DNA of 64,000 nucleotides, taken from NCBI GenBank assembly GCA_035691305.1, contig DASSJF010000073.1, positions 1-64,000 of the forward strand, read 5' to 3'. Under the pieces are notes generated by a model. It worked only from the letters and a program-made list of their open reading frames with translations, did no database searches and had not been told where the DNA came from. Of the stretch, positions 1-64,000 are shown in pieces. The stretch comes from a bacterium. Its GTDB lineage: Bacteria > Sysuimicrobiota > Sysuimicrobiia > Sysuimicrobiales > Segetimicrobiaceae. Every line of letters begins with the position of its first letter. The first letter of the stretch is position 1. Position numbers and translations under genes: made by a program.

Positions 1-20
1 GGGAGCCGGCGCGTTGGGCC

Positions 21-1091
21 TTAGGGCAGCGCCACCCCCAGTTGCTCGGCGTAGGCATTCGCTTCGTCGATGTTGTGCCAGCCCATCTTCCTCGTGCCGG
101 CTTCCACTTCGTTGATCATCTGCACGATCCGCCGGTTCAGCGGGACGTCCACCCCGTAGCGGTCGGCGATGCAGGCGACCGTGAGATAGTCCGCTTCGCT
201 CTTTCGCTTCCGATAGACGATGTCCCAATGGATCCCGCTGGCCTTTTTCACGTACGTGTAGCCGCCGGGCGGCGTCTTCAGTTTGTGACCCGAGAGGTGC
301 TCGGTCAGACGATCGTAGGCGTGGAATAGCCGTGCGGTATCGGCGGCCGTCTCGGGACGGTAGAGTTCGGGATGGAACCACTCGTCCGCGTGCAACGTGA
401 CACCGGCGGCGTCCGAGACCTTCATGGCCTCGCGTACGGCGGCGCCCCCGAGCCGCTGGACACGTCTATCGGCGAGCACCGCCGTCTCGTCGATCAGCGC
501 CGTCGGGACGATTTGCGAATTGTACACCTGTTTAGTCCACACGCGGCCGACGACGTCGGTCAATAGCTCGCACTTGTTGGGACCGATGCCGAGAAGGCGC
601 GCCGCCTCGCGCGCCCGCGGCGTGATGCGCCCGTCAAGCTCGCCGACGTACACCACCCCCGCGTGCACCGCTTCGAGCAGCCCGGGATCGAGGTACGCGC
701 CGCCGTAATCCGGCAGCGCACCCATCGTGCGCTCGCGTCCGACGACGTCGGCGATCAGATCTTCGTTCATGCCATTCTGCAACGACACCACACACCCGCC
801 CGGGGTGAGATGCTCCACGATTCCGCGCACCGCGTCCCGGGTGGCCTGCGACTTGCACGCCATAAACACCAGCCCGTCGAGCGGCTCGTCCAATTCCGCC
901 GGCGTCGCGGCGGGCTGCGGCCCCACGGACATCGGCCCGTAGAAGCCGTTGACGCTGATGCCGTGATCTCGAATCGCGCGGACGTGGTCCGCGTTTTGAT
1001 CGACGAAGAGCACCTTCTCGCCGGCGCGGGCCATGTAGAAGCCCGCCAGCCCTCCGATGGCGCCGCACCCTACGATCGCGATCTTGGCCAT
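21..1091 (-). CDS. PanE/ApbA-like 2-dehydropantoate 2-reductase family protein
   Basis: A 356-residue NAD(P)-dependent reductase of the ketopantoate reductase family, which reduces 2-oxo acids such as ketopantoate in the cytoplasm. The N-terminus carries a Rossmann motif (VGCGAIGG, residues 6-13). A lysine in WTKQVYN and a Ser-Glu pair in KRKSEADY match the catalytic Lys and substrate-binding Glu regions of PanE. The ATG start at 1091 has GAGGAGG upstream; the reading frame continues further upstream but that part resembles no protein. It is longer than E. coli PanE (about 300 residues). It is the last gene of the importer A run (gap 17 bp), so it more likely reduces an imported oxo acid than makes pantothenate. 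Family is sure; substrate is not. Confidence 0.85.
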   Translation of the reverse strand: MAKIAIVGCGAIGGLAGFYMARAGEKVLFVDQNADHVRAIRDHGISVNGFYGPMSVGPQPAATPAELDEPLDGLVFMACKSQATRDAVRGIVEHLTPGGCVVSLQNGMNEDLIADVVGRERTMGALPDYGGAYLDPGLLEAVHAGVVYVGELDGRITPRAREAARLLGIGPNKCELLTDVVGRVWTKQVYNSQIVPTALIDETAVLADRRVQRLGGAAVREAMKVSDAAGVTLHADEWFHPELYRPETAADTARLFHAYDRLTEHLSGHKLKTPPGGYTYVKKASGIHWDIVYRKRKSEADYLTVACIADRYGVDVPLNRRIVQMINEVEAGTRKMGWHNIDEANAYAEQLGVALP

Positions 1092-1108
1092 AGCGTCGTT
1101 TGTCCTCC

Positions 1109-2728
1109 TCAGGGCTCCAGCGTCCACTGCTCCATGTTCCAGCCGTCCCCGTCGTTGGTCGGGTTGCCGACGAGTCCGCGCAGTTGGGTCGTCGTGGCCT
1201 GCGCCCCGTACAGATAGTACACGGGGATCGACGGGAGGTCGCGTCCGAGGATCTCCTCGGCCTGCCAGAACAGCTTCTTGGCCGCCGCTTGGTCGATCGT
1301 ACGCTCTGCGCGGCGGATCGTGTCGGTGAACTCCGCGCTGACGTAGAAGTCTTCGTTCAAGCCGTTCGGGGGCATCGCATCGGACCCGTAGAACTGCGCG
1401 AGGGCCGGATAGGCCGGGACGATCCAGCGATGGAACAGGGTGTCGCATTCGCCCTGGAAGCGGATCTGCCCGTACACCGTCGGCGAATAGTTGTGGATCT
1501 GCATGCCGAGTCCTACGGCGCGCAATTCCGCCTGGATCACCTGCTGTACGCGATCCTGCGTCGCGTCGCCGACGCTGTTGCAGTTGGTGAACGCGAGCGA
1601 CTTGCCGTCCTTCTGCACGACGCCGTCGGGCCCGGCTTTCCAACCCGCCTCCGCGATCAGCTGTTTGGCTTTCGCCGTATCGTACCGATACTGCCTGTAC
1701 GCGTTGGGATCATACGCCCACGACAGAGGCGTGACCGGCGGCCCGGCCGGCCGGCCGAGGCCCCCGAGCACGCTGGCGACGATGTCCTGTTTGTTGATCG
1801 CGTACGCGACCGCCTGCCGGAGCCGGACATCTTGGAACAGCGGCCTGCGGAGGTTGAAGTCGAAATGCATCCAGGCGTTGAGCGGATGTACGACCACCTT
1901 GACGCCGGCCACGGACTGCAGCGGTTTGATTTGATCGAATGGAAGCGCCCACGCGACCTGCGCCTCGCGGGTCCGCAACATATTGATCCGGGTGTTTGCG
2001 TCCGACACGAACCGCCAGACGATCTTCTTGATGCGGGGCAGACCCTTGGCCGCGTCGCGGTAGTATGGGTTCGCGATCGTCGTCAGGTACTGGCCCGGGA
2101 CCCACTCTTGGACGACATACGGCGCCGTCGTGACCGGCGCGCGATTGTAGGCGGCGTAGGTGTTGAGGTCCTGACCGTCCAGCACGTGTTTGGGGAGCAG
2201 ATAGCGGAACAAGTCGCGATAGGCGCCGTAGGGCTCCTTGAAGTGCGCGACCACGGTGAGGGCATCGGGCGTGTCGACCGAGGCGATCAGCCCCCACCCG
2301 GCACGGCTATCTACCCGGAACGAGGGATCGGTCATCGTCTTGTATGTGAACGCGGCGTCGGCCGACGTGACCGGCTGGCCGTCGCTCCACTTCAAACCGG
2401 GCTTGAGCCGCCAGGTGACGGTCATGGTGTCGCCGGAGAGTTTCGCGCCGCCGTTGGCGAGGGTCGGCACCTCCTGGACGAGGTGCGGAACATACTGCAT
2501 CTGGCTGTCCGTCGCCGCGAAGCCTTCGACGACATCCAGTTCCTTTGCGGCGAGGACGTGCGTCGCGTACGGGTTGAGCGTGTCGGGCTCGATGTAATAG
2601 GCGACCACCATCTGCGAGATCCCGGCCCCGCTTGCCGGCGGCGCCGCGGGCGCGGTGGCCGCCACGGCCGCGGCTGCAAGACACAGCGCCGCGAGTCGGA
2701 TCGGCCGCCATCCCATGCGTCGGTTCAC
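1109..2728 (-). CDS. ABC importer A: family 5 solute-binding protein
   Basis: A 539-residue extracytoplasmic binding protein of the DppA/OppA/NikA type. Residues 1-35 form a Sec-type leader ending in an Ala/Pro-rich stretch, and no convincing lipobox cysteine follows it. The mature part begins with the typical strand (VVAYYIEPDTLNPYAT) and keeps family 5 hallmarks such as LKPGLKWSDGQPVTSAD. The GTG at 2728 is preceded by GGGGGAAA; an in-frame ATG at 2716 is a possible alternative. It follows the two permease genes (48 bp gap) and precedes the PanE-like gene. The ligand could be a peptide, opine or other polar compound; sequence does not decide. Confidence 0.9.
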   Translation of the reverse strand: MNRRMGWRPIRLAALCLAAAAVAATAPAAPPASGAGISQMVVAYYIEPDTLNPYATHVLAAKELDVVEGFAATDSQMQYVPHLVQEVPTLANGGAKLSGDTMTVTWRLKPGLKWSDGQPVTSADAAFTYKTMTDPSFRVDSRAGWGLIASVDTPDALTVVAHFKEPYGAYRDLFRYLLPKHVLDGQDLNTYAAYNRAPVTTAPYVVQEWVPGQYLTTIANPYYRDAAKGLPRIKKIVWRFVSDANTRINMLRTREAQVAWALPFDQIKPLQSVAGVKVVVHPLNAWMHFDFNLRRPLFQDVRLRQAVAYAINKQDIVASVLGGLGRPAGPPVTPLSWAYDPNAYRQYRYDTAKAKQLIAEAGWKAGPDGVVQKDGKSLAFTNCNSVGDATQDRVQQVIQAELRAVGLGMQIHNYSPTVYGQIRFQGECDTLFHRWIVPAYPALAQFYGSDAMPPNGLNEDFYVSAEFTDTIRRAERTIDQAAAKKLFWQAEEILGRDLPSIPVYYLYGAQATTTQLRGLVGNPTNDGDGWNMEQWTLEP

Positions 2729-2776
2729 GTCATTTCCCCCTTTCGGTCTGTGGCCGGCGGCGACGACGGCCGCCGT

Positions 2777-3652
2777 CTACTCCTTCGCCCGGACGTCCAG
2801 CGCATCCCGCAGGCCGTCGCCCAGGCCGTTGACGCTCAACACGCTCAACAAGATGAGCACGCCCGGGAAGACCGAGAGCCACGGCTTGGTCGCCATCGTC
2901 GATTCCGCGTTCTGAAGCATGTTGCCCCACGAGGCCGTCGGCGGCTGAATCCCGACGCCGAGAAACGAGAGCACCGATTCGGTGATGATGGCGTTGCCGA
3001 CCGCCAGCGTCGCCGCGACGATCACCGGGGCGAGGCTGTTGGGCAGCGCGTGGCGGAGAATGACCCGCAGGCTTCCGCAGCCCGCCGCGCGGGCAGCCTC
3101 GATGTACTCGGTCTCCCGGATCGAAAGGAACGCGCTCCGGACGAGACGCGCCGTTCCCATCCAGCCCACGCCGGCGATGATCAACACCAGGATCTGCGGC
3201 GACGGCTTCACCACCGCCGACAGGACGATGATGAGCGGCAGCGGCGGAACCGAAAGGGCCACGTCGGTGAGTCGCATCAGCGCGGCGTCGACGAGCCGCC
3301 CGTGGTACCCTGCCAGCGCGCCAACCGTCGTGCCGGCCAACGCCGCGACGACGGCGACGGCGGTGCCGATCGACAGCGAGACGCGGCCCGCGTACAGCGC
3401 GCGGCTGAACTCGTCGCGGCCGAGGTCGTCGGTGCCGAACCAGTGGGGCGCGGACGGCGCCGCGTCGAGCTGCTTCAAGTCCACCTCGTTCGGCGCGTAC
3501 CGGGTGAGCAGCGGGGCGGCGGCGGAGGCGAGCGCCAGCGCCGCGAGCACGATCCCGCCCGCCAGCGCGAGCCGGTCGCGGAGGAATCGCCTCCACGCGT
3601 CGAGCCAGAGGCCGGACCGTCTGGGCGGCAGGCCGGCCGCGCGCGCGCTCAC
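2777..3652 (-). CDS. ABC importer A: DppC-type permease
   Basis: A 291-residue inner-membrane permease. It has the DppC N-terminal segment (transmembrane helix near residues 25-45), then the HWFGTDDLGRDEFSR signature and the cytoplasmic EAA loop (EYIEAARAAGCGSLRVILRHALPN) that docks the ATPase. The GTG start at 3652 overlaps the stop of the upstream DppB gene (GTGA), which implies translational coupling. The open frame extends far upstream through the dppB region, but that part is out-of-frame shadow. C-terminal LNGLGDGLRDALD-like ending is typical. Confidence 0.92.
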   Translation of the reverse strand: MSARAAGLPPRRSGLWLDAWRRFLRDRLALAGGIVLAALALASAAAPLLTRYAPNEVDLKQLDAAPSAPHWFGTDDLGRDEFSRALYAGRVSLSIGTAVAVVAALAGTTVGALAGYHGRLVDAALMRLTDVALSVPPLPLIIVLSAVVKPSPQILVLIIAGVGWMGTARLVRSAFLSIRETEYIEAARAAGCGSLRVILRHALPNSLAPVIVAATLAVGNAIITESVLSFLGVGIQPPTASWGNMLQNAESTMATKPWLSVFPGVLILLSVLSVNGLGDGLRDALDVRAKE

Positions 3653-4593
3653 CGGTACACGATCCTGGGGTCGAGGACCGTGTAGAGCACGTCCGCGATC
3701 AGGTTCGAGACTACGATGGCGAAGGAGCTCAACATCAGAATCGCCAGCAGAGTGGGATAGTCCACGCTGGAGATCGACTGGATCAGGAGACTCCCCATTC
3801 CGGGCCAAGCGAACACCGTCTCCGTGACGACCGCGCCGGACACGAGAGCGGCCAAGTCGAGCGCGACGATCGTGACAACCGGGATGAGGCCGTTTCGCAG
3901 CGCGTGGCGGAACACCACCTGCCGCTCCGGCAGTCCTTTTGCGCGCGCGGTGCGGATGTAGTCCTGCCTCAACACTTCGAGGACGCCGGCGCGCGTGAAC
4001 CGGCTCCACCGCCCCGCGGTGAATAGCGCAAGCGTCACGCTCGGCAGCACGAGGTGTCTGGCGATCTCTCCCCAGCCGCCTCCGCCGCCGAACCCGGCGA
4101 CCGGCAGCCAGCCGAAGCGCACGGCGACCACCAATTGCAGCATCAGCCCGAACCAGAATACCGGCATCGAGATGCCGAGGAACGAAAAGACGGTGATGGC
4201 GTAGTCGAACGCCGAGTACTGGCGCACTGCGCTGTACGCGCCCGCCGCCACCGCGAACGCGAGTGCAAGCAGCAGCGCCGTTCCCATCAATAGAAGCGTC
4301 GCCGGCAGGCGGCCGGCAATGAGCCCTGCGACCGGCTGTCCTGACGAATAACTGAGGCCCCAGTGCCCGAGCGCGTACGCGCCGAACCACCGCAGATACT
4401 GCAGATACACCGGCTGATCGAGGCCGAATTGGTGCCGGAGGAGCATGAGATCGCGACCGGTGACGAACGGGTTGTTGAGGTAGACGGCCAGCGGACCGCC
4501 GGGGATCGCCTGGAGAAGGCCGAAGAGAATCATCGAGACGCCGACAAGCAGCGGCACGATGCCGAGCGTTCGGCGCAGTACGAAGGTCGTCAT
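3649..4593 (-). CDS. ABC importer A: DppB-type permease
   Basis: A 314-residue permease with about six predicted transmembrane helices. The N-terminus (FVLRRTLGIVPLLVGVS) and the PGGP turn are the usual DppB opening. The EAA loop reads YIRTARAKGLPERQVVFRHA, and the protein ends in DPRIVYR as most DppB proteins do. It is the first gene of the importer A run. No strong Shine-Dalgarno precedes the ATG. The 162 bp upstream separates it from the divergent amidohydrolase gene and should hold promoters for both. Confidence 0.93.
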   Translation of the reverse strand: MTTFVLRRTLGIVPLLVGVSMILFGLLQAIPGGPLAVYLNNPFVTGRDLMLLRHQFGLDQPVYLQYLRWFGAYALGHWGLSYSSGQPVAGLIAGRLPATLLLMGTALLLALAFAVAAGAYSAVRQYSAFDYAITVFSFLGISMPVFWFGLMLQLVVAVRFGWLPVAGFGGGGGWGEIARHLVLPSVTLALFTAGRWSRFTRAGVLEVLRQDYIRTARAKGLPERQVVFRHALRNGLIPVVTIVALDLAALVSGAVVTETVFAWPGMGSLLIQSISSVDYPTLLAILMLSSFAIVVSNLIADVLYTVLDPRIVYR

Positions 4594-4755
4594 CGCAGAC
4601 GCGTGAAGCTGTAGATGGCCGGTATCCCCGGACAGTTGGGCTGCACAGTCAATGCGGGTTTACGTGCATCGTCTCCTGCCGGGGCTCGGGGAGGTGCTGC
4701 GCGGCGTGCCGCAAGAAGAAGCCCGCAGAGATCGTAGGGCAGAGGAGGCTGGCTG
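4594..4755. other. Divergent intergenic region, importer A / amidohydrolase
   Basis: A 162 bp gap between a leftward and a rightward transcription unit. Promoters must lie here by position. Apart from the GCAGAGGAGG ribosome site of the rightward gene, I see no clear -35/-10 pair or strong inverted repeat. Confidence 0.4.
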
Positions 4756-6012
4756 ATGGAAGCACCCGCAACGCTGATCAAAGCGGGACGTCTCATCGAC
4801 GGTACCGGGGGGCCTGTTCAACGGGACGTCGCCGTTTTGATCGAACGCGGCCGCATTACACAGATCCGGCCGGCCTCCTCCGCGCGGACCCCGGGCGACC
4901 GGGTCGTGGTGCACGATCATCCCGGCCTAACCCTGATGCCGGGTCTCATCGACACCCACGATCACATTGCCCACTTCGGCCACGACTTCCGGCGGCGGTT
5001 CAACTTGGCACCCAGCCTGGCGGTCCTGCAAGTCGCCCGGTGGGCCACCGAGACGCTCCTCGCCGGCATCACGACGTTCCGGGACGCCGCGGGGGCGGAT
5101 CTCGGCTTGAAGACGGCAATCGACGAAGGGCTCCTCGCCGGCCCGCGGATGCTGATCAGTCTCGTGATCATCACGCAGACCGGCGGCCACGGCGACCTGA
5201 TCCAGCCGTGCGGGCTCACGTCGGATTTTCCGAGGCTACCCGGAGTGCCGGACGGCATCGCGGACGGCCCCGACGGATGCCGCAAGAAAGTCCGCGAAAT
5301 CATCCGGCTCGGCGCGGACTGGATCAAGATAGCCACGACGGGCGGTGTCGGATCGCCGCGCGGCGGACCGGCGACGCGGCAGTTCACGCTCGAAGAGCTT
5401 CGTGCGATGGTGGACGAGGCGCACGCGGCCGGCAAGGGTGTGATGGTTCACGCGCACGGCGGCGACGGGCTCAAGATCTGCCTCGAGGCGGGCGTCGATT
5501 CAATAGAACACGCCGCGGTCGCCGACGAGACTGACATCGAGCGCATGGCGCGCCAGGGCGTGTGGTTGGTGCCGACGCTCAGCGTCACGCAGCGGATGAA
5601 GGAACGTCTCGATGCCGATCCGCGATCCCTGCCGGCCTACGTCGCGGCCAAGCTGCCGGCCGTCCTCAAGACGCAGCAGCGCAACTTCCGCCGGGCGCTC
5701 GAAGCCGGTGTCAAGATCGCGATGGGCACGGATGCCGGCGCCCTCGGGCACGCCCAGAACGGCAGAGAATTGCCCTACATGGTCCAGGCCGGCATGACGC
5801 CGATGCAGGCGATCGTCGCCAGCACCGCCGCGGCCGCTTCGCTCCTGGGCATGGCCGACGACCTGGGCACCGTCGAACCCGGCAAGCGGGCGGACTTGAT
5901 CCTGGTTGATGGCGATCCGCTCGAGGACATCGCCGCCGTCGCGGATCCGACGCGAATCACGCTGGTGATGAAGGACGGGGTCGTCCACAAATTCCCTGAG
6001 CCGAGCCGGTGA
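4756..6012 (+). CDS. Amidohydrolase (imidazolonepropionase/prolidase-like)
   Basis: A 418-residue metal-dependent amidohydrolase with the whole ligand set visible: His68-x-His70 in DTHDH, a carboxylatable Lys191 in WIKIATTGG, His232 and His234 in VHAHGG, His252 in SIEHAA and Asp326 in MGTDAG. Members of this group cleave cyclic imides, dipeptides or N-acyl amino acids. The start is well supported by GAGGAGG eight bases upstream. A creatininase-family gene follows after 21 bp, so the two likely form an operon acting on the compound brought in by the divergent importer A. The substrate is unknown. A similar enzyme lies at 41021-42223. Confidence 0.9.
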   Translation: MEAPATLIKAGRLIDGTGGPVQRDVAVLIERGRITQIRPASSARTPGDRVVVHDHPGLTLMPGLIDTHDHIAHFGHDFRRRFNLAPSLAVLQVARWATETLLAGITTFRDAAGADLGLKTAIDEGLLAGPRMLISLVIITQTGGHGDLIQPCGLTSDFPRLPGVPDGIADGPDGCRKKVREIIRLGADWIKIATTGGVGSPRGGPATRQFTLEELRAMVDEAHAAGKGVMVHAHGGDGLKICLEAGVDSIEHAAVADETDIERMARQGVWLVPTLSVTQRMKERLDADPRSLPAYVAAKLPAVLKTQQRNFRRALEAGVKIAMGTDAGALGHAQNGRELPYMVQAGMTPMQAIVASTAAAASLLGMADDLGTVEPGKRADLILVDGDPLEDIAAVADPTRITLVMKDGVVHKFPEPSR

Positions 6013-6033
6013 AGGCCATTCGGAGGTTGTAAG

Positions 6034-6891
6034 ATGGCGCGCAAATGGAACCTCGCCCTCATGAGCTACAAAGAGATCGGTGCGATCCCGAAAGATCGCG
6101 CCGTGTTGATGGTCCCGATCGGGTGCGTTGAGCAGCACGGGCCGGCCGGCTACACCGGTGCCGACACATTTCTTGCCGACTATCTCTGCCGGCGTACGGC
6201 GGAAGGTCTGGAGGATGTGTACGTCGCGCCGCCCCTATGGTACGGCTATACCCCGTACACGGCATTCCCGGGAACGGTGACGCTGCGCCTTGCGACCCTC
6301 GAAGCCCTAGTCCGGGACGTGGTCGGTGGATACGTGGTCCACGGCTTCCGCCATATCATCATTGTGAACAACCACGGCCCGAACGAGGCCGCGATCGAAC
6401 CGGTCGCCGCGGAGATGCGGCGGCAGCACGGCATTGTGATCAGTATCCTGTACCCTTGGCGCCTCGCCGAGCACTTCGGCCGTGAGATCATTCCAAACGC
6501 CGCTCACGTGTTCGGGCACGGCGGTGAACCGACGATCTCGGTTATGCTGGCGCTCCACCCGGAGGCCATCACGATAGATGGACACGGCGAGAGGCGGGGT
6601 TACGTAAGAGACGCCGGGCCGATCTCCGCGTCATCGTATCGCACGGCGGCCTTCCAGGGATTTTCGATCGGTTTGTTCAGCGAAGCCGCGGAGGTACTCC
6701 CGAGCGGAGCCAGCGGCGATTGGACTGCGGCGTCCGCAGAGCGCGGCGGGGAGGTTCTCGACCGCATGGTGGCGTACGCGCGGGAGTTCGTGCCGGCATT
6801 TCTGCGTTTCAGTCAAGGCCGGCAGTCGGCCGCCGGATCAAGCTCGGCGGTGCGCGAACGACGCGACGTTCGCCCGGGCCGGTCCGAATGA
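6034..6891 (+). CDS. Creatininase-family amidohydrolase
   Basis: A 285-residue member of the creatininase / mycofactocin MftE fold family, metal-dependent hydrolases that open cyclic amides or cleave formamides. The metal signature is present in VEQHGPAGYTGAD, giving Glu33, His35 and Asp44, and a second cluster NNHGPNE follows near residues 111-117. The HGP tract lacks the usual second His-Leu-Pro. GGAGG lies upstream of the ATG. It sits 21 bp after an amidohydrolase, so the pair probably works in sequence. The C-terminal 20 residues are Arg/Ser-rich and probably disordered. A truncated paralogue with altered ligands lies at 63630. Confidence 0.88.
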   Translation: MARKWNLALMSYKEIGAIPKDRAVLMVPIGCVEQHGPAGYTGADTFLADYLCRRTAEGLEDVYVAPPLWYGYTPYTAFPGTVTLRLATLEALVRDVVGGYVVHGFRHIIIVNNHGPNEAAIEPVAAEMRRQHGIVISILYPWRLAEHFGREIIPNAAHVFGHGGEPTISVMLALHPEAITIDGHGERRGYVRDAGPISASSYRTAAFQGFSIGLFSEAAEVLPSGASGDWTAASAERGGEVLDRMVAYAREFVPAFLRFSQGRQSAAGSSSAVRERRDVRPGRSE

Positions 6892-6934
6892 GCGGGTCGC
6901 CGTCCGTTTCGTTTTCGACGCCGCGGCGCACGCC

Positions 6935-7372
6935 TTATCGTCCGGCGTTCCTCAAGAACTCGAGGATCGCGACCGTATCCTGGTTGAACATCCAGGACTC
7001 GATGACTCGTTTGTCCTGCACGGTGAACACGAACGCCTCCGGGACATCCAGCGCGCTCCCGTCGGGTCCGACCGCGAGCTGCCGGCCGATCACCACGACG
7101 TGATCCTGGGCCGCCTCAAGAAACTCGAACAGGCGGGGGCGCGTCGTGCCGATGTCTTCGAAGAGACTCGGAGGTTTCAGGCCCTCCCACGTCCGGTAAA
7201 ATCCCTCCACGTGTTCGACGGCCCCCGAATGTCCATGGAAACGGCCGCCGTATGGCAGCGAGCGTGCCTCGTGGATCGACACCTCGGGGTGGTAGGCCTC
7301 CAGGAGGGCCGCTCGGTCGCGCCGCCTCACCGCATCAAACAACCGCTTCACAACATCAACTCGCTCCGACAT
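6935..7372 (-). CDS. SnoaL/NTF2-like protein
   Basis: A 145-residue protein of the nuclear transport factor 2-like superfamily, a cone-shaped fold used by small hydrolases, isomerases and ligand-binding proteins. The opening (VVKRLFDAVRRRDRAALLEAYHP) and later GRFHGHSGAVEHVEGFY match SnoaL-like ester-cyclase or limonene-epoxide-hydrolase relatives. An AAGGAGGAT ribosome site precedes the ATG. The gene lies 59 bp downstream of the TetR gene on the same strand, so it is probably in that regulator's unit. No specific activity can be assigned. Confidence 0.8.
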   Translation of the reverse strand: MSERVDVVKRLFDAVRRRDRAALLEAYHPEVSIHEARSLPYGGRFHGHSGAVEHVEGFYRTWEGLKPPSLFEDIGTTRPRLFEFLEAAQDHVVVIGRQLAVGPDGSALDVPEAFVFTVQDKRVIESWMFNQDTVAILEFLRNAGR

Positions 7373-7431
7373 CGCGCATCCTCCTTGTGATGGGCTTCCG
7401 TTGGGGATGGGCTTTCATCCGGTGACCGTCG

Positions 7432-8049
7432 CTACGGCGGGTTCTGCGACGGCTGGACGCCCGCGAGGCGCAGCGTGGCATGGTACGTCGCGGTTATCAG
7501 GAGATCGACGTAATCGGGCGGGACCTCCTTCGCCGCTACGTGCCGGCGAACCGCCGCGAACGGCGCGTCGAGCACGGCGAACGTGACGATGCGCACCGTG
7601 CGGGCATCCGTACGTTCACACAACCGCCGGCTGAAGTCACGAAACTCGCCGTCGATCTGTTGCCGCAGCGCCCGGGCACGCCGCTCCATGCGGGGTGGCC
7701 AGCCGTGCCGGACAAAGTCCTGCCGCCGGTAGAGTTGCAGCACCCGCGCCTCCGCGAGATTGGCACGCACCCGTTGCGCGAGGTACAGGGCGGCGGCCAG
7801 TCCGGCATCGCGGGCTTCGGGCCCCCGAAGGACCTCGAAGTAGGCGTTCTGGAACGACTCCGCCGCGCTCAACCACACCTCGCCGAGGAGCACCGCGCGC
7901 GACTCGAATCGGTGGTAAATTGAGCCGATCGGCGCGCGAATCGCCCGAGCAATCGCGCTTACGGACGCCGCCGCGGGGCCGTGGGCGGCGACCAGGTCTC
8001 GCGCCGACGCCAGGATCTGGGCTTCGTCGAATTTGGGGGCTCTCGGCAT
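7432..8049 (-). CDS. TetR-family transcriptional regulator
   Basis: A 205-residue regulator. Residues 6-55 form the TetR helix-turn-helix (ILASARDLVAAHG, then VSAIARAIRAPIGSIYHRF). The remainder is a helical ligand-binding and dimer domain unlike any I can name. A perfect 16-bp palindrome lies 6 bp upstream of its ATG, so autorepression is likely. It is transcribed away from a large LuxR-type regulator and is followed on its own strand by an NTF2-like gene, its most probable additional target. Confidence 0.9.
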   Translation of the reverse strand: MPRAPKFDEAQILASARDLVAAHGPAAASVSAIARAIRAPIGSIYHRFESRAVLLGEVWLSAAESFQNAYFEVLRGPEARDAGLAAALYLAQRVRANLAEARVLQLYRRQDFVRHGWPPRMERRARALRQQIDGEFRDFSRRLCERTDARTVRIVTFAVLDAPFAAVRRHVAAKEVPPDYVDLLITATYHATLRLAGVQPSQNPP

Positions 8050-8054
8050 GAATT

Positions 8055-8070
8055 TAGAATATATATTCTA
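8055..8070. promoter_or_regulatory. Perfect palindrome, probable TetR operator
   Basis: TAGAATATATATTCTA is a perfect 16-bp palindrome, strikingly AT-rich in this GC-rich DNA. It lies directly before the TetR start codon, the usual position and size for an autorepressor site. It may also include a -10 element. Confidence 0.75.
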
Positions 8071-8244
8071 GAATGGACTGTCAACGTACGCCGATGCCCG
8101 CGAGCAACGGAGCGCGCTGCCGGCGGCCGGCGGTGCCGGTCACGCCGGTGTCGTGGGTGTCCGCGCGGCCGCAGGTCGCCGTCATCGGCCCACCGAACAC
8201 CGGCCTCTGATCCGGTGCAGGCGGTCCGGGTTTGGGGGAGCGCG

Positions 8245-10647
8245 ATGGCTCGTCGACCGAGGAAGCCGAGCGCGAAACGACGGACGGCCGGGCGGCCTGT
8301 CCGCGAGGATGGGCCCGGAGTCGGCCCGCCGCCGCGGCGCCGTCACAACCTTCCGATCCAACTCACGACCTTCATCGGCCGCGAGCGGGAGATCGCCGGC
8401 GTCCAACGGCTGCTGACGACCGCCCCGTTGCTGACCCTCACGGGCGCCGGAGGCGCCGGCAAGACCAGGTTGGCTCTTCGGGTGGCCGCCGAATGTCTTG
8501 AGCAGTACCCGGACGGCGTGTGGTTTGTCGATCTGGCACCGGTCGCCGATCCGGCGCTCGTCCCCAGCAGCGTCGCGGCCGCGCTCGGCGTCCCGGAGCA
8601 GCCGGGCCGTCCATTAGCCGACACGCTGGCCGCTTACCTGCGAACGAGCCGCCCCCTGCTGGTCTTGGACAACTGTGAGCACCTCCGCGCGGCGTGTCAG
8701 GCTCTCGCCGATCGTCTGCTGCGGGCGAGCGAGACTGTTCGGGTGCTCGCGACCAGCCGGGAGGCGCTCGGAGTCGCGGGGGAGATCACGTACCGTGTCC
8801 CGCCGCTACAGTTTCCCGCTGCGCGTCACGCGGCATCCGCCGCGGATATGGTCCGGTATGATGCGCTGCGCCTCTTTACCGAACGGGCCGCGCTCGCGCA
8901 GCCGGAGTTCACCGTTACCGATGACAGTGCTCCGACGATCCTGCAGATTTGCCGGCGGCTGGATGGCATGCCGCTCGCCATCGAGTTTGCCGCCGCCCGC
9001 GTGGCGGCGCTGTCCGTTGAGCAGATCGCCGCGCGGCTCGACGACCGGTTGCGGCTGTTGACGGCGGGGTCGAGGCAAACCCTCCCCCGGCATCAGACGT
9101 TGCGCGCGACGCTGGATTGGAGCCACGATCTGCTGACGGAGCGCGAACAGACGTTGTTCCGGCGGCTCGCGGTCTTCGCCGGCGGGTTCACGCTGGAGGC
9201 GGCTGAACGAGTCTGCCCCGGCACCGGCATCGCGGAGCAGGACATCTTGGACCTCTTGACGCGCCTTGTCGACAAGTCGCTTGTCGTCTTCGATCAACGT
9301 CGCGGCGACCCCCGATACCGGCTGCTGGACAGTGTGCGCCAGTACGGCCAGGAGCGGCTCGAAGCGTCCGACGACACCGAGGCCATCCGGCGGCGGCATC
9401 GCGATTGGTACCTGGACTTTGCCGACCGCGCAGGCGACGCACTGCGCGGACACGCGCAAGACCTGTGGCTGAGCCGGATGGAGACGGAGCACGACAACCT
9501 CCGGGCGGCGCTCGCGTGGAGCAAAGCGGCCGGCGACATCGCCGGGTGGCTGCGGTTGACCGGTGCGCTCACCTGGTTCTGGTTCATGGGCGAGCACTGG
9601 GGCGAGGGGCGGCGGTGGGTGGAGGACGCGCTCGCGGCCGGCGGGACGGCGGAGCCGCTGAGCCGGCGGACCCGCTGGGGGGCCATGCTCTTTGCGCTCG
9701 CGCAGGGAGACATCCCGCGCGTGGAAGAGCTGACCGGAAACCTGAATTTCACCGGTGCGGGCCGGGACGACCAGGTATTTGGCATTGTGGCGCGCATCGC
9801 CAAGGGCAACATCGCCGCCGACACCGGGATGGACCATGGGGTCCGGCCCCTCGAAGAAGCGGTCGCCCAAGCGCACGCGCTGGGTGATCGATGGCTCCTT
9901 GCGTTCGCCCTAACGCAACTATCGGTCGCCCTGCGAAAGCGCGGTCACTACGACCGCGCGGTCGATCTCTGCGCCGAAAGCGCGCGGCTGTTCGAGGCGC
10001 TTGGAGACCGGTGGCGTCATTCGATCGCGCTGCGCAACTTGGGCATCACGATGCTGCGCCGCGGCTCGTATGACGAGGCGGTGGACGCCTACGCGAAGAG
10101 CATCCGGCTCCGCGCTCCGGAGCAAAACCGATGGGTCGTCTTTCAAGGGCTCGAGGGGCTGGCGTGCGTCGAATGTGCGCGCGCCCACTATGAACGAGCC
10201 GCCGTTCTGTTCGCCGCGGCGGCACCCGTCCAGGAGGCGCTTCGAGCCCGGCGGGACTCGGACTTCCTGGCCGAGGTTCAGCGCTACGGCGATCGCGCAC
10301 GCATGTCTTTGAGCGGACGGGCATTCGAAGCGGCCCAGATCGCGGGCCGCGCGATGACTCTGGAACAGGCCATCGAATACGCGCTGCCACCGGCCAAATC
10401 AGAACCGGCGTCCCTCGGGCAGGAGGATAGAGGGCCGGCCGATTCCTCGCTCACGGGTCGTGAGCGCGAGGTCGCCCGGCTCGTCGCGCGCGGGTTGACC
10501 AACCGGCAGATTGCCGCGGCCTTGGTGGTGTCCGAGCGTACGGCCGAGGGTCACGTCCAGAGCATCCTCAACAAACTGAGCTTCAACACCCGCGCGCAGG
10601 TGGCCGTCTGGGCCGTGGAGCACGGACTGCACCTATCTTCGGCCTGA
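8245..10647 (+). CDS. STAND ATPase regulator with C-terminal LuxR helix-turn-helix
   Basis: An 800-residue signal-transduction ATPase. A basic N-terminal tail (residues 1-34) leads into an NB-ARC-like domain with a Walker A motif (GAGGAGKT, Lys73) and a Walker B-like LLVLDNCEH. The middle, about residues 400-700, contains helical TPR-like repeats, and the C-terminus is a LuxR helix-turn-helix (LTGREREVARLVARGLTNRQIA...). Such proteins switch on promoters after ligand binding by the repeat region. The ATG at 8245 has GGGGGAG four bases upstream; the frame is open further upstream but that part is not protein-like. It is divergent from the TetR gene. Its targets are unknown. Confidence 0.9.
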   Translation: MARRPRKPSAKRRTAGRPVREDGPGVGPPPRRRHNLPIQLTTFIGREREIAGVQRLLTTAPLLTLTGAGGAGKTRLALRVAAECLEQYPDGVWFVDLAPVADPALVPSSVAAALGVPEQPGRPLADTLAAYLRTSRPLLVLDNCEHLRAACQALADRLLRASETVRVLATSREALGVAGEITYRVPPLQFPAARHAASAADMVRYDALRLFTERAALAQPEFTVTDDSAPTILQICRRLDGMPLAIEFAAARVAALSVEQIAARLDDRLRLLTAGSRQTLPRHQTLRATLDWSHDLLTEREQTLFRRLAVFAGGFTLEAAERVCPGTGIAEQDILDLLTRLVDKSLVVFDQRRGDPRYRLLDSVRQYGQERLEASDDTEAIRRRHRDWYLDFADRAGDALRGHAQDLWLSRMETEHDNLRAALAWSKAAGDIAGWLRLTGALTWFWFMGEHWGEGRRWVEDALAAGGTAEPLSRRTRWGAMLFALAQGDIPRVEELTGNLNFTGAGRDDQVFGIVARIAKGNIAADTGMDHGVRPLEEAVAQAHALGDRWLLAFALTQLSVALRKRGHYDRAVDLCAESARLFEALGDRWRHSIALRNLGITMLRRGSYDEAVDAYAKSIRLRAPEQNRWVVFQGLEGLACVECARAHYERAAVLFAAAAPVQEALRARRDSDFLAEVQRYGDRARMSLSGRAFEAAQIAGRAMTLEQAIEYALPPAKSEPASLGQEDRGPADSSLTGREREVARLVARGLTNRQIAAALVVSERTAEGHVQSILNKLSFNTRAQVAVWAVEHGLHLSSA

Positions 10648-10689
10648 CCCGCCGGGCCGGACCTCCGGCCGCGCTCGCTACCTACACTG

Positions 10690-10723
10690 GAAAACACGTA
10701 CCGGGCTCCCAGAAAACACGTAC
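10690..10723. repeat. 12-bp direct repeat, 22-bp period
   Basis: GAAAACACGTAC occurs exactly twice, at 10690-10701 and 10712-10723, in the gap before the sulfurtransferase gene. The 22-bp spacing puts both copies on about the same helix face, as for tandem regulator sites. A perfect TTCACGTGAA palindrome lies further on at 10785-10794, touching the ribosome site. The binding protein is unknown. Confidence 0.5.
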
Positions 10724-10807
10724 TTCCCCCGGTGACGCGGCGCCTGGGTCTCTCGTACGTTGGCATCGGATCGCGCATTGATTCTTCACGTGAAGGGGGA
10801 ACGGCGC

Positions 10808-11659
10808 ATGCCGAGGGGTTACGCGCAACCCGAGGTTTTGGTGGATACGGACTGGCTCGGCGACCACCTGCAAGACCCCGCGGTGCGGGTGATCGAAATT
10901 TCCGAGGACGTCACGCTCTACGGTCAGGGGCACATTCCCGGGGCCGCGCATATCAACTGGCAGACCCAGCTCCAAGATCGGGTCCGTCGCGACTGGATTT
11001 CCAGAGAGCAGTTCGAGAATCTGCTCGGGTCCTACGGCATCGACAACGCCAGCACGCTGGTGCTGTACGGCGACAAGAACAACTGGTTCGCCGCGTACAC
11101 ATTCTGGCTGTGCAAGATGTTCGGGGTCGACCGCGTCCGCATACTCAACGGCGGCCGGGCGAAGTGGATCGCGGAAGGCCGCCCCATGGCTACCGATGCG
11201 CCGGTGTATCCGCGCGCGCTGTTCCGCGCGAAAACTCCGGATCTCAGCGTCCGCGCTTTTCGCGACCAGGTGCAGGCGCGCATCGAGGCGCCCGGCGTGG
11301 CGCTCGTCGACGTCCGTTCGCCCCAAGAGTTCAGCGGCGAACTGATCGCGATGCCGGCCTACCCGCAGGAGGGGGCGCAGCGCGGCGGCCACATCCCGGG
11401 CGCACGCAACATTCCGTGGGGGCAAAATGTCCGCGAGGACGGCACGTTCAAAGAGGCCGACGATCTTCGCCGCCTGTACGAGAGCCGCGGCGTCCACCCG
11501 GACAACGAGGTGATCGCCTACTGCCGCATCGGCGAGCGCTCGTCGCTCACCTGGTTCACGCTGACGTACCTGCTCGGGTACCCTCGCGTCCGCAACTACG
11601 ACGGGTCGTGGACGGAGTGGGGGAGCCTGGTCGGCGCGCCGGTCGAGAAGACCGCTTAG
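10808..11659 (+). CDS. Two-domain rhodanese sulfurtransferase (thiosulfate sulfurtransferase type)
   Basis: A 283-residue protein with two rhodanese domains, about residues 5-125 and 145-275. The active-site loop in the second domain is CRIGERSS with Cys239, the version seen in thiosulfate sulfurtransferases of the actinobacterial CysA/SseA kind rather than the CG[S/T]G loop of mercaptopyruvate enzymes. It moves sulfane sulfur from thiosulfate to cyanide or thiols in the cytoplasm. The ATG at 10808 follows GTGAAGGGGGA. A small ABM-like gene follows after 31 bp. The upstream gap holds a direct repeat that may regulate it. Confidence 0.9.
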   Translation: MPRGYAQPEVLVDTDWLGDHLQDPAVRVIEISEDVTLYGQGHIPGAAHINWQTQLQDRVRRDWISREQFENLLGSYGIDNASTLVLYGDKNNWFAAYTFWLCKMFGVDRVRILNGGRAKWIAEGRPMATDAPVYPRALFRAKTPDLSVRAFRDQVQARIEAPGVALVDVRSPQEFSGELIAMPAYPQEGAQRGGHIPGARNIPWGQNVREDGTFKEADDLRRLYESRGVHPDNEVIAYCRIGERSSLTWFTLTYLLGYPRVRNYDGSWTEWGSLVGAPVEKTA

Positions 11660-11690
11660 CCGCACGTATTTCGATCTGAGAGGTGCAACG

Positions 11691-11981
11691 ATGAATTTGA
11701 GACTCGTTCAGTTCAGCTTGGGCCCGGGGAGCCGCTCGGCAGCCGAAGCGATAGCCGACAAGATCGTCCCCGCCATTCGATCGCAACAGGGCTGCGACCG
11801 ATGCGAGTTCTTCGCCGACAACGAAACGGGCGACTACGGTCTGGTCGTATTGTGGGCGTCGAAGCAGGCCGCCGACGCCGCCGCCTCAGTGATCGGTCCC
11901 GTTTTGAGGCCGGTCCTGGCCGACGCGAAGGCGCCACACAACATCAAACTGTTTGAGGTGTACCAGCCGAAGACGAGGTAG
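11691..11981 (+). CDS. Small dimeric alpha/beta-barrel (ABM-like) protein
   Basis: A 96-residue protein that looks like an antibiotic-biosynthesis-monooxygenase fold. It opens with a beta strand (LRLVQFSLGPG), then a helix, a Cys-containing strand (GCDRCEFFADNETGDYGLVVLWAS) and a closing strand (IKLFEVYQ). Relatives are cofactor-free monooxygenases or heme- and ligand-binding dimers. GAGAGG precedes the ATG. It is codirectional with the sulfurtransferase, 31 bp away, and may be co-expressed. No catalytic residue can be confirmed. Confidence 0.7.
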   Translation: MNLRLVQFSLGPGSRSAAEAIADKIVPAIRSQQGCDRCEFFADNETGDYGLVVLWASKQAADAAASVIGPVLRPVLADAKAPHNIKLFEVYQPKTR

Positions 11982-12008
11982 CTGCGGCAGGGTACCTCTT
12001 GAATTCGT

Positions 12009-12344
12009 TTACGGGAGCACGGCGGCGAGACGGCGGATACCTTCCTCAATGTCCCCGTCCGGTATCGCCCCGTACCCGAGGAGTACCCCCGCGCGGCGCG
12101 GGCGGCGGAGGAAGTCACGCGTCGCCGGATATACCCCTGCTCCGGCGCTTGCGGCACGCTCGACGAGCGCAGCAAGCCTGCCGACCGGGATTCGGCGAAA
12201 CCACATCAACACTTGGGTTCCGGCATCGGTACCTGTGATGTCGACGCGGACGGCCAGATGTGTCCCGGCCGCCGCAAGAAGTGCCGCCCGGCGCTTCGCG
12301 TACACCCTGCGCGAGCGGCGTAGAGCGCGCTCGAAGTGACCGCC
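12009..12344 (-). pseudogene. MocR/PdxR-type regulator, C-terminal remnant
   Basis: About 111 codons matching the extreme C-terminus of GntR/MocR proteins, the end of the aminotransferase-like domain: GGHFERALRRSRRVYAKRRAALLAA, then AGAGVYPATRDFLRR and AGVLLGYGAIPDGDIEEGIRRLAAVL. The helix-turn-helix, the PLP lysine and most of the fold are missing. The frame runs directly into a luciferase-like fragment upstream, so this is decayed DNA rather than a working gene. Confidence 0.65.
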
Positions 12345-12566
12345 CGCCATGCGCCCGCAACGTTCCGCGAGCGACACCCCGACGGCGGCGAATTCCTCGG
12401 GCCGGTATCCGGCGACGATCCCCACGATCAGGCGGCCCTTCGACACTACATCGCCGGCGCGGAAGCACCGGAGGCACGCGTCATGGGTGGGAATCCGGCG
12501 CTGATCATCTGGCCCCGGGAAGAACTTCGGCCACCGATAGTAGTTCGATGCGCGCAAATAGTGGTC
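12345..12566 (-). pseudogene. Luciferase-like (LLM class) monooxygenase fragment
   Basis: In the same frame and immediately upstream of the MocR remnant, codons read GRLIVGIVAGYRPEEFAAVGV, the hallmark of F420- or flavin-dependent luciferase-like oxidoreductases. It is preceded by a shortened stretch with DHYLRAS and FPGPDDQ that resembles the N-terminal part of that family. The intervening barrel strands and the C-terminal half are missing. The gene looks deleted at both ends and fused to the next one. Confidence 0.5.
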
Positions 12567-12764
12567 TCGGGCCTTACTCCGTGTCCGGCGTTGGCCGCTT
12601 TTCCGGCATGGTGTTCCAGCGAGGCGGCCATCGCGTGTCGCAAGATGCGGGACTCGACGGCAGCGGTTCGTAAGCGGAGCGGAACACCGCGTGGCGTGTA
12701 GAGGAAGGCAGGTGTACGCAATGAAGTGAGGCACGGCCCGACGTCAGAGCAGGGTGGGGCCCGC

Positions 12765-14105
12765 ATGACAGACGCGGTGATCGCCGATCGTCTTCAATTT
12801 ACGTTTACCGTCATGTTCCACTACCTCTTCCCGATCCTCACGATGGGACTGGCTCCGCTGATCGTCGTCCTCCGGACGCTGCACCTAATCCGGGGGGAGG
12901 CGCGCTGTGGCGCGGCGGCCCGCTTCTGGACTCGCATCTTTGCGCTCAACTTCGCCATCGGGGTGATCACAGGGATCCCGATGGAGTTTCAGTTCGGCAC
13001 CAACTGGGCGCAGTTTTCGGCCTACGCCGGAGGCGTGATCGGACAGTTTCTCGGCCTCGAAGGCGTATTCGCGTTCTTCCTCGAGTCGACGTTCCTTGGG
13101 ATCGTGCTGTTCGGCGAAGGCCGCGTCCCGCCCCGGCTACATTGGCTCGCGACGGTGCTGCTCGCGGCCGGGGCTTGGCTGTCGGGCTTGTTCATCACTG
13201 CCACAAACGCCTGGATGCAGCACCCGGTTGGCTATCGTCTTGCGCCGGACGGAACGGCGCAGGTCGCGAGCCTGGGCGCGATGCTCGGCAACCCGTTCCT
13301 CTGGTGGCAGTACGCCCACGTGATCAACGGCGCCGTACTCTCCGCCGCCGTCGTGATGGCGTCGATCGGCGCGTACTACCTGCTTGCCGGCCGCCACGTA
13401 GAGTTCGGACGGCTCTCGGTCGCCCTCGGGGTGGGGGTGGGGGTGGTGTTCTCGCTGACGCAGCTGTTTCCGACCGGCGACATGAACAGCCGGAACGTGA
13501 CAGCCTATCAACCGGTCAAACTCGCCGCGATGGAGGGCCTGTTCGAGACGCGGTACGGCGCGCCGCTTGCGATCATCGGGATGCCGTCGACGACGGAGCG
13601 CAAGCTGCTGGATCCGGTCTTCGTGCCGGACGCGCTGAGCTTCCTCGCCTACGGCAACCTGCGCGCTGAGGTCAAGGGTCTCAACGACTACCCCGAGATG
13701 GACTGGCCACTCGTGCAGATCACCTACTACGCCTACCACATCATGGTGGGGCTGGGGACGATCCTCATCGTCGCCCTCCTGCTCGGGGTGCTGCTGTGGT
13801 GGCGCGGGATCTTGTTCACGAGCCGGTGGTTTCTCTGGGTGTTGATGCTGTTGCTTCCGTTCCCCTATATCGCGAATGAGGCCGGCTGGGTTGTGACCGA
13901 GGTCGGCCGCCAGCCGTGGCTGGTGTACGGCCTGCTGCGGACGGCCGCGGGCGGCTCGCCCACCGTCGAAGCCGGAGAGACGATCTTTACCGTCCTGGGA
14001 TTCGCCGGCACGTACGCCCTGCTCGGCGTCCTCGCCGTTTTCCTGGCGATACTGCTCGTGCTGCGCGGGCCCGACGAGCCGTCGTCCGCGGCGGCGGTGC
14101 GCTGA
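12765..14105 (+). CDS. cydA: Cytochrome bd quinol oxidase subunit I
   Basis: A 446-residue membrane protein, subunit I of the cytochrome bd terminal oxidase, which oxidises quinol and reduces oxygen with high affinity. Heme and channel residues are in place: His19 in MFHYLFP, the paired glutamates of EGVFAFFLES, His in HVINGAV, the quinol-loop QPVKLAAMEG with Lys and Glu, and GRQPWLVYG. The loop after QPVK is short, as in the CIO or short-Q-loop branch. The start at 12765 follows GGGTGGGG; an upstream in-frame start at 12726 is less likely. The cydB start overlaps its stop. Confidence 0.95.
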   Translation: MTDAVIADRLQFTFTVMFHYLFPILTMGLAPLIVVLRTLHLIRGEARCGAAARFWTRIFALNFAIGVITGIPMEFQFGTNWAQFSAYAGGVIGQFLGLEGVFAFFLESTFLGIVLFGEGRVPPRLHWLATVLLAAGAWLSGLFITATNAWMQHPVGYRLAPDGTAQVASLGAMLGNPFLWWQYAHVINGAVLSAAVVMASIGAYYLLAGRHVEFGRLSVALGVGVGVVFSLTQLFPTGDMNSRNVTAYQPVKLAAMEGLFETRYGAPLAIIGMPSTTERKLLDPVFVPDALSFLAYGNLRAEVKGLNDYPEMDWPLVQITYYAYHIMVGLGTILIVALLLGVLLWWRGILFTSRWFLWVLMLLLPFPYIANEAGWVVTEVGRQPWLVYGLLRTAAGGSPTVEAGETIFTVLGFAGTYALLGVLAVFLAILLVLRGPDEPSSAAAVR

Positions 14106-15121
14106 TGGCGATGTTCTGGTTCGTCATTCTCATCGTGCTCCTCGTGGCATACGCGATCCTGGACGGGTTCGACCTGGGCGTCGGGGTCCTGCACTTGGCG
14201 GTGGCGCGGACGGACGCCGAGCGGCGAACGGCGCTCAACGCGATCGGGCCGGTGTGGGACGCCAACGAGGTGTGGTTGCTCGGCTTTGGGGTCGGGACCT
14301 TCCTCGCTTTTCCCCGCGCCTTCGCCGTGGGGTTCAGCGGATTCTATCTGCCGTTGATGGTCGTTCTGTGGCTGCTGATGGGCCGCGGCGTCGCGCTCGA
14401 ATTTCGCCACCATATCGCCGATCCTTTGTGGCAGGGGGCCTGGGACGTCGTGTTTTCGGTGACCAGCCTGCTCCTCGCGTTGTTTTACGGCATCGCAGCC
14501 GGCAACGTAGTGACCGGCGTCCCGATCGGCGCCGACGGGTACTTCCAGGGCCTGTTCGGGTGGCTGCTGAATCCGTACGCCCTCGTCATGGGCCTGTTCA
14601 GCGTGGCGCTGCTCATGCTCCACGGCGCCTACTATTTGTGCCTGAAAGCGGACGGCCCGCTTGGTGAGCGCGCGCACCGCGTGGCGGAGCCGTTGTGGAC
14701 CGTCGTGCTGGTGCTGGCGATCGTGCTGACCGTTGCGACGTTTGCGCTTCGGCCCGAGCTGCTGGGGAACTATCGCGTCTATCCGATCTGGCTGCTCGCC
14801 CCGCTCGCGGCCGCGGTATGCCTTGTCGTGACGCGGCGGGCGCACCAGCGGCGCCGGTACGGCGCGGCGTTTTTGGCGACGAGCGGGATTATCGCGGCAC
14901 TGCTCACTGCGACGGCAATCGGCGCCTACCCGTACCTCTTGCGGTCGCAGCCGTTTCCCGAGCGCAGCCTGACCGTGGCCAACGCCGCCGCGGCGCCGGC
15001 CGGACTCGCCGCGGCGACACTGTGGCTGCTTCCCGGTGTGTTCCTCATTATCGTCTACCAAGTGGTCGTGTACCGGGTGTTCGCCGGCAAGGTACGGATG
15101 GACGCCGGGGCGCACTACTGA
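14105..15121 (+). CDS. cydB: Cytochrome bd quinol oxidase subunit II
   Basis: A 338-residue polytopic subunit that pairs with CydA. It has the family opening (FWFVILIVLLVAYAILDGFDLGVG) and NAIGPVWDANEVWLL, then about eight helices. Its ATG shares one base with the cydA stop (TGATG). No cydDC assembly ABC genes or cydX follow: the next gene, 71 bp later, is a DUF3830-like one. The gap contains a short GC hairpin near 15149 but no T-tract, so it is not a convincing terminator. Confidence 0.95.
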   Translation: MAMFWFVILIVLLVAYAILDGFDLGVGVLHLAVARTDAERRTALNAIGPVWDANEVWLLGFGVGTFLAFPRAFAVGFSGFYLPLMVVLWLLMGRGVALEFRHHIADPLWQGAWDVVFSVTSLLLALFYGIAAGNVVTGVPIGADGYFQGLFGWLLNPYALVMGLFSVALLMLHGAYYLCLKADGPLGERAHRVAEPLWTVVLVLAIVLTVATFALRPELLGNYRVYPIWLLAPLAAAVCLVVTRRAHQRRRYGAAFLATSGIIAALLTATAIGAYPYLLRSQPFPERSLTVANAAAAPAGLAAATLWLLPGVFLIIVYQVVVYRVFAGKVRMDAGAHY

Positions 15122-15192
15122 GGCGGAGGCAGCCCGGCCATCATCCCCGCGGGCCGCCCGCGCGGTGACGTTGTGGCGAGAGGAGCGGTGAC

Positions 15193-15603
15193 GTGGACGT
15201 GGAGCTCGTTCTGGACGGCGTGACGGCGCGGGTGACCTTGCTCGAGATGGCGGCGCCGCGCACCACGAAGGCGCTGTGGGAGGCGCTTCCGATCAGCGAC
15301 CGCGCCGTGCAGGTCAAGTGGTCGGGCGACGCGTGGCGGACCGAAGGCGACTACGACATCGGCATCACCGCGGTCGAGAACGAGGGACACGTGCTGGCGG
15401 CCGGCGATCTCATCTACTACCCGCGGATGAAGAAGATCGGTCTGGCCTATGGGCGCGCGGAGTGGCGTCACCCCGACCTTTCGTTCGCGCTCCACGTGTC
15501 CGTGATCGGCAGGGTGAGCTCGCAGCTCGAGGCCGTCGTCGCCGCGAGCCGGCGCGTCTGGCTCGAGGGCGCGCGTCCGCTGCGGCTGAGCCGGGCAGAG
15601 TAG
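15193..15603 (+). CDS. DUF3830-like (cyclophilin-like fold) protein, single domain
   Basis: A 136-residue protein of a family of unknown function that I place with DUF3830, predicted to have a cyclophilin-like barrel. Typical pieces are KALWEALPISDRAVQVKWSGDAW and AAGDLIYYPRMKKIGLAYGRAEW. The GTG at 15193 follows AGGAGCGG. It shares its core with each half of the tandem protein at 27016-27921. It is codirectional with cydAB but tail-to-tail with importer B (15 bp apart), so it may belong functionally to that catabolic block. Role unknown; no catalytic residues can be named. Confidence 0.75.
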   Translation: MDVELVLDGVTARVTLLEMAAPRTTKALWEALPISDRAVQVKWSGDAWRTEGDYDIGITAVENEGHVLAAGDLIYYPRMKKIGLAYGRAEWRHPDLSFALHVSVIGRVSSQLEAVVAASRRVWLEGARPLRLSRAE

Positions 15604-15618
15604 GCTGCGGCCGGCCGG

Positions 15619-16470
15619 TCAGGAACGGAGCCGCGGGTCGAGCGCGTCCCGAGCGCCGTCGCCGAGCAAATTGAGCCCGAGGATCGTGATCATGATCGCC
15701 ATCCCGGGGGCCAGGGCGATCCACGGGGCCTGATCGAGGAAGGGGTAGCCGTAGCGCAGCATCGAGCCCAAGGACGCGGTCGGGGGCTGGGCGCCCAGCC
15801 CGAGGAACGAGAGCGACGCTTCCGTCAGAATGGCAAAGCTCACGGTCAGCGTGGCTTCGATCGTGACGAGCCCCAGCAGGTTGGGCAGCAGGTGACGCCG
15901 CATGATGCGGATCCCGGTGGCGCCGGTCGCCGTGGCGGCTTCGATGAACTCCATTTCCCGGAGCACCCGCACCTGTCCGCGGACAAGCCGCGCGAATCTC
16001 GGCATGGCCACCACCGCGATCGCGAGCGTGGCGTTGGCGAGATTCGGTCCGAGCACGCCGACGATGGCCACCGCGAGCACCATCGCCGGGAACGCGAACA
16101 GCAGGTCCGCCAGCCGCATCAGCGCTGTGTCGACCCACCGGCCCCAGTATCCGCTGACGAGCCCCGCCGAGACCCCCCCGCAGGCGGCCAGCGCGGTGGC
16201 GGCCAGTCCGACCCCGAGCGAAATCCGTCCGCCGGCCAAGAGCCGGCTCAGGATGTCCCGTCCCAGGTCGTCGGTGCCCAAGGGCCAGGCGGTCGAGGGC
16301 GGCTGGAGCATCACCGAAACGTGCACCGCCTCGGGCGAAACCCGGTCGAGCGCGGGGCCGAGGAGCGCCGCCAGGAACGCGGCGGCGCAGATTCCTCCGC
16401 CGAGCGCGGCGAGCCTGTGGCGCTCCACGAGCCGTCCGCCGCGCGCGGCGAACCCGGCCTGATCACTCAT
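15619..16470 (-). CDS. ABC importer B: DppC-type permease
   Basis: A 283-residue permease with a hydrophobic first helix near residues 20-40, the WPLGTDDLGRDILSR signature and an EAA loop (EFIEAATATGATGIRIMRRHLLPN). The ATG at 16470 overlaps the stop of dppB by eight bases (ATGAGTGA). It ends LLGDGARDALDPRLRS. It is the last gene of its run and stops 15 bp from the convergent DUF3830-like gene. Confidence 0.92.
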   Translation of the reverse strand: MSDQAGFAARGGRLVERHRLAALGGGICAAAFLAALLGPALDRVSPEAVHVSVMLQPPSTAWPLGTDDLGRDILSRLLAGGRISLGVGLAATALAACGGVSAGLVSGYWGRWVDTALMRLADLLFAFPAMVLAVAIVGVLGPNLANATLAIAVVAMPRFARLVRGQVRVLREMEFIEAATATGATGIRIMRRHLLPNLLGLVTIEATLTVSFAILTEASLSFLGLGAQPPTASLGSMLRYGYPFLDQAPWIALAPGMAIMITILGLNLLGDGARDALDPRLRS

Positions 16471-17410
16471 ACTTGAGCCGCGGGTCCGCCCACGCGTAGA
16501 GCACGTCGGCGAGGAAGTTCGCCCCGATCAGCGCCAGCGCCATGAACAGCGTCGCCGCCTGCAAGATCGGCAGGTCCCGGCTGAGGACCGAATCGACCGC
16601 GAGACGGCCGATCCCGGGCAGCGTAAAGATCGTTTCCGTGACGACGGCGCCGCCGAGGAGGCGGCCGGTCTCTAGAGCGACCACGGTGATGATCGGAATA
16701 AACGCGCCGCGCAAGATGTGCCGCGCGACGACGCGCGGCTCCCTGAGCCCCTTCGCCCGCGCCGTCTGCACGTACTCCGCCCTCGCGACGTCGAGGACGC
16801 TCATGCGGACGATGCGGAGCACCACCGCGGTGTAGGGCACCGCTAGGGTCACGGCGGGCAGGATCATGAGCCGCAGATTCGCGCCGAGGTCCCGCCACGG
16901 CGGCACATATCCGGCCGGCGGCAGCCAGTGGAGGTCGACGGCAAAGAACAAGATCAGGAGAAGGCCGAGCCAGAACGCCGGCATGGCGAGGCCGAGAGAC
17001 GCCAGCGCCGAGATCAGGCCGTCGGCCAGGGTGTTCCGGCGAAGCGCCGCGGCGACCCCCAGCGGGAGCGCCGCCGCCACCGCCCCGCCCATCGCGAGCG
17101 CCGTCAGCTCGAGGGTGACCGGCAGGCGCGCCGCGATCTCCGGCGCGACGTAGGCCCGGGACCGGTACGAGTACCCGAGGTCGCCGCCCAGCGCGTGGAG
17201 GAGCCATGTCTCGTACTGGAGGTACAGCGGTCGATCCAGACCCAGCTGGTGCCGGAGGTCTTGGGCGACCTGCTGGGCCTGCATGTCCTCCGGCAGGAGC
17301 AGCGTGACCGCGTCACCCGGTGCGAAGTGCAGCATCAGAAAAATGCCGATGCTCAGGAGCAGGAGCATCGGCACCGTGACGGCTATACGACGGACGAGGA
17401 ACCGGAGCAT
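16463..17410 (-). CDS. ABC importer B: DppB-type permease
   Basis: A 315-residue permease with the DppB opening (FLVRRIAVTVPMLLLLSIG), PGD motif, EAA loop (EYVQTARAKGLREPRVVARHIL) and a DPRLKYE end. It follows its binding-protein gene after 13 bp and overlaps dppC. The order binding protein-DppB-DppC is the standard one for this family. Confidence 0.93.
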   Translation of the reverse strand: MLRFLVRRIAVTVPMLLLLSIGIFLMLHFAPGDAVTLLLPEDMQAQQVAQDLRHQLGLDRPLYLQYETWLLHALGGDLGYSYRSRAYVAPEIAARLPVTLELTALAMGGAVAAALPLGVAAALRRNTLADGLISALASLGLAMPAFWLGLLLILFFAVDLHWLPPAGYVPPWRDLGANLRLMILPAVTLAVPYTAVVLRIVRMSVLDVARAEYVQTARAKGLREPRVVARHILRGAFIPIITVVALETGRLLGGAVVTETIFTLPGIGRLAVDSVLSRDLPILQAATLFMALALIGANFLADVLYAWADPRLKYE

Positions 17411-17423
17411 CGCCGCGGCGGGC

Positions 17424-19004
17424 TCACACCTGCATCCACACGGCGCCGAACCGCAGCATCGTGTCGGGGACGACGGGGAGGTCGTGCACCTCCTTGCGCG
17501 TCGCGGTCATCAGGTTTTCGAAGACGAGGAAGACCCACGGAGCATCGTCCACGACCAGCCGCTGAATGTCCCGGTAGACGCGGACGCGTCCGGGTCCGTT
17601 CGGAATCGCCCGGCTCTGCTCGAGCAGCCGGTCCACCTCGTCGTTCCGGTACGTCATCGAGTTCACATTGCCGCGGGAGCTGAAGTGGTTGTACATCGTG
17701 CCGTCGATGTCCGGGCGCGGCGTCCACGATCCGATGACCGCTTCGTAACGCTTGCCCGTGATGCGGGCCTGGAGCGTGGTCAACTCGTAGGATTGGATGT
17801 TGGCGGTGATGCCGACCTCCGCCAGTTGCGCCTTGATCAGCTCGGCGAGCCGGGTCTGCTCCGGCGACGCGTAGATCTCCAGCGTGAACGTGAAGCCGTT
17901 CGGCCGGCCGCCATCGGCGAGTTTGGCCCTTGCCTTTTGCGGATCGTGGCGGTAGCTGACCCGGGTGATGGACGGATCGTAATAGTCCCGGTACACGGGC
18001 GAGATGGGGCCGTAGGCCGGACGCGCCTGCCCGAAGTAGATCGCCGTCACGATCTGCAGGCGGTTCACGGCGTACGAGACGGCCTGCCGCAGGGCCTTGT
18101 TGTTGAACGGCGGCAGCGCGTTGTTCAGACGAATCATCGGCCACCGCGTGCCGGGGAAGATGATCGTCTTGAAGCGCGGGTCGCCGCCGATGGCGCGCTG
18201 CTCCCTGGCCGGTACGGTGTCGACGAGGTCGAGGCTGCCCGCCCGCAGGTTCGCCATCTTCACCGTTTCGTCGTTCAGCGGTCGATAGACGACCTCGTTG
18301 AGGTACGGCCGGCCCTGTTGCCAGTAGTCCGGAAACTTCCGCAGGGTGATGTGGTCGTCTTTGACCCACTCCGCGAACGCGAAGGGGCCCGTGCCCGCGG
18401 GATGCTGCCCGAACTGCGCGCCCCACTTTTTCACCCCCGCCGGCGATACCATGAAGCCCGGGCCCTCCGTGAACCAGCTCAGGAGCGGAGTGAAGGGCGC
18501 GGCCAGCGTCAGGTCCACCGTCGCGGCGCCGGTCACGCGGACGTCTTTGATCGGTGCGAGAATCGTCCGGAAGGCCGAGCCGGTCGCGGGATCGAGGGTG
18601 CGTTCGATGTTGAACTTGACCGCGGCGGCGTCGCACGGCGTTCCGTCGTGAAATTGCACCCCCGGCTGCAGATGAAACGTCAGGCGCAGGCCGTCCGGCG
18701 AGACCGTCCACGTCCTCACGAGGCCCGGGCCGATCGTGAAGGCCGGCGTCAGGGAGAAGAGCGGGCTGTAGATCGAATAGAAGATCTCGCGCTCGGAAAC
18801 GTTCGTGTAGTGCGGCGGGTCGAGCGTCGCCCACCCCCCGGTAAGTCCGATCCGGAGCGTGCCGCCGGGGACGGGCTGTGCTGCCGGCGCGGCGAACGCC
18901 GTGGCCCGGGAGCCGGCGATCCTCGACAGGCGGCCGCCGGCGACCATCACCCCGGCGGCGCCGATCGCGGTCACCAGCCGGCGGCGTGTGAACGGCATTG
19001 TCAT
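17424..19004 (-). CDS. ABC importer B: family 5 solute-binding protein, Tat-type leader
   Basis: A 526-residue binding protein whose N-terminus reads FTRRRLVTAIGAAGV, a twin-arginine-like signal, followed by an Ala-rich region (residues 25-42) and no lipobox. The mature protein starts GGTLRIGLTGGWATLDPPHY and contains the usual LQPGVQFHDGTPCDAAAVKFN segment. Export in folded form through Tat would set it apart from most window paralogues, which have Sec leaders. It heads importer B and faces, across 272 bp, the divergent enolase-superfamily operon. Confidence 0.9.
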   Translation of the reverse strand: MTMPFTRRRLVTAIGAAGVMVAGGRLSRIAGSRATAFAAPAAQPVPGGTLRIGLTGGWATLDPPHYTNVSEREIFYSIYSPLFSLTPAFTIGPGLVRTWTVSPDGLRLTFHLQPGVQFHDGTPCDAAAVKFNIERTLDPATGSAFRTILAPIKDVRVTGAATVDLTLAAPFTPLLSWFTEGPGFMVSPAGVKKWGAQFGQHPAGTGPFAFAEWVKDDHITLRKFPDYWQQGRPYLNEVVYRPLNDETVKMANLRAGSLDLVDTVPAREQRAIGGDPRFKTIIFPGTRWPMIRLNNALPPFNNKALRQAVSYAVNRLQIVTAIYFGQARPAYGPISPVYRDYYDPSITRVSYRHDPQKARAKLADGGRPNGFTFTLEIYASPEQTRLAELIKAQLAEVGITANIQSYELTTLQARITGKRYEAVIGSWTPRPDIDGTMYNHFSSRGNVNSMTYRNDEVDRLLEQSRAIPNGPGRVRVYRDIQRLVVDDAPWVFLVFENLMTATRKEVHDLPVVPDTMLRFGAVWMQV

Positions 19005-19276
19005 CTGGCCCCCTGCCTCAGCATCGACTTGGCCCCGTCATCGAGCAACCCGGCCGCTTGACGGCCGCGGTCCGCCGGCAAGCCGGCATCCCGCGGTTAG
19101 TGGGCTTCTTTCTGGACTGAGCCGTCCGCGCTCCTGCGTTCCGGCCGTCCGTACGCCGTCCACGCCGCGCTTCGATGGATTCGTCCGCGGTCCCCGGAGG
19201 GAGGAGGTGGGCGAGTCACCCCCGACCGAAGGAGTCACGGGATCACGACAAAAATTCCCGGCCGAAGGCTCCGCCG
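19005..19276. other. Divergent intergenic region, importer B / enolase-family operon
   Basis: A 272 bp non-coding gap between divergent units, which must carry both promoters. It contains GAGTCAC twice, at 19213-19219 and 19232-19238, near a G-rich tract, and an AT-rich ACAAAAATT run at 19247-19256. I cannot assign a riboswitch or a clear operator. Confidence 0.4.
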
Positions 19277-20401
19277 ATGCACATCGAGACCGTCCGCGCG
19301 ATTCCCCTGCTCGCCACGATCGATCCGCCCCAGCGGATCGGCCGGGCCACGTTCACCAAACTCGGCGTGACGCTCGTCGAGGTCCGGTCCGACACCGGCC
19401 TCGTGGGCTACGGCGAATGTCTCGGCCGCTACGCGCCGCGGATCTGGGCGGCCATCGTGGACGACCTGCTGGCGCCGCTCGTGGCCGGGGAGGATCCATG
19501 GGACACCGAGCGGCTGTGGGAGCGTATGTTTCGCGACCTGCGCTCGCTCAGCGGACACAGCCGGGGCATGCTGGTCGAAGGGATCGCCGGCGTCGACACG
19601 GCGCTGTGGGACCTTAAAGGGAAGGCGGCGGGCCGGCCGGTGTCGGCGCTGCTCGGAGGGCGCGTGCGGAGCCGGCTCAGCGCCTATGCATCCTCCGTGA
19701 TGGTGCGCGAGCCCGAGGCGATGGCGGCGGACGCTGCGGAGGTGGTGGCACGCGGCTTCCGCGCCCTGAAGGTCAAGATCGGCACCGGGGTTGAGAGCGA
19801 CGCCGCCGTCATCCGCGGCGTCCGCCGCGCCGTGGGCGACGCGGTCGACCTGATGGTCGACGCGAACGGCGCGTACCGGGCGGCAGAGGCGATCGACTTG
19901 ATCCGGCGCATCGACGACTGTCGAATCACGTGGTTCGAGGAGCCGGTGCCTCCCGATGATCTGGAAGGGTACCGCCGCATCCGCGCGGCGACGACGATGC
20001 GCCTGGCGGCCGGCGAGGGCGAGTTCACGCGCTTCGGCGTGCGCGACGTGCTCGCGGCGGACGCGGTAGACGTGATCCAGCCCGACGTGGCGCGGGCCGG
20101 CGGCATCAGCGAGACGAGGAAGATCACGGAACTGGCCGCGACGCACCACGTCGCCTACGCGCCCCACGTCGGGTTCTCGTCGATCGTCTGTGTGGCGGCG
20201 ACCCTGCAACTCGCCGCCGCGGCGCCGAACTTCCTGACCTACGAGTGCATGTACACCGCCAACCCGCTCCGCGAACGCCTGGCGGTGACCGCGTTGGGCG
20301 GCCCCGCCCAGCTCGACGACGGCCGGGTGCCGGTGCCGCAGGGGCCGGGCCTCGGACTCGAGCTGGATCCGGACGCGCTCGCCTTCTACGCGGCGACGTA
20401 G
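19277..20401 (+). CDS. Mandelate racemase/muconate lactonizing enzyme family protein
   Basis: A 374-residue enolase-superfamily enzyme, which abstracts the alpha-proton of a carboxylate for racemisation, dehydration or cycloisomerisation. The barrel shows KVKIGTG (Lys-x-Lys general base), DANGAY and EEPVPPDD metal ligands, GEGEFTR for the third ligand, QPDVARAGG, and His in APHVGFSS on the last strands, which puts it with the mandelate-racemase-like subgroup. The ATG at 19277 is used because the barrel cap domain begins there (MHIETVRAIPLL); its ribosome site is weak. It is the first gene of a rightward run that continues through importer C. Probable substrate: an acid sugar or hydroxy acid. 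Confidence 0.88.
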   Translation: MHIETVRAIPLLATIDPPQRIGRATFTKLGVTLVEVRSDTGLVGYGECLGRYAPRIWAAIVDDLLAPLVAGEDPWDTERLWERMFRDLRSLSGHSRGMLVEGIAGVDTALWDLKGKAAGRPVSALLGGRVRSRLSAYASSVMVREPEAMAADAAEVVARGFRALKVKIGTGVESDAAVIRGVRRAVGDAVDLMVDANGAYRAAEAIDLIRRIDDCRITWFEEPVPPDDLEGYRRIRAATTMRLAAGEGEFTRFGVRDVLAADAVDVIQPDVARAGGISETRKITELAATHHVAYAPHVGFSSIVCVAATLQLAAAAPNFLTYECMYTANPLRERLAVTALGGPAQLDDGRVPVPQGPGLGLELDPDALAFYAAT

Positions 20402-20425
20402 GGCCGCCGAAGGAGGATGCTTCCC

Positions 20426-21331
20426 ATGAGATCGCGCCGAAGGGCGGCCCGGCCGGTGCGCGCGCCGGTTGTCCCCGCCGACCCGCGCCTCAGCCGCTTC
20501 AGCCCGCTGTCGCGGATCCTGTGCTTCGACGATTTCGACTACGGATTCAACGGCTGGGGCGGCCACATCGGCAACTACGAAGGGTCGCTCGACACGATGC
20601 TGCCGGACTACCGGGATCTGCGTCCGCCGATGCTCAGCACGATCCCGATGTGGGACACCGGGTCGGTCGGGGGCGTCGACGGCGCCTACGCCCTCAAACT
20701 GGCGACCCGGCCGGCGGCGGGCAGCCTCGCGGTCGCGATCAAGCGCCTCACGTGGCGGTACGCCGGGCCGATCCAGATCGAGTTCGCCTTTACGTTCAAG
20801 CCCGAAGCCTCGGCGCTCGCACTGCTGGAAACGGAGGTCCGGGCGTTCGGCTTCGCGTTCGACCTTCAGGCCGGTGACCGCGCCGCCCCGCCCCGCGAGC
20901 GGGTCATGCCGCATCTCCGCTACCTCAACGCGCTGGAGGGGCGGCGGATGGAAAAGTGGCAGTTCAAGCGCGTCGTCGAACCGCTGCGCGACATCGGCGG
21001 CAGCGGCAAGACGCGGTCGCACTTCCACCTCGCGCCGTCGGGCTGGGAAGACGTGCCGGACGGCGGCCAGCAGCTGTGCTACAACGAAATCGCCACCAAG
21101 CACAACTGGTACTACGTGAAGATCGGCTTCGATCTCGCGTCGATGAGCTTCACGGCCTTCCGGTGCAACGACCGTGAGTTCGATCCGGCCGGGATCGCGC
21201 CGATGCGGTTTGCGGCGATGCCGAACCTCTCGTGCATGCTGAACCCCTTCGTGTGGGTCGAGGCGGACGGCGATGTGCGGGCGTTCCTCTACCTCGACTC
21301 GGTCGTTTTGTCGGCGGAGGTGGACGCGTGA
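20426..21331 (+). CDS. Protein of unknown function (possibly DUF6772-like)
   Basis: A 301-residue protein I cannot assign to a characterised family. It opens with a basic tail, then LCFDDFDYGFNGWGGHIGNY, and is rich in aromatic and short strand-forming segments (IQIEFAFTFKPEAS, FRCNDREFD, RAFLYLDSVVLS), suggesting a beta-sandwich or jelly-roll carbohydrate-binding-like fold. No signal peptide is seen. AGGAGG at 20411-20416 touches an ATG at 20417 and is nine bases before the ATG at 20426, which is therefore the better start. It overlaps the next small gene (GTGA) and lies between an enolase-superfamily enzyme and importer C, so a role in processing that importer's substrate is the best guess. 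Confidence 0.75.
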   Translation: MRSRRRAARPVRAPVVPADPRLSRFSPLSRILCFDDFDYGFNGWGGHIGNYEGSLDTMLPDYRDLRPPMLSTIPMWDTGSVGGVDGAYALKLATRPAAGSLAVAIKRLTWRYAGPIQIEFAFTFKPEASALALLETEVRAFGFAFDLQAGDRAAPPRERVMPHLRYLNALEGRRMEKWQFKRVVEPLRDIGGSGKTRSHFHLAPSGWEDVPDGGQQLCYNEIATKHNWYYVKIGFDLASMSFTAFRCNDREFDPAGIAPMRFAAMPNLSCMLNPFVWVEADGDVRAFLYLDSVVLSAEVDA

Positions 21332-21663
21332 TCCACCGCGGCCACACCGCGGTCGTCGAGCGCAACGTGCGGTGGGCCGGGGCGTTCTCGACCGAGCCTT
21401 ATGAGGCCGCGTGGGCCTCGGAAGCGATCTTCTTTGTCCGGACGCTCGAGCCCGGCACGCTGCGGACGGAGGCCGCGGCGCGGGTGCAGATCTCACCCGA
21501 CGGGATGCGGTGGGCGGACGAAGGGACGGCGGTGCCGCTGCGCGCCGGGCTCGGGGTGACGTTCGGGCGCGTTTCGCACTTCGGCGGGTGGCTCCGTCTC
21601 GCGGGCGAACTCGGTCCGGGCGAGGCCCTCACCGTGATCGTCTATCTGGTGTTGAAAGAGTAG
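21328..21663 (+). CDS. Small protein of unknown function, coupled to the preceding gene
   Basis: A 111-residue protein with alternating strand-like segments (SEAIFFVRTLEPGTL, ARVQISPDGMRWADEG, GGWLRLAGELGPGEALTVIVYLVLKE), probably a small beta-sandwich. No family is recognised. The GTG at 21328 overlaps the preceding stop (GTGA), and importer C starts 10 bp after its end, so it is translated with both. It may be a partner of the 301-residue protein. Its short length and lack of motifs limit any claim. Confidence 0.7.
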   Translation: MIHRGHTAVVERNVRWAGAFSTEPYEAAWASEAIFFVRTLEPGTLRTEAAARVQISPDGMRWADEGTAVPLRAGLGVTFGRVSHFGGWLRLAGELGPGEALTVIVYLVLKE

Positions 21664-21673
21664 GGGCACGCGG

Positions 21674-22594
21674 GTGGGCGCGTATCTTGTCAAGCGGCTT
21701 GCCTACTCGGTGTTCGTCGTCTGGGGCGCCGTCACGATCGTTTTTGTGGTGGTGCGCCTGATCCCGGGCGATCCGGCGCAGCTGATGGTCGGGGCCGAAG
21801 GGACGCGCGCGGACGTCGAAGCCCTGCGGCACCGCCTCGGACTCGACCAGCCGCTCGCGGCGCAGTACGTGCGCTACCTCGGCCAGGCGGCGGCGCTGCG
21901 CTTCGGCAACTCGCTCCGTCTCGAGGTTCCCGCCGCGGCCGCGGTGGCGCAGCGCGTGCCGGCGACGGCCACGCTCGCCGCGAGCGCGATGGTGCTCGGC
22001 GTGGCGGCGAGTATGCCACTCGGGATCGTCGCCGCGCTCCACCGGCAGTCGATCCTCGACCGCGCCGTCGCGGTGGTCTCGCTCATCGGGCAGTCGGTAC
22101 CCAACTTTTGGCTCGGCATCATGTTCATCCTGATTTTCGCGCGGGGCCTGCGGTGGTTCCCGAGCGCCGGGACCGGCGGCCTCGAGCATCTCGCCCTGCC
22201 GGCGGCGACGCTCGCCCTGCTGCTCGTCGGCGTGCTGACGCGTCTAGTGCGCAGCGGGCTGCTCGACGTGCTCGACGAGGAGTACGTCCGCTCCGCCTAC
22301 GCGAAGGGCCTGCCCGTCCGGCGGGTGATCAACCGGCATGCGCTGCCGAACATGTTGATCCCGGTGGTGACGGTCGTCGGCCTGCAGCTGGGATCGCTGC
22401 TCGCGGGAGCCGTGATCGTCGAGACCGTGTTCGGCTGGGCCGGCGTGGGCCGTCTACTGGTCGATGCGATCAGCAACCGCGACTACCCGATCGTGCAGGC
22501 GGCGGTGCTGTTCATCACCGTGGGATTCATCGCGGTGAATCTGGTCGTCGATCTCAGCTACGCGTACCTCGATCCCCGGATCCGTTATCGATGA
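21674..22594 (+). CDS. ABC importer C: DppB-type permease
   Basis: A 306-residue permease starting at a GTG (GAYLVKRLAYSVFVVWGAVT), with PGDPAQLMVG, an EAA loop (EYVRSAYAKGLPVRRVINRHALPN) and a DPRIRYR end. Its stop overlaps the dppC start (ATGA). It is fourth in the rightward run that starts with the enolase-superfamily gene. Confidence 0.93.
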   Translation: MGAYLVKRLAYSVFVVWGAVTIVFVVVRLIPGDPAQLMVGAEGTRADVEALRHRLGLDQPLAAQYVRYLGQAAALRFGNSLRLEVPAAAAVAQRVPATATLAASAMVLGVAASMPLGIVAALHRQSILDRAVAVVSLIGQSVPNFWLGIMFILIFARGLRWFPSAGTGGLEHLALPAATLALLLVGVLTRLVRSGLLDVLDEEYVRSAYAKGLPVRRVINRHALPNMLIPVVTVVGLQLGSLLAGAVIVETVFGWAGVGRLLVDAISNRDYPIVQAAVLFITVGFIAVNLVVDLSYAYLDPRIRYR

Positions 22595-23514
22595 CGGCCC
22601 GGGTCGGGGCCGCGGGGGCGGCGCGGGCCGCCGGCGGGCGTTCCGGTGAAGCGACCTGGCAGGCGGGACAGCGCCGCCGTCAGCAGCGCCGGGCACGGCG
22701 CCTGGCGGCGTGGGGTGTTCCGGTCGCGCTCTTCGTCGTGATCGCCGTGGTGGGCCCGATCCTGGTGCCGTACGACCCGGTGACCGTCCGGCTCGCCGAC
22801 CGGACCCGGCCGCCCGGAGCCGTGCTGCACGACGGCAGGCGCGCGTGGCTGGGCACGGATCAGGTCGGCAAAGACCTCGTCGCGCAGGTCCTCCAGGGCG
22901 CCCGCATCTCGCTGCTCGTCGGGGTCGCGACCGTGGCGGTCGCCGGGGTCATCGGGCTCGCGACGGGGGTGCCCGCGGGCTACTTCGGCGGGGCCGTCGA
23001 CGGCGTCCTCATGCGGCTTGCCGATCTCCAACTCGCGTTCCCCTCGCTGTTGCTGGCGATCCTGATCGCGGCCGTGCTCGGACGGAGTGTCACCAACGTC
23101 ATCATTACCTTGTCGGTGACCCGCTGGGTGACCTTCGCTCGGGTGACGCGCGCCACCACGCTCGCGATGCGGGAGCGGGAGTTTGTCACCGCGGCCAGGG
23201 CCACCGGCGCGAGCACCCGGCGGATCATGAGCCGGCACATCGTGCCGCTCACCGTCACGCCGCTCGTAGTGGTGGCGACCGTGGAACTCGGGCTGGTGAT
23301 CCTGGCCGAAGCCTCGCTCAGTTTCCTCGGGCTCGGGACGCCGCCCGGCCATCCGTCCTGGGGCCTCATCATTGCCAACGGGCGCAACTACCTCAGCACC
23401 GCGTGGTGGATCTCGACGATCCCGGGGATCGCGCTCAGCCTCGTAATCCTGGCCGTCGGCCTGTTCGGCGATCAGCTCAACGAGTATCTGAACCCAAAGG
23501 CGGCATCGCGGTAA
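22591..23514 (+). CDS. ABC importer C: DppC-type permease
   Basis: A 307-residue permease with an Arg/Gln-rich cytoplasmic tail of about 45 residues, then a hydrophobic helix, WLGTDQVGKDLVAQV (a variant of the usual GTDDLGRD signature, with Lys in place of Arg) and an EAA loop (EFVTAARATGASTRRIMSRHIVP). The ATG overlaps the dppB stop. The protein ends LFGDQLNEYLNPKAASR instead of the usual LRDxLDPR. Confidence 0.92.
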   Translation: MTARVGAAGAARAAGGRSGEATWQAGQRRRQQRRARRLAAWGVPVALFVVIAVVGPILVPYDPVTVRLADRTRPPGAVLHDGRRAWLGTDQVGKDLVAQVLQGARISLLVGVATVAVAGVIGLATGVPAGYFGGAVDGVLMRLADLQLAFPSLLLAILIAAVLGRSVTNVIITLSVTRWVTFARVTRATTLAMREREFVTAARATGASTRRIMSRHIVPLTVTPLVVVATVELGLVILAEASLSFLGLGTPPGHPSWGLIIANGRNYLSTAWWISTIPGIALSLVILAVGLFGDQLNEYLNPKAASR

Positions 23515-23567
23515 CCGGCGAAGCGTTTCACGCGGGAAGCGACGTTTCTGGGGGGAGATGATCGGTC

Positions 23568-25130
23568 ATGGACACATCTCCGAGCGGTGGCAAGAGGGGT
23601 GCGATGACGCGCCGCGCATGGCTGCAGGGCACCGCGGCGGTCGCAGGCGGAGTCCTCGGCATGGGCACGCGGTGGAGTCTGCCGGCGTCCGCCGCGCCGC
23701 CGTCGAGGGTGCCCGCCGGCACTTTGACCGTGTCGCTGCCGGCAAGGATCGTGGGGCTCGATCCCCTCGGCACGCAGGCCGCGGAAGAGTCGCTCAGGAC
23801 CGCGACCGCCGGCATCTTCGATACGCTCGCCGTCCGCAGCCCCCGGTCGGCCACTTACCTTCCGTCGCTGGCGACGAAGTGGGAGACGCCTGATCCGCTG
23901 ACGTGGGTGTTCACGCTCCGGCCGGGCGTGAAATTCCAGGACGGCACGGCGCTGACCGCGAACGACGTCAAGGCGTCGCTGCAGCGTCTCGTGGCGCTGA
24001 AGGGACCCTACGCGCCGCTCTGGGTCGCCCTGGATACGGTCGATGCCCCGAGTGACACCACCGTCCGCATCAAGACGAAGACGCCGTTCGGCGCGATGCT
24101 GCCCAACGTCTCGCTGCTCTCGATCGCCCCCGCGGCCAAGATGGATCAGCCGGGGTTCTTCACGAAGCCGTTCGGCTCGGGCCCTTTCCGCGTCGTTTCG
24201 TATCAGCCGGACGCCGAGTTGGTGCTCGAGGCCAACCCCGGCTACTGGGGACCGGCGCCTGGGGTCCGGACCCTGCGGTTCAAAGACATTCCGGAGGTGG
24301 CGGCCCGTGTCACCGCCCTCATCACCGGGGAGATCGATCTGACCTTCGGGCTGCCCCCCGACCAGATCGCGGCGCTTCAGGGGCACAAAGACATCCGCCT
24401 GATGAGCACTCCGTCCTTCCGCTACTACATGGTCTGGATGAACTGCAAGCGCGCCCCGTTTCCGGACGCCCGGGTGCGCCAGGCCATGGCCTACGCGCTC
24501 GACGTCGACACCATCGTCAAGACGCTGATGAAGGGCATCGGCCGGCGAATGAGCGCCCCGATCCCCTCGACGGCCTTTGGGTACGCTCCGCAGCGGCCGT
24601 TTGCCTACGACCCGGCGAAGGCGAAACAGCTGCTCGCCGCGGCCGGGCGTCCGTCCGGGTTCGAGTGCACCATGATCTGGAACCCGGACTCCGGCCCCCA
24701 GGACCGCGAGCTGGCCCAGGCACTCTTCTCGTACTGGAACGCGGTCGGGATCAGGGTGCGCGACGGCCAGGCGGAACGTCCGCAGTGGCTGGACAAGCTG
24801 CTCAAACTCGACTGGGACCTGAACTTCCAGTCCAACGGCGATGCGACAGGCGACGCCGACTTTGTGCTGCGGCGCCTGTACACGACCCAGGCCAACCGGA
24901 ACGGCTACGCCAACCCGCAGCTCGACCAGATCCTGAACGGCGCGGTCGAGACGGTCGACCAGGCCCGGCGCAAGCTCCTCTACGCGCAGGCGTGCGAGAT
25001 CATTTGGGACCAGGCCGTCGGCGTCTACCCGGTGGAGCTGATCCAGACGTACGCGCTGCGCGGGGGGGTTGAAGGGTTCGTCCTGACCCCGAACTACCCG
25101 ACGTTCGAGTCGGTCACCGTCCGCCGGTAG
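23568..25130 (+). CDS. ABC importer C: family 5 solute-binding protein, Tat-type leader
   Basis: A 520-residue binding protein. MTRRAWLQGTAAVAGG is a twin-arginine-like leader ending near an ASAAPP cleavage region. The mature part has GTLTVSLPARIVGLDPLGTQ and LRPGVKFQDGTALTANDVK. An ATG at 23568 with GGGGGGAGA is the best start; the Met at 23604 sits directly before the arginines and is an alternative. The run continues 25 bp later into a PLP-enzyme gene, so the binding protein sits in the middle of its catabolic operon. Confidence 0.9.
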   Translation: MDTSPSGGKRGAMTRRAWLQGTAAVAGGVLGMGTRWSLPASAAPPSRVPAGTLTVSLPARIVGLDPLGTQAAEESLRTATAGIFDTLAVRSPRSATYLPSLATKWETPDPLTWVFTLRPGVKFQDGTALTANDVKASLQRLVALKGPYAPLWVALDTVDAPSDTTVRIKTKTPFGAMLPNVSLLSIAPAAKMDQPGFFTKPFGSGPFRVVSYQPDAELVLEANPGYWGPAPGVRTLRFKDIPEVAARVTALITGEIDLTFGLPPDQIAALQGHKDIRLMSTPSFRYYMVWMNCKRAPFPDARVRQAMAYALDVDTIVKTLMKGIGRRMSAPIPSTAFGYAPQRPFAYDPAKAKQLLAAAGRPSGFECTMIWNPDSGPQDRELAQALFSYWNAVGIRVRDGQAERPQWLDKLLKLDWDLNFQSNGDATGDADFVLRRLYTTQANRNGYANPQLDQILNGAVETVDQARRKLLYAQACEIIWDQAVGVYPVELIQTYALRGGVEGFVLTPNYPTFESVTVRR

Positions 25131-25155
25131 CGTGGGCGGCGGGCGAGGGGCGACG

Positions 25156-26172
25156 ATGCGGGGACTGGACCGCCTGCCGCGGGTGTCCCTCGTGCGGGCG
25201 CCGACCCCGCTCGAGGACGCGCCGCGCCTCGCGGCGGCGCTCGGCGTGCGGCGCCTCCTGGTCAAGCGGGAGGACCTCACGGATCTCGCGCTCGGCGGCA
25301 ACAAGGTGCGCAAGCTCGAGTTCCTCTTCGGCGAGGCGCTCGCCCAGGGGGCCGATACGATCGTCACCACGGCGAGCGCGCACTCCAACTTCCTGCGCAT
25401 CGTGTCGGCGGGCGCGCGCCGCTTCGGTCTGCGGCCGGTGCTGCTGGTGCGCGGCCGGGCGGATCTGCCGTCCGAAGGCAACCTCCTCCTGATGCGGCTA
25501 TTCGCGGAACGCATCGTCTATCTCGACACCGAGGACCCGTACGCGGATACGACCATCGCCACGATGCGCGACCTGGAGCAGGAGCTCCGGCGGTGCGGGC
25601 GGCGCCCGTATCTGATTCATCTGGCCGCGTTCTCCGCCGGTCTCGCCACCGCCGCGTATGTTCCGGCCGCGGAAGAACTCGCCGCGCAGCTCCGGGAACG
25701 CGGGGGCGGCTGCGATCGTATCGTGCTGGCCGTCGGGTCCGGCGGCACCTACGCCGGCCTGCTGCTGGGCCTGCGCGCGGCGGGCGTCTCGGCGCCGGTG
25801 CTCGGCGTTTCCGTCAACACCGCGGCCGGCGAGATGCACCGCCGCATTCGCGACCAGATTCGCGCGGCGGAGGACCTCCTCGGCATGACGCCGTCGGTGC
25901 GCGACGACGAGATCGACATCACCGACGCGCACGTCGGGGCCGGCTACGGCATTCCCACCGCCGACAGCCTGGCCGCCGTCACGCTGGCCGCGCGCACCGA
26001 AGGACTGCTGCTGGACCCGATCTATACGGGCAAGGCGTGGGCCGCGCTCGCCCACGCGGTCCGGACCGGCGCGGTCCGGCCGCCGGACACGGTCGTGTTC
26101 ATGCACACGGGCGGGGCGCCCAACACCTTCGTTCACGGCGCCGAGATCTCGGCGGCCCTCCCGGCGACGTAG
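25156..26172 (+). CDS. PLP-dependent D-cysteine desulfhydrase/ACC deaminase-like enzyme
   Basis: A 338-residue fold-type II PLP enzyme of the D-cysteine desulfhydrase / ACC deaminase family, which deaminates small D-amino acids. The PLP lysine lies in LALGGNKVRKLEFL. The next conserved block, normally a QSNH motif, here reads AHSNFLRI, so the residue after Ser-Asn is Phe. A phosphate-binding glycine loop (GSGGTYAGLLLG) follows. The ATG at 25156 has GAGGGG upstream. It is flanked by importer C and an RraA-like gene, so the imported compound is probably an amino acid derivative. The substrate is open because of the altered motif. Confidence 0.82.
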   Translation: MRGLDRLPRVSLVRAPTPLEDAPRLAAALGVRRLLVKREDLTDLALGGNKVRKLEFLFGEALAQGADTIVTTASAHSNFLRIVSAGARRFGLRPVLLVRGRADLPSEGNLLLMRLFAERIVYLDTEDPYADTTIATMRDLEQELRRCGRRPYLIHLAAFSAGLATAAYVPAAEELAAQLRERGGGCDRIVLAVGSGGTYAGLLLGLRAAGVSAPVLGVSVNTAAGEMHRRIRDQIRAAEDLLGMTPSVRDDEIDITDAHVGAGYGIPTADSLAAVTLAARTEGLLLDPIYTGKAWAALAHAVRTGAVRPPDTVVFMHTGGAPNTFVHGAEISAALPAT

Positions 26173-26189
26173 GCGCGGGGGCGGCGCCG

Positions 26190-26930
26190 ATGCACGGTCC
26201 GGATTTCCCGCGCCCGCGCGCAGAGACGCTGGCGCCGCTGCGCCGAGCGAGCACCGCCACGCTCACCACGATCTTTAGGCGGAAGAAGGGCATCACGAAT
26301 ATCTGGATGCCGCTGCGGCCGCTGTTTCCCGGAATGAGGGCCGTCGGGCCGGCGCTCACGATCAGAAGCGTGCCCGGCCGCGACGACCTCCAGCCGATCG
26401 CCTACGCTCCGGGGACGCTGTTCCCGGGCCATCCCGACGAGGCGATCGAGGCCGTCCAGCCGGGCGACGTCGTGGTGCTGGACGGCGGCGGCGCCGCCAA
26501 CGAAGGGCTGTTCGGAGACCTCCTGACGCTGCGCATTAAGATGAAGGGTGCGGCCGGCATCGTCTCCGACATGTGCGTTCGCGACTCGCCCCGCCTGGCC
26601 GAGAAGGGTGTGCCGATCTTCTGCAGGGGATGCGTGAGCCCCGGCGGCAGCGTGTTCAACGTGGACTACAACGTGCCGATCGGATGCGCGGGGGTGTTGG
26701 TCTGCCCGGGCGACATCATGGCCGGGGACGACGACGGGGTCGTCGTGATTCCACGCGCCATGGTCGAGGACGTGGTGGACGAAGTCCTCCTGCACGAAGA
26801 TCGGGAAGAGTACATCCGCCTGATGCTGTCGCGCGGCGCGCCGCTCGAGGGCCTTTATCCGATGGGGCCGGAGATGGAACGGCGCTTCCTGGAGTGGCGG
26901 CGCGAGACCCACCCCCGGCCGGACAAATAG
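26190..26930 (+). CDS. RraA-like aldolase/demethylmenaquinone methyltransferase family protein
   Basis: A 246-residue protein of the RraA / HMG aldolase family, Mg-dependent class II pyruvate aldolases that resemble, and are often misnamed as, menaquinone methyltransferases. It has the VGPALTI strand, PGDVVVLDGGGAANEGLFGDL, the metal-binding Arg-Asp pair in SDMCVRDSP and a closing VCPGDIMAGDDDGVVVIP. It starts 18 bp after the PLP enzyme, so deamination followed by aldol cleavage is a reasonable order. Two relatives lie at 31426 and 62914. Confidence 0.85.
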   Translation: MHGPDFPRPRAETLAPLRRASTATLTTIFRRKKGITNIWMPLRPLFPGMRAVGPALTIRSVPGRDDLQPIAYAPGTLFPGHPDEAIEAVQPGDVVVLDGGGAANEGLFGDLLTLRIKMKGAAGIVSDMCVRDSPRLAEKGVPIFCRGCVSPGGSVFNVDYNVPIGCAGVLVCPGDIMAGDDDGVVVIPRAMVEDVVDEVLLHEDREEYIRLMLSRGAPLEGLYPMGPEMERRFLEWRRETHPRPDK

Positions 26931-27015
26931 CGCCGTAGGGAGAGTCTCCGGCCGGCGGCGAACGCACCTCGATGGACAGCGCACTTACCGAAGATCCTCA
27001 AGGGGGACCCAACGG

Positions 27016-27921
27016 ATGAGGTTCATGGAGATCGAACTCGACGGCGCGGTATGCCGGGCACTGTTGAACGAAGAGAAGGCCCCCAAGACCTCGCAGGCCG
27101 TCTGGGAGGCGCTGCCTTTCGAGGGCCGCGCCGTCCACGCGCAGGTCTCGGGAGACATGTTCCGGATGTTGGACGAGGCGCCCGTCGGCGAGCTCGACCT
27201 CGAAAGCGCCACGTTTTTTCAGCATCCGGGGTCCGTGGTCTTCTATCCTCCGATCAAGGAGATAGCGTTTTGCATCGGCGAGGCCGCGTTTGCCGCCACG
27301 CAAGGGTTCTTCAAAGTCACTCCGCTTGCGGAACTGGAACCCGATTTCAGCGAGTGGGCGAAAAAAGGCGATGCGTTGCGGCTCAGCGGCACCAAGCGGA
27401 TTCGATTCCGCCGCGCTGCCGACCAGACGACGCCGTTCCGGTATCGGGCCCGCCGCGGGCGCAAGCTCGAGGTGCAGTTCGGCGGCGCGCGCCTCACCGC
27501 GACGCTGCTCGAGGACGAGTACCCCAAGGCGTCCCGGGCGTTTGCCCGCCTGCTGCCGCTCGAAGGCCAGGCGGCGAACTCCATGTGGGGCGCCGCGATT
27601 ACCCGTTTCTATCCCCGATCGGCGCGCCGGCCGGGAGTCCGTCTGTCCGGGGCGATCGAACGCGGCACCACGTTCCACTGGCCCGGTTACATCTATTACG
27701 ACCCCGCCGACCGCGGCATCTGCCTCTGCTACGGGGACGCGGCGGAGGGCCTGCAGGGCAATCCAACAGCCCTGGTCCCGGTGGCGTGCTTCGACGGCGA
27801 CATCGCCCCCTACGTGCAGCAGGCGCAGCGCCAGCTCTTGGAGGGCGCCAAGCCCATGTCGATCACGATGGCGGGCGGGGCACCCACGCGCCGGGGGCGA
27901 GCGACGAAGGGACGGCGGTAA
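27016..27921 (+). CDS. Tandem DUF3830-like (cyclophilin-like) protein
   Basis: A 301-residue protein made of two related halves. Residues 1-135 contain QAVWEALPFEGRAVHAQVSGDMF and GSVVFYPPIKEIAFCIGEA; residues about 145-285 contain RAFARLLPLEGQAANSMWG and GYIYYDPADRGICLCYGDA. Each half matches the single-domain protein at 15193-15603, so an internal duplication is likely. A basic tail closes it. The ATG at 27016 follows AAGGGGG. It ends the importer C run and is tail-to-tail with importer D (7 bp). Function unknown. Confidence 0.78.
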   Translation: MRFMEIELDGAVCRALLNEEKAPKTSQAVWEALPFEGRAVHAQVSGDMFRMLDEAPVGELDLESATFFQHPGSVVFYPPIKEIAFCIGEAAFAATQGFFKVTPLAELEPDFSEWAKKGDALRLSGTKRIRFRRAADQTTPFRYRARRGRKLEVQFGGARLTATLLEDEYPKASRAFARLLPLEGQAANSMWGAAITRFYPRSARRPGVRLSGAIERGTTFHWPGYIYYDPADRGICLCYGDAAEGLQGNPTALVPVACFDGDIAPYVQQAQRQLLEGAKPMSITMAGGAPTRRGRATKGRR

Positions 27922-27928
27922 GCCGGGC

Positions 27929-28786
27929 CTAGCCTCTCAGCCGAGGATCGAGAACGTCTCGCAGCCCGTCGCCCAGCGTATTGATCGCCAGCACGGTGAC
28001 CATGATGGCGAGCCCGGGAAAGGTCGTCAACCACCAGGCGCGCTGCAGCCAGTTCCGTCCGGCATTGAGCAGGGCGCCCCACTCCGGCTGCGGCGGCTGC
28101 GCGCCGAGGCCCAGGAAACTCAGCGACGCCGCGGTGAGGATCGCCGCGGCCATGTTCAGCGTCGAGAGGACGATGATCGGCGCCGCCACGTTCGGCAGCA
28201 GGTGGCGGACGAGAATCACCGGCGAGGGGACTCCAACCGCACGGGCGGCTTCGACATAGGGGTACGCCTTGGCCTGAAGTACCGCGCCCCGGACCACGCG
28301 CGCGTACGACGGGATGCCGGTGATGCCGACGGCGATCATCGCATTGGTCAGCCCGGGGCCGAGTATCGCGACGATCGCCAGGGCGAGCAGGATGCCCGGA
28401 AACGCGAGCATCAGATCCACCAGGCGCATCAGGCCCAGGTCCAGAAAGCCGCCGTAGTATCCCGACGCCAGGCCGACGACGACGCCGGTCGCGCAGGAGA
28501 TGCCGACCGCCACCAAGCCGACGCTGAGCGACAGCCGTGCCCCGTGCACGACGCGCGTGAAGAGATCCCGACCGAACTCGTCGGTGCCGAACCAATGCTG
28601 CCGCGACGGCGGCCACAGCGCGTCCTGCGGCCGCATCTGGTAGAGGTCCGCGCCGGCGACGATCGGCGCCAGGACGGCGATCAGCACGAGGGCCAGGAAG
28701 ACCGAGCCGCCGGCCACCATGTGGGGATGCCGGCGGATGCGCCGCCACGCGGTCGCGCGCGTCCCGGGAGACGCCGCTGCGATCAC
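27929..28786 (-). CDS. ABC importer D: DppC-type permease
   Basis: A 285-residue permease starting at a GTG that overlaps the dppB stop (GTGA). It carries HWFGTDEFGRDLFTR and an EAA loop (PYVEAARAVGVPSPVILVRHLLPN), and ends GDGLRDVLDPRLRG. The frame is open far upstream through the dppB region but only this part is protein-like. It is the last gene of its run. Confidence 0.92.
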   Translation of the reverse strand: MIAAASPGTRATAWRRIRRHPHMVAGGSVFLALVLIAVLAPIVAGADLYQMRPQDALWPPSRQHWFGTDEFGRDLFTRVVHGARLSLSVGLVAVGISCATGVVVGLASGYYGGFLDLGLMRLVDLMLAFPGILLALAIVAILGPGLTNAMIAVGITGIPSYARVVRGAVLQAKAYPYVEAARAVGVPSPVILVRHLLPNVAAPIIVLSTLNMAAAILTAASLSFLGLGAQPPQPEWGALLNAGRNWLQRAWWLTTFPGLAIMVTVLAINTLGDGLRDVLDPRLRG

Positions 28787-29709
28787 TCGAAGCGAACGCG
28801 CGGGTCGAGCACCGCGTATGACAGGTCGACGGCCAGATTGACGGCGACGTACAGCACCGCGACGAACAGCACCGCGCCCTGGACCACCGGAAAGTCCTTG
28901 TTCAGGATCGCGTTGACGATCGTCCGCCCCAGTCCGATCCGCGAAAATACCGTCTCGACGACGAACGCGCCGGCCAGCAGGCGCCCCAGCTCGAGGCCGA
29001 AGAACGTGATGACCGGGATCAACGCGTTGCGAAAGGCATGCCGCATCACGACCGCGGGTTCGGCCATGCCTTTCGCCCGCGCCGTGCGCACGTAGTCCTC
29101 GCCGAAGGTTTCCAGGAGGCTGCTTCGGACGAGGCGGGCGAGGCTTGCCATGGGCGCGAAGGCGAGCGCGATGCCCGGGAGCACGAGGCGGTTCGGCCCG
29201 CCCTGGCCGATCGCGGGGAACCATCGGAAGTGCAGCGAGAACACGAAGATCAGCAGCGCCCCAAGCCAGAAGCTGGGCATCGACACGCCGACGAGCGACA
29301 CGAACATCGCCGCGCTGTCTCCCCACCGCGTGCGCTGCACCGCCGCGAGGATCCCGAGGGGCACGCCGGCGGCCACCGCGATCACGAGCGCCGCGGCGGC
29401 GAGCTCGATCGTGTACCGCGCGTTTTCGATCAGGAGTGCCAACACCGGCCGGTTGAAGCGAATCGACCGGCCCCAATCGCCGCGGGCCATGTCGCCGGCG
29501 TAGCGGACAAACTGTACCGGGAGAGGGTCGGTCAGTCCGAGCTCATGGCGCAGTGCGTTCATCGCTTCGGGGGAGGCGACGCCGCCCTCCCCCAACAGCA
29601 GCACCACCGGATCTCCGGGCACGAGGTGCAGCATCAAGAACACGAACGCCGTGATCCCGGCGAGCACCGGCAGCGTGGACAGCACCCGCCGTGCCGTGTA
29701 CGACGTCAT
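28783..29709 (-). CDS. ABC importer D: DppB-type permease
   Basis: A 308-residue permease with YTARRVLSTLPVLAGITAFVF, PGDPVVLLLGE, an EAA loop (DYVRTARAKGMAEPAVVMRHAFRN) and a DPRVRFE end. It follows its binding-protein gene by 18 bp and overlaps dppC. Confidence 0.93.
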   Translation of the reverse strand: MTSYTARRVLSTLPVLAGITAFVFLMLHLVPGDPVVLLLGEGGVASPEAMNALRHELGLTDPLPVQFVRYAGDMARGDWGRSIRFNRPVLALLIENARYTIELAAAALVIAVAAGVPLGILAAVQRTRWGDSAAMFVSLVGVSMPSFWLGALLIFVFSLHFRWFPAIGQGGPNRLVLPGIALAFAPMASLARLVRSSLLETFGEDYVRTARAKGMAEPAVVMRHAFRNALIPVITFFGLELGRLLAGAFVVETVFSRIGLGRTIVNAILNKDFPVVQGAVLFVAVLYVAVNLAVDLSYAVLDPRVRFE

Positions 29710-29727
29710 CGCGCACGGGCGGGCAGG

Positions 29728-31329
29728 TCACCGGGTGATGTAGGCGTCATAGAACAACGGATATCCCACCGCGTCGAACTTCACGCCCTGCAGCGTGCGG
29801 CGTGCCCCCAGGATGTTGTTCTCGTAATACAGGGTCAGGGGCAGCGCATCGTCCATGACCTTCCGCATGACCTGCCGGTAGAGGCGAATCCGCGCGCCCA
29901 TGTCGGCGAGACGGCTCGCCTGGAGCAGCATCCGGTCCACGTCGGGATTGTTGTAGTGGAACCAGTTGAACGGGATGTTGGTCGAGTAGTAGAGGGTGCG
30001 CAGCATGTCCGGATCCGGCCAGATGAAGAACGCGAGCGTCATATTGTGGTCGCCCTTGTTGATCCCCTCGTACCACGCCGCGCGGGCGAGCGCTTTGATC
30101 TCGAGATCGATGCCCACCTGCCGGAGTTGGGACTGGAGGTACTCCGCCGTCGGCTCGGAGCCGATATTCGGGATGATATAGAGGCTCATCCGCAGCGGCT
30201 GCCCGTCCTTGGTCCGGACGCCGCCGGGACCGGGCCGCCATCCGGCCTCCTCGAGGATCTGCCGGGCCTTCGCCGGGTCATACGTATAGATCTTCTCGAG
30301 GCTCTTGTCGTAGCCGGCCATCGGCGGGGACACCGGACCTCGTCCCACGACGTGCTGCCCGTAGTAGAGCGTCTTTACCAGGGTGGCGGTATCGACCCCG
30401 AACTCGATCGCCCGGCGGACGCGCACGTCGTTCGTCGGCGCGCGCTGGCTGTTGATCAGCACCACGCGCCCGGCGCCGGTCTCGAGCTGTTTCAGGACGT
30501 AGAGGTTGGGGTCGCCCTGGACCTGCGCCACGCTCTGCTCGGGCAGCGGCTCGATGAGATTTGTTTCGCCGTTCTGCAGGGTCGCGAGCCGGGTCGAATC
30601 TTCAGGGACCGTGCGGACCACGAGCCGCTCCAGATACGCCGGGCCGGAGTGGGCCTTCCCGGCCGAGGGCGGCCAGGCGTAGTCGGGGTTGCGCACCATC
30701 GTGATGTGGTCTTGCGCGACCATCTCGACGAATTTGAACGGCCCCGTGCCCACCGGATGCTGCGCGAAATCCCGGCCCCAACTCTTGACCGCCGTCGGTG
30801 AGACGATGCCCAGCCACGGCTGGCTCAGCGCGTTGAGGAAGGGACTGTACGGCTCCCTGAGATGCACGCGAATCGTGGACGCGTCGATAACCTCGCTCGA
30901 GGCGTACGGGCCGATCGCGGAGATGGCGGACGTGGATCGTGTCGCCGGGTCGACGATACGATCGAGGCTCACCTTGACGGCCGCGGCGTTGAACGGCGTG
31001 CCGTCGTGGAACTTCACCCCCGTGCGGAGCGTCAGCGTGTAGGTTTTGCCATCCGGGGCGATCGTCCACTTGGTGGCCAGCCACGGATGGTACGCGCCGT
31101 CCGGGGTCATGTACACGAGTCCGTCGTACAGGTGCGCGAGCACCCGCTGCGACACTCCGTTGGCGGACGCGTGCGGATCGGTGGTGCTCGGCTCCTGGCG
31201 AATTCCGAGGGTCAACGTGCCTCCCGGCGTGGGGGCCGCCGGGGCCCCTACGGCGACGGCCGAGGCTACGAGAACGGCCGCGATCGCCGCCAGCGCGGAG
31301 CGCCATCCCGATCCGTGTGGTGCGAGCAT
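29728..31329 (-). CDS. ABC importer D: family 5 solute-binding protein
   Basis: A 533-residue binding protein with a Sec leader (SALAAIAAVLVASAVAVGAPAAPTPGG). The ATG at 31329 is chosen because AAAGGGGG lies about 10 bases upstream; the frame also reaches 31398. The mature start is GGTLTLGIRQEPSTTDPHAS and the family 5 segment LRTGVKFHDGTPFNAAAVKVS is present. No lipobox. It follows an RraA-like gene by 96 bp and probably shares that gene's unit. Confidence 0.9.
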   Translation of the reverse strand: MLAPHGSGWRSALAAIAAVLVASAVAVGAPAAPTPGGTLTLGIRQEPSTTDPHASANGVSQRVLAHLYDGLVYMTPDGAYHPWLATKWTIAPDGKTYTLTLRTGVKFHDGTPFNAAAVKVSLDRIVDPATRSTSAISAIGPYASSEVIDASTIRVHLREPYSPFLNALSQPWLGIVSPTAVKSWGRDFAQHPVGTGPFKFVEMVAQDHITMVRNPDYAWPPSAGKAHSGPAYLERLVVRTVPEDSTRLATLQNGETNLIEPLPEQSVAQVQGDPNLYVLKQLETGAGRVVLINSQRAPTNDVRVRRAIEFGVDTATLVKTLYYGQHVVGRGPVSPPMAGYDKSLEKIYTYDPAKARQILEEAGWRPGPGGVRTKDGQPLRMSLYIIPNIGSEPTAEYLQSQLRQVGIDLEIKALARAAWYEGINKGDHNMTLAFFIWPDPDMLRTLYYSTNIPFNWFHYNNPDVDRMLLQASRLADMGARIRLYRQVMRKVMDDALPLTLYYENNILGARRTLQGVKFDAVGYPLFYDAYITR

Positions 31330-31425
31330 CGAGAAATGCCCCCTTTCGCCATCTTCAGTCACGCGCGTTGTCGTCGGTCTCGCGGCTTTCTGTGGCATCG
31401 GCGCGCGTTCCTATCGCCGGCCCTG

Positions 31426-32130
31426 CTAGTCGGGCGCGCCGCCGTCGATCGCGAAGCCCTGCTTCCGCAGCCCCTCGATGATGCCGTCGATCGCGGTGAC
31501 CTCGCCGCGCTCCAGCACCGGCTGAACACGCGCGTGGCGCTGCTTGAGGTCCTGGACCTGCCCCAACACCCACTCCGCGGCGGCCGCCGGGATGACGGCG
31601 ATGCCGTTGGCGTCGGCCACCACGATGTCGCCGGGATGCACCACCACCCCGCCGCACGCGACCGGAACGTTCACCTCTCCGGGCCCGTCGAGCGGCGGAG
31701 TCGCCGTCGCCTGGTGGCGGGCGAAGACGGGAAAGTCGACGGCCTCGGCCTCGTCCGGATCGCGCGCCGCGCCGTCGATGATCACGCCCGCGACGCCTCG
31801 GCGCCGCATCCCTTTGCTGACGTTGCCGCCCCAGACCGCGTAGGCGTCGATTCCCCATGCGTTGACCACCATCACGTCGCCCGGCTGCGTCTGCTGCATC
31901 CCGAACTTGATGACGTTGAACCCGCCGCGCGGAACCGCCACGGTCACGGCCGGCCCGGCGATCCTGCGCCGCAGCGGATAGATCGGGTGGATGCTCGGAT
32001 GGACCGTATGCGACGCGTGCATTACGTCCGAGAGGTCGGGCGGCGCAAACTGGGCGAGGCGCCGGATCACGTCGGGCGATGGACGCCGAATCGTGCGAAA
32101 ACCTCGAAAACCAAGCTGTTCTACCGGCAT
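31426..32130 (-). CDS. RraA-like aldolase family protein, importer D unit
   Basis: A 234-residue RraA / HMG-aldolase-like protein. It shows PPDLSDVMHAS near the start, GPAVTVAVPRGG, QPGDVMVVNAWG, the Mg-binding GVAGVIIDGAARDPDEA and VHPGDIVVADANGIAVIP. The ATG at 32130 has GGGAGGCGC upstream. It is the first gene of the leftward importer D unit and is divergent from importer E. The pairing suggests an imported acid or imide is cleaved to pyruvate-like products. Function by family only. Confidence 0.86.
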   Translation of the reverse strand: MPVEQLGFRGFRTIRRPSPDVIRRLAQFAPPDLSDVMHASHTVHPSIHPIYPLRRRIAGPAVTVAVPRGGFNVIKFGMQQTQPGDVMVVNAWGIDAYAVWGGNVSKGMRRRGVAGVIIDGAARDPDEAEAVDFPVFARHQATATPPLDGPGEVNVPVACGGVVVHPGDIVVADANGIAVIPAAAAEWVLGQVQDLKQRHARVQPVLERGEVTAIDGIIEGLRKQGFAIDGGAPD

Positions 32131-32308
32131 GAGCGCCTCCCGAGGGCGGTGGTCGGACGGTCGGCCACGACGAATATCAGTGTTCAGATACAATAGCGGC
32201 CGATCGCTGTCCTCGGAAGACCGTCCGGCCCAAAAAAGGCCGCGCACACCACGACGTTGTAAGTAATTGGGAACGCGCACACACACAGCGAGGGTACAGG
32301 GGGCGACG
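32131..32308. other. Divergent intergenic region, importer D / importer E
   Basis: A 178 bp gap between the RraA-like gene (leftward) and a binding-protein gene (rightward). It includes a TACAAT -10-like hexamer near 32186 and a CGGCC-CAAAAAA-GGCCG hairpin at 32226-32242. Neither can be tied to a regulator from sequence. Confidence 0.4.
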
Positions 32309-33901
32309 ATGCGGCGAACGTGGCTTCTGCTCGTGGCGTTGGCGGTCTTGAGTCTTCCACAGGTCGGGTTCACCGCTGCGGGGCCGCAGCGGGGCGGGTC
32401 GCTCGTCTACGCGCTCGACGGAAGTCCGGACCGGATCGACCCGAACCTCTCCGGGCTGCGGACGGCGCAGATCGTCTTCTTCCAGATCTTCGACCCGCTC
32501 CTCGTCCGCGATCCGAAGGACAACGCGTTCAAGCCGTGGCTTGCGACCTCGTGGGAGGTGTCGCCGGACGGCAAGACATACACGTTTCATCTCCGGCCGG
32601 GCGTGCGCTTCCAAGACGGCACGCCCTTCGACGCGGCCGCGGTGAAGTTCAATTTCGACCGCACGCACAACCCGGCGCTCGGCGCCCGCTGCGGCGGCTG
32701 CGCGGTCGGATTCTACGAGTCGGCCGATGTCGTGAACCCGGCGACCGTGCGCATCCACCTCAAGTCGCCGTGGGCGCCGTTCATGGATGCGGCGAGCCTC
32801 TTCTACCGCATGGTCTCACCCGCCGGCGTCCGCAAGGCCGGGGACCAGGACTTCGGCCGCCAGCCGGTCGGCACCGGACCGTTCCGCTTCGTAGAGTGGG
32901 TGCCGAACGACCACGTAACGCTGGAGCGCAACCCCGGCTACAACTGGGCGCCGTCGATGTTCACGCACCAGGGCCCGGCCTACCTCGACCGGGTGACGTT
33001 TCGCATCATTCCCGAGCCGTCCACCCGCGTCGGCGCGCTGCAGAGCGGTGAGCTGCAGGTGACCACCGCGGTATCGCCGCAGGATTTCCAGCGGCTGGCC
33101 CGCGACGCGCGGTTCCGGCCGATCATCGGCCTTGCGCCCGGCTCGCCGTACAACTGGGCGATCAATATCACGAAGGCGCCGACGGACGATCTCGCCGTCC
33201 GCCAGGCGATGGAGTTGGGCATCAACCGCGATCTCATCGCTCGCGTGGTCTACGGGCCGTTCCAGCAGTACGGCGCCTACCGGCCCGCCTTTACGATGCT
33301 CAGTCCCGTCACCTGGGGCTACGACAAAGGCTCCGAGATCTACCGCTACGATCCGGCGAAGGCGAAGGCGCTCCTGGACGCCGCCGGCTGGAAACTCGGT
33401 CCGGACGGCGTGCGGGTGAAGGGCGGCCAGCGGCTCGCGCTCGTGTTCAACGCCTGGGAGCACGGCATCCCGGAGCTCGTGCAGTCCGAGCTCCGCGGCA
33501 TCGGGATGGACGTCAAGATCGGGATCTACGACGCGCTGACCGTGAACGAAAATCAGCGGAAGGGCCAATCCAACCTTTCGCCGCTGCCGGGCGCGCGCAC
33601 CGATCCGGATGTGCTGTCGGCGTTCCTGCACTCGCGGAACGCCGGGGGCGGCGGCTTCAACTTCTCGTTCGCCAGGGATCCGATGCTGGACCGGCTGTTC
33701 GACGAGGGTGCGACCGAGGTCAACACGGCGAAGCGCAAGCAGATCTACGCGGAGGCGCTGCGCTACGCGATGGACAAGGCGTACATGCTGCCGATCACGA
33801 CTCGGGACAACGTTTCACTCGAGTCGGCCAAGGTCCAGGGGCTGCGCTTCGACGCGACGGGCTTCTTCCCGTTCCTCTACGACACGTCGCTCGCGCCGTG
33901 A
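32309..33901 (+). CDS. ABC importer E: family 5 solute-binding protein
   Basis: A 530-residue binding protein with a Sec leader (RRTWLLLVALAVLSLPQVGFTA). The ATG at 32309 has CAGGGGGCG upstream. The mature start is GGSLVYALDGSPDRIDPNLS. It shares long blocks with the lone binding protein at 60476, such as FVEWVPNDH and VNENQRKG, so the two are recent paralogues or bind related ligands. A CGGC Cys pair near residue 130 is absent from that relative. It heads the importer E operon. Confidence 0.92.
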   Translation: MRRTWLLLVALAVLSLPQVGFTAAGPQRGGSLVYALDGSPDRIDPNLSGLRTAQIVFFQIFDPLLVRDPKDNAFKPWLATSWEVSPDGKTYTFHLRPGVRFQDGTPFDAAAVKFNFDRTHNPALGARCGGCAVGFYESADVVNPATVRIHLKSPWAPFMDAASLFYRMVSPAGVRKAGDQDFGRQPVGTGPFRFVEWVPNDHVTLERNPGYNWAPSMFTHQGPAYLDRVTFRIIPEPSTRVGALQSGELQVTTAVSPQDFQRLARDARFRPIIGLAPGSPYNWAINITKAPTDDLAVRQAMELGINRDLIARVVYGPFQQYGAYRPAFTMLSPVTWGYDKGSEIYRYDPAKAKALLDAAGWKLGPDGVRVKGGQRLALVFNAWEHGIPELVQSELRGIGMDVKIGIYDALTVNENQRKGQSNLSPLPGARTDPDVLSAFLHSRNAGGGGFNFSFARDPMLDRLFDEGATEVNTAKRKQIYAEALRYAMDKAYMLPITTRDNVSLESAKVQGLRFDATGFFPFLYDTSLAP

Positions 33902-33948
33902 GGTCCGCGGCCGCGCGAACAGGCGAACGGCCCGGCTGACGGGCCGGG

Positions 33949-34872
33949 ATGGGGTCGTTTCTCGGCTACAGGCTGCTCCACAGCGCGTTCGTGGTCGCAG
34001 GGGTCCTGGTGTTGGTGTCGGTGATGATCCATCTCGTCCCGGGCGACCCGGCGCAGCTGATGGTGGGCGACGCGCCGGTGTCGGCGGAGCAGCTGCGGAT
34101 CATCCGGCACAGCCTCGGGCTCGACCGGCCGCTCTACGTGCAGCTCGCGGACGACGCGCGGCGGTTCGCCGCGGGGGACCTGGGTCGTTCCCTGCGCTCG
34201 GGCCGGCCGATCAGCGACAGCCTGCGTGCCGCGCTGCCCTCAACGCTGTCGCTCGCGGTCGCGGCGATGGTCTTCGGGCTGCTCGTCGGAGTCCCGGCCG
34301 GCGTGCTGGCGTCCGTTCGCCGCGGCGGCTGGCTCGACACCTCGGTGACCGCCTTCGCCGTCGTCGGTATTTCGCTGCCGTCGTTCTGGACGGGGATCCT
34401 GTTGATCGTGGTCTTCGCCGTGCAGCTCGGCTGGCTGCCGACCAGCGGGCAGGCGGGGCTGCGCGCGCTGGTGCTGCCGGCGCTGACCCTGGGATGGTAC
34501 CCGGCCGGCGCGCTCGCGCGGCTGCTCCGCAGCTCGATGCTGGAAGTGCTCCGGAAAGACTACGTCGGCGTGGCACGGGCGAAGGGCCTGCGTGAACGGA
34601 CCGTCGTCGTCCGGCACGCCCTCCGCAACGCGCTCTTGCCAACCGTGACGCTGGGATCGGTCCAGTTCGGCACGCTGCTCAGCGGGGCAATCGTGACCGA
34701 GACCGTCTTCGCGCGGGACGGCGTCGGCCGGCTCGTGGTCGACGGCATCTTGCAGAGGGATTTCCCCGTGGTGCAGGGCGTGGTGCTCCTGATCGCCGTG
34801 ATCTACACACTCGTGAATCTCGCCACGGACATCATGTATGCGTGGCTCGACCCGCGCATCCGGTACTCGTGA
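33949..34872 (+). CDS. ABC importer E: DppB-type permease
   Basis: A 307-residue permease with FLGYRLLHSAFVVAGVLVLVS, PGDPAQLMVGD, an EAA loop (DYVGVARAKGLRERTVVVRHALRN) and a DPRIRYS end. It starts 47 bp after the binding-protein gene and overlaps dppC (GTGA). Confidence 0.93.
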   Translation: MGSFLGYRLLHSAFVVAGVLVLVSVMIHLVPGDPAQLMVGDAPVSAEQLRIIRHSLGLDRPLYVQLADDARRFAAGDLGRSLRSGRPISDSLRAALPSTLSLAVAAMVFGLLVGVPAGVLASVRRGGWLDTSVTAFAVVGISLPSFWTGILLIVVFAVQLGWLPTSGQAGLRALVLPALTLGWYPAGALARLLRSSMLEVLRKDYVGVARAKGLRERTVVVRHALRNALLPTVTLGSVQFGTLLSGAIVTETVFARDGVGRLVVDGILQRDFPVVQGVVLLIAVIYTLVNLATDIMYAWLDPRIRYS

Positions 34873-35717
34873 CGGCCGCCGCGCCTCGATGGGCCCGGTT
34901 GCTGCGGCGCGCCAACGGCGCGAGCCGCGCGGCGTTTGTCTTTCTCGCGGCGATCGTCGCGGTCGCGGCCGTGCCCGGACCGGTGGCCCGGTACGACCCG
35001 GTCCAGATGAGCCCCGAGGCAGTGCTCGCGTCGCCGTCCGCGGCGCATCCGTTCGGGACGGACGAGTTCGGGCGCGACATCGCGAGCCGCGTAGTGTACG
35101 GCGCCCGCATCTCGCTCGGGTATGCCGTGCTGGCGACGGCGATCAGCATCACGGCCGGCACGCTCATCGGCGTGACGACCGCCTACTACGGGGGCGCCTA
35201 CGACAACATCCTTATGCGCGCCGTCGACGTGCTGATGGCGTTTCCGGGCATTCTGCTCGCGCTCATCGTGGTCACGCTGCTCGGGCCGGGATTGACCCAC
35301 GCGATGGTGGCGGTCGGGATCGGCCAGACGCCGGGGGCGGGTCGCGTCGTCAGAGCGGCGACCCTCGGCACGAAGAGCAACCTGTACATCGAGGCGTCGC
35401 GCGCCGCGGGAGGCTCCGGCACCTGGATCATGTGGCGGCATCTCTTGCCGAACATCCGGCACGTCGTCCTCGTCCTAGCCACGCTCGGCTACGGCGCCGC
35501 GATTCTGATCGGGGCGTCGCTGAGCTTTCTCGGGCTCGGCGCGCAGCCGCCCACCCCCGAATGGGGCAGCATGCTGGAGACCGCCCGCGGATATCTGCAG
35601 AGCAACTGGTGGGTCGGTGTGCTGCCGGGCGTGGTACTCGGCGCCACGCTGCTGTGCGTGAACGTCGTCGGCGATCAACTGCGGGACATTTTCGACCCGA
35701 GCCTCAGGCTCGATTAG
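34869..35717 (+). CDS. ABC importer E: DppC-type permease
   Basis: A 282-residue permease starting at the GTG that overlaps the dppB stop. It carries HPFGTDEFGRDIASR, an EAA loop (LYIEASRAAGGSGTWIMWRHLLPN) and ends GDQLRDIFDPSLRLD. Nine bases later the gamma-glutamyltransferase gene begins, with the ribosome site AGGAGG overlapping the dppC stop, so importer and enzyme are likely co-translated. Confidence 0.92.
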   Translation: MTAAAPRWARLLRRANGASRAAFVFLAAIVAVAAVPGPVARYDPVQMSPEAVLASPSAAHPFGTDEFGRDIASRVVYGARISLGYAVLATAISITAGTLIGVTTAYYGGAYDNILMRAVDVLMAFPGILLALIVVTLLGPGLTHAMVAVGIGQTPGAGRVVRAATLGTKSNLYIEASRAAGGSGTWIMWRHLLPNIRHVVLVLATLGYGAAILIGASLSFLGLGAQPPTPEWGSMLETARGYLQSNWWVGVLPGVVLGATLLCVNVVGDQLRDIFDPSLRLD

Positions 35718-35726
35718 GAGGCATCG

Positions 35727-37352
35727 ATGCGCACGGGAGCGATTGCGTGTCCGGAGCCGCCGGCCGCGGAAACCGGCGAGCGGATCTTCGCCGGGGGCGG
35801 GACCGCGCTCGAGGCGGCCGTCGCCGCGGCGGCGGTGCAGGGCGTCACCAATCCGCTCGGCTGCGGCCTCGGCGGCATGGCGCATATCATGGTCGTGCGC
35901 CGCGGCTGGCCCGCGCCGCGGTTTCTCAACGCGTCCGTCGCGGTGGGCTCGCGGGCCGAGCCCGGCGTCTTTGAAGAGGCGTTTTTGGGTCGCAGCGAGC
36001 GCGCGGGTCGCTATCTGATCGCGGGCGACCGCAACCAGTTGGGCTACGAGTCGATCATGACGCCCGGCTTCGTGCGGGGGATGGAGACGCTGCTCCATCT
36101 GGGAGGCGGCTGCCTCGGCTGGCCGGCGCTGTTCGAGCCCGCCGCCGGGATCGCCGGCGACGGATTCCCGGTATACTCTTATCTCGAGTCGTATTACACG
36201 TTTGAAGGAGGCGACCGGCCCGGTTATCCGGACGTTTTCCGGAAGCTGGGCCGGGACGCGGCCGCGCGGGAGCGCTATCTGCCCGGCGGCCGGCCGATGC
36301 GGACCGGCGAGACGATGCGCCAGCCCGAGTACGGCCGCACGCTGGAACGCCTCGCCCGCGGCGGACCGGACGAATTCTATCGCGGCGCGCTGGCCCGCGA
36401 GATGGCCGCGGATTTCAGCGCGCGCGGCGCGTTCGTGACGGCCGAAGACCTCGCGGCCTACGCGGTCCAGCCCGCCGAGCCGGTGCAGGGGACGTTCAAG
36501 GGGCTCGAGGTGTACTCCGCGCCGCCCCCCGCCCACGGCGTGGTGCTCGTGACGATGCTCAACCTGGCCGAGGCGCTGGACCTCGGCCGGCTCGAGTGGA
36601 ACAGCCCCGACTACGTGGAGGCGGTGGCGTGGGCGACCCGCGCGGCCTTCGCCGACTGCATGCCGTACCTCTCGGACCCGGCGTTCGTCACCGTGCCGGC
36701 CGCGTGGCTCGTGTCGAAGGAGCGGCTCCGCGGCGTCGGGCGCGAGTTCGCGCTCGAGACCGGGCACGCCGGCGGGATGCCGGCCGACGGCCACACCACC
36801 CACGTCTCCGCGCTCGACAGTGACGGCGACGTCGTCAGCATCACGCATTCGATCGGGTCGATCGCCGGGTCCGGCGTGATGACGCCGGGGCTCGGGTTCC
36901 TGCACAACAACTTCCTCGGGCACTTCAACCCGCTGCGCGGCTACCACAATTCGATCGCGCCGCGGAAGCGCATGGGCGGAGGTTGTCCGACGATCGTCTA
37001 CCGCGCCGGCGCGCCGTGGCTCGCGATCGGGTCGTCCGGCGGGAGCCGCTTGATCAGCGCGGTGTTCCAGACGCTGCTGAACGTCGTGCTCTTCCGGATG
37101 CCGCTCCTGGCCGCGCTCGCGGCGCCGCGCATCCACAGCGAGGCCGGACGCAAGATCTACGTGGAGCCCGCGCTCGCGGAGACCGTCGCCGAACCGCTTC
37201 GCCGCCGCGGGTACGAGGTCGACGTGACGATCTACATGGGCTGCAATCAGGCCGTCGAGTGGACGCCGGCGGGGCCGGCGGCGGCATCGGATCCGCGCGG
37301 CGGAATGGGCGTCGGCCTGTGGCCCGGTGCGCGCGGACAGGACCGGACATGA
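35727..37352 (+). CDS. Gamma-glutamyltransferase family protein (paralogue 1)
   Basis: A 541-residue Ntn-hydrolase of the gamma-glutamyltransferase family, which self-cleaves and then hydrolyses or transfers gamma-glutamyl groups. The motif DGHTTHVSALD gives a catalytic Thr357, predicting a 356-residue large and 185-residue small subunit. IGSSGGSRLI, the oxyanion-side loop, is intact. It begins GAIACPEPPAAETGERIFAGGG with no signal peptide, whereas classical enzymes are periplasmic; here cytoplasmic action on imported compounds is implied. It overlaps the CapA-like gene (ATGA). A paralogue lies at 58808-60388. Confidence 0.88.
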   Translation: MRTGAIACPEPPAAETGERIFAGGGTALEAAVAAAAVQGVTNPLGCGLGGMAHIMVVRRGWPAPRFLNASVAVGSRAEPGVFEEAFLGRSERAGRYLIAGDRNQLGYESIMTPGFVRGMETLLHLGGGCLGWPALFEPAAGIAGDGFPVYSYLESYYTFEGGDRPGYPDVFRKLGRDAAARERYLPGGRPMRTGETMRQPEYGRTLERLARGGPDEFYRGALAREMAADFSARGAFVTAEDLAAYAVQPAEPVQGTFKGLEVYSAPPPAHGVVLVTMLNLAEALDLGRLEWNSPDYVEAVAWATRAAFADCMPYLSDPAFVTVPAAWLVSKERLRGVGREFALETGHAGGMPADGHTTHVSALDSDGDVVSITHSIGSIAGSGVMTPGLGFLHNNFLGHFNPLRGYHNSIAPRKRMGGGCPTIVYRAGAPWLAIGSSGGSRLISAVFQTLLNVVLFRMPLLAALAAPRIHSEAGRKIYVEPALAETVAEPLRRRGYEVDVTIYMGCNQAVEWTPAGPAAASDPRGGMGVGLWPGARGQDRT

Positions 37353-38506
37353 CCGTGGTGCGGACGAACCGCCCGGACGGCGGGCCCATCTCGCTCTGCC
37401 TCACGGGGGACGTGATGCTCGAGCGTCCGCTCCTGCGAACCGGCGCGAACGCCGCCGCGCCCGCGACGCTCGAGGCCTACGCGCTGCTCCAGCACGCGGA
37501 CGTCGGCGTCGTCAATCTCGAAACGGTGCTGACGGACACGGGTGCGCCGGCCAGCAAACTGGTGACGATGCGCAGCGATCCCGCGCTCGCCCGCGAACTG
37601 CCGCGCATCGGCTGCCGCGTCGCCACCGTCGCCAACAACCACGCCCTCGACTACGGCGCCGATGGGCTGCTCCGCACGCTCGACGCGCTCCGGGACGCGG
37701 GCGTTGCCGCGGCCGGCGGCGGCCGCGATTTCGACGCGGCGATGGCTCCGGCGATCGTGGAGGCGCGCGGCCGGCGCGTGGCGATCTTTTCGTTTGCGAC
37801 GACGCTCCCCCACGGTTTCGCGGCGCGGGCCGGCGTGCCGGGCATCGCGCCGATTCGGATCCGGACGAGCTATTACTACGACAGCGAGACGCTGGACGAG
37901 GTCCCGGGGATGTCTCCCTACGTCCAGACCGAAGCGAATCCGGACGACGTCGAGCGGGCGTGCGGTGCGATCCGGTCGGCGCGCCGGCGCGCCGACCTGG
38001 TCGTCGTGGCGATGCACTGGGGCATCCCGAACGGCTGGGTCGCCGCCCATCAAGGCCCGCTGGCCGGCTACCAGCGCCCGCTCGGCCGGCAGATCATCGA
38101 CGCCGGCGCCGATGCGATCGTCGGCCACAACGCGCACATGCTGCACGGCATGGAACTCTATCACGGCCGGCCGATCCTCTATTCGATCGGGGATTTCGTG
38201 TTCCACACCCACGCCGAGGGCCGCACGATCGCGCTGCGCCGGGCATACCCGCCGTACAACACGGCGCCGCTGCACGCGCCGATCACAAAGCTGACCTGCG
38301 CCGTCCGGATGCTCGCCGGGCGCGAGAGAATCGACCGCGTCGAGGTCGTGCCCGTGGTGCTGAACGCGCTGGGAGAGCCCGAGCTGGTGACGGGCGGGTC
38401 CGCCGAATCCGTGCTCGCGTTCGTCGACGAGCAGAGCGCGCCACTCGGAGCGCGGCTGCGCCGCGACGGCGGGTGCGCGGTGCTCGTGGAGGCGGCCGCG
38501 TGCTGA
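37349..38506 (+). CDS. CapA-like metallophosphatase-fold protein
   Basis: A 385-residue member of the CapA / PgsA family (poly-gamma-glutamate capsule proteins with a calcineurin-like fold). Motifs include LCLTGDVMLE, VVNLETVLTD, ANNHALDYGADG, MHWGIPNGW and GHNAHMLHGMELYHG. Unlike Bacillus CapA there is no N-terminal transmembrane helix and the catalytic domain starts almost at once, so it should be cytosolic. CapB and CapC are not nearby. It overlaps the gamma-glutamyltransferase stop, and the next gene overlaps its end by 7 bp. A role in cleaving gamma-glutamyl or phosphorylated compounds is an inference. Confidence 0.85.
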   Translation: MTVVRTNRPDGGPISLCLTGDVMLERPLLRTGANAAAPATLEAYALLQHADVGVVNLETVLTDTGAPASKLVTMRSDPALARELPRIGCRVATVANNHALDYGADGLLRTLDALRDAGVAAAGGGRDFDAAMAPAIVEARGRRVAIFSFATTLPHGFAARAGVPGIAPIRIRTSYYYDSETLDEVPGMSPYVQTEANPDDVERACGAIRSARRRADLVVVAMHWGIPNGWVAAHQGPLAGYQRPLGRQIIDAGADAIVGHNAHMLHGMELYHGRPILYSIGDFVFHTHAEGRTIALRRAYPPYNTAPLHAPITKLTCAVRMLAGRERIDRVEVVPVVLNALGEPELVTGGSAESVLAFVDEQSAPLGARLRRDGGCAVLVEAAAC

Positions 38507-39306
38507 GGCCGAATCGCGTGCGGGTCGCGTACCGGGAGGGACGGCCTTCGTTCGGCGTCTACGCGCGCATCCCGTCGACGGCGACGATCGAGCTCCTGGC
38601 CCACGCCGGTCTTGACTTCGTGCGCATCGACCTTCTGGAGAACCACATCGGGCCGGAAACGCTCCGCGCCTTGATTCAGGCCGCGCATGCGGCCGGCATC
38701 ACGCCGTTCGTGCGGGTCCCGGCGGTGGACCCGGACGCCATCCGAACGGCACTCGACCTCGGCGCCTCGGGGGTGATCGTGCCGGAGGTGGAGAGCGCCG
38801 CCGACGTCGCGACCGCGGTACGCGCGGCCAAGCTGCCGCCCCACGGCCGCCGCCGAATCGGACTGACCGGCGTCGACGGGCACGGCCGGATTGCCCCCGA
38901 AGAATACGCGACCTGGGCCGCCGAGCATGTGCTGCTGGGCGTCCAGGTCGAGACGCGCGCCGCGCTCGACGACCTCGACGCCATCCTGGCGGTTCCCGGC
39001 CTCGATATGGTGCTCGGCGGCCGCGGGACGCTGGCGGCCCAACTCGGCGTCCCCGGGCAGCGCGATCATCCGAGGGTCGTGGAGACAGAGGCGCGATTGA
39101 TGGATCGCGCCAGGGACGCGGGCAAGATCATCTCCATCACGTATATGCCGGTGCGCGATCCCGCGCAGACGACTCCCGTCTGTGACTGGATCGCGCGCGG
39201 GATCCACAGCGTGGCGCTCGGGCTGGACGCCGATTTCGTATACGTCTACCGGCGTCTCCTCGCGACGCTCGCGCCCGCGGCGCCGGCGCGCCGGCGGGAG
39301 GTCTGA
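38500..39306 (+). CDS. HpcH/HpaI aldolase-like protein (paralogue 1), altered metal site
   Basis: A 268-residue TIM-barrel protein of the HpcH/HpaI class II aldolase family, which cleaves 4-hydroxy-2-oxo acids to pyruvate and an aldehyde. LVQVET-like VQVETRAALDDL keeps the metal-binding Glu and VRVPAVDP the Arg region, but the usual GPxDLS metal loop reads GGRGTLA, so the Asp ligand is a Thr. The usual DxEH catalytic motif reads DLLENH. The GTG at 38500 has GGAGG seven bases before it and overlaps the CapA stop. A cyclase gene follows after 6 bp. It may have a changed reaction. A close relative lies at 56622. Confidence 0.85.
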   Translation: MLRPNRVRVAYREGRPSFGVYARIPSTATIELLAHAGLDFVRIDLLENHIGPETLRALIQAAHAAGITPFVRVPAVDPDAIRTALDLGASGVIVPEVESAADVATAVRAAKLPPHGRRRIGLTGVDGHGRIAPEEYATWAAEHVLLGVQVETRAALDDLDAILAVPGLDMVLGGRGTLAAQLGVPGQRDHPRVVETEARLMDRARDAGKIISITYMPVRDPAQTTPVCDWIARGIHSVALGLDADFVYVYRRLLATLAPAAPARRREV

Positions 39307-39312
39307 GGGGGC

Positions 39313-39993
39313 GTGGCGCCGCGGTGCGTGAATCTCGCGCAGCCGTGGTTTACCGGCATGCCCCACGGCAGGCACCACGACGTCCCGTCGTTCGAGCCGA
39401 GACCGCACACCGTCACGTTCCCCGGCGGCAGCGCCCGGGTCTCGATCACGGAGATCCACACCGCGGCCCACGTGGGCACGCACATCGACGCGGCGCGCCA
39501 CTTCTTCCCGGACGGGCCGTCGATCGACGCCTATCCCACCGCGCGGTTCGTGGGGCCGGGCATCGTCCTCGACGCGGCGCGGGAAGGACCGGTGCCGCTG
39601 ACCGCGTGTGAGCTGCGGGCGATGCATCCGGAGATCCGGCGGGGCGACATCGTGTTCATCTACTTCGGGTACGCGGAGCGGTTCGGGCGGGACGACTACC
39701 GCATTCATCCGTACCTCTCGGTGGACGCCGCCGAATTCCTCATCGAACGCGGCGTGAACATCGTCGGGACCGATACGATCACGCCCGACGCGCCGGGCGT
39801 CACCCGACAGTCCGGGTTCGACTGGCCGATCCATCGGCGGCTGCTGAGCCGCGACGTGCTGATCGTGGAGAACCTCGGCCCCGGGCTCAGAGACGTGCGA
39901 GGTCGCCGGCTGACGCTTGCCGTGCTGCCGATGCGAATTCGAGGGGGCGACGGATCGCCGGTCGCCGCCTGCGCGTTGTTCGAAGACGGATAG
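39313..39993 (+). CDS. Cyclase/kynurenine formamidase-like hydrolase
   Basis: A 226-residue metal-dependent hydrolase of the cyclase (KynB-like) family, which cleaves N-formyl or cyclic amides. The signature HVGTHIDAARHFF supplies the His, Asp and His ligands (HxGTHxDxxxH). The GTG at 39313 lies six bases after the aldolase-like stop, with GAGGGGG as ribosome site. It fits as a late hydrolytic step of the importer E operon. The substrate cannot be told from sequence. Confidence 0.85.
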   Translation: MAPRCVNLAQPWFTGMPHGRHHDVPSFEPRPHTVTFPGGSARVSITEIHTAAHVGTHIDAARHFFPDGPSIDAYPTARFVGPGIVLDAAREGPVPLTACELRAMHPEIRRGDIVFIYFGYAERFGRDDYRIHPYLSVDAAEFLIERGVNIVGTDTITPDAPGVTRQSGFDWPIHRRLLSRDVLIVENLGPGLRDVRGRRLTLAVLPMRIRGGDGSPVAACALFEDG

Positions 39994-40043
39994 TCGGCCG
40001 GCCGGCTCCGCGGGCGGGTTGTGGAAGGCGGGTGAGGTTCGTA

Positions 40044-41060
40044 ATGCCGATCCGATGGGGCGTGTTGGGCGTCGCCGGCATCGCCGTCAGGACCGTCATC
40101 CCGGCGATCCAGAGCGCTCGCGGCGCCGAGCTCGTGGCGATTGCGAGTCGAACGGCGGCCCGCGCCGCCGAGGCCGCGGAGCGCCTCCGCGTGCGCCCGC
40201 ACGCGTCGTACGAGGCGCTCCTCGCCGACTCCGAGGTCGACGCGGTCTACATACCGCTGCCCAACGCGCTGCACCGGGAGTGGACGGTTCGCAGCGCCGA
40301 GGCCGGCAAGCACGTCTTGTGCGAAAAGCCGCTCGCGCTTACCGCGCTCGAGGCCCGCGAGATGATCGCGGCCTGCCGGGCGCACGGCGTCCGGCTCATG
40401 GAAGCGTTCATGTACCGGTTTCACCCGCGGACCGCCCGCGTCGCCGAGATGGCCGCGTCCGGCGCCCTTGGCGAGTTGCGGCTCGTCCGCGCCGCGTTTA
40501 CCTTTCCCGTACGCGAACCGCAGACGAACATTCGCTTCAGACCGGAACTCGGCGGGGGCGCTCTGTACGACGTCGGGTGCTACGGCATCAACGTCAGCCG
40601 GATGCTGCTCGGGCAGCCCGCCGAAGTCTTCGCCTGGGGGGAAATCGGCCGCGCGGGTGTCGACGAGGCGGCTGTCGCGCTCCTGCGGTTCGACACCCAT
40701 CGCACCGCGGTCGTCGATTGCGGCCTGCGCATCGTACGGCGGGAAGAGGTCGAGATCGTCGGGACCGACGGCCGTCTCTTCGTCTCGAAGGCGTTCCTGC
40801 CGGGAACCGCCGAGGCGGAGTTTCAGCATTTTCACGGCGCGGAGCAGGTTCGAATCGCCGTCCCGGGCGCCAATCAGACGCAACGAATGGTTGAGGCGTT
40901 CGTCGACGCCGTTCGCACGGGCGCGCCGGTCCCCTACCCGCCGGAGGACGCCGTGTTGAATCTGGCGGTTATCGAGGCCCTTCTGCGTTCGCTGCGCAGC
41001 GGCCGGCCTGAGCCCGTAACTCACCAGGGAAGGGGCGGCACCGGCGGTTCGGGCGTGTAA
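40044..41060 (+). CDS. Gfo/Idh/MocA-family oxidoreductase
   Basis: A 338-residue NAD(P)-dependent dehydrogenase. The Rossmann start (IRWGVLGVAGIAVRTVIPAIQ), AIASRTAARAAEAAERL and the catalytic Lys of CEKPLALTALEA are typical of this family, which oxidises sugars, inositols or related hydroxy compounds. ATG 40044 has GTGAGG eight bases upstream; a GTG at 40032 is an alternative. It is the last gene of the importer E run and its last 40 bp overlap, tail to tail, the amidohydrolase gene on the other strand. Confidence 0.85.
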   Translation: MPIRWGVLGVAGIAVRTVIPAIQSARGAELVAIASRTAARAAEAAERLRVRPHASYEALLADSEVDAVYIPLPNALHREWTVRSAEAGKHVLCEKPLALTALEAREMIAACRAHGVRLMEAFMYRFHPRTARVAEMAASGALGELRLVRAAFTFPVREPQTNIRFRPELGGGALYDVGCYGINVSRMLLGQPAEVFAWGEIGRAGVDEAAVALLRFDTHRTAVVDCGLRIVRREEVEIVGTDGRLFVSKAFLPGTAEAEFQHFHGAEQVRIAVPGANQTQRMVEAFVDAVRTGAPVPYPPEDAVLNLAVIEALLRSLRSGRPEPVTHQGRGGTGGSGV

Positions 41061-42223
41061 TGGACGCCGGCTTTGAACACGTGGCGTACCTGCCGCGCCG
41101 CGCTGATGTTCCGGAGCGGATTGCCCTCGAGCAGAACGACGTCGGCCTCCTTGCCGGGCGTCAGGGTGCCGAGTTGGTCGGACCAGCCTAGGATATCCGC
41201 GCAGGCGATTGTGGCCGCCCGCAGCGCCTGCTCGGGCGTCAGCCCGACCTGGACCATCAGCTCGAGCTCCAGCGCCAGTTCGTGGTGGAAGACGCGGGGC
41301 GCGCCCGTATCGGTTCCCGTAGCGTACTTCACGCCCGCCCCGGCGGCGCGCATGAAATACTCCATCTTGCGGTCCCAGACACGGTTCGCGAGCTCGACGA
41401 GGCCGTCGTCGAGGCCGATTTCGCGCCCCTCCCGCGACAGCTTCCAATACGCCGCGAACGTCGGCACGATGTAGGCGCCGCGTTCGAGCAGCAGTTCGAT
41501 CACGTCGTCCGGCATTTCGGTCGCGTGCTCGATCGTCTCCACGCCGGCCTTGAGCGCGACGCGGGTCACCGCGGCCGGGTGCGAGTGCACGGCGATCCAT
41601 TTGCCGGCGTTGTGCGCCTCCTCGACGGCGCCGCGGATCTCGTCCTCGCCGAACTCCATGCCGAAGGGGTTCTCAGAAGCCTGCATGACGCCGCCGCTCG
41701 CGACGAGTTTGATGCCGTCGGCGCCGGCGTCGATCTGCTCGCGCGCCGCCTGCCGCAGCGCGCCGACGCCCGAGATCTCTTCGATCAGGCCTGTGCCGTG
41801 GCCGCCGGGCGCGCCGAGCCAGCGCCCCGCGGCCTGCATCCTCGGCCCGGGGACCAGGCCCAGGTTGATGGCCTTCTTGAGGTGCAGATCGATGTGGGCG
41901 TGGCCGCCGACGTCGCGCCACATCGTGATCCCGGCGTTGAGCGCGTTCCGGGCGAACGCGGCGGCCTGGATGGCCTTGAGCGTGTGCGGTTGCGCGTTCA
42001 CCGGCGCCGTGTCCATCGTGTGCATGTAGCCGGTGAAATGGCCGTGCATCTGCCCCATCCCGGGGATCGCGGTGAGGCCGGCCGCGTCCAGCATGCCCGG
42101 GCCGCCGGCCGCGACCGGCTGTGGGAGGACCGCTTTGATGGTCGTGCCTTCGATCCGGATGGCGCCTTCCTCGATGACCGGCCCATCCATCGGGATGATG
42201 CGGCAGCGGTTGATCGTGGTCAT
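41021..42223 (-). CDS. Amidohydrolase (imidazolonepropionase-like), importer F unit
   Basis: A 400-residue metal-dependent amidohydrolase. Ligands are visible: His60-x-His62 in MHGHFTGY, Lys172 in GIKLVASGG, His213 and His215 in VHSHPAA, His233 in IEHATE and Asp305 in TGTDTGAP. The ATG at 42223 has GGAGGCC upstream, 11 bp after the dppC stop. It closes the leftward run headed by the GntR gene. It resembles, but is clearly distinct from, the enzyme at 4756. Its C-terminal end overlaps the convergent oxidoreductase gene by 40 bp. Confidence 0.9.
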   Translation of the reverse strand: MTTINRCRIIPMDGPVIEEGAIRIEGTTIKAVLPQPVAAGGPGMLDAAGLTAIPGMGQMHGHFTGYMHTMDTAPVNAQPHTLKAIQAAAFARNALNAGITMWRDVGGHAHIDLHLKKAINLGLVPGPRMQAAGRWLGAPGGHGTGLIEEISGVGALRQAAREQIDAGADGIKLVASGGVMQASENPFGMEFGEDEIRGAVEEAHNAGKWIAVHSHPAAVTRVALKAGVETIEHATEMPDDVIELLLERGAYIVPTFAAYWKLSREGREIGLDDGLVELANRVWDRKMEYFMRAAGAGVKYATGTDTGAPRVFHHELALELELMVQVGLTPEQALRAATIACADILGWSDQLGTLTPGKEADVVLLEGNPLRNISAARQVRHVFKAGVHYTPEPPVPPLPW

Positions 42224-42234
42224 GTTGGCCTCCG

Positions 42235-43140
42235 TCAGCGGACGGCGCCGGACTCCGCGCGCGGATCCAGCGCGTCGCGGAGCCAGTCGCCGATGAGATT
42301 CGTTGCCAGCACCGTGAGCATGATCGCGGCTCCCGGGAACGTGGCGAGCCACCAGGCGACGGACAGATACTGGGCGCCGTCGGTCAACATCCCGCCCCAA
42401 CTCGGGATGTTGGACGGGATGCCGAGCCCGAGGAACGTGAGCGCGGCCTCCGCCGTGATCATGCCGCCGAGCGAGAAGCTCGCGATCGTGAGGACGGACG
42501 GCACCACATTCGGGACGACGTGCCGGAGGATGATCCGTGCGTCGCGAGCGCCCATGGTCCGTGCCGCGTCGATGTACTCTTGCCGCCGGATTCCGAGGAC
42601 GCGGCTCCGCGTGACCCGGGCGTATCCCACCCAGCCGGACAGCGCGAGCACCGCGATGAGGTTGCGCACGCCGGCGCCGAGCACCGCGACGATCGCGAGG
42701 CTCAACAGAATCGAGGGAAACGCGAGCTGGACGTCCGTGATGCGCATCAGCAGATCGTCCCAGCCTCGGCCGGCGTAGCCGCTCGACACACCGATCGCCG
42801 TGCCGGCCAGCGCCGAGACGGCCACCGCGCTCAGGCTCACGACGAGCGAGATGCGCGACCCGAAGATGATCCGGCTCACCAAGTCGCGGCCCAGCTGGTC
42901 GGTGCCGAGCCAGAAGTGATGTCCCGCGGCGGCCGACATCGGCGGCAGGAGCCGGTGGACGATGTCTTGGGCCTCCGGATCCATCGGCGCGAGACGCGGC
43001 GCCAGCGCCGCGAGCAAGAGGACGCACGCAAACACCGCGGCGCCCACCCAGGCGCCCGGATCCCGCGTTGCGGCGCGCCATACCGGCCACCAGGGCGGGC
43101 GCCGGGCCGGTGCGGAGGCGGCCGCGCCCACGGACGCCAT
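42235..43140 (-). CDS. ABC importer F: DppC-type permease
   Basis: A 301-residue permease with an Ala/Pro/Arg tail, HFWLGTDQLGRDLVSR, an EAA loop (EYIDAARTMGARDARIILRHVVPN) and GDWLRDALDPRAESGAVR at the end. Its ATG shares one base with the dppB stop (TGATG). Confidence 0.92.
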   Translation of the reverse strand: MASVGAAASAPARRPPWWPVWRAATRDPGAWVGAAVFACVLLLAALAPRLAPMDPEAQDIVHRLLPPMSAAAGHHFWLGTDQLGRDLVSRIIFGSRISLVVSLSAVAVSALAGTAIGVSSGYAGRGWDDLLMRITDVQLAFPSILLSLAIVAVLGAGVRNLIAVLALSGWVGYARVTRSRVLGIRRQEYIDAARTMGARDARIILRHVVPNVVPSVLTIASFSLGGMITAEAALTFLGLGIPSNIPSWGGMLTDGAQYLSVAWWLATFPGAAIMLTVLATNLIGDWLRDALDPRAESGAVR

Positions 43141-44057
43141 CAACTGTAGTGGATCCTCGGATCGAGCCAGGCGTAGAGCATGTCCGTGCAGAAGGTGGCC
43201 GTGACAAAGATCGTCGCCGCGAAGAGCACCACGGCCTGCACCACCGGGATGTCCCGCGCGAAGATTGCCTGCACGGCCAGACGGCCCATGCCGGGCCAGG
43301 CGAAGACCGTTTCGGTCACCACGGCGCCGCCCAGCAGCGTGCCGAGCTCCAGCCCGATCCACGTGACGATGGGCAGGCTCGCGTTCCGCAGCGCGTGGCG
43401 GCCGACGACCGCCGCCTCGCGAAGCCCCTTTGCGCGCGCGGTGCGAAGATAGTCTTCCGCGACGATGTCGAGCATCGATGTTCGCGTGAGACGCAGGATC
43501 CCCGCCGCTGAGAAGACGCCGAGCACGACCGACGGCAGGACGAGATGGCGGAAGCCGCCCATGCCGCCGGTCGGAAGCCACCGCAGCGCGACTCCAAACA
43601 GCAAGATCGCCTGCAGTCCGAGCCAGAACGTCGGCATGGATTGGCCGAGCATCGAAAACAGGAGCGCCGCCCGGTCCACGAGACGCCGCCGGTGGAGGGC
43701 GGCCAGAACGCCGAGCGGCACCGCGAGGCTCACGGCGATCACGAGCGCGGCGGACGCGAGTTCCGCCGTCGCCGGCACTCGGTCGAGGACCAACGAAAGC
43801 GCCGGCGTATTCTGCCGGACCGACAGGCCGAAATCGCCGCGGAGGGCCGCGGTCAGGAAGGCGAGATACTGCACGGGGAGCGGCCGGTCCAGCCCGAGAA
43901 TGTGCCGCATTTCGGCCACCTGGGCCGGACCGGCCTGAAACGGCAGCAGCAAGACCACCGGATCGCCGATCACGTGCGTCAGCGCAAACGCGACGGCGGA
44001 GATCCCGAACAGGACCAGGACCGCCTCGAGCAGCCGCCGGGCGACGTAGCGCTGCAT
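43140..44057 (-). CDS. ABC importer F: DppB-type permease
   Basis: A 305-residue permease. It has YVARRLLEAVLVLFGISAVAFA, GDPVVLLLPFQ (the Pro-Gly-Asp turn here reads IGDP), an EAA loop (DYLRTARAKGLREAAVVGRHALRN) and a DPRIHYS end. It follows its binding-protein gene by 27 bp and touches dppC. Confidence 0.93.
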   Translation of the reverse strand: MQRYVARRLLEAVLVLFGISAVAFALTHVIGDPVVLLLPFQAGPAQVAEMRHILGLDRPLPVQYLAFLTAALRGDFGLSVRQNTPALSLVLDRVPATAELASAALVIAVSLAVPLGVLAALHRRRLVDRAALLFSMLGQSMPTFWLGLQAILLFGVALRWLPTGGMGGFRHLVLPSVVLGVFSAAGILRLTRTSMLDIVAEDYLRTARAKGLREAAVVGRHALRNASLPIVTWIGLELGTLLGGAVVTETVFAWPGMGRLAVQAIFARDIPVVQAVVLFAATIFVTATFCTDMLYAWLDPRIHYS

Positions 44058-44084
44058 CAGCGTGCCGGCGCGGCGCTGCGGGCG

Positions 44085-45596
44085 CTACTTCACCGTGGAC
44101 TTGGCAAGCCACAGCGTCTCGTCGTTCTGCGGCGTCCAGTTGAGACGCGCATTCACGCCGTAGATGCCCTTCTGCGTGTACATGAAGATGATCGGCGACT
44201 CGTCGTAGATCAGCGGCTCGATCTCACGGTAGAGCGACGCGCGCCGGTCCGGTTCGACCGTCGACCGCGCCTTCTCGTACAGCGCCTGGATGCCTTTGTT
44301 GCAGTACCACGAGTCCCACACGCCGCAGGAGACATTCTCGAGCGCGTCGGCCGCATCCAGCGCCGCGGACGCCGACCCGATCAGAAAGATCGGCCCGAGC
44401 TGATGCTTGAAGTACATGTTGACGTAGTTGCCCCATTCGTAGTACTTGAGGTCGGCGTTGACGCCGGCGGCTTTCAGGTAGCCGACGACCGCCTGCGACA
44501 CTTGCGCGTCCGCGAGGTACCGGCCGCGGGGTGACTGGAAGACGATCGAAAACCCGCCGGGATAACCGGCCTGCGCGAGGAGCGCCTTCGCCTTCGCGGG
44601 ATCGTACGCGTACGGCTTCAGCCGGGGGTTGAACCCCAGGTACGCGGCCGGCACGAGCGTCGCTTCGACCGTGCCGAAGCCGCCGAGGATAGTCTTGACG
44701 ATGGTGTCCTTGTCGACGGCGTAGTTGAGCGCCTGACGGACGCGCTTATCCCGCAGCGGTCCGGTCTGCGTGTCGAGCATGATGTTGATGGAGCGCGTGC
44801 CGGTCGTCACGTCGACTTTGAGCCGGGGGTCGTTCGCTACGCTGGGCACGAGGTCCGGCGCGAAATCCGTGATGAGATCGACTTCGCCGCTCCGGAACGC
44901 CGCGACTCGCGCCGCCGGATCGGGGATAAGCCGGAACACAACGGTTTGGATCGCCGGCGCGCCGCCCCAGTAATCGTGGTTGGCGGTCAGGGTCAGCCGA
45001 TCGTCCTTGACCCAGGACTGGAAGCGATACGGGCCGGTGCCGACGGGGTGCGTCGCCACATAGCTCGCGCCGCGCGCCTGATAGTACCTGGCCGGCGCGA
45101 TGCCGAGCAGCATCAATCTCGGCAGCAGCAGCGGCACCGGCTCGCCGGTCGTGACCTCGATCGTGTACGGGTCGACGATGCGGGTGCTCTTCACGCCGTC
45201 CACGAGGTAGTTCGACGCCGAATCCTTGAGCATCGCGTGATCGATCGTGAACTTGACCGACGACGCGTCGAAGGCCTCGCCGTTGTGGAACTTGACACCC
45301 TTGCGCAGGCTGAACTGCCACGTCGTCGGGTTGACGATCTTGTAGCCGGTCGCCAGCATCGGGACGATCTGGCCGGCCGGGTTGCGCATGAAAAGCGGGT
45401 CGTAGATCTGCAGCGTGACGTTGTATCCGGTGCGGGAGATCTCCTGAAGCGGATCCAGCGTCGCGGGCTCGGCGCCCTGCGCGACGGTGACCGTGCCGCC
45501 GGCCGCCGCGTGCGACGGGACGGCCGGCGCGACCATCGCCGCCGCCAACGCGAGCGCCAGCCCTAGTGCCGGAATTGCCCTCCGTACCCCGTTCAT
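44085..45596 (-). CDS. ABC importer F: family 5 solute-binding protein
   Basis: A 503-residue binding protein with a Sec leader (ALGLALALAAAMVAPAVPSHAAAGG), no lipobox, and a mature start TVTVAQGAEPATLDPLQE. LRKGVKFHNGEAFDASSVKF is the family segment. It begins 40 bp after the large Asp-box protein gene and is followed by its own permeases, so it is the second binding protein in one continuous leftward run. Confidence 0.9.
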   Translation of the reverse strand: MNGVRRAIPALGLALALAAAMVAPAVPSHAAAGGTVTVAQGAEPATLDPLQEISRTGYNVTLQIYDPLFMRNPAGQIVPMLATGYKIVNPTTWQFSLRKGVKFHNGEAFDASSVKFTIDHAMLKDSASNYLVDGVKSTRIVDPYTIEVTTGEPVPLLLPRLMLLGIAPARYYQARGASYVATHPVGTGPYRFQSWVKDDRLTLTANHDYWGGAPAIQTVVFRLIPDPAARVAAFRSGEVDLITDFAPDLVPSVANDPRLKVDVTTGTRSINIMLDTQTGPLRDKRVRQALNYAVDKDTIVKTILGGFGTVEATLVPAAYLGFNPRLKPYAYDPAKAKALLAQAGYPGGFSIVFQSPRGRYLADAQVSQAVVGYLKAAGVNADLKYYEWGNYVNMYFKHQLGPIFLIGSASAALDAADALENVSCGVWDSWYCNKGIQALYEKARSTVEPDRRASLYREIEPLIYDESPIIFMYTQKGIYGVNARLNWTPQNDETLWLAKSTVK

Positions 45597-45636
45597 CGAT
45601 TCCCCTCCGTGGTGCCGCTGTAATGGCGTCGTGCGC

Positions 45637-48600
45637 TTACTCGTCCGCCGGAATCCTGATCGGCGGGACGCCCAGCTTCCGCAGCGCGTCGCTGAACATC
45701 GCGACGCCGCCTTTCTTGATCTCGGCCAGCCGCTCGAGCTGCCGGCCGGCGTGCCGGCGCAGTTCGTCGAAGAGCTCGCGGGCCTGGCGGGTCGGTGCGC
45801 CGTCGGTGATGCTCATCAGGTCGGCGATCGTCGCAATCTGGTTGTTCAGCCGCACCGGATAGTGGAAGACGTCCTCGTACGCCTGCGCCCGCCACTGGAT
45901 CAGCTCATCCTCGATCCGGTCCAGTTCCGCGCTCAGTTCCCGGGCGGCGCCGGCGAGCGCGTCGCTGCCCCGCAGGCCTTCGGCGCGCGAGACCCACTGC
46001 TGCACCTGATCGCGAATCGCGCGGGCGCTCACGACCGCGCCGTTGACACCGCTCAGCGTGTCGCGGACGTCGAGCAGGAACTCGAACTGCTCCGCGAGCG
46101 CGCGGTCCGGTATGTCGAGCCGCGGGTCTTTCAGGATCTCGAAGGGCCGGGTCAGGACCTCCTGTCCAACGGTCAGCCGCGCTTTGTACGCGCCGGGAAG
46201 GACGACGGGCCCGCCCATGAAGCCGAACCAGAGCGCCGCGTCGGGCACCTCGCGGGCGCCGGGGAGCCGCATGTTCCAGATGAAACGGTTGGCGCCTTTC
46301 TCGGCCGGCACGGTGGGGTTCTGCTCGTCGCTCGTAAGCGAATACGCGAGGCCGGAGGGCTTGGCCGGTGCTGCGTCCTTGCTTGAAAACTCGCGGAGGA
46401 CCCGATCTTTGGCGTCGAGGAACGCCAGCTTTACTTCGCCGGCCGGCTGCTCGCGGAAGTAATAATGTACCACGACGCCGGACGGCGGGTTTTGCCCGGC
46501 GTCGAGGAGCGCCGGGGAGCCGTTTCCGGTATCGCGCGCCGTCACGCCGAACCCGCCGGCCCGGCCGTAGACGTACCCGCCGCCTTTCTTGAGCGACAAC
46601 GACTTGTACCGCGCCCGCGTGGCAGGGCGCGGCGCGAAGAGATGGACGTCTGCCGCGGGCGCCTTCTCGGCCAACTGCCGCAGCGGTGTCAGGTCGTCGA
46701 GGACCCAGAACGAGCGGCCGTGCGTGGCGACGACCAGCTCGTGATCTTTGACCACCAGATCGTGGGCCGGCGCCACGGGGAGCCCGTTCAGGATCGGCGT
46801 CCACCGGCCGCCGTCGTTGAGGCTGACGAAGACGCCGGTCTCCGTGCCCGCGTAAAGCACGCCCGCCCGTGCCGGGTCCTCGCGAATCGCGCGGGTGATG
46901 ACGTTGTCGGGCAGCCCGTCGACAATGCGGTCCCAGGTCGCGCCGCAATCTTTCGTCTTGAAGAGGTACGGCGTGAGGTCGTCGAGCTTGTACCGCGTCG
47001 CGGCCACGTACGCCGTGGCGGGGTCGTGCGGGGACGCCTCGATGACGCTGATGAGCGCCCACTCCGGGAGCGCCTTGGGCGTGACGTTGCGCCAGGTCTT
47101 CCCGCCGTCGGTCGAGACGTGCACCAGACCGTCGTCGGATCCGGCCCACAACACGCCGGCCTTGCGGGGCGACTCGCAGAAGGCAAAGATCGTGCAGTAG
47201 TACTCGGTGCCGACGTTGTCCTTGGTGATCGGTCCGCCCGACTGGCCGAGCTTCGTGCGATCGTTGCGCGTCAGGTCGGGGCTGACCACGTCCCAGCTCG
47301 CGCCTTCGTTCGTCGTCCGAAAGACGTGGTTGCCGGTCGCGTACAAGACGTTGGGATCGTGCGGCGAGAGCACGATCGGGAACGTCCACTGGAACCGATA
47401 CTTGAGCGCCTCGGCGCCCCACCCGGCGAGGTTCTGCGGCCAGACGGTGATGTCGCGCACGTCGCCGGTCCGATGGTCGTACCGCGTCAGCATGCCTTGA
47501 AAGATGCCGGCGTAGACGATGTTCGGATCGTCCGGGCGGACGGCGATGTACCCGGACTCGCTGCCGCCGACGTCGTGGTACGAGTTGGGGTGAATCGCGC
47601 CGTGCAGGGCCGCGCTCGGCAGCGAGATCGTCGAGTTGTCCTGCTGCGCGCCGTAGATGCGGTACGGCGTCCGATTGTCGGTGATCACGTGGTACATTTC
47701 GGCCGTCGGCTGATTGTACAGAGTCGACCACGACTCGCCGCCGTTCAGCGAGACGCTCGCGCCGCCGTCGCTGCCGTTGATCATGCGCCGCGGATCACGC
47801 GGGTCGAGCCACAGATCGTGGTGGTCCCCGTGGGGCAGCGACTTCTTCCGGAAGGTGCGCCCGCCGTCGGCCGACCGCCACAGGTCCAGGTTGGCGACAT
47901 AGACGGTTTCCGGATCCGAGGGATCGGCGAAGATGTGGCTGTAGTAGAACGGCCGCTGGCGGGGCTCGCGCTCCTCGTTGAGCCGCTCCCAGCTGGCCCC
48001 GCCGTTGTCGGACCGGAAGATGCCGCCCTCCTCGGCCTCGACAATGGCCCAGACGCGGTCGGGCCGCGCGGGCGACGCCGCCACCCCGATGCGGCCTTTG
48101 ATCCCGCCCGGAAGGCCGGGCCGGTCGGTCAGCTCGACCCAGGTCTCCCCGCCGTCGATCGTCTTGAAGAGGCCGCTGCCGGGACCGCCGCTATTGAGAC
48201 CCCACGGCGTCCGATGCGCTTCCCAGATCGCCGCGTATAGGACGCGGGGGTTGTTCGCGTCCATGCTGAGATCGCACGCGCCGGCGCGATTGCTCCGGAA
48301 GAGGCTGCGCGTCCAGGTCTGGCCGCCGTCATGCGACCGGAAGACGCCGCGTTCGTCGTTGGGGCCGAACACGTGGCCGAGCGCCGCGACGTAGACGCGA
48401 TCGGGATCCCGGGGGTCGATGCGCACGCGCGCGATGTGCCGGCTGTCCGCCAGCCCGGCGTGCCGCCAGGTCTTTCCGCCGTCGTCCGTGCGATAGACGC
48501 CGTCGCCGTGCGCGACGTTGCCCCGGATGCACGACTCGCCCATGCCGGCGTAGATCACGTTGGGATCGGACTCGGAGACCGCGATCGCGCCGACCGAGGC

Positions 48601-48813
48601 GGTGCCGAAGAAGCCATCCGAGATGTTGTGCCAGTTCCACCCGGCGTCTTCGGTCTTCCACACGCCGCCGCCGGTGGAGCCGAAGTAGAAGACCTGCGGG
48701 TGCGCGAAGTGGCCCGCGACCGCGACGACGCGGCCTCCTCGAAACGGCCCGACCTGCCGCCAGCGCAGCGATTTGAGCAGGCCCGGGTCGCGGTCTAACG
48801 CGCTTTGACTCAT
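45637..48813 (-). CDS. Large Asp-box/BNR (VPS10-sortilin-like) propeller protein
   Basis: A 1058-residue protein with at least eight Asp-box repeats of the form SxDxGxTW, e.g. YRTDDGGKTW, FRSHDGGQTW, FKTIDGGETW, FRSDNGGASW and VSTDGGKTWRN, spread over about residues 50-700; these build beta-propellers. The last 180 residues are largely helical. Such proteins are often labelled exo-sialidase or glycosyl hydrolase, but no sialidase catalytic set is seen. It lacks a signal peptide at the ATG, GGAGGG lying just upstream. It is inserted between two importer sets, 34 bp and 40 bp from its neighbours. A binding or scaffold role is as likely as catalysis. Confidence 0.85.
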   Translation of the reverse strand: MSQSALDRDPGLLKSLRWRQVGPFRGGRVVAVAGHFAHPQVFYFGSTGGGVWKTEDAGWNWHNISDGFFGTASVGAIAVSESDPNVIYAGMGESCIRGNVAHGDGVYRTDDGGKTWRHAGLADSRHIARVRIDPRDPDRVYVAALGHVFGPNDERGVFRSHDGGQTWTRSLFRSNRAGACDLSMDANNPRVLYAAIWEAHRTPWGLNSGGPGSGLFKTIDGGETWVELTDRPGLPGGIKGRIGVAASPARPDRVWAIVEAEEGGIFRSDNGGASWERLNEEREPRQRPFYYSHIFADPSDPETVYVANLDLWRSADGGRTFRKKSLPHGDHHDLWLDPRDPRRMINGSDGGASVSLNGGESWSTLYNQPTAEMYHVITDNRTPYRIYGAQQDNSTISLPSAALHGAIHPNSYHDVGGSESGYIAVRPDDPNIVYAGIFQGMLTRYDHRTGDVRDITVWPQNLAGWGAEALKYRFQWTFPIVLSPHDPNVLYATGNHVFRTTNEGASWDVVSPDLTRNDRTKLGQSGGPITKDNVGTEYYCTIFAFCESPRKAGVLWAGSDDGLVHVSTDGGKTWRNVTPKALPEWALISVIEASPHDPATAYVAATRYKLDDLTPYLFKTKDCGATWDRIVDGLPDNVITRAIREDPARAGVLYAGTETGVFVSLNDGGRWTPILNGLPVAPAHDLVVKDHELVVATHGRSFWVLDDLTPLRQLAEKAPAADVHLFAPRPATRARYKSLSLKKGGGYVYGRAGGFGVTARDTGNGSPALLDAGQNPPSGVVVHYYFREQPAGEVKLAFLDAKDRVLREFSSKDAAPAKPSGLAYSLTSDEQNPTVPAEKGANRFIWNMRLPGAREVPDAALWFGFMGGPVVLPGAYKARLTVGQEVLTRPFEILKDPRLDIPDRALAEQFEFLLDVRDTLSGVNGAVVSARAIRDQVQQWVSRAEGLRGSDALAGAARELSAELDRIEDELIQWRAQAYEDVFHYPVRLNNQIATIADLMSITDGAPTRQARELFDELRRHAGRQLERLAEIKKGGVAMFSDALRKLGVPPIRIPADE

Positions 48814-48847
48814 CGTGCAACCCTCCCGTCGTTTCGGAGCGGTCCGA

Positions 48848-49681
48848 TCATCGAAGACGCGGATCCAGGTAGTCGCGCAGCCAGTCGCCGACCAGGTTGA
48901 CCCCGAGCACGGTCATGAGGATGGCCAGGCCGGGAAAGGCGGTCAGCCACCACGCGTCCGTCATGTACTCGCGGGCGTCGGCGAGCATCGACCCCCACGT
49001 CGGCGTCGAGGCGCCGACGCCGAGCCCGAGAAAGCTGAGCCCCGCCTCGGCGAGGATCGTGCTCGCGACGGAAAATGTCGCGACGACGATGACCGTTCCC
49101 ACCACGTTGGGCAGCGCGTGGAGCACGAGCACCCGCGGCGCCGGGGCGCCCAACGCCCGGGCCGCCTGGACGAACTCGCGCTCGCGGAGCGACAGCACTT
49201 CCGAACGCACGACGCGGGCGTAGGTCACCCAGCTCGTGAGCCCGAGCACGCCGATGATGTTGACGAGCCCCGGGCCGAGGACCGCCATGACCGCGAGCGC
49301 GAGCAGGATGAACGGAAACGCGAGCTGCACCTCGCCGAGCCGCATGATGATCCGGTCGGTCCAGCCGCCGTAGTAGCCGCTCAAGAGACCGATCGCCGTG
49401 CCGAGGCTGCCGCCGATCAGGACGGCCGTCAGGCCCACCAGGAGCGAGACCCGCGCGCCGACCAGCAGCCTGCTCAGGATGTCGCGGCCGAGCGCGTCCG
49501 TTCCGAGCCAGTGCCGGGAGCCGCCCTGCAGCGCGAGCGGGTGCAGCAGCCGGTCCTGGACGCGGACGAGAGTGATCGACTGGGGCGCGAGCAGTGGAGA
49601 GACCAGCGCCGCCGCGACGATGCACAGCAGGAGGATCAGGCCGGCGACGGCGCCGGGCGATCCGCGGAAGCTGCGCAGCAC
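48848..49681 (-). CDS. ABC importer G: DppC-type permease
   Basis: A 277-residue permease. HWLGTDALGRDILSRLL and an EAA loop (EFVQAARALGAPAPRVLVLHALPN) are present, and the end is GDWLRDYLDPRLR. The start is uncertain: GTG 49681 gives a 10-residue tail before the first helix with a 14 bp gap after dppB, while a GTG at 49747 inside the dppB coding region would lengthen it by 22 residues. No good ribosome site supports either. Confidence 0.88.
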   Translation of the reverse strand: MLRSFRGSPGAVAGLILLLCIVAAALVSPLLAPQSITLVRVQDRLLHPLALQGGSRHWLGTDALGRDILSRLLVGARVSLLVGLTAVLIGGSLGTAIGLLSGYYGGWTDRIIMRLGEVQLAFPFILLALAVMAVLGPGLVNIIGVLGLTSWVTYARVVRSEVLSLREREFVQAARALGAPAPRVLVLHALPNVVGTVIVVATFSVASTILAEAGLSFLGLGVGASTPTWGSMLADAREYMTDAWWLTAFPGLAILMTVLGVNLVGDWLRDYLDPRLR

Positions 49682-49695
49682 GCGGGACCGCGCCG

Positions 49696-50613
49696 TCAGC
49701 TGTACCGGATGCGCGGATCGAGATAGCCGTACGCCACGTCCACGCACAAGTTGAGCAGCACGAAGATGGCCGCGATGACGACCACCGCGGCCTCGACGAT
49801 CGGAAAGTCCTTTTCGTAGATCGCGTTCACGATCAGCCGGCCGACGCCGGGCCAGGCAAACACGGTCTCCGTGATGATCGCGCCGCCGAGGAGGACGCCG
49901 AAGTCGAGACCGATGAGGGTCACGATCGGCAGCAGGGCGTTGCGCAGCGCGTGACGGTACAGCACCGCGAGGCGCGACGCGCCTTTCGCGTACGCGGTGC
50001 GGATGAAGTCGTGGCCGAGGGCGTCGAGCATCGACGCGCGCACGACGCGGGCGTTGCGTCCCATCGAGAACATCGCGAGGGTCACGCCGGGCAGTACGAG
50101 ATGGGACAACCCGCCGCGGCCCGACACGGGCAGCCAGCGCAGCTCAACCCCGAAGACCAGGATGAGGACCAGTCCGATCCAAAACCCCGGCGCGGACTGG
50201 CCGACCAGACCCGCGACCATGCTCGTCGTGTCGACCAGCGTCCGGCGGTGCGTGGCCGCGACGACGCCGACCGGCAGCGCCACGGCGAGGGACAGCAGCA
50301 TCGCGACGACCGCCAGTTCGAGCGTTGCCGGCATCCGCTCGATCACGAGCGGGAGCGCGGGCAGCTGGCTTCGCAGCGACGCGCCGAAGTCGCCGCGCAC
50401 GGCGCGCCCAAGAAACTCGCCGTACTGCACGTACCACGGCCGGTCGAATCCCATCTGATGCCGGAATTCCGCGATCTGCTGCCGCGTGTAGTTCTCCGGG
50501 ATCATCAGGTAGGTCGGATCGCCGGAGAGAAAGAGCACCGCGAACGCGAGAAAACTGACCCCGAGCAGGACGGTCGCGGACTCGAGCAGCCGCCGGGCAA
50601 CAAACGCGCCCAT
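49696..50613 (-). CDS. ABC importer G: DppB-type permease
   Basis: A 305-residue permease with FVARRLLESATVLLGVSFLAFAV, SGDPTYLMIPE, an EAA loop (DFIRTAYAKGASRLAVLYRHALRN) and a DPRIRYS end. It starts three bases after the M14-like gene, so these two are almost certainly co-transcribed. Confidence 0.93.
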   Translation of the reverse strand: MGAFVARRLLESATVLLGVSFLAFAVLFLSGDPTYLMIPENYTRQQIAEFRHQMGFDRPWYVQYGEFLGRAVRGDFGASLRSQLPALPLVIERMPATLELAVVAMLLSLAVALPVGVVAATHRRTLVDTTSMVAGLVGQSAPGFWIGLVLILVFGVELRWLPVSGRGGLSHLVLPGVTLAMFSMGRNARVVRASMLDALGHDFIRTAYAKGASRLAVLYRHALRNALLPIVTLIGLDFGVLLGGAIITETVFAWPGVGRLIVNAIYEKDFPIVEAAVVVIAAIFVLLNLCVDVAYGYLDPRIRYS

Positions 50614-50616
50614 CGG

Positions 50617-51588
50617 CTAGCCGTCGGACACGGGCCGGCCGAGGCCGAACAGCAGCGCGCCCTTCTTGGCCGCCATGCTCGTACTGAGAAAGAGGACCTC
50701 CGAGTCCACGGGTGCGCGCACGTCTTCCAGCGGACGTCCCCACAGATCCCGCAGCGTGCCGATGACCTGACCGGTCCGCACGCGGTCGCCGATATCGGCC
50801 GACCGGTCGAAGAGACCGTCCTGCCCGGCCGTGACCAGCACGAATTCGACCAGGCGCAGGGCGGGCCGCGGGGCCGTGCCCGCGATCATCCCGAGCTGCG
50901 CCAGGGCGCCGCGGAGACCGTTGAGGTGGACGGCGACGTCCTCGGGTTTGACCTGATCCTCGCCGCCGGCTTCCGCTACGATGGCGGGTATCCCGCGCAC
51001 CGCGGCGGCGGCCTGCATGTAGCCGAGGACCGTACGCTTCAGCACTTCTTTTGACCGGCGCACGGCGACCGGCAGGCCGTAACTCGCCGCGAGCGCCCGC
51101 GACCGCGCGTCTAACTCTCGGTTGCCGGTCTCCTGAAAAATCGTGAACGGGACGAGCCGCTCCATGATGTCGCCGCCGTGCAGGTCGACGAGCGCGTCGC
51201 AGCGGGCAAAGACGTCGTCAAACAGGTAGGCGGCCATGATCTCCGTGACGGTGCCGTCGCGGCGTCCGGGGAACACCTGGCTCGGATTCTTGCCGTCGAG
51301 TGGCACGACGGCGGCGGCGCGCGCCCAGAACCCCGGTTGGTTGAGGAGGGGCAGGATCAAGACGTGGCCCCGTACCTCCTCCGGTCGCAGTTCGTCGGCG
51401 AACCGCAGCGCGGCGGTGATGCCCGCGTATTCGGACCCGTGCATGCCCGCGCTGATACACAGCGTCGGCCCGCCGGCCGGGCCGCGGATCGAGACATAGG
51501 GCCAGGAGAGGCCGGCCAGCGCGGCGTGGTCGAACGCCAATTCGCCGTGGACTTTGGCGCCGCGCCGGCCGATCTCGTCGATGGTCAC
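50617..51588 (-). CDS. M14-family deacylase (succinylglutamate desuccinylase/aspartoacylase-like)
   Basis: A 323-residue zinc hydrolase of the AstE/AspA branch of M14 carboxypeptidases, which remove N-acyl groups from amino acids. Zinc ligands are His50 and Glu53 in GMHGSEYAG and His137 in VDLHGGD; a later VAEAGGE supplies the likely general-base Glu. It lies between the binding protein (12 bp) and DppB (3 bp) of importer G, an unusual place that ties it to the imported ligand. An N-acyl amino acid or amide is therefore a candidate substrate for importer G. The start ATG lacks a strong ribosome site. Confidence 0.87.
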   Translation of the reverse strand: MTIDEIGRRGAKVHGELAFDHAALAGLSWPYVSIRGPAGGPTLCISAGMHGSEYAGITAALRFADELRPEEVRGHVLILPLLNQPGFWARAAAVVPLDGKNPSQVFPGRRDGTVTEIMAAYLFDDVFARCDALVDLHGGDIMERLVPFTIFQETGNRELDARSRALAASYGLPVAVRRSKEVLKRTVLGYMQAAAAVRGIPAIVAEAGGEDQVKPEDVAVHLNGLRGALAQLGMIAGTAPRPALRLVEFVLVTAGQDGLFDRSADIGDRVRTGQVIGTLRDLWGRPLEDVRAPVDSEVLFLSTSMAAKKGALLFGLGRPVSDG

Positions 51589-51600
51589 GCCGGTCGCGCG

Positions 51601-53139
51601 CTACGGCGCCGCCGACGCCCGGTCGAGGATGATCAGCTCATCCCGGCGAGGCGTCCAGTTGAGCCGTTTGCTCACCCCGTAGTAGTCGGTCTGCTTGTAG
51701 AGGTAGATGATCGGCGGATCGTCGTGGGCGATCTGCTGCAGCTTGTACAGGAGCTGCGTGCGCTGTCCCGGGTCGACGGTCAGGTTGAGGTCGTGGTAGG
51801 CCTTCTCGAAGTCCGCGTTGTTCCAGAAGGTCGGGTTGTATCCGAAGTCCTTTTCCAGATAGCGGATCTCGTCCTGGCCGTCGAATGAAGAGCCGAGCCC
51901 GAGGAGGTACATGTCCGCCGGGTTGACGTCGTCGAACATCTTCTTCGCGTACACCGGCCAGGCAAGCGGGTTGACTTTGATCCTCACGCCGACCTGCTGC
52001 AGGTACGACGCGGTCGCTTCCGCCAGCTCCTTGTCGCGGATGTAGCGGCCGGCCGGCGTATCGAGCGTGACCGAGAACGGCTGTCCGTCCTTCGTCAGCA
52101 CGCCGTTGTCCAGCTTCCAGCCGGCCTCGGCCAGCAGCGCCTTGGTCTTCGCCGGATCGTACGGGTACGGCTTGACCGCGGGGTTCGCGTACGCGTTCAC
52201 GACCGTCGCCATCCGCCGGCCGCGGCCGTTCAGCAGCGCCTTGAGAATCGCGTCGACGTCGACCGCGTAGTTCATCGCCTGGCGCACCCGCGCGTCCTTG
52301 AACAGCGGGTGATCCGTGCGCATGCCGATGAAGATGTCGCGGCCGCCCTCCACGGTCTTGACCGACGCCGCGGAGGAGCTGTTGATCCGGTTGAGCTGAT
52401 CGGGCGACACGTTGACGATGATGTCCGCGGCGCCCGAAAGCAGGTCCGCGATACGCGTCCCGGCTTCGGGGACCGGCCGCCAGACGATCGTCGGGATCGC
52501 CGGCTTCGTCCCCCAGTAGTTGGGGTTGGCGGTGACCGTTACGTGGTCGTCGTGGACCCATTCCTTGAACACGTACGGGCCGGTCCCGATCGGACGCAGC
52601 GCGGCCTGCGCCGGGGTGAGGCGGCTGTAGTATTGCGGCGCCATCATGTAAAAGTAGACGAACCACTCGAGCATCAACGGCGCCGGTTCTTTCGTCACGA
52701 TGTTGACGGTGTAGTCGTTGACGATGTCGACCCGGTCGTACTTCACGAAGCCCTTCAAGAAGCTCGGCGCCTTGATCGCGGGGTCGTACAGGCGGTTGAT
52801 CGTGTACTTCACCGCCTGCGCGTTGAAGGGCTCGCCGTCGTGGAATTTGACGCCCTGGCGGAGCTTGAACTGCCAGACGGTCGGACTCACGATTTTCCAG
52901 GACTCCGCGAGACGCGGCCGGTAGCGCATGTCCGTGTCGCGGGTGACCAGCGTTTCAAACATGGTCAGCATGATGTTGTCGCTGAACCGTGCCTGCGTGA
53001 ACATCGGGTCCAGGCTTTCGGTGTCCGTGCCCTGATCGACGACGACCTGCGACCTGGACTGTCCGGCGGAGCGTTGTGCGGTGAAGGTCCCCACCGCAAG
53101 CGCCACGATCAGCAACACTGCGAGCCGACGCGCCATCAT
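51601..53139 (-). CDS. ABC importer G: family 5 solute-binding protein
   Basis: A 512-residue binding protein with a Sec leader (ARRLAVLLIVALAVGTFTAQRSAGQ), no lipobox, and a mature start QVVVDQGTDTESLDPMFTQ. LRQGVKFHDGEPFNAQAVKYT is present. Two adjacent ATGs, 53139 and 53136, follow GGAGGAGAG; I use the first. It follows the GntR gene by 66 bp and is the first transport gene of the long leftward run. Confidence 0.9.
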   Translation of the reverse strand: MMARRLAVLLIVALAVGTFTAQRSAGQSRSQVVVDQGTDTESLDPMFTQARFSDNIMLTMFETLVTRDTDMRYRPRLAESWKIVSPTVWQFKLRQGVKFHDGEPFNAQAVKYTINRLYDPAIKAPSFLKGFVKYDRVDIVNDYTVNIVTKEPAPLMLEWFVYFYMMAPQYYSRLTPAQAALRPIGTGPYVFKEWVHDDHVTVTANPNYWGTKPAIPTIVWRPVPEAGTRIADLLSGAADIIVNVSPDQLNRINSSSAASVKTVEGGRDIFIGMRTDHPLFKDARVRQAMNYAVDVDAILKALLNGRGRRMATVVNAYANPAVKPYPYDPAKTKALLAEAGWKLDNGVLTKDGQPFSVTLDTPAGRYIRDKELAEATASYLQQVGVRIKVNPLAWPVYAKKMFDDVNPADMYLLGLGSSFDGQDEIRYLEKDFGYNPTFWNNADFEKAYHDLNLTVDPGQRTQLLYKLQQIAHDDPPIIYLYKQTDYYGVSKRLNWTPRRDELIILDRASAAP

Positions 53140-53205
53140 CTCTCCTCCCGTCTCCCTTTGTGGTCGCGTCACCACGACGTGGTGGCGGCCGCGATGCAGA
53201 ACCGA

Positions 53206-53913
53206 CTATCGCGTGACCGGAGGCGGCGCGTTCGGCGCCGCCTCCGAGAACTCGAGGAACTGCGCTTCGATGCGCCGGTCGTTGTCGTGGAGGTAGGTAA
53301 ACAGCTTGTCCCAGTCGGCGGTCTCGAGCAGATCGACGATCTTCGCATGGTGCGCGACCATCGCGGCGAGCGACGAGTACACCAGCGTGGCGTAGTCTCT
53401 GACCAGGAGGTAACTCTGGAATTTGAGACGCTGCCACATCTGTCGGAGCCGTCCGTGGCCGACGCGGCCAAACAGCGCGTCGTTGAACTGGAGATCGGCC
53501 CGCGCCACACCCAGCACATCCCGCTGCTCGGCGGCGGCCCGCATGCCGTGCACGACGCCGCGCAGTTCCGCGACGAGCGCCGGCGTAAGACGCCGCTTCA
53601 GCAGCCGCAGCGCGAGATGTTCGGCGATGGCCATGAGACTGTAAACTTCGTACGCGTCTGCGCCGGCCAGCGCGGAGACCCGTGCGCCGCGGTGGGCGCT
53701 GAGGACGAGCAGCCCCTGTTCGGCGAGTTGTCGAAACGCCTCCCGCACCGGTCCGCGGCTGACGTCGAGATCGCGGGCCACGTTCGTCTCGACGAGCCGC
53801 TCGCCGGGTGCAAATTTCCCCGCGAGGATCGCTTCAACTACAGCGTCGCGGACGTCGTCGCCCAGCAGGCGGTGGGGCAGGCGGCGAGAAACGTCGGCCA
53901 GGGCATTATTCAC
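53206..53913 (-). CDS. GntR-family (FadR/VanR type) regulator
   Basis: A 235-residue regulator. Residues 10-75 form the GntR winged helix (VRDAVVEAILAGKFAPGERLVETNVARDLDVSRGPVREAFRQL), followed by an FCD-type helical ligand domain with AIAEHLALRLLKRR and FNDALFGR. The GTG at 53913 has GGAGGGGGG upstream; an ATG at 53997 would place the operator inside the coding region, so the shorter form is chosen. Its palindromic site lies between it and the divergent oxidoreductase gene, so it probably represses itself, the run below and that gene. Confidence 0.88.
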   Translation of the reverse strand: MNNALADVSRRLPHRLLGDDVRDAVVEAILAGKFAPGERLVETNVARDLDVSRGPVREAFRQLAEQGLLVLSAHRGARVSALAGADAYEVYSLMAIAEHLALRLLKRRLTPALVAELRGVVHGMRAAAEQRDVLGVARADLQFNDALFGRVGHGRLRQMWQRLKFQSYLLVRDYATLVYSSLAAMVAHHAKIVDLLETADWDKLFTYLHDNDRRIEAQFLEFSEAAPNAPPPVTR

Positions 53914-53981
53914 CGATCTCTGCCCCCCTCCAGGATTTTCGGTAACCCGTCGGGCCGGGTCCCGGGCAATGTTGGCGCAAC

Positions 53982-53996
53982 TGTCAACTGTTGACA
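53982..53996. promoter_or_regulatory. Inverted repeat, probable GntR operator
   Basis: TGTCAACTGTTGACA is a 7-1-7 inverted repeat with perfect arms, the length and spacing typical of FadR/VanR-type operators. It lies in the 188 bp divergent gap, 69 bp upstream of the chosen GntR start. The rest of the gap shows no clear promoter. Confidence 0.7.
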
Positions 53997-54101
53997 TTCG
54001 ATAGGGCTCCGGATAAGCCTTTTCGAAGTAACTGTGCGTCGGTTTCTCGAAGTCCGGCAGAAGTGCCGAGACGACCGGTGACTATCGAGAGCGCCCAGAC
54101 G

Positions 54102-55646
54102 ATGGCGAACTCATACGACGCGGTGATCGTGGGCGGCGGGCACAACGGACTCGTCTGCGCTGCTTACCTCGCGAAGGCCGGCCTGAATGTGCTCGTGTTG
54201 GAGCGCCGCGACATCGTGGGCGGCGCGTGCATCACCGAGGAGTTGTTTCCAGGCTATCGCTTCTCTGCCTGTTCCTATTACTGCTATCTCCTTCAGTCGA
54301 AGGTTATCGAAGATCTCCAACTGCGCCGGCACGGGTTCCACGTTTCACCGCTTGATCCGGTAAAGACCGTCCTGTACCCGGACGGGCGCGTGCTCATGAC
54401 GTGGGACAGCGTCGAGCAGACGCAAGATTGGATCGGCCGGTTTTCCAAGAGGGACGCGCAGGCCTATCCGGAATGGGTGGCGTTTTGGGATCGCGCGGCG
54501 AGTCTCGTATATCCGTACTTTCTCACGCCGGCTCCCACGCTAGCGGACATCGCGGCCGGGCAGCGGACGTCCGAGGCCCGGGCGTTTCTGGACCGCTTGC
54601 TGACGGCCAGCGCGGAGGACGTCGTCACCGAGTTCTTCGAGCACGAAGCGATTCGGGGCGCGTTCATCCACGCGCACGATGCCGGAGACGCCACCGCGCC
54701 GGGCAGCGCGTGGGCGTTTTCGTACATCAGGTCGAGCGCGCTGACGCCGCGAGAAAATACCGGCATCGTCCGCGGCGGGATGGGCTCGATCACCCAGGCG
54801 ATGGCGGCGTCGGCTCGGGCGGCGGGCGCAACGATCAAAACCGGCGCGGTGACCGGTGAGGTTCTCGTCGAGAACGGCGCGGCCGTCGGTGTGCGGCTGA
54901 CGGACGGCGAGGAGATCCGCGCGCGCGCCGTGGTGTCGAACGCCGACCCGAAACGCACGTTCTTGAAACTTGTGCGGCCGGAGGACGTTCCGGCCGGCTT
55001 CCGCCGCCGTGTCGAGCGGTTGAAGACGAATACCGCCTACTTCAAATTCCACGCCGCGCTGAGCCGTCTTCCCGATCTGTCCCGATACTTCGGGGGGGAC
55101 TTCGACGTGCGGTGTCTCGCGTACACGAAGATCTCGCCGTCGGTGGAGTATTTCAAGGAGGCCTGGGACGACGCGAACCACGGACGGCCGCCGCGCGGGC
55201 CGGTGATGGATATTCAAATCCCGTCGGGCTACGATCCGACGATGGCCCCGCCGGGCAAGCACGTCATGTCGATCTGGGCCTCGTACGCGCCGGTGCGTCT
55301 CGCCGAAGGAACGTGGGACGAGCGGCGCGAGGAAATCACGGAGACGTTCATCGGCACGCTCGCCAAGTACGCGCCGGACATTCGCGATTGCTTTGTCGAC
55401 TACAAGCTGTTCACGCCGCAGGATCTCGAGGAGCGCGTCGGACTGACCGACGGCAACATCCGCCACCTCGATATCGTCCCCGGCCAGTTCTTCGCCAGCC
55501 GGCCGATGCCGGGCTGGGCCGAATATCGCACGCCGATCCGCAACCTCTACCTGTGCGGCGCCGGCACGCATCCGGGCGGTGAAGTGACGGGCGCGCCGGG
55601 GCACAACGCGGCGCAGGTGATCCTGCGCGCGGCGCACCGCTCCTAG
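54102..55646 (+). CDS. Phytoene-desaturase-like FAD oxidoreductase
   Basis: A 514-residue flavoprotein of the phytoene desaturase / NAD(P)-FAD oxidoreductase family. The dinucleotide-binding start reads AVIVGGGHNGLVCAAYLAKAG with VLVLERR closing the fold, and ITEELFPGYRFSACSY is typical of this group. A C-terminal NLYLCGAGTHPGGEVTGAPGHNAA is the second FAD contact. The ATG at 54102 has only a weak ribosome site; a GTG at 54078 is possible. It is divergent from the GntR gene and monocistronic by position. It need not make carotenoids: no phytoene synthase lies nearby. Substrate unknown. Confidence 0.85.
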   Translation: MANSYDAVIVGGGHNGLVCAAYLAKAGLNVLVLERRDIVGGACITEELFPGYRFSACSYYCYLLQSKVIEDLQLRRHGFHVSPLDPVKTVLYPDGRVLMTWDSVEQTQDWIGRFSKRDAQAYPEWVAFWDRAASLVYPYFLTPAPTLADIAAGQRTSEARAFLDRLLTASAEDVVTEFFEHEAIRGAFIHAHDAGDATAPGSAWAFSYIRSSALTPRENTGIVRGGMGSITQAMAASARAAGATIKTGAVTGEVLVENGAAVGVRLTDGEEIRARAVVSNADPKRTFLKLVRPEDVPAGFRRRVERLKTNTAYFKFHAALSRLPDLSRYFGGDFDVRCLAYTKISPSVEYFKEAWDDANHGRPPRGPVMDIQIPSGYDPTMAPPGKHVMSIWASYAPVRLAEGTWDERREEITETFIGTLAKYAPDIRDCFVDYKLFTPQDLEERVGLTDGNIRHLDIVPGQFFASRPMPGWAEYRTPIRNLYLCGAGTHPGGEVTGAPGHNAAQVILRAAHRS

Positions 55647-55667
55647 CGGGCGTCCGGCGCAAGCGCT

Positions 55668-55680
55668 GAAGTAATATTTC
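55668..55680. promoter_or_regulatory. Possible RpiR operator
   Basis: GAAGTAATATTTC is an imperfect palindrome, AT-rich, 55 bp upstream of the RpiR-family start; a second TGAA-N7-TTCA half-site pair follows at about 55690-55704. RpiR proteins bind sites of this general shape. The call is weak. Confidence 0.35.
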
Positions 55681-55734
55681 GAACGTCGCTGAAGGAATCA
55701 TTCACCGTAGAGCGGAATCTCGCTAACAAATACT

Positions 55735-56610
55735 ATGCCGACGATCACCAGCGGCATCTTCGCCATTCTGCAGGCGGCGGTCGACGGTACCTCGTTGACC
55801 ACCGCGGAAAAGAAACTCGTCGGGCGGGTTCTCGATAAGCCCACCAAAACTCTGGAGTTGTCCATCAGCGAACTCGCCGCCGACTCCGGCGTCAGCGAAG
55901 CCACGATCGTGCGCACCTGTCAGCGGTTGGGGTACAAGGGGTATCCCGAGTTCAAGCTGGCGCTCGCGGCCGATCTGTATCAGCGTCCGCACAAGGCGCG
56001 GCCCTCCACCATTCTCGGCGACATCGACAGCGACGACGACCTCAGCACAATCGTTTCGAAAATCTTCGGCACCAACATCGAAGTGCTGTCGCGCGCCTTC
56101 GAGCGCCTGGACCGCGACCGGTTCGAACAGGCGCTGAGCGCGATCCTCCGCGCGCGGCGTGTGCTTGTGTTCTCGACGGGGACGCAGGCGCATCTTGTCG
56201 ATCTCGTGTGCTCCAAGTTTTCCGGCCTCGGCATCGACTGCGTCGGCCGCGTCGATCACTTCCAGCAGATCGCGGCGGCCGCGGTGGCCGGGCCCAAGGA
56301 CGTGCTGCTTGTCTTCTCGCACTCCGGCCGGGCCCGCGTCCTTGTGCACGCCGCCCAGACGGCCAAGGCCGCCGGCGCGACGACGATCGGCGTCACCACC
56401 TTCGAACGCTCCACGCTCGCCAAGCTCGTCGACATCCCGCTCGTCACACACGGCCGCGACCTTGCCTATTATCGCGAGATGCTTGCCTCGCATTTGGTCC
56501 AGATGGTGCTGATCGACTGTCTGGTGGTGGGCATCGTCAGCCGGCGGAAGGACGAGGTCCTACCGAAAATCATACGGGCGCGCGAGGCGATGGAAGAGTA
56601 CCGAATGTAG
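55735..56610 (+). CDS. RpiR/MurR-family regulator (HTH + SIS)
   Basis: A 291-residue regulator with an RpiR helix-turn-helix in residues 20-75 (LSISELAADSGVSEATIVRTCQRLGYKGYPEFK) and a sugar-isomerase (SIS) domain from about residue 110 to 250 (ARRVLVFSTGTQAHLVDL, then LLVFSHSGRARVLVHAA). SIS domains bind phosphosugars or related acids. No Shine-Dalgarno is evident before the ATG. The HpcH-like gene follows after 11 bp and the hydantoinase-like gene 9 bp later, so it probably regulates these. Confidence 0.9.
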   Translation: MPTITSGIFAILQAAVDGTSLTTAEKKLVGRVLDKPTKTLELSISELAADSGVSEATIVRTCQRLGYKGYPEFKLALAADLYQRPHKARPSTILGDIDSDDDLSTIVSKIFGTNIEVLSRAFERLDRDRFEQALSAILRARRVLVFSTGTQAHLVDLVCSKFSGLGIDCVGRVDHFQQIAAAAVAGPKDVLLVFSHSGRARVLVHAAQTAKAAGATTIGVTTFERSTLAKLVDIPLVTHGRDLAYYREMLASHLVQMVLIDCLVVGIVSRRKDEVLPKIIRAREAMEEYRM

Positions 56611-56621
56611 GGAGGCCGCCG

Positions 56622-57410
56622 ATGACGCCTGCACTGCCGGTCAACCGGATGCGAGAAGCGGTGCGCCAGGGCCGTCCGTCGTTCGGCACGTACGTCAAGA
56701 CCCCGTCGCCGGCGATGATCGAGATGCTGGGATTCGGGGGTCTCGACTTCGTGCGGATCGACTTGAACGGTGGCTACTTCAACACCGAGACCGTCGAGAA
56801 CATGATCCGCGCGGCCCATGCCGCGGGCGTGACGCCCGTCGTGCGGGTGGAACGCAACGATCCACTGCAGATCAAGGCGGCACTCGACATGGGCGCGCTC
56901 GGCATCATCGTGCCGGAAGTCACCGGCCGTGCCGACGTGGAGGCGGCGATCCGCGCGGCCAAGCAGCCGCCGTACGGCGATCGCCACCTGCCGAGCGGAT
57001 GGAGTACGCGCTACGGCCTCGTCAACGCGAAGGCATACACCGCGTGGGCGTCGGACAACATCACGCTATCGGTGCAGGTCGAAACCCGCGGCTCGGTCGC
57101 CGAAGTCGACGCGATCGTGGCGCTTCCGGGACTCGACATGGTGCAGTGCGGCCGCGGCACATTGTCCTACGAGTTCGGCGTACCCGGCGAGCAGTACCAT
57201 CCGAAGGTCATGGAGATCGAGCGCACCATCGTGGACAAAGCGCTCGCGGCCGGTAAACTCGTCGGTCTACAGTACTACCCCTATCGCGATCCCAAGCACA
57301 TCGCCGCGGTCAACCAATGGATCAAGCACGGCGTGCAGTGCCTGTCGCTCGGCATAGACACGGATATCGTGTTCGTTTACCGTCAGCTCCTCGCGCAGCT
57401 GAACGCCTAG
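56622..57410 (+). CDS. HpcH/HpaI aldolase-like protein (paralogue 2), altered metal site
   Basis: A 262-residue TIM-barrel protein closely related to the one at 38500. VQVETRGSVAEVD supplies the metal Glu and VRVERNDPLQIK the Arg region. The usual GPxDLS loop reads CGRGTLSYEFG, so the Asp ligand is replaced by Thr, exactly as in the paralogue, and the catalytic DxEH motif reads DLNGGYF. GGGAGGCC precedes the ATG. It lies between the RpiR and hydantoinase-like genes. It may be a different lyase or a non-aldolase; the change is shared and so not random decay. Confidence 0.85.
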   Translation: MTPALPVNRMREAVRQGRPSFGTYVKTPSPAMIEMLGFGGLDFVRIDLNGGYFNTETVENMIRAAHAAGVTPVVRVERNDPLQIKAALDMGALGIIVPEVTGRADVEAAIRAAKQPPYGDRHLPSGWSTRYGLVNAKAYTAWASDNITLSVQVETRGSVAEVDAIVALPGLDMVQCGRGTLSYEFGVPGEQYHPKVMEIERTIVDKALAAGKLVGLQYYPYRDPKHIAAVNQWIKHGVQCLSLGIDTDIVFVYRQLLAQLNA

Positions 57411-57419
57411 GCGCGTTCG

Positions 57420-58811
57420 ATGTTTGACCTGGCCGTTCGCGGCGGCACCGTCGTCACGGCCGGCGGCAACGCCGCGGCGGATGTCGGGGTCCAGGACGGC
57501 CGCATGGTGCAAATCGGCGGGCCCATGCGGGCGCGCCGCGAGATCGACGCGCGCGGCTGCTACGTTTTTCCCGGCGGCATCGACGTCCATGTGCATTTCA
57601 GCGCCTTCCGGCGTCCCGAGCCGGGATTCGAGATGCAGGTCGACGATTTCTACAGCGGCTCGCAGGCGGCGATCGCGGGCGGGATCACGACCATCGGCAA
57701 CATGGTGCATCAATGGCAGGATGAAACACTTCGCGCAGCAGTTGCCCGCGACATGGCCGCTGCGGAGCGCGACGCGGCGGTGGACTACCTGCTGCACCCG
57801 GTACTGGCCCGGCCCGGCAGCGACGCGCTCGCCGACATCGCCGCGCTGGCCCAGGACGGCCATCGCACGGTGAAGTTCTTTTTGATGTACGACAACTTCG
57901 ACCGCGAGGCCGATGGCTATCTCGACGCGTTCGGGGCGGCCGCCGCGAACCGCCTGCTGGCGATGGCGCACTGCGAGGATGGGCCGCTGATCCGGTATCT
58001 GCGGCGGCGCCTGCGCGCGGAAGGACGCACCGCGGCGCGCTATTACCCGGACACTCGCCCGGATTACGTGGAGTCCGCCGCGACCGAGCGTGCGATCGCG
58101 TATGCCCACGCGGCTCAGGCGTCATTGTACGTGGTGCACCTCGCGTCGGCTGCGGCACTCGACGCCTGCCGCCGCGCCCGCACGCGGGGATGGCCCGTCT
58201 CGGTCGAGACGCGGCCGCTGTACCTGTACCTGACGAACGAGCGATTCATGGAGCCTGACGGCGCCAAGTACACCGGCAACCCGCCTCTGCGCGCGGCGTC
58301 CGACCGCGAGGCGATCTGGGAGGGGATGCGGGACGGGTCGATCCAATGCCTCTGCTCCGACCACGCGCCGTGGACACTCGCGCAGAAGCTCGATCCCGCC
58401 CTCGACGCGACAAGTCTGCGCGCCGGTGTGTCGGATCTCGAGACCCTTCTGCCGATGCTGTTTTCGGAGGGCGTCCGGACCGAACGGATCAGCCTCGAGC
58501 GGTTCGTCGAGTTGACCAGTACCAATGCGGCGAGGCTCTTTGGCCTATATCCGCGGAAGGGCACGATCGCCGTCGGCGCGGACGCGGACCTCGTGGTGTG
58601 GGACCCCGAGGCGACTCGCACCGTCGACGGCGCGACGATGTACTCGCGCGCGGGGTACTCGGTCTATGACGGCTGGAAGGTCACGGGGTGGCCGGTGTAC
58701 ACGATCAGCCGCGGCGAGGTGCTTTGCGACCACGGCCGGGTGGAGGCGGAGCGGGGCCGCGGACGGTGGCTGCGCCGCTCACCCGGCACCCCGCCGGCCG
58801 CTCGCCGCTAG
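57420..58811 (+). CDS. Hydantoinase/dihydropyrimidinase-like amidohydrolase
   Basis: A 463-residue binuclear-metal hydrolase of the dihydropyrimidinase / D-hydantoinase family, which opens cyclic imides to N-carbamoyl amino acids. Ligands: His57-x-His59 in DVHVHF, carboxylatable Lys152 in TVKFFLMYD, His184 in AHCED, His240 in VVHLAS and Asp in CSDHAPW. The start is 9 bp after the HpcH-like stop with little ribosome site. It overlaps the convergent gamma-glutamyltransferase gene by 4 bp. The next rightward genes include an isochorismatase-like and a creatininase-like protein. Confidence 0.9.
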   Translation: MFDLAVRGGTVVTAGGNAAADVGVQDGRMVQIGGPMRARREIDARGCYVFPGGIDVHVHFSAFRRPEPGFEMQVDDFYSGSQAAIAGGITTIGNMVHQWQDETLRAAVARDMAAAERDAAVDYLLHPVLARPGSDALADIAALAQDGHRTVKFFLMYDNFDREADGYLDAFGAAAANRLLAMAHCEDGPLIRYLRRRLRAEGRTAARYYPDTRPDYVESAATERAIAYAHAAQASLYVVHLASAAALDACRRARTRGWPVSVETRPLYLYLTNERFMEPDGAKYTGNPPLRAASDREAIWEGMRDGSIQCLCSDHAPWTLAQKLDPALDATSLRAGVSDLETLLPMLFSEGVRTERISLERFVELTSTNAARLFGLYPRKGTIAVGADADLVVWDPEATRTVDGATMYSRAGYSVYDGWKVTGWPVYTISRGEVLCDHGRVEAERGRGRWLRRSPGTPPAARR

Positions 58812-60388
58812 GTTTGGCCGATTCCCTGCCCGCCTCGGGGATCGGAGCCGCCGATCAAGGAGTTTCCGCTTAACAGCACCGCCTGATTGCAGCCCATGTA
58901 CGACGCCGTTTCGACCTCATAGCCCATCCGCTTCAGGGCCGCGGCCGTCTCCGCGCCGATCGCCGGTTCCATGTAGATACGACCGTCCTCCTCGCAGTGG
59001 AACCGTGGCGCGCTGACCGCCTCTTGCGGATCCATGCCGTGGACGAAGACGTTGAGGATGCTCTGAAAGACGGCGGAGACGAGGCGGCTCCCGCCGGACG
59101 AGCCGATCGCGAACACCGGGCGTCCGTCGCGGAAGATGATCGTCGGACAGCCGCCGCCGCCGCGCTTGCCCGCTGCGATCGAGTCGTGCCGTCCCGGCGC
59201 CGGATTGAAATGGCCGAGAAAATTGTTGTAAAAGAACCCGAGCCCCGGCGTGATCACACCGGCGCCGGTGACGGACCCGATCGAGTGTGTGATCGACACG
59301 ACGTTGCCGTCGGCGTCCGCGGCTGTCACATGCGTGGTGTGGCGGTCGTCGCGGCGCGGCTGCGCCGGGCGCGAGACGGGGACGGCCGGGCGGGTGCGGG
59401 ACAGCAGCCGCTCGACCGCCACCGACGTGTACGCCGGGTCGGCCAGGATCGCCGCCCCGTCGGCGAACGCGCGGTTCGTCGCGCGGGCCAGCAGATCGAT
59501 ATACGCGGCTGAGTTGAATCCGAGCGCCGGCAGGTCGACACCCTCAACCGCGCGCAGCATGGCGATGAGCACCGCGCCGCGGGTGGGCGGCGTGCTCGTC
59601 TGGATCGTGAGCCCGCGCCACTTCGCCACGATGGGCATCTCGGTGCGCACGGTGTACGACGCGAGGTCGGCGCCGGTCACAGACGCCTCGTGCGCGTCGA
59701 GATCCCGCGCGATCTCGCGCGCGACCGCGCCGCGATAGAAATCGTCCGCTCCGCGGTCGGCGATCTTGGCGAGCGTCGCGGCCATGTCCGGCTGCCGCAG
59801 CACGTAGCCGACCGGCGGCGGTGTGCCGTTCGGAAGATAAAGCGCTCTGGCGGCGTCATCCTGACGCAGCTTCCGAAACAGGTCCGGGTAGCCCGGCTTG
59901 TCCGGGCCCTCAAACGTGTAATAGGAATGCAGGTACGGGTACACCTCGAACCCCCCGGCCGCGAACTCCTGCGCCGGCAGCACGAGCTCACGCCACTCGA
60001 CCCGGCCGCTTCCGAACCGGCCCGCGAGCTCACCGAGGGCGGCCGTGAAGCCGGGAATCATGATCGAGGTGTAGCCGAGCTGGTTGAGATCGTTGGGAAT
60101 GAGATACCGGCCGACACGCTCGGAACGCGGAACGGCGCCGCTCGTGATGTGCCTCAGTCCGGCGCCGGAGCCGATCGCCACAGATCCGTTCAGATAGATG
60201 CCCACGTCTTGCGGGCCGGCATAGAGCTGCACGCACGCGTGCCCCCCGAGGCCGCAGCCGAGGGGATTGGTCACGCCTTGGGCGAACGCTGCCGCCACCG
60301 CCGCATCGAACGCGTTACCACCTTTCGCAAGAATATGCGCGCCTGCGCGCGCGGCGGGCGGTTCTGGGCAGACGACGACACCTCGCAT
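58808..60388 (-). CDS. Gamma-glutamyltransferase family protein (paralogue 2)
   Basis: A 526-residue gamma-glutamyltransferase-family Ntn-hydrolase. RHTTHVTAADADG gives catalytic Thr351, and IGSSGGSRL is intact. The N-terminus (RGVVVCPEPPAARAGAHILAKGG) has no signal peptide, like its paralogue at 35727, with which it shares TNPLGCGLGG. The ATG at 60388 has GGAGG seven bases upstream; the longer frame upstream lies in the divergent promoter region. It is divergent from the lone binding-protein gene, an 87 bp gap carrying a strong inverted repeat, so the two may be co-regulated. Confidence 0.88.
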   Translation of the reverse strand: MRGVVVCPEPPAARAGAHILAKGGNAFDAAVAAAFAQGVTNPLGCGLGGHACVQLYAGPQDVGIYLNGSVAIGSGAGLRHITSGAVPRSERVGRYLIPNDLNQLGYTSIMIPGFTAALGELAGRFGSGRVEWRELVLPAQEFAAGGFEVYPYLHSYYTFEGPDKPGYPDLFRKLRQDDAARALYLPNGTPPPVGYVLRQPDMAATLAKIADRGADDFYRGAVAREIARDLDAHEASVTGADLASYTVRTEMPIVAKWRGLTIQTSTPPTRGAVLIAMLRAVEGVDLPALGFNSAAYIDLLARATNRAFADGAAILADPAYTSVAVERLLSRTRPAVPVSRPAQPRRDDRHTTHVTAADADGNVVSITHSIGSVTGAGVITPGLGFFYNNFLGHFNPAPGRHDSIAAGKRGGGGCPTIIFRDGRPVFAIGSSGGSRLVSAVFQSILNVFVHGMDPQEAVSAPRFHCEEDGRIYMEPAIGAETAAALKRMGYEVETASYMGCNQAVLLSGNSLIGGSDPRGGQGIGQT

Positions 60389-60415
60389 ACAGCGCCTCCA
60401 ACGCGTAGTGAAGAA

Positions 60416-60444
60416 GGAATTTTCCATAGCTATACGAAAATTCC
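60416..60444. promoter_or_regulatory. Inverted repeat in the divergent gap, probable operator
   Basis: GGAATTTTC (60416-60424) and GAAAATTCC (60436-60444) are perfect reverse complements around an 11-bp spacer holding ATAGCTAT. The site lies between the divergent gamma-glutamyltransferase and binding-protein genes and would control both. The regulator may be the RpiR protein at 55735, but this is only a guess. Confidence 0.6.
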
Positions 60445-60475
60445 CTCGATCTCCGGGATAGGGGGAGGAGAAGGC

Positions 60476-62062
60476 ATGCGCATCTTCGCCGTTATCGTTG
60501 TCGTAGCCAGCCTCGGGCTGGCGCTGTCCGCGGCCGCCGCGCCCGCACCACAAAGCGGCGGAACCCTCTCATACGGCTTGATCCAGTCACCCGACCAGCT
60601 CGACCCGAATTTGTCGCCGTACAGGCCGTCACAGATCGTGTACTTTCAACTCTTCGATACCCTCATCATCCGGGACAAGAAGGACAAGAGCTTCAAGCCG
60701 CATCTCGCGACGAGCTGGACGATCTCGCCCGACGGGCGCGTCTATACGTTCAAGCTGCGTCCGGGCCTGCGCTTCCACGACGGCACCCCGCTCGACGCCG
60801 CGGCCGTCAAGTTCAACTTCGACCGCACGCATGATCCCAAGCTCGCGACGCGTATCGGGGACGTCGCAATCGGCTTCTACGATCACGCGACGGTGGTGGA
60901 TCCACTCACCGTGCAGATCCATCTAAAGAGCTCGTGGGCGCCGTTCCTCGACGCGGTAAGCCTGTACTACCGCCTCGTCTCCCCCGCGGCGGTGCGGAAG
61001 TACGGCGATAAGGATTTCGGCACGCACCCCGTTGGCAGCGGGCCGTTCAAGTTCGTGGAGTGGGTGCCGAACGACCACATCACGCTCGCGCGCAACGAGG
61101 CGTACACGTGGTCCGCGCCCACGGCCAACCATCCCGGCCCGGCCTACCTTGATAGCGTCGTCTTCCGCATCATCCCCGAGGACGGTACCCGCGTCGCGGC
61201 ACTCGAGAACGGCGAGGTCCAGGTCATCGACACGGCGCCGGCGCAGGCGTTCGATCAGATGGTCCGCTCGGGCAAGTTCCAGGCGGTCATCGGCTACGCG
61301 CCCGGCCGGCCCTTCTCGTGGGCCATCAACGTGACGAAGCCGCCGACCGACGAGCTCGCCGTGCGGCAGGCGCTCGAGTATGGGATCAACCGGCCGCTGA
61401 TCGTGAACATCGTGTACGGCCCGTACCAGCGCCTCGGCGCGTATCTTCCGGCGTTCGGCGATCTAACGCCGTACACGTGGGGCTACGACAAGCGCGCCGA
61501 GATCTATCACTACGACCCGTCCAAGGCCAAGGCGCTGCTGGACCAGGCGGGCTGGAAACCCGGCCCGGACGGCATCCGCCAGAAGAACGGGATGCGGCTA
61601 ACCATTCCGCTTGGCGACTGGGAGCACGGAGCGCCGGAGGTCATGCAGGACCAGTTGCGGGCGATCGGCATCGACCTCAAACTCTTCGTGCTGCCGGCGC
61701 TCGTCGTGAACGAGAACCAGCGTAAGGGCGCCACACTGCTCTCCCCGCTGCCCGCCGCGCGGACGGACCCCAACACCGTCTCCCGGCTGCATTCGCGCTA
61801 TATCGGCGGCGGCGGTTTCAACTTCGCCTTCGTAAACAATCCAGACCTCGACCGCCTGCTGGATCAGCAGGCACAAGAGGCCAATCCGCAAAAACGGCTG
61901 GCCCTGCTTGCGACGATTCAGGAGACGATCATGCGGCAGGCCTACATGCTGCCCGTCTACGACTACGACAACATCTCGGTCAAGGCCGCGCGCGTGCAGG
62001 AGCTGCAGTTCAACGAGCTGGGTTTCTTCCCGATTCTGCACGACACATGGCTGGCCAAGTAG
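60476..62062 (+). CDS. Family 5 solute-binding protein without own permease
   Basis: A 528-residue binding protein with a Sec leader (RIFAVIVVVASLGLALSAAAAPAPQ) and no lipobox. GGGGGAGGAG precedes the ATG. GTLSYGLIQSPDQLDPNLS and LRPGLRFHDGTPLDAAAVKFNFD mark the family. It matches the importer E binding protein over nearly its full length. No permease lies beside it; the next gene, 11 bp later, is an isochorismatase-like hydrolase. It probably uses the permease of a related importer. Confidence 0.9.
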   Translation: MRIFAVIVVVASLGLALSAAAAPAPQSGGTLSYGLIQSPDQLDPNLSPYRPSQIVYFQLFDTLIIRDKKDKSFKPHLATSWTISPDGRVYTFKLRPGLRFHDGTPLDAAAVKFNFDRTHDPKLATRIGDVAIGFYDHATVVDPLTVQIHLKSSWAPFLDAVSLYYRLVSPAAVRKYGDKDFGTHPVGSGPFKFVEWVPNDHITLARNEAYTWSAPTANHPGPAYLDSVVFRIIPEDGTRVAALENGEVQVIDTAPAQAFDQMVRSGKFQAVIGYAPGRPFSWAINVTKPPTDELAVRQALEYGINRPLIVNIVYGPYQRLGAYLPAFGDLTPYTWGYDKRAEIYHYDPSKAKALLDQAGWKPGPDGIRQKNGMRLTIPLGDWEHGAPEVMQDQLRAIGIDLKLFVLPALVVNENQRKGATLLSPLPAARTDPNTVSRLHSRYIGGGGFNFAFVNNPDLDRLLDQQAQEANPQKRLALLATIQETIMRQAYMLPVYDYDNISVKAARVQELQFNELGFFPILHDTWLAK

Positions 62063-62073
62063 GAGCGTCGACA

Positions 62074-62823
62074 ATGCCGGACAACGCCGAGCCCCGGCGC
62101 GCCGAGCCGGACTGGAAAGAGCGGCTGCGCGAATGGCCGCTTCCGCTGCCGCGATTTTCCGTTGACCTCGATCGCACCGCGCTGCTGATAGTCGACATGC
62201 AGCACGGGTCCGCCGATCCGGAGGTCGGCAAGGAGCGCTACGTCAACCACCCGGAGGTGGCGCGGTATCGGGCGGAGCGGATGCCGATCGTCGTGCCGAA
62301 TATCGCCCGGCTGTTGGAGTTTTTCCGGCGGGCGGAGCGCCCGGCAATCTTCCTCACGATCGGCTACCGACGGCCGGACCGCAGCGATGCTCTCGGCCTC
62401 CTGCGGCAGATCGACGACGATCTCAACGCCCGCGGCGCGAAAGGTCCGCTCGTCCCGGTCGGCAGCCGCGAGAACAGCGTGCTGCCGGCGCTCGCGCCCC
62501 GGCCCGGCGAGATTGTGCTGAATAAGACGTCGATGAGCGCGTTCAACTCCACCGCGATCGACCAGATGCTTCGCAATCTCGGCATCACGACGCTCGTCGT
62601 CACCGGCGTGTCCACGGAGTGCTGCGTGGCCGCGACCGCGCACGACGCCGCCGACCGCGGTTACCACGTACTGCTGGTCGAGGACGCGTGCCGGGCCGTA
62701 ACCCCGTACCTGCAGGAGAGCACGCTCGTCATCTTCGCGGCGATGTTCGGCCGGGTGGCGACGACGGACGAGGCGCTGCGAGAACTCGCCGCGTCGCGGC
62801 CGCCCGCCGACGGTCCGCGGTGA
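62074..62823 (+). CDS. Isochorismatase-family cysteine hydrolase
   Basis: A 249-residue hydrolase of the isochorismatase / N-carbamoylsarcosine amidase superfamily. The triad is visible as Asp in LIVDMQHG, Lys in LNKTSMSAF and Cys in TGVSTECCVAATAHDA. These enzymes remove carbamoyl or amide groups. TAGGAG, part of the preceding stop, is the ribosome site, so it is coupled to the binding protein. A hydantoinase-like gene lies nearby, so a ring-opening and then carbamoyl-removal sequence is attractive but unproven. Confidence 0.88.
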   Translation: MPDNAEPRRAEPDWKERLREWPLPLPRFSVDLDRTALLIVDMQHGSADPEVGKERYVNHPEVARYRAERMPIVVPNIARLLEFFRRAERPAIFLTIGYRRPDRSDALGLLRQIDDDLNARGAKGPLVPVGSRENSVLPALAPRPGEIVLNKTSMSAFNSTAIDQMLRNLGITTLVVTGVSTECCVAATAHDAADRGYHVLLVEDACRAVTPYLQESTLVIFAAMFGRVATTDEALRELAASRPPADGPR

Positions 62824-62913
62824 CCGGCTAGTCGAACGCCCGACATCGTTCGCCCGCACGACCTGGGAATGAACGCCGCCGCGTTGTCGCGGCGCCTCGA
62901 GGAGGACCGCCGA

Positions 62914-63597
62914 ATGGGCAACGTCGGCAATCGGATTCGCCTGACGATCGAGCGTCCGTCCGCGGCGATGATCGCCCGGTTTCAAGAAGCCGATCCGCCG
63001 GATCTCTGCGACGCGATGAACAAGAGCGGAGCGATGCGCGAGATCGCGCCGATCTACCGTCCGATGCGTCGATGTGTCGGTCCGGCCATTACCGTGAAGG
63101 CGCCGACCGGCGACTCTTTAATGATCCGGAAGGCGATGGGGCTCGCGCAGCCCGGGGACGTGATCGTGATCGACGGCCGCGGCACCATCAGCCGCAGCCT
63201 GTGGGGAGGCAACCGCAGCACGTTCGTCGCGCAGAAGGGCGTGGCCGGCGTGATCATCGACGGTGGAACGCGGGACATCGCCGAGACGCAGGCGCTGAAC
63301 CTGCCCCTGTTCGCGCGGGCGATCTGCCCGATGGCCAGCGCGTCGAGTGGGCCGGGCGAAGTGAACTTCCCGGTGTCCTGCGGCGGGGTCGTCGTCCATC
63401 CGGGCGACATCATCGTTGCCACGGAGGAGGGAATCGCTGTGATCCCGCGGGCGGACATCGAGTCCGTGTATGAGGCGTGGCGCAAGATCGTCGAGCGCGA
63501 AAAGGTTTGGAGCGCCGGCGCCGCCTCGGGGAAGCAGGCCGGCGCCGACGAGGTCGACCGGCTGCTCGCGCAGAGCGGCTGCGAGATCCTGCCCTAG
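62914..63597 (+). CDS. RraA-like aldolase family protein
   Basis: A 227-residue RraA-like protein with PPDLCDAMNKSG, VGPAITVKAPTGDS, QPGDVIVIDGRG, the Mg-binding GVAGVIIDGGTRDIAE and VHPGDIIVATEEGIAVIP. The ATG at 62914 follows GAGGAGGACC; an in-frame ATG at 62869 is possible. It lies 90 bp after the isochorismatase-like gene. Pyruvate-aldolase or oxaloacetate-decarboxylase activity is the family expectation. Confidence 0.86.
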   Translation: MGNVGNRIRLTIERPSAAMIARFQEADPPDLCDAMNKSGAMREIAPIYRPMRRCVGPAITVKAPTGDSLMIRKAMGLAQPGDVIVIDGRGTISRSLWGGNRSTFVAQKGVAGVIIDGGTRDIAETQALNLPLFARAICPMASASSGPGEVNFPVSCGGVVVHPGDIIVATEEGIAVIPRADIESVYEAWRKIVEREKVWSAGAASGKQAGADEVDRLLAQSGCEILP

Positions 63598-63629
63598 CGG
63601 CGGTTCGCCGCGGGCCCGGGAGGCATTGG

Positions 63630-64000
63630 ATGGCCAAGACCAACGTCGCCAAGATGGTGTGGCAGGAGGCGAAGGAGTTCGCGGAGCGCAACGCCGTGGT
63701 GCTCGTGCCGCTCGGCAACGTGGAGCCGTCCGGCCGGCATTCGGTGATGGGTGGCGAGATCTTCATCGCCGACTACGTCGCCGATGGGGTCGCCGCAAAG
63801 ACCGGCTCGTTCCGCCTGCCCACGCTCCCCTTCGGCTACTGCCCAACCTTCATGGGGTTTCCCGGAACCGTGACGCTGCAGGCCGCGACGCTCGAAGCGA
63901 TCCTCTACGACATCTGTCATTCGCTCGTGCGGCACGGCTTTGACCACATCTGCATCGTCGACAACCACTCAGGCAACGAGGGCGTGATCGAACAGGCCGC
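63630..64000 (+). CDS. Creatininase-family protein, partial, altered metal site
   Basis: The first 123 residues of a creatininase-family protein, cut by the window end. GGGAGG precedes the ATG. The metal motif reads VEPSGRHSVMGGE where the canonical form is VEQHGPHxPxGxD: Glu32 is kept, but the second ligand His is Ser34 and the Asp is Glu43. DNHSGNEG corresponds to the second ligand region. The gene 6034-6891 in this window keeps the canonical Glu, His and Asp. The rest of the protein is needed to judge function. Confidence 0.75.
   Translation, partial: MAKTNVAKMVWQEAKEFAERNAVVLVPLGNVEPSGRHSVMGGEIFIADYVADGVAAKTGSFRLPTLPFGYCPTFMGFPGTVTLQAATLEAILYDICHSLVRHGFDHICIVDNHSGNEGVIEQA

Follow-up and report, generated by a model that had tools for sequence, protein, structure and literature searches.

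The bacterial DNA studied here (64,000 nucleotides of contig DASSJF010000073.1, hereafter the window) carries two overlapping genes between an enolase-family gene and the genes of an importer, and the question it raises is what their products do. The preliminary description listed open reading frames of 301 and 111 residues sharing a GTGA overlap, and proposed that they encode a two-subunit enzyme or a binding pair for the imported compound. Both frames (20426-21331 and 21328-21663, forward strand), their overlap and their place between the enolase-family gene and the importer were confirmed from the sequence. An AAGGAGG ribosome-binding site was read at 20410-20416 on the forward strand, about 9 bases 5' of the ATG at 20426, which supports the start originally given for the larger gene. 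When the window was compared with the family-level relative L003, differences at codon positions 1, 2 and 3 numbered 50, 39 and 126 in the larger gene and 26, 16 and 55 in the smaller one. This bias indicates that both frames are translated genes, and the conservation of both proteins across phyla in our alignments likewise marks them as real genes.

The surrounding genes lie on the same strand. The MR/MLE enolase-superfamily gene (19271-20401; Pfam MR_MLE_N and _C) encodes a probable sugar-acid dehydratase or lactone cycloisomerase and ends 24 bases upstream of the pair. A Dpp-type importer permease (21674-22594; Pfam BPD_transp_1) starts 10 bases downstream and is followed by a second one (22591-23514, start approximate), seen as a permease-like ORF that ends at 23514, and by a solute-binding protein (23568-25130; Pfam SBP_bac_5) with a Tat-like signal at its N-terminus. 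The run continues with a PLP-dependent enzyme (25156-26172; Pfam PALP) and a protein of the RraA-like aldolase/decarboxylase family (26190-26930, start approximate), matched by Pfam RraA-like and, barely above cut-off, by NCBIfam PRK08245. It ends with a DUF3830 cyclophilin-like protein (27016-27921; Pfam DUF3830), in which two matched stretches suggest a duplicated domain. Another DUF3830 cyclophilin-like protein is encoded in the window at 15193-15603.

The 301-aa protein, said earlier to contain no recognisable motifs, proved to be a full-length member of Pfam DUF6772 (PF20562), with a score of 385.4 bits against a gathering cut-off of 27 (E 2e-115). The match spans residues 15-298 and profile positions 4-283 of 284, and 39 homologues were aligned. 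DUF6772 was the only Pfam family matched in this protein at E up to 1; to our knowledge, it has been assigned no function. For the 111-aa protein the earlier statement stood, apart from a match to DUF6385 (PF19912) of 19.9 bits, below the curated cut-off of 26.8 and limited to positions 18-62 of the 82-position profile. The fact that a weak DUF6385 match recurred in all 18 small-protein homologues scanned (best E 4e-5) makes a remote relationship likely, and by profile comparison the small protein may at best be regarded as an unrecognised relative of that family. NCBIfam matched neither protein, and PDB sequence and profile searches with both gave nothing credible; matches to CD3 and to designed proteins were set aside as chance. 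Thus no clear match to a characterised enzyme was found for either protein. Literature searches for DUF6772, DUF6385 and PF20562 returned no paper, and we found no published description of an obligate small partner of DUF6772.

Both families are well conserved. The window's DUF6772 protein is 56-62% identical to those of other phyla, and 33 columns are invariant across 20 divergent homologues; the invariant polar residues include D36, E119, E127, R165, Y166, N168, N220, K225, Y230 and D236. The small protein has 15 invariant columns across 18 homologues. Several spirochaetes (G681, G673, G436 and G046) carry more than one DUF6772 copy per genome, and a divergent, longer spirochaete subtype has a different region in place of the conserved GKTxSHFHL motif.

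Whether the two proteins always occur together was determined by whole-genome searches for both families in 638 genomes in total. Within the window's phylum, DUF6772 was found in 2 of 43 genomes and the small protein in the same two. The class of G049 (Caldilineaceae, Chloroflexota) contained DUF6772 in 19 of 298 genomes and the small protein in 18, all among the 19; the single exception was G385, whose DUF6772 match stops at a contig end. In the class of the spirochaete G046 the figures were 13 and 11 of 297, again one set inside the other, the exceptions being a partial match in G532 and a 96-base match with a stop codon in G442. These two, and G712, which like G442 has short matches with an internal stop codon, were left out of the count of lone copies. 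No genome of the 638 contained the small protein without DUF6772, and DUF6772 without the small protein was represented only by fragments or matches at a contig end. Co-occurrence gave hypergeometric P values of 6e-28 (class of G049) and 2e-18 (class of G046), in which relatedness of the genomes is ignored. All seven records with DUF6772 in the plasmid collection have the small gene adjoining. The proposal that homologues always come as a pair is therefore borne out almost without exception in genomes and plasmid records, and the small protein was never found to occur independently. Relatives were found in the window's phylum, Candidatus Poribacteria, Chloroflexota, Spirochaetota, Alphaproteobacteria and one actinomycete. 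Their occurrence is patchy: each class has them in a few per cent of its genomes, a pattern that would be expected of horizontally moved catabolic genes.

The small gene is adjacent in 40 of the 45 DUF6772 copies (42 loci). The remaining five comprise two second copies in a locus that already bears a pair, L078, which is cut by a contig end, and the Chloroflexota loci L053 and L062, in which the genes lie 1.4 and 7 kb apart. Four Chloroflexota loci and two from spirochaetes have the two genes in reverse order, still together. The separation in L053 and L062 indicates that contiguity is not essential, and it would fit two proteins, such as an epimerase or mutarotase with a small binding protein, that serve one pathway and are co-transcribed but make no contact. 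The divergences of the two proteins are, however, correlated (Mantel r 0.83; 19 non-redundant pairs, 10,000 permutations), and this correlation, together with near-perfect co-occurrence in unlike neighbourhoods, suits a complex better. We consider separate action highly improbable and infer that the two proteins form a physical complex.

Structure prediction gave results of different quality for the two subunits. The small protein was predicted with confidence to be a jelly-roll beta-sandwich (pLDDT 91.4). Its best overlaps in the PDB were with XepA (TM 0.66) and CBM-type domains, all at an E of 1e-3 or above, and it overlapped better with uncharacterised beta-sandwich proteins of tailed phages and archaeal viruses (TM up to 0.83). 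Although many uncharacterised proteins of tailed phages share this fold, we dropped the idea that the pair came from a phage, because no phage record encodes DUF6772 and a scan of viral contigs gave no relative. The DUF6772 model, built from a nine-sequence input, was weak (pLDDT 57, pTM 0.65, the first 96 residues below 50), with predicted secondary structure nearly all strand. The 50 PDB matches listed for it were ConA-like lectins, glucanases and similar sandwiches at TM 0.18-0.48. These matches are only suggestive because the model is poor, and a ConA-type lectin/glucanase beta-sandwich is thus a putative fold, held at low confidence. By a hydropathy check the N-termini of both families, some of them read from the start of the longest ORF, lack a signal peptide; a cytoplasmic location is accordingly assumed below.

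Lectins and carbohydrate-binding modules have folds like the two predicted here, and it is possible that the pair is a non-catalytic, lectin-like complex that binds or senses sugars in the cytoplasm, for example as a ligand buffer or as a partner of a regulator or importer. The linkage of the pair to importers would suit such a role, as would the absence of a known-family catalytic signature. We recognised in DUF6772 none of the catalytic motifs of known ConA-like hydrolases or lyases; there was no Pfam match to GH16 or another known ConA-like CAZy family, no ExDxxE motif was seen by eye in the large protein, and Pfam gave no AP_endonuc_2 match. Against pure binding, the 33 invariant columns, many of them polar, and the cross-phylum identity exceed in our judgement what is typical of lectin domains, and the clusters described below contain at least one enzymatic step with no assigned gene. 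We therefore rate a pure binder as rather unlikely. On this analysis the pair would more likely be an enzyme.

The 3-keto-disaccharide hydrolases of the DUF1080 family (PF06439) are ConA-like sandwiches. DUF6772 may share that fold, which its low-confidence model suggests, and like the pair they are found beside sugar oxidoreductases. Unlike them, the window protein (E up to 1) and 20 homologues have no PF06439 match. One DUF1080 member is a 3-ketotrehalose hydrolase and another was proposed to act on 3'-ketolactose; the Caulobacter crescentus protein has a putative signal peptide, which the pair lacks (PMC9007349). C-glycoside deglycosidase (CarB/CarC and relatives) is a two-subunit sugar-catabolic system in which neither subunit is active alone, the active site arises on heterodimerisation and one subunit is a small beta-sandwich (PMC8563793). 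The complex proposed for our pair would resemble it in having a small beta-sandwich subunit, whereas the large subunit of the deglycosidase is a TIM barrel and DUF6772 is predicted to be nearly all-beta and belongs to another family. These two systems are the closest working analogues of the pair, which is a member of neither.

What the pair may act on is suggested by its neighbours. In five alphaproteobacterial replicons and one spirochaete the pair adjoins an MR/MLE gene whose product is 42-48% identical to that of the window, so that the same gene is the neighbour of the pair in three phyla. Searches with the window's MR/MLE enzyme in seven other genomes or records gave the neighbour of the pair as top match in six; the seventh is G033, a genome of the window's own family, in which this linkage is absent. 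The window's genome encodes a further MR/MLE enzyme elsewhere (G000:C50:19767-20891), without DUF6772, that shares 51% identity with the one in the window. The residues of the MR subgroup (KxK, the D/E/E metal ligands and the H/D dyad) are kept in all six aligned neighbours, including that of the window. Its closest solved relatives include 3ozm, 3h12, 4ggb and 5olc, of which 4ggb is the galactarolactone cycloisomerase (Gci) of Agrobacterium. The likeness extends to the Udh-Gci oxidative pathway of uronates and aldarolactones, where a dehydrogenase and a lactone cycloisomerase yield keto-deoxy acids; the pathway as described differs in having no DUF6772 pair (PMC6353982).

In replicons of Chelatococcus, Roseomonas, Rhizobium and Terrarubrum the pair occurs with the MR/MLE gene, a FadR/GntR regulator, a sugar ABC importer and an SDR oxidoreductase, and one Rhizobium cluster adds an SMP-30 lactonase. 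The content of the L086 cluster was assigned by homology. In the spirochaete locus L068 the MR/MLE gene is divergent from DUF6772, the small protein, a solute-binding protein, two permeases, an SDR and an SMP-30 gene. A Dpp-type importer lies downstream of the pair in several Chloroflexota loci, as in the window. The suggestion that homologues stand beside enolase-superfamily or Dpp genes thus agrees with the window, five alphaproteobacterial loci and one spirochaete for MR/MLE, and with the window and Chloroflexota for Dpp. The MR/MLE linkage is the stronger evidence, since importers are common in such genomes.

Other neighbourhoods are more varied. Genes near the pair include those of PhyH, GFO/MocA, sulfatase, heparinase-like, mannitol dehydrogenase, apiosidase, amidohydrolase and xylose-isomerase-like proteins. 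In L063 (3985-8787) the genes after the pair encode a sulfatase, a protein with no Pfam match and a heparinase II/III-like protein, a content that points to sulfated uronic-acid glycans. Proteins of about 510-560 aa, up to four in tandem, are encoded near the pair in L054 (11691-13229), L004 (2124-3800) and their relatives in Chloroflexota and Poribacteria; this family has no significant Pfam match, and one member gave a non-significant F5/8 C hint. The MR/MLE gene is absent from beside the pair in the Poribacteria and Chloroflexota loci. Some loci adjoin McrBC, a DNA methylase or a histone deacetylase-like gene, and in the Chloroflexota loci L055 (4585-8526), L057 and L065 McrBC restriction genes come after the pair.

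Several of these observations would fit an autonomous cargo module that has nothing to do with sugars, serves in cell structure, stress or defence instead and frequently comes to lie in catabolic islands. No sugar genes lie near the pair in L006-L009 and L062; other loci stand beside McrBC, a D12 methylase and Schlafen-like gene, or AAA genes; neighbours differ between lineages, and some spirochaetes hold multiple copies. Such a module is nevertheless improbable in our estimation, for PADLOC matched neither protein, phage records and a scan of viral contigs gave no relative of DUF6772, and the arrangement of MR/MLE, importer and SDR is kept across phyla. A defence role, which the McrBC and methylase neighbours could bring to mind, was considered and judged unlikely.

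The pairing and the enolase and Dpp linkage thus support in part the original idea of a two-subunit enzyme or binding pair for the imported compound, of which the complex itself and the preference for an enzyme are what we infer. We put it at about an even chance that the pair is a cytoplasmic two-subunit complex that binds, and probably acts on, an imported saccharide or sugar lactone ahead of sugar-acid oxidation. In such a complex the DUF6772 subunit would bind the sugar or lactone and most likely cleave, ring-open or isomerise it, and the small jelly-roll subunit would complete or stabilise the DUF6772 subunit. The pair would act just after import, either ahead of the SDR and MR/MLE steps or in parallel with them. 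The product would then be oxidised by the SDR dehydrogenase, a lactone would be opened by the SMP-30 lactonase where present, and the MR/MLE enzyme would dehydrate or cycloisomerise the intermediate to a keto-deoxy sugar acid. More tentatively, the pair may be a cytoplasmic carbohydrate-active enzyme (a lyase, hydrolase or lactone/sugar isomerase) of a new, two-subunit and all-beta class, one that supplies a so far unassigned step in the catabolism of sugar acids in at least five phyla, a possibility that we regard as somewhat doubtful.

Two families of no assigned function are here joined as one unit, for which a class of substrate is predicted. A way to their function is offered by the conserved cluster of MR/MLE enzyme, DUF6772, small protein, sugar importer, SDR, FadR/GntR regulator and sometimes lactonase in Chelatococcus, Roseomonas and Rhizobium. 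If the pair is enzymatic, it would represent a new fold combination among two-subunit sugar enzymes.
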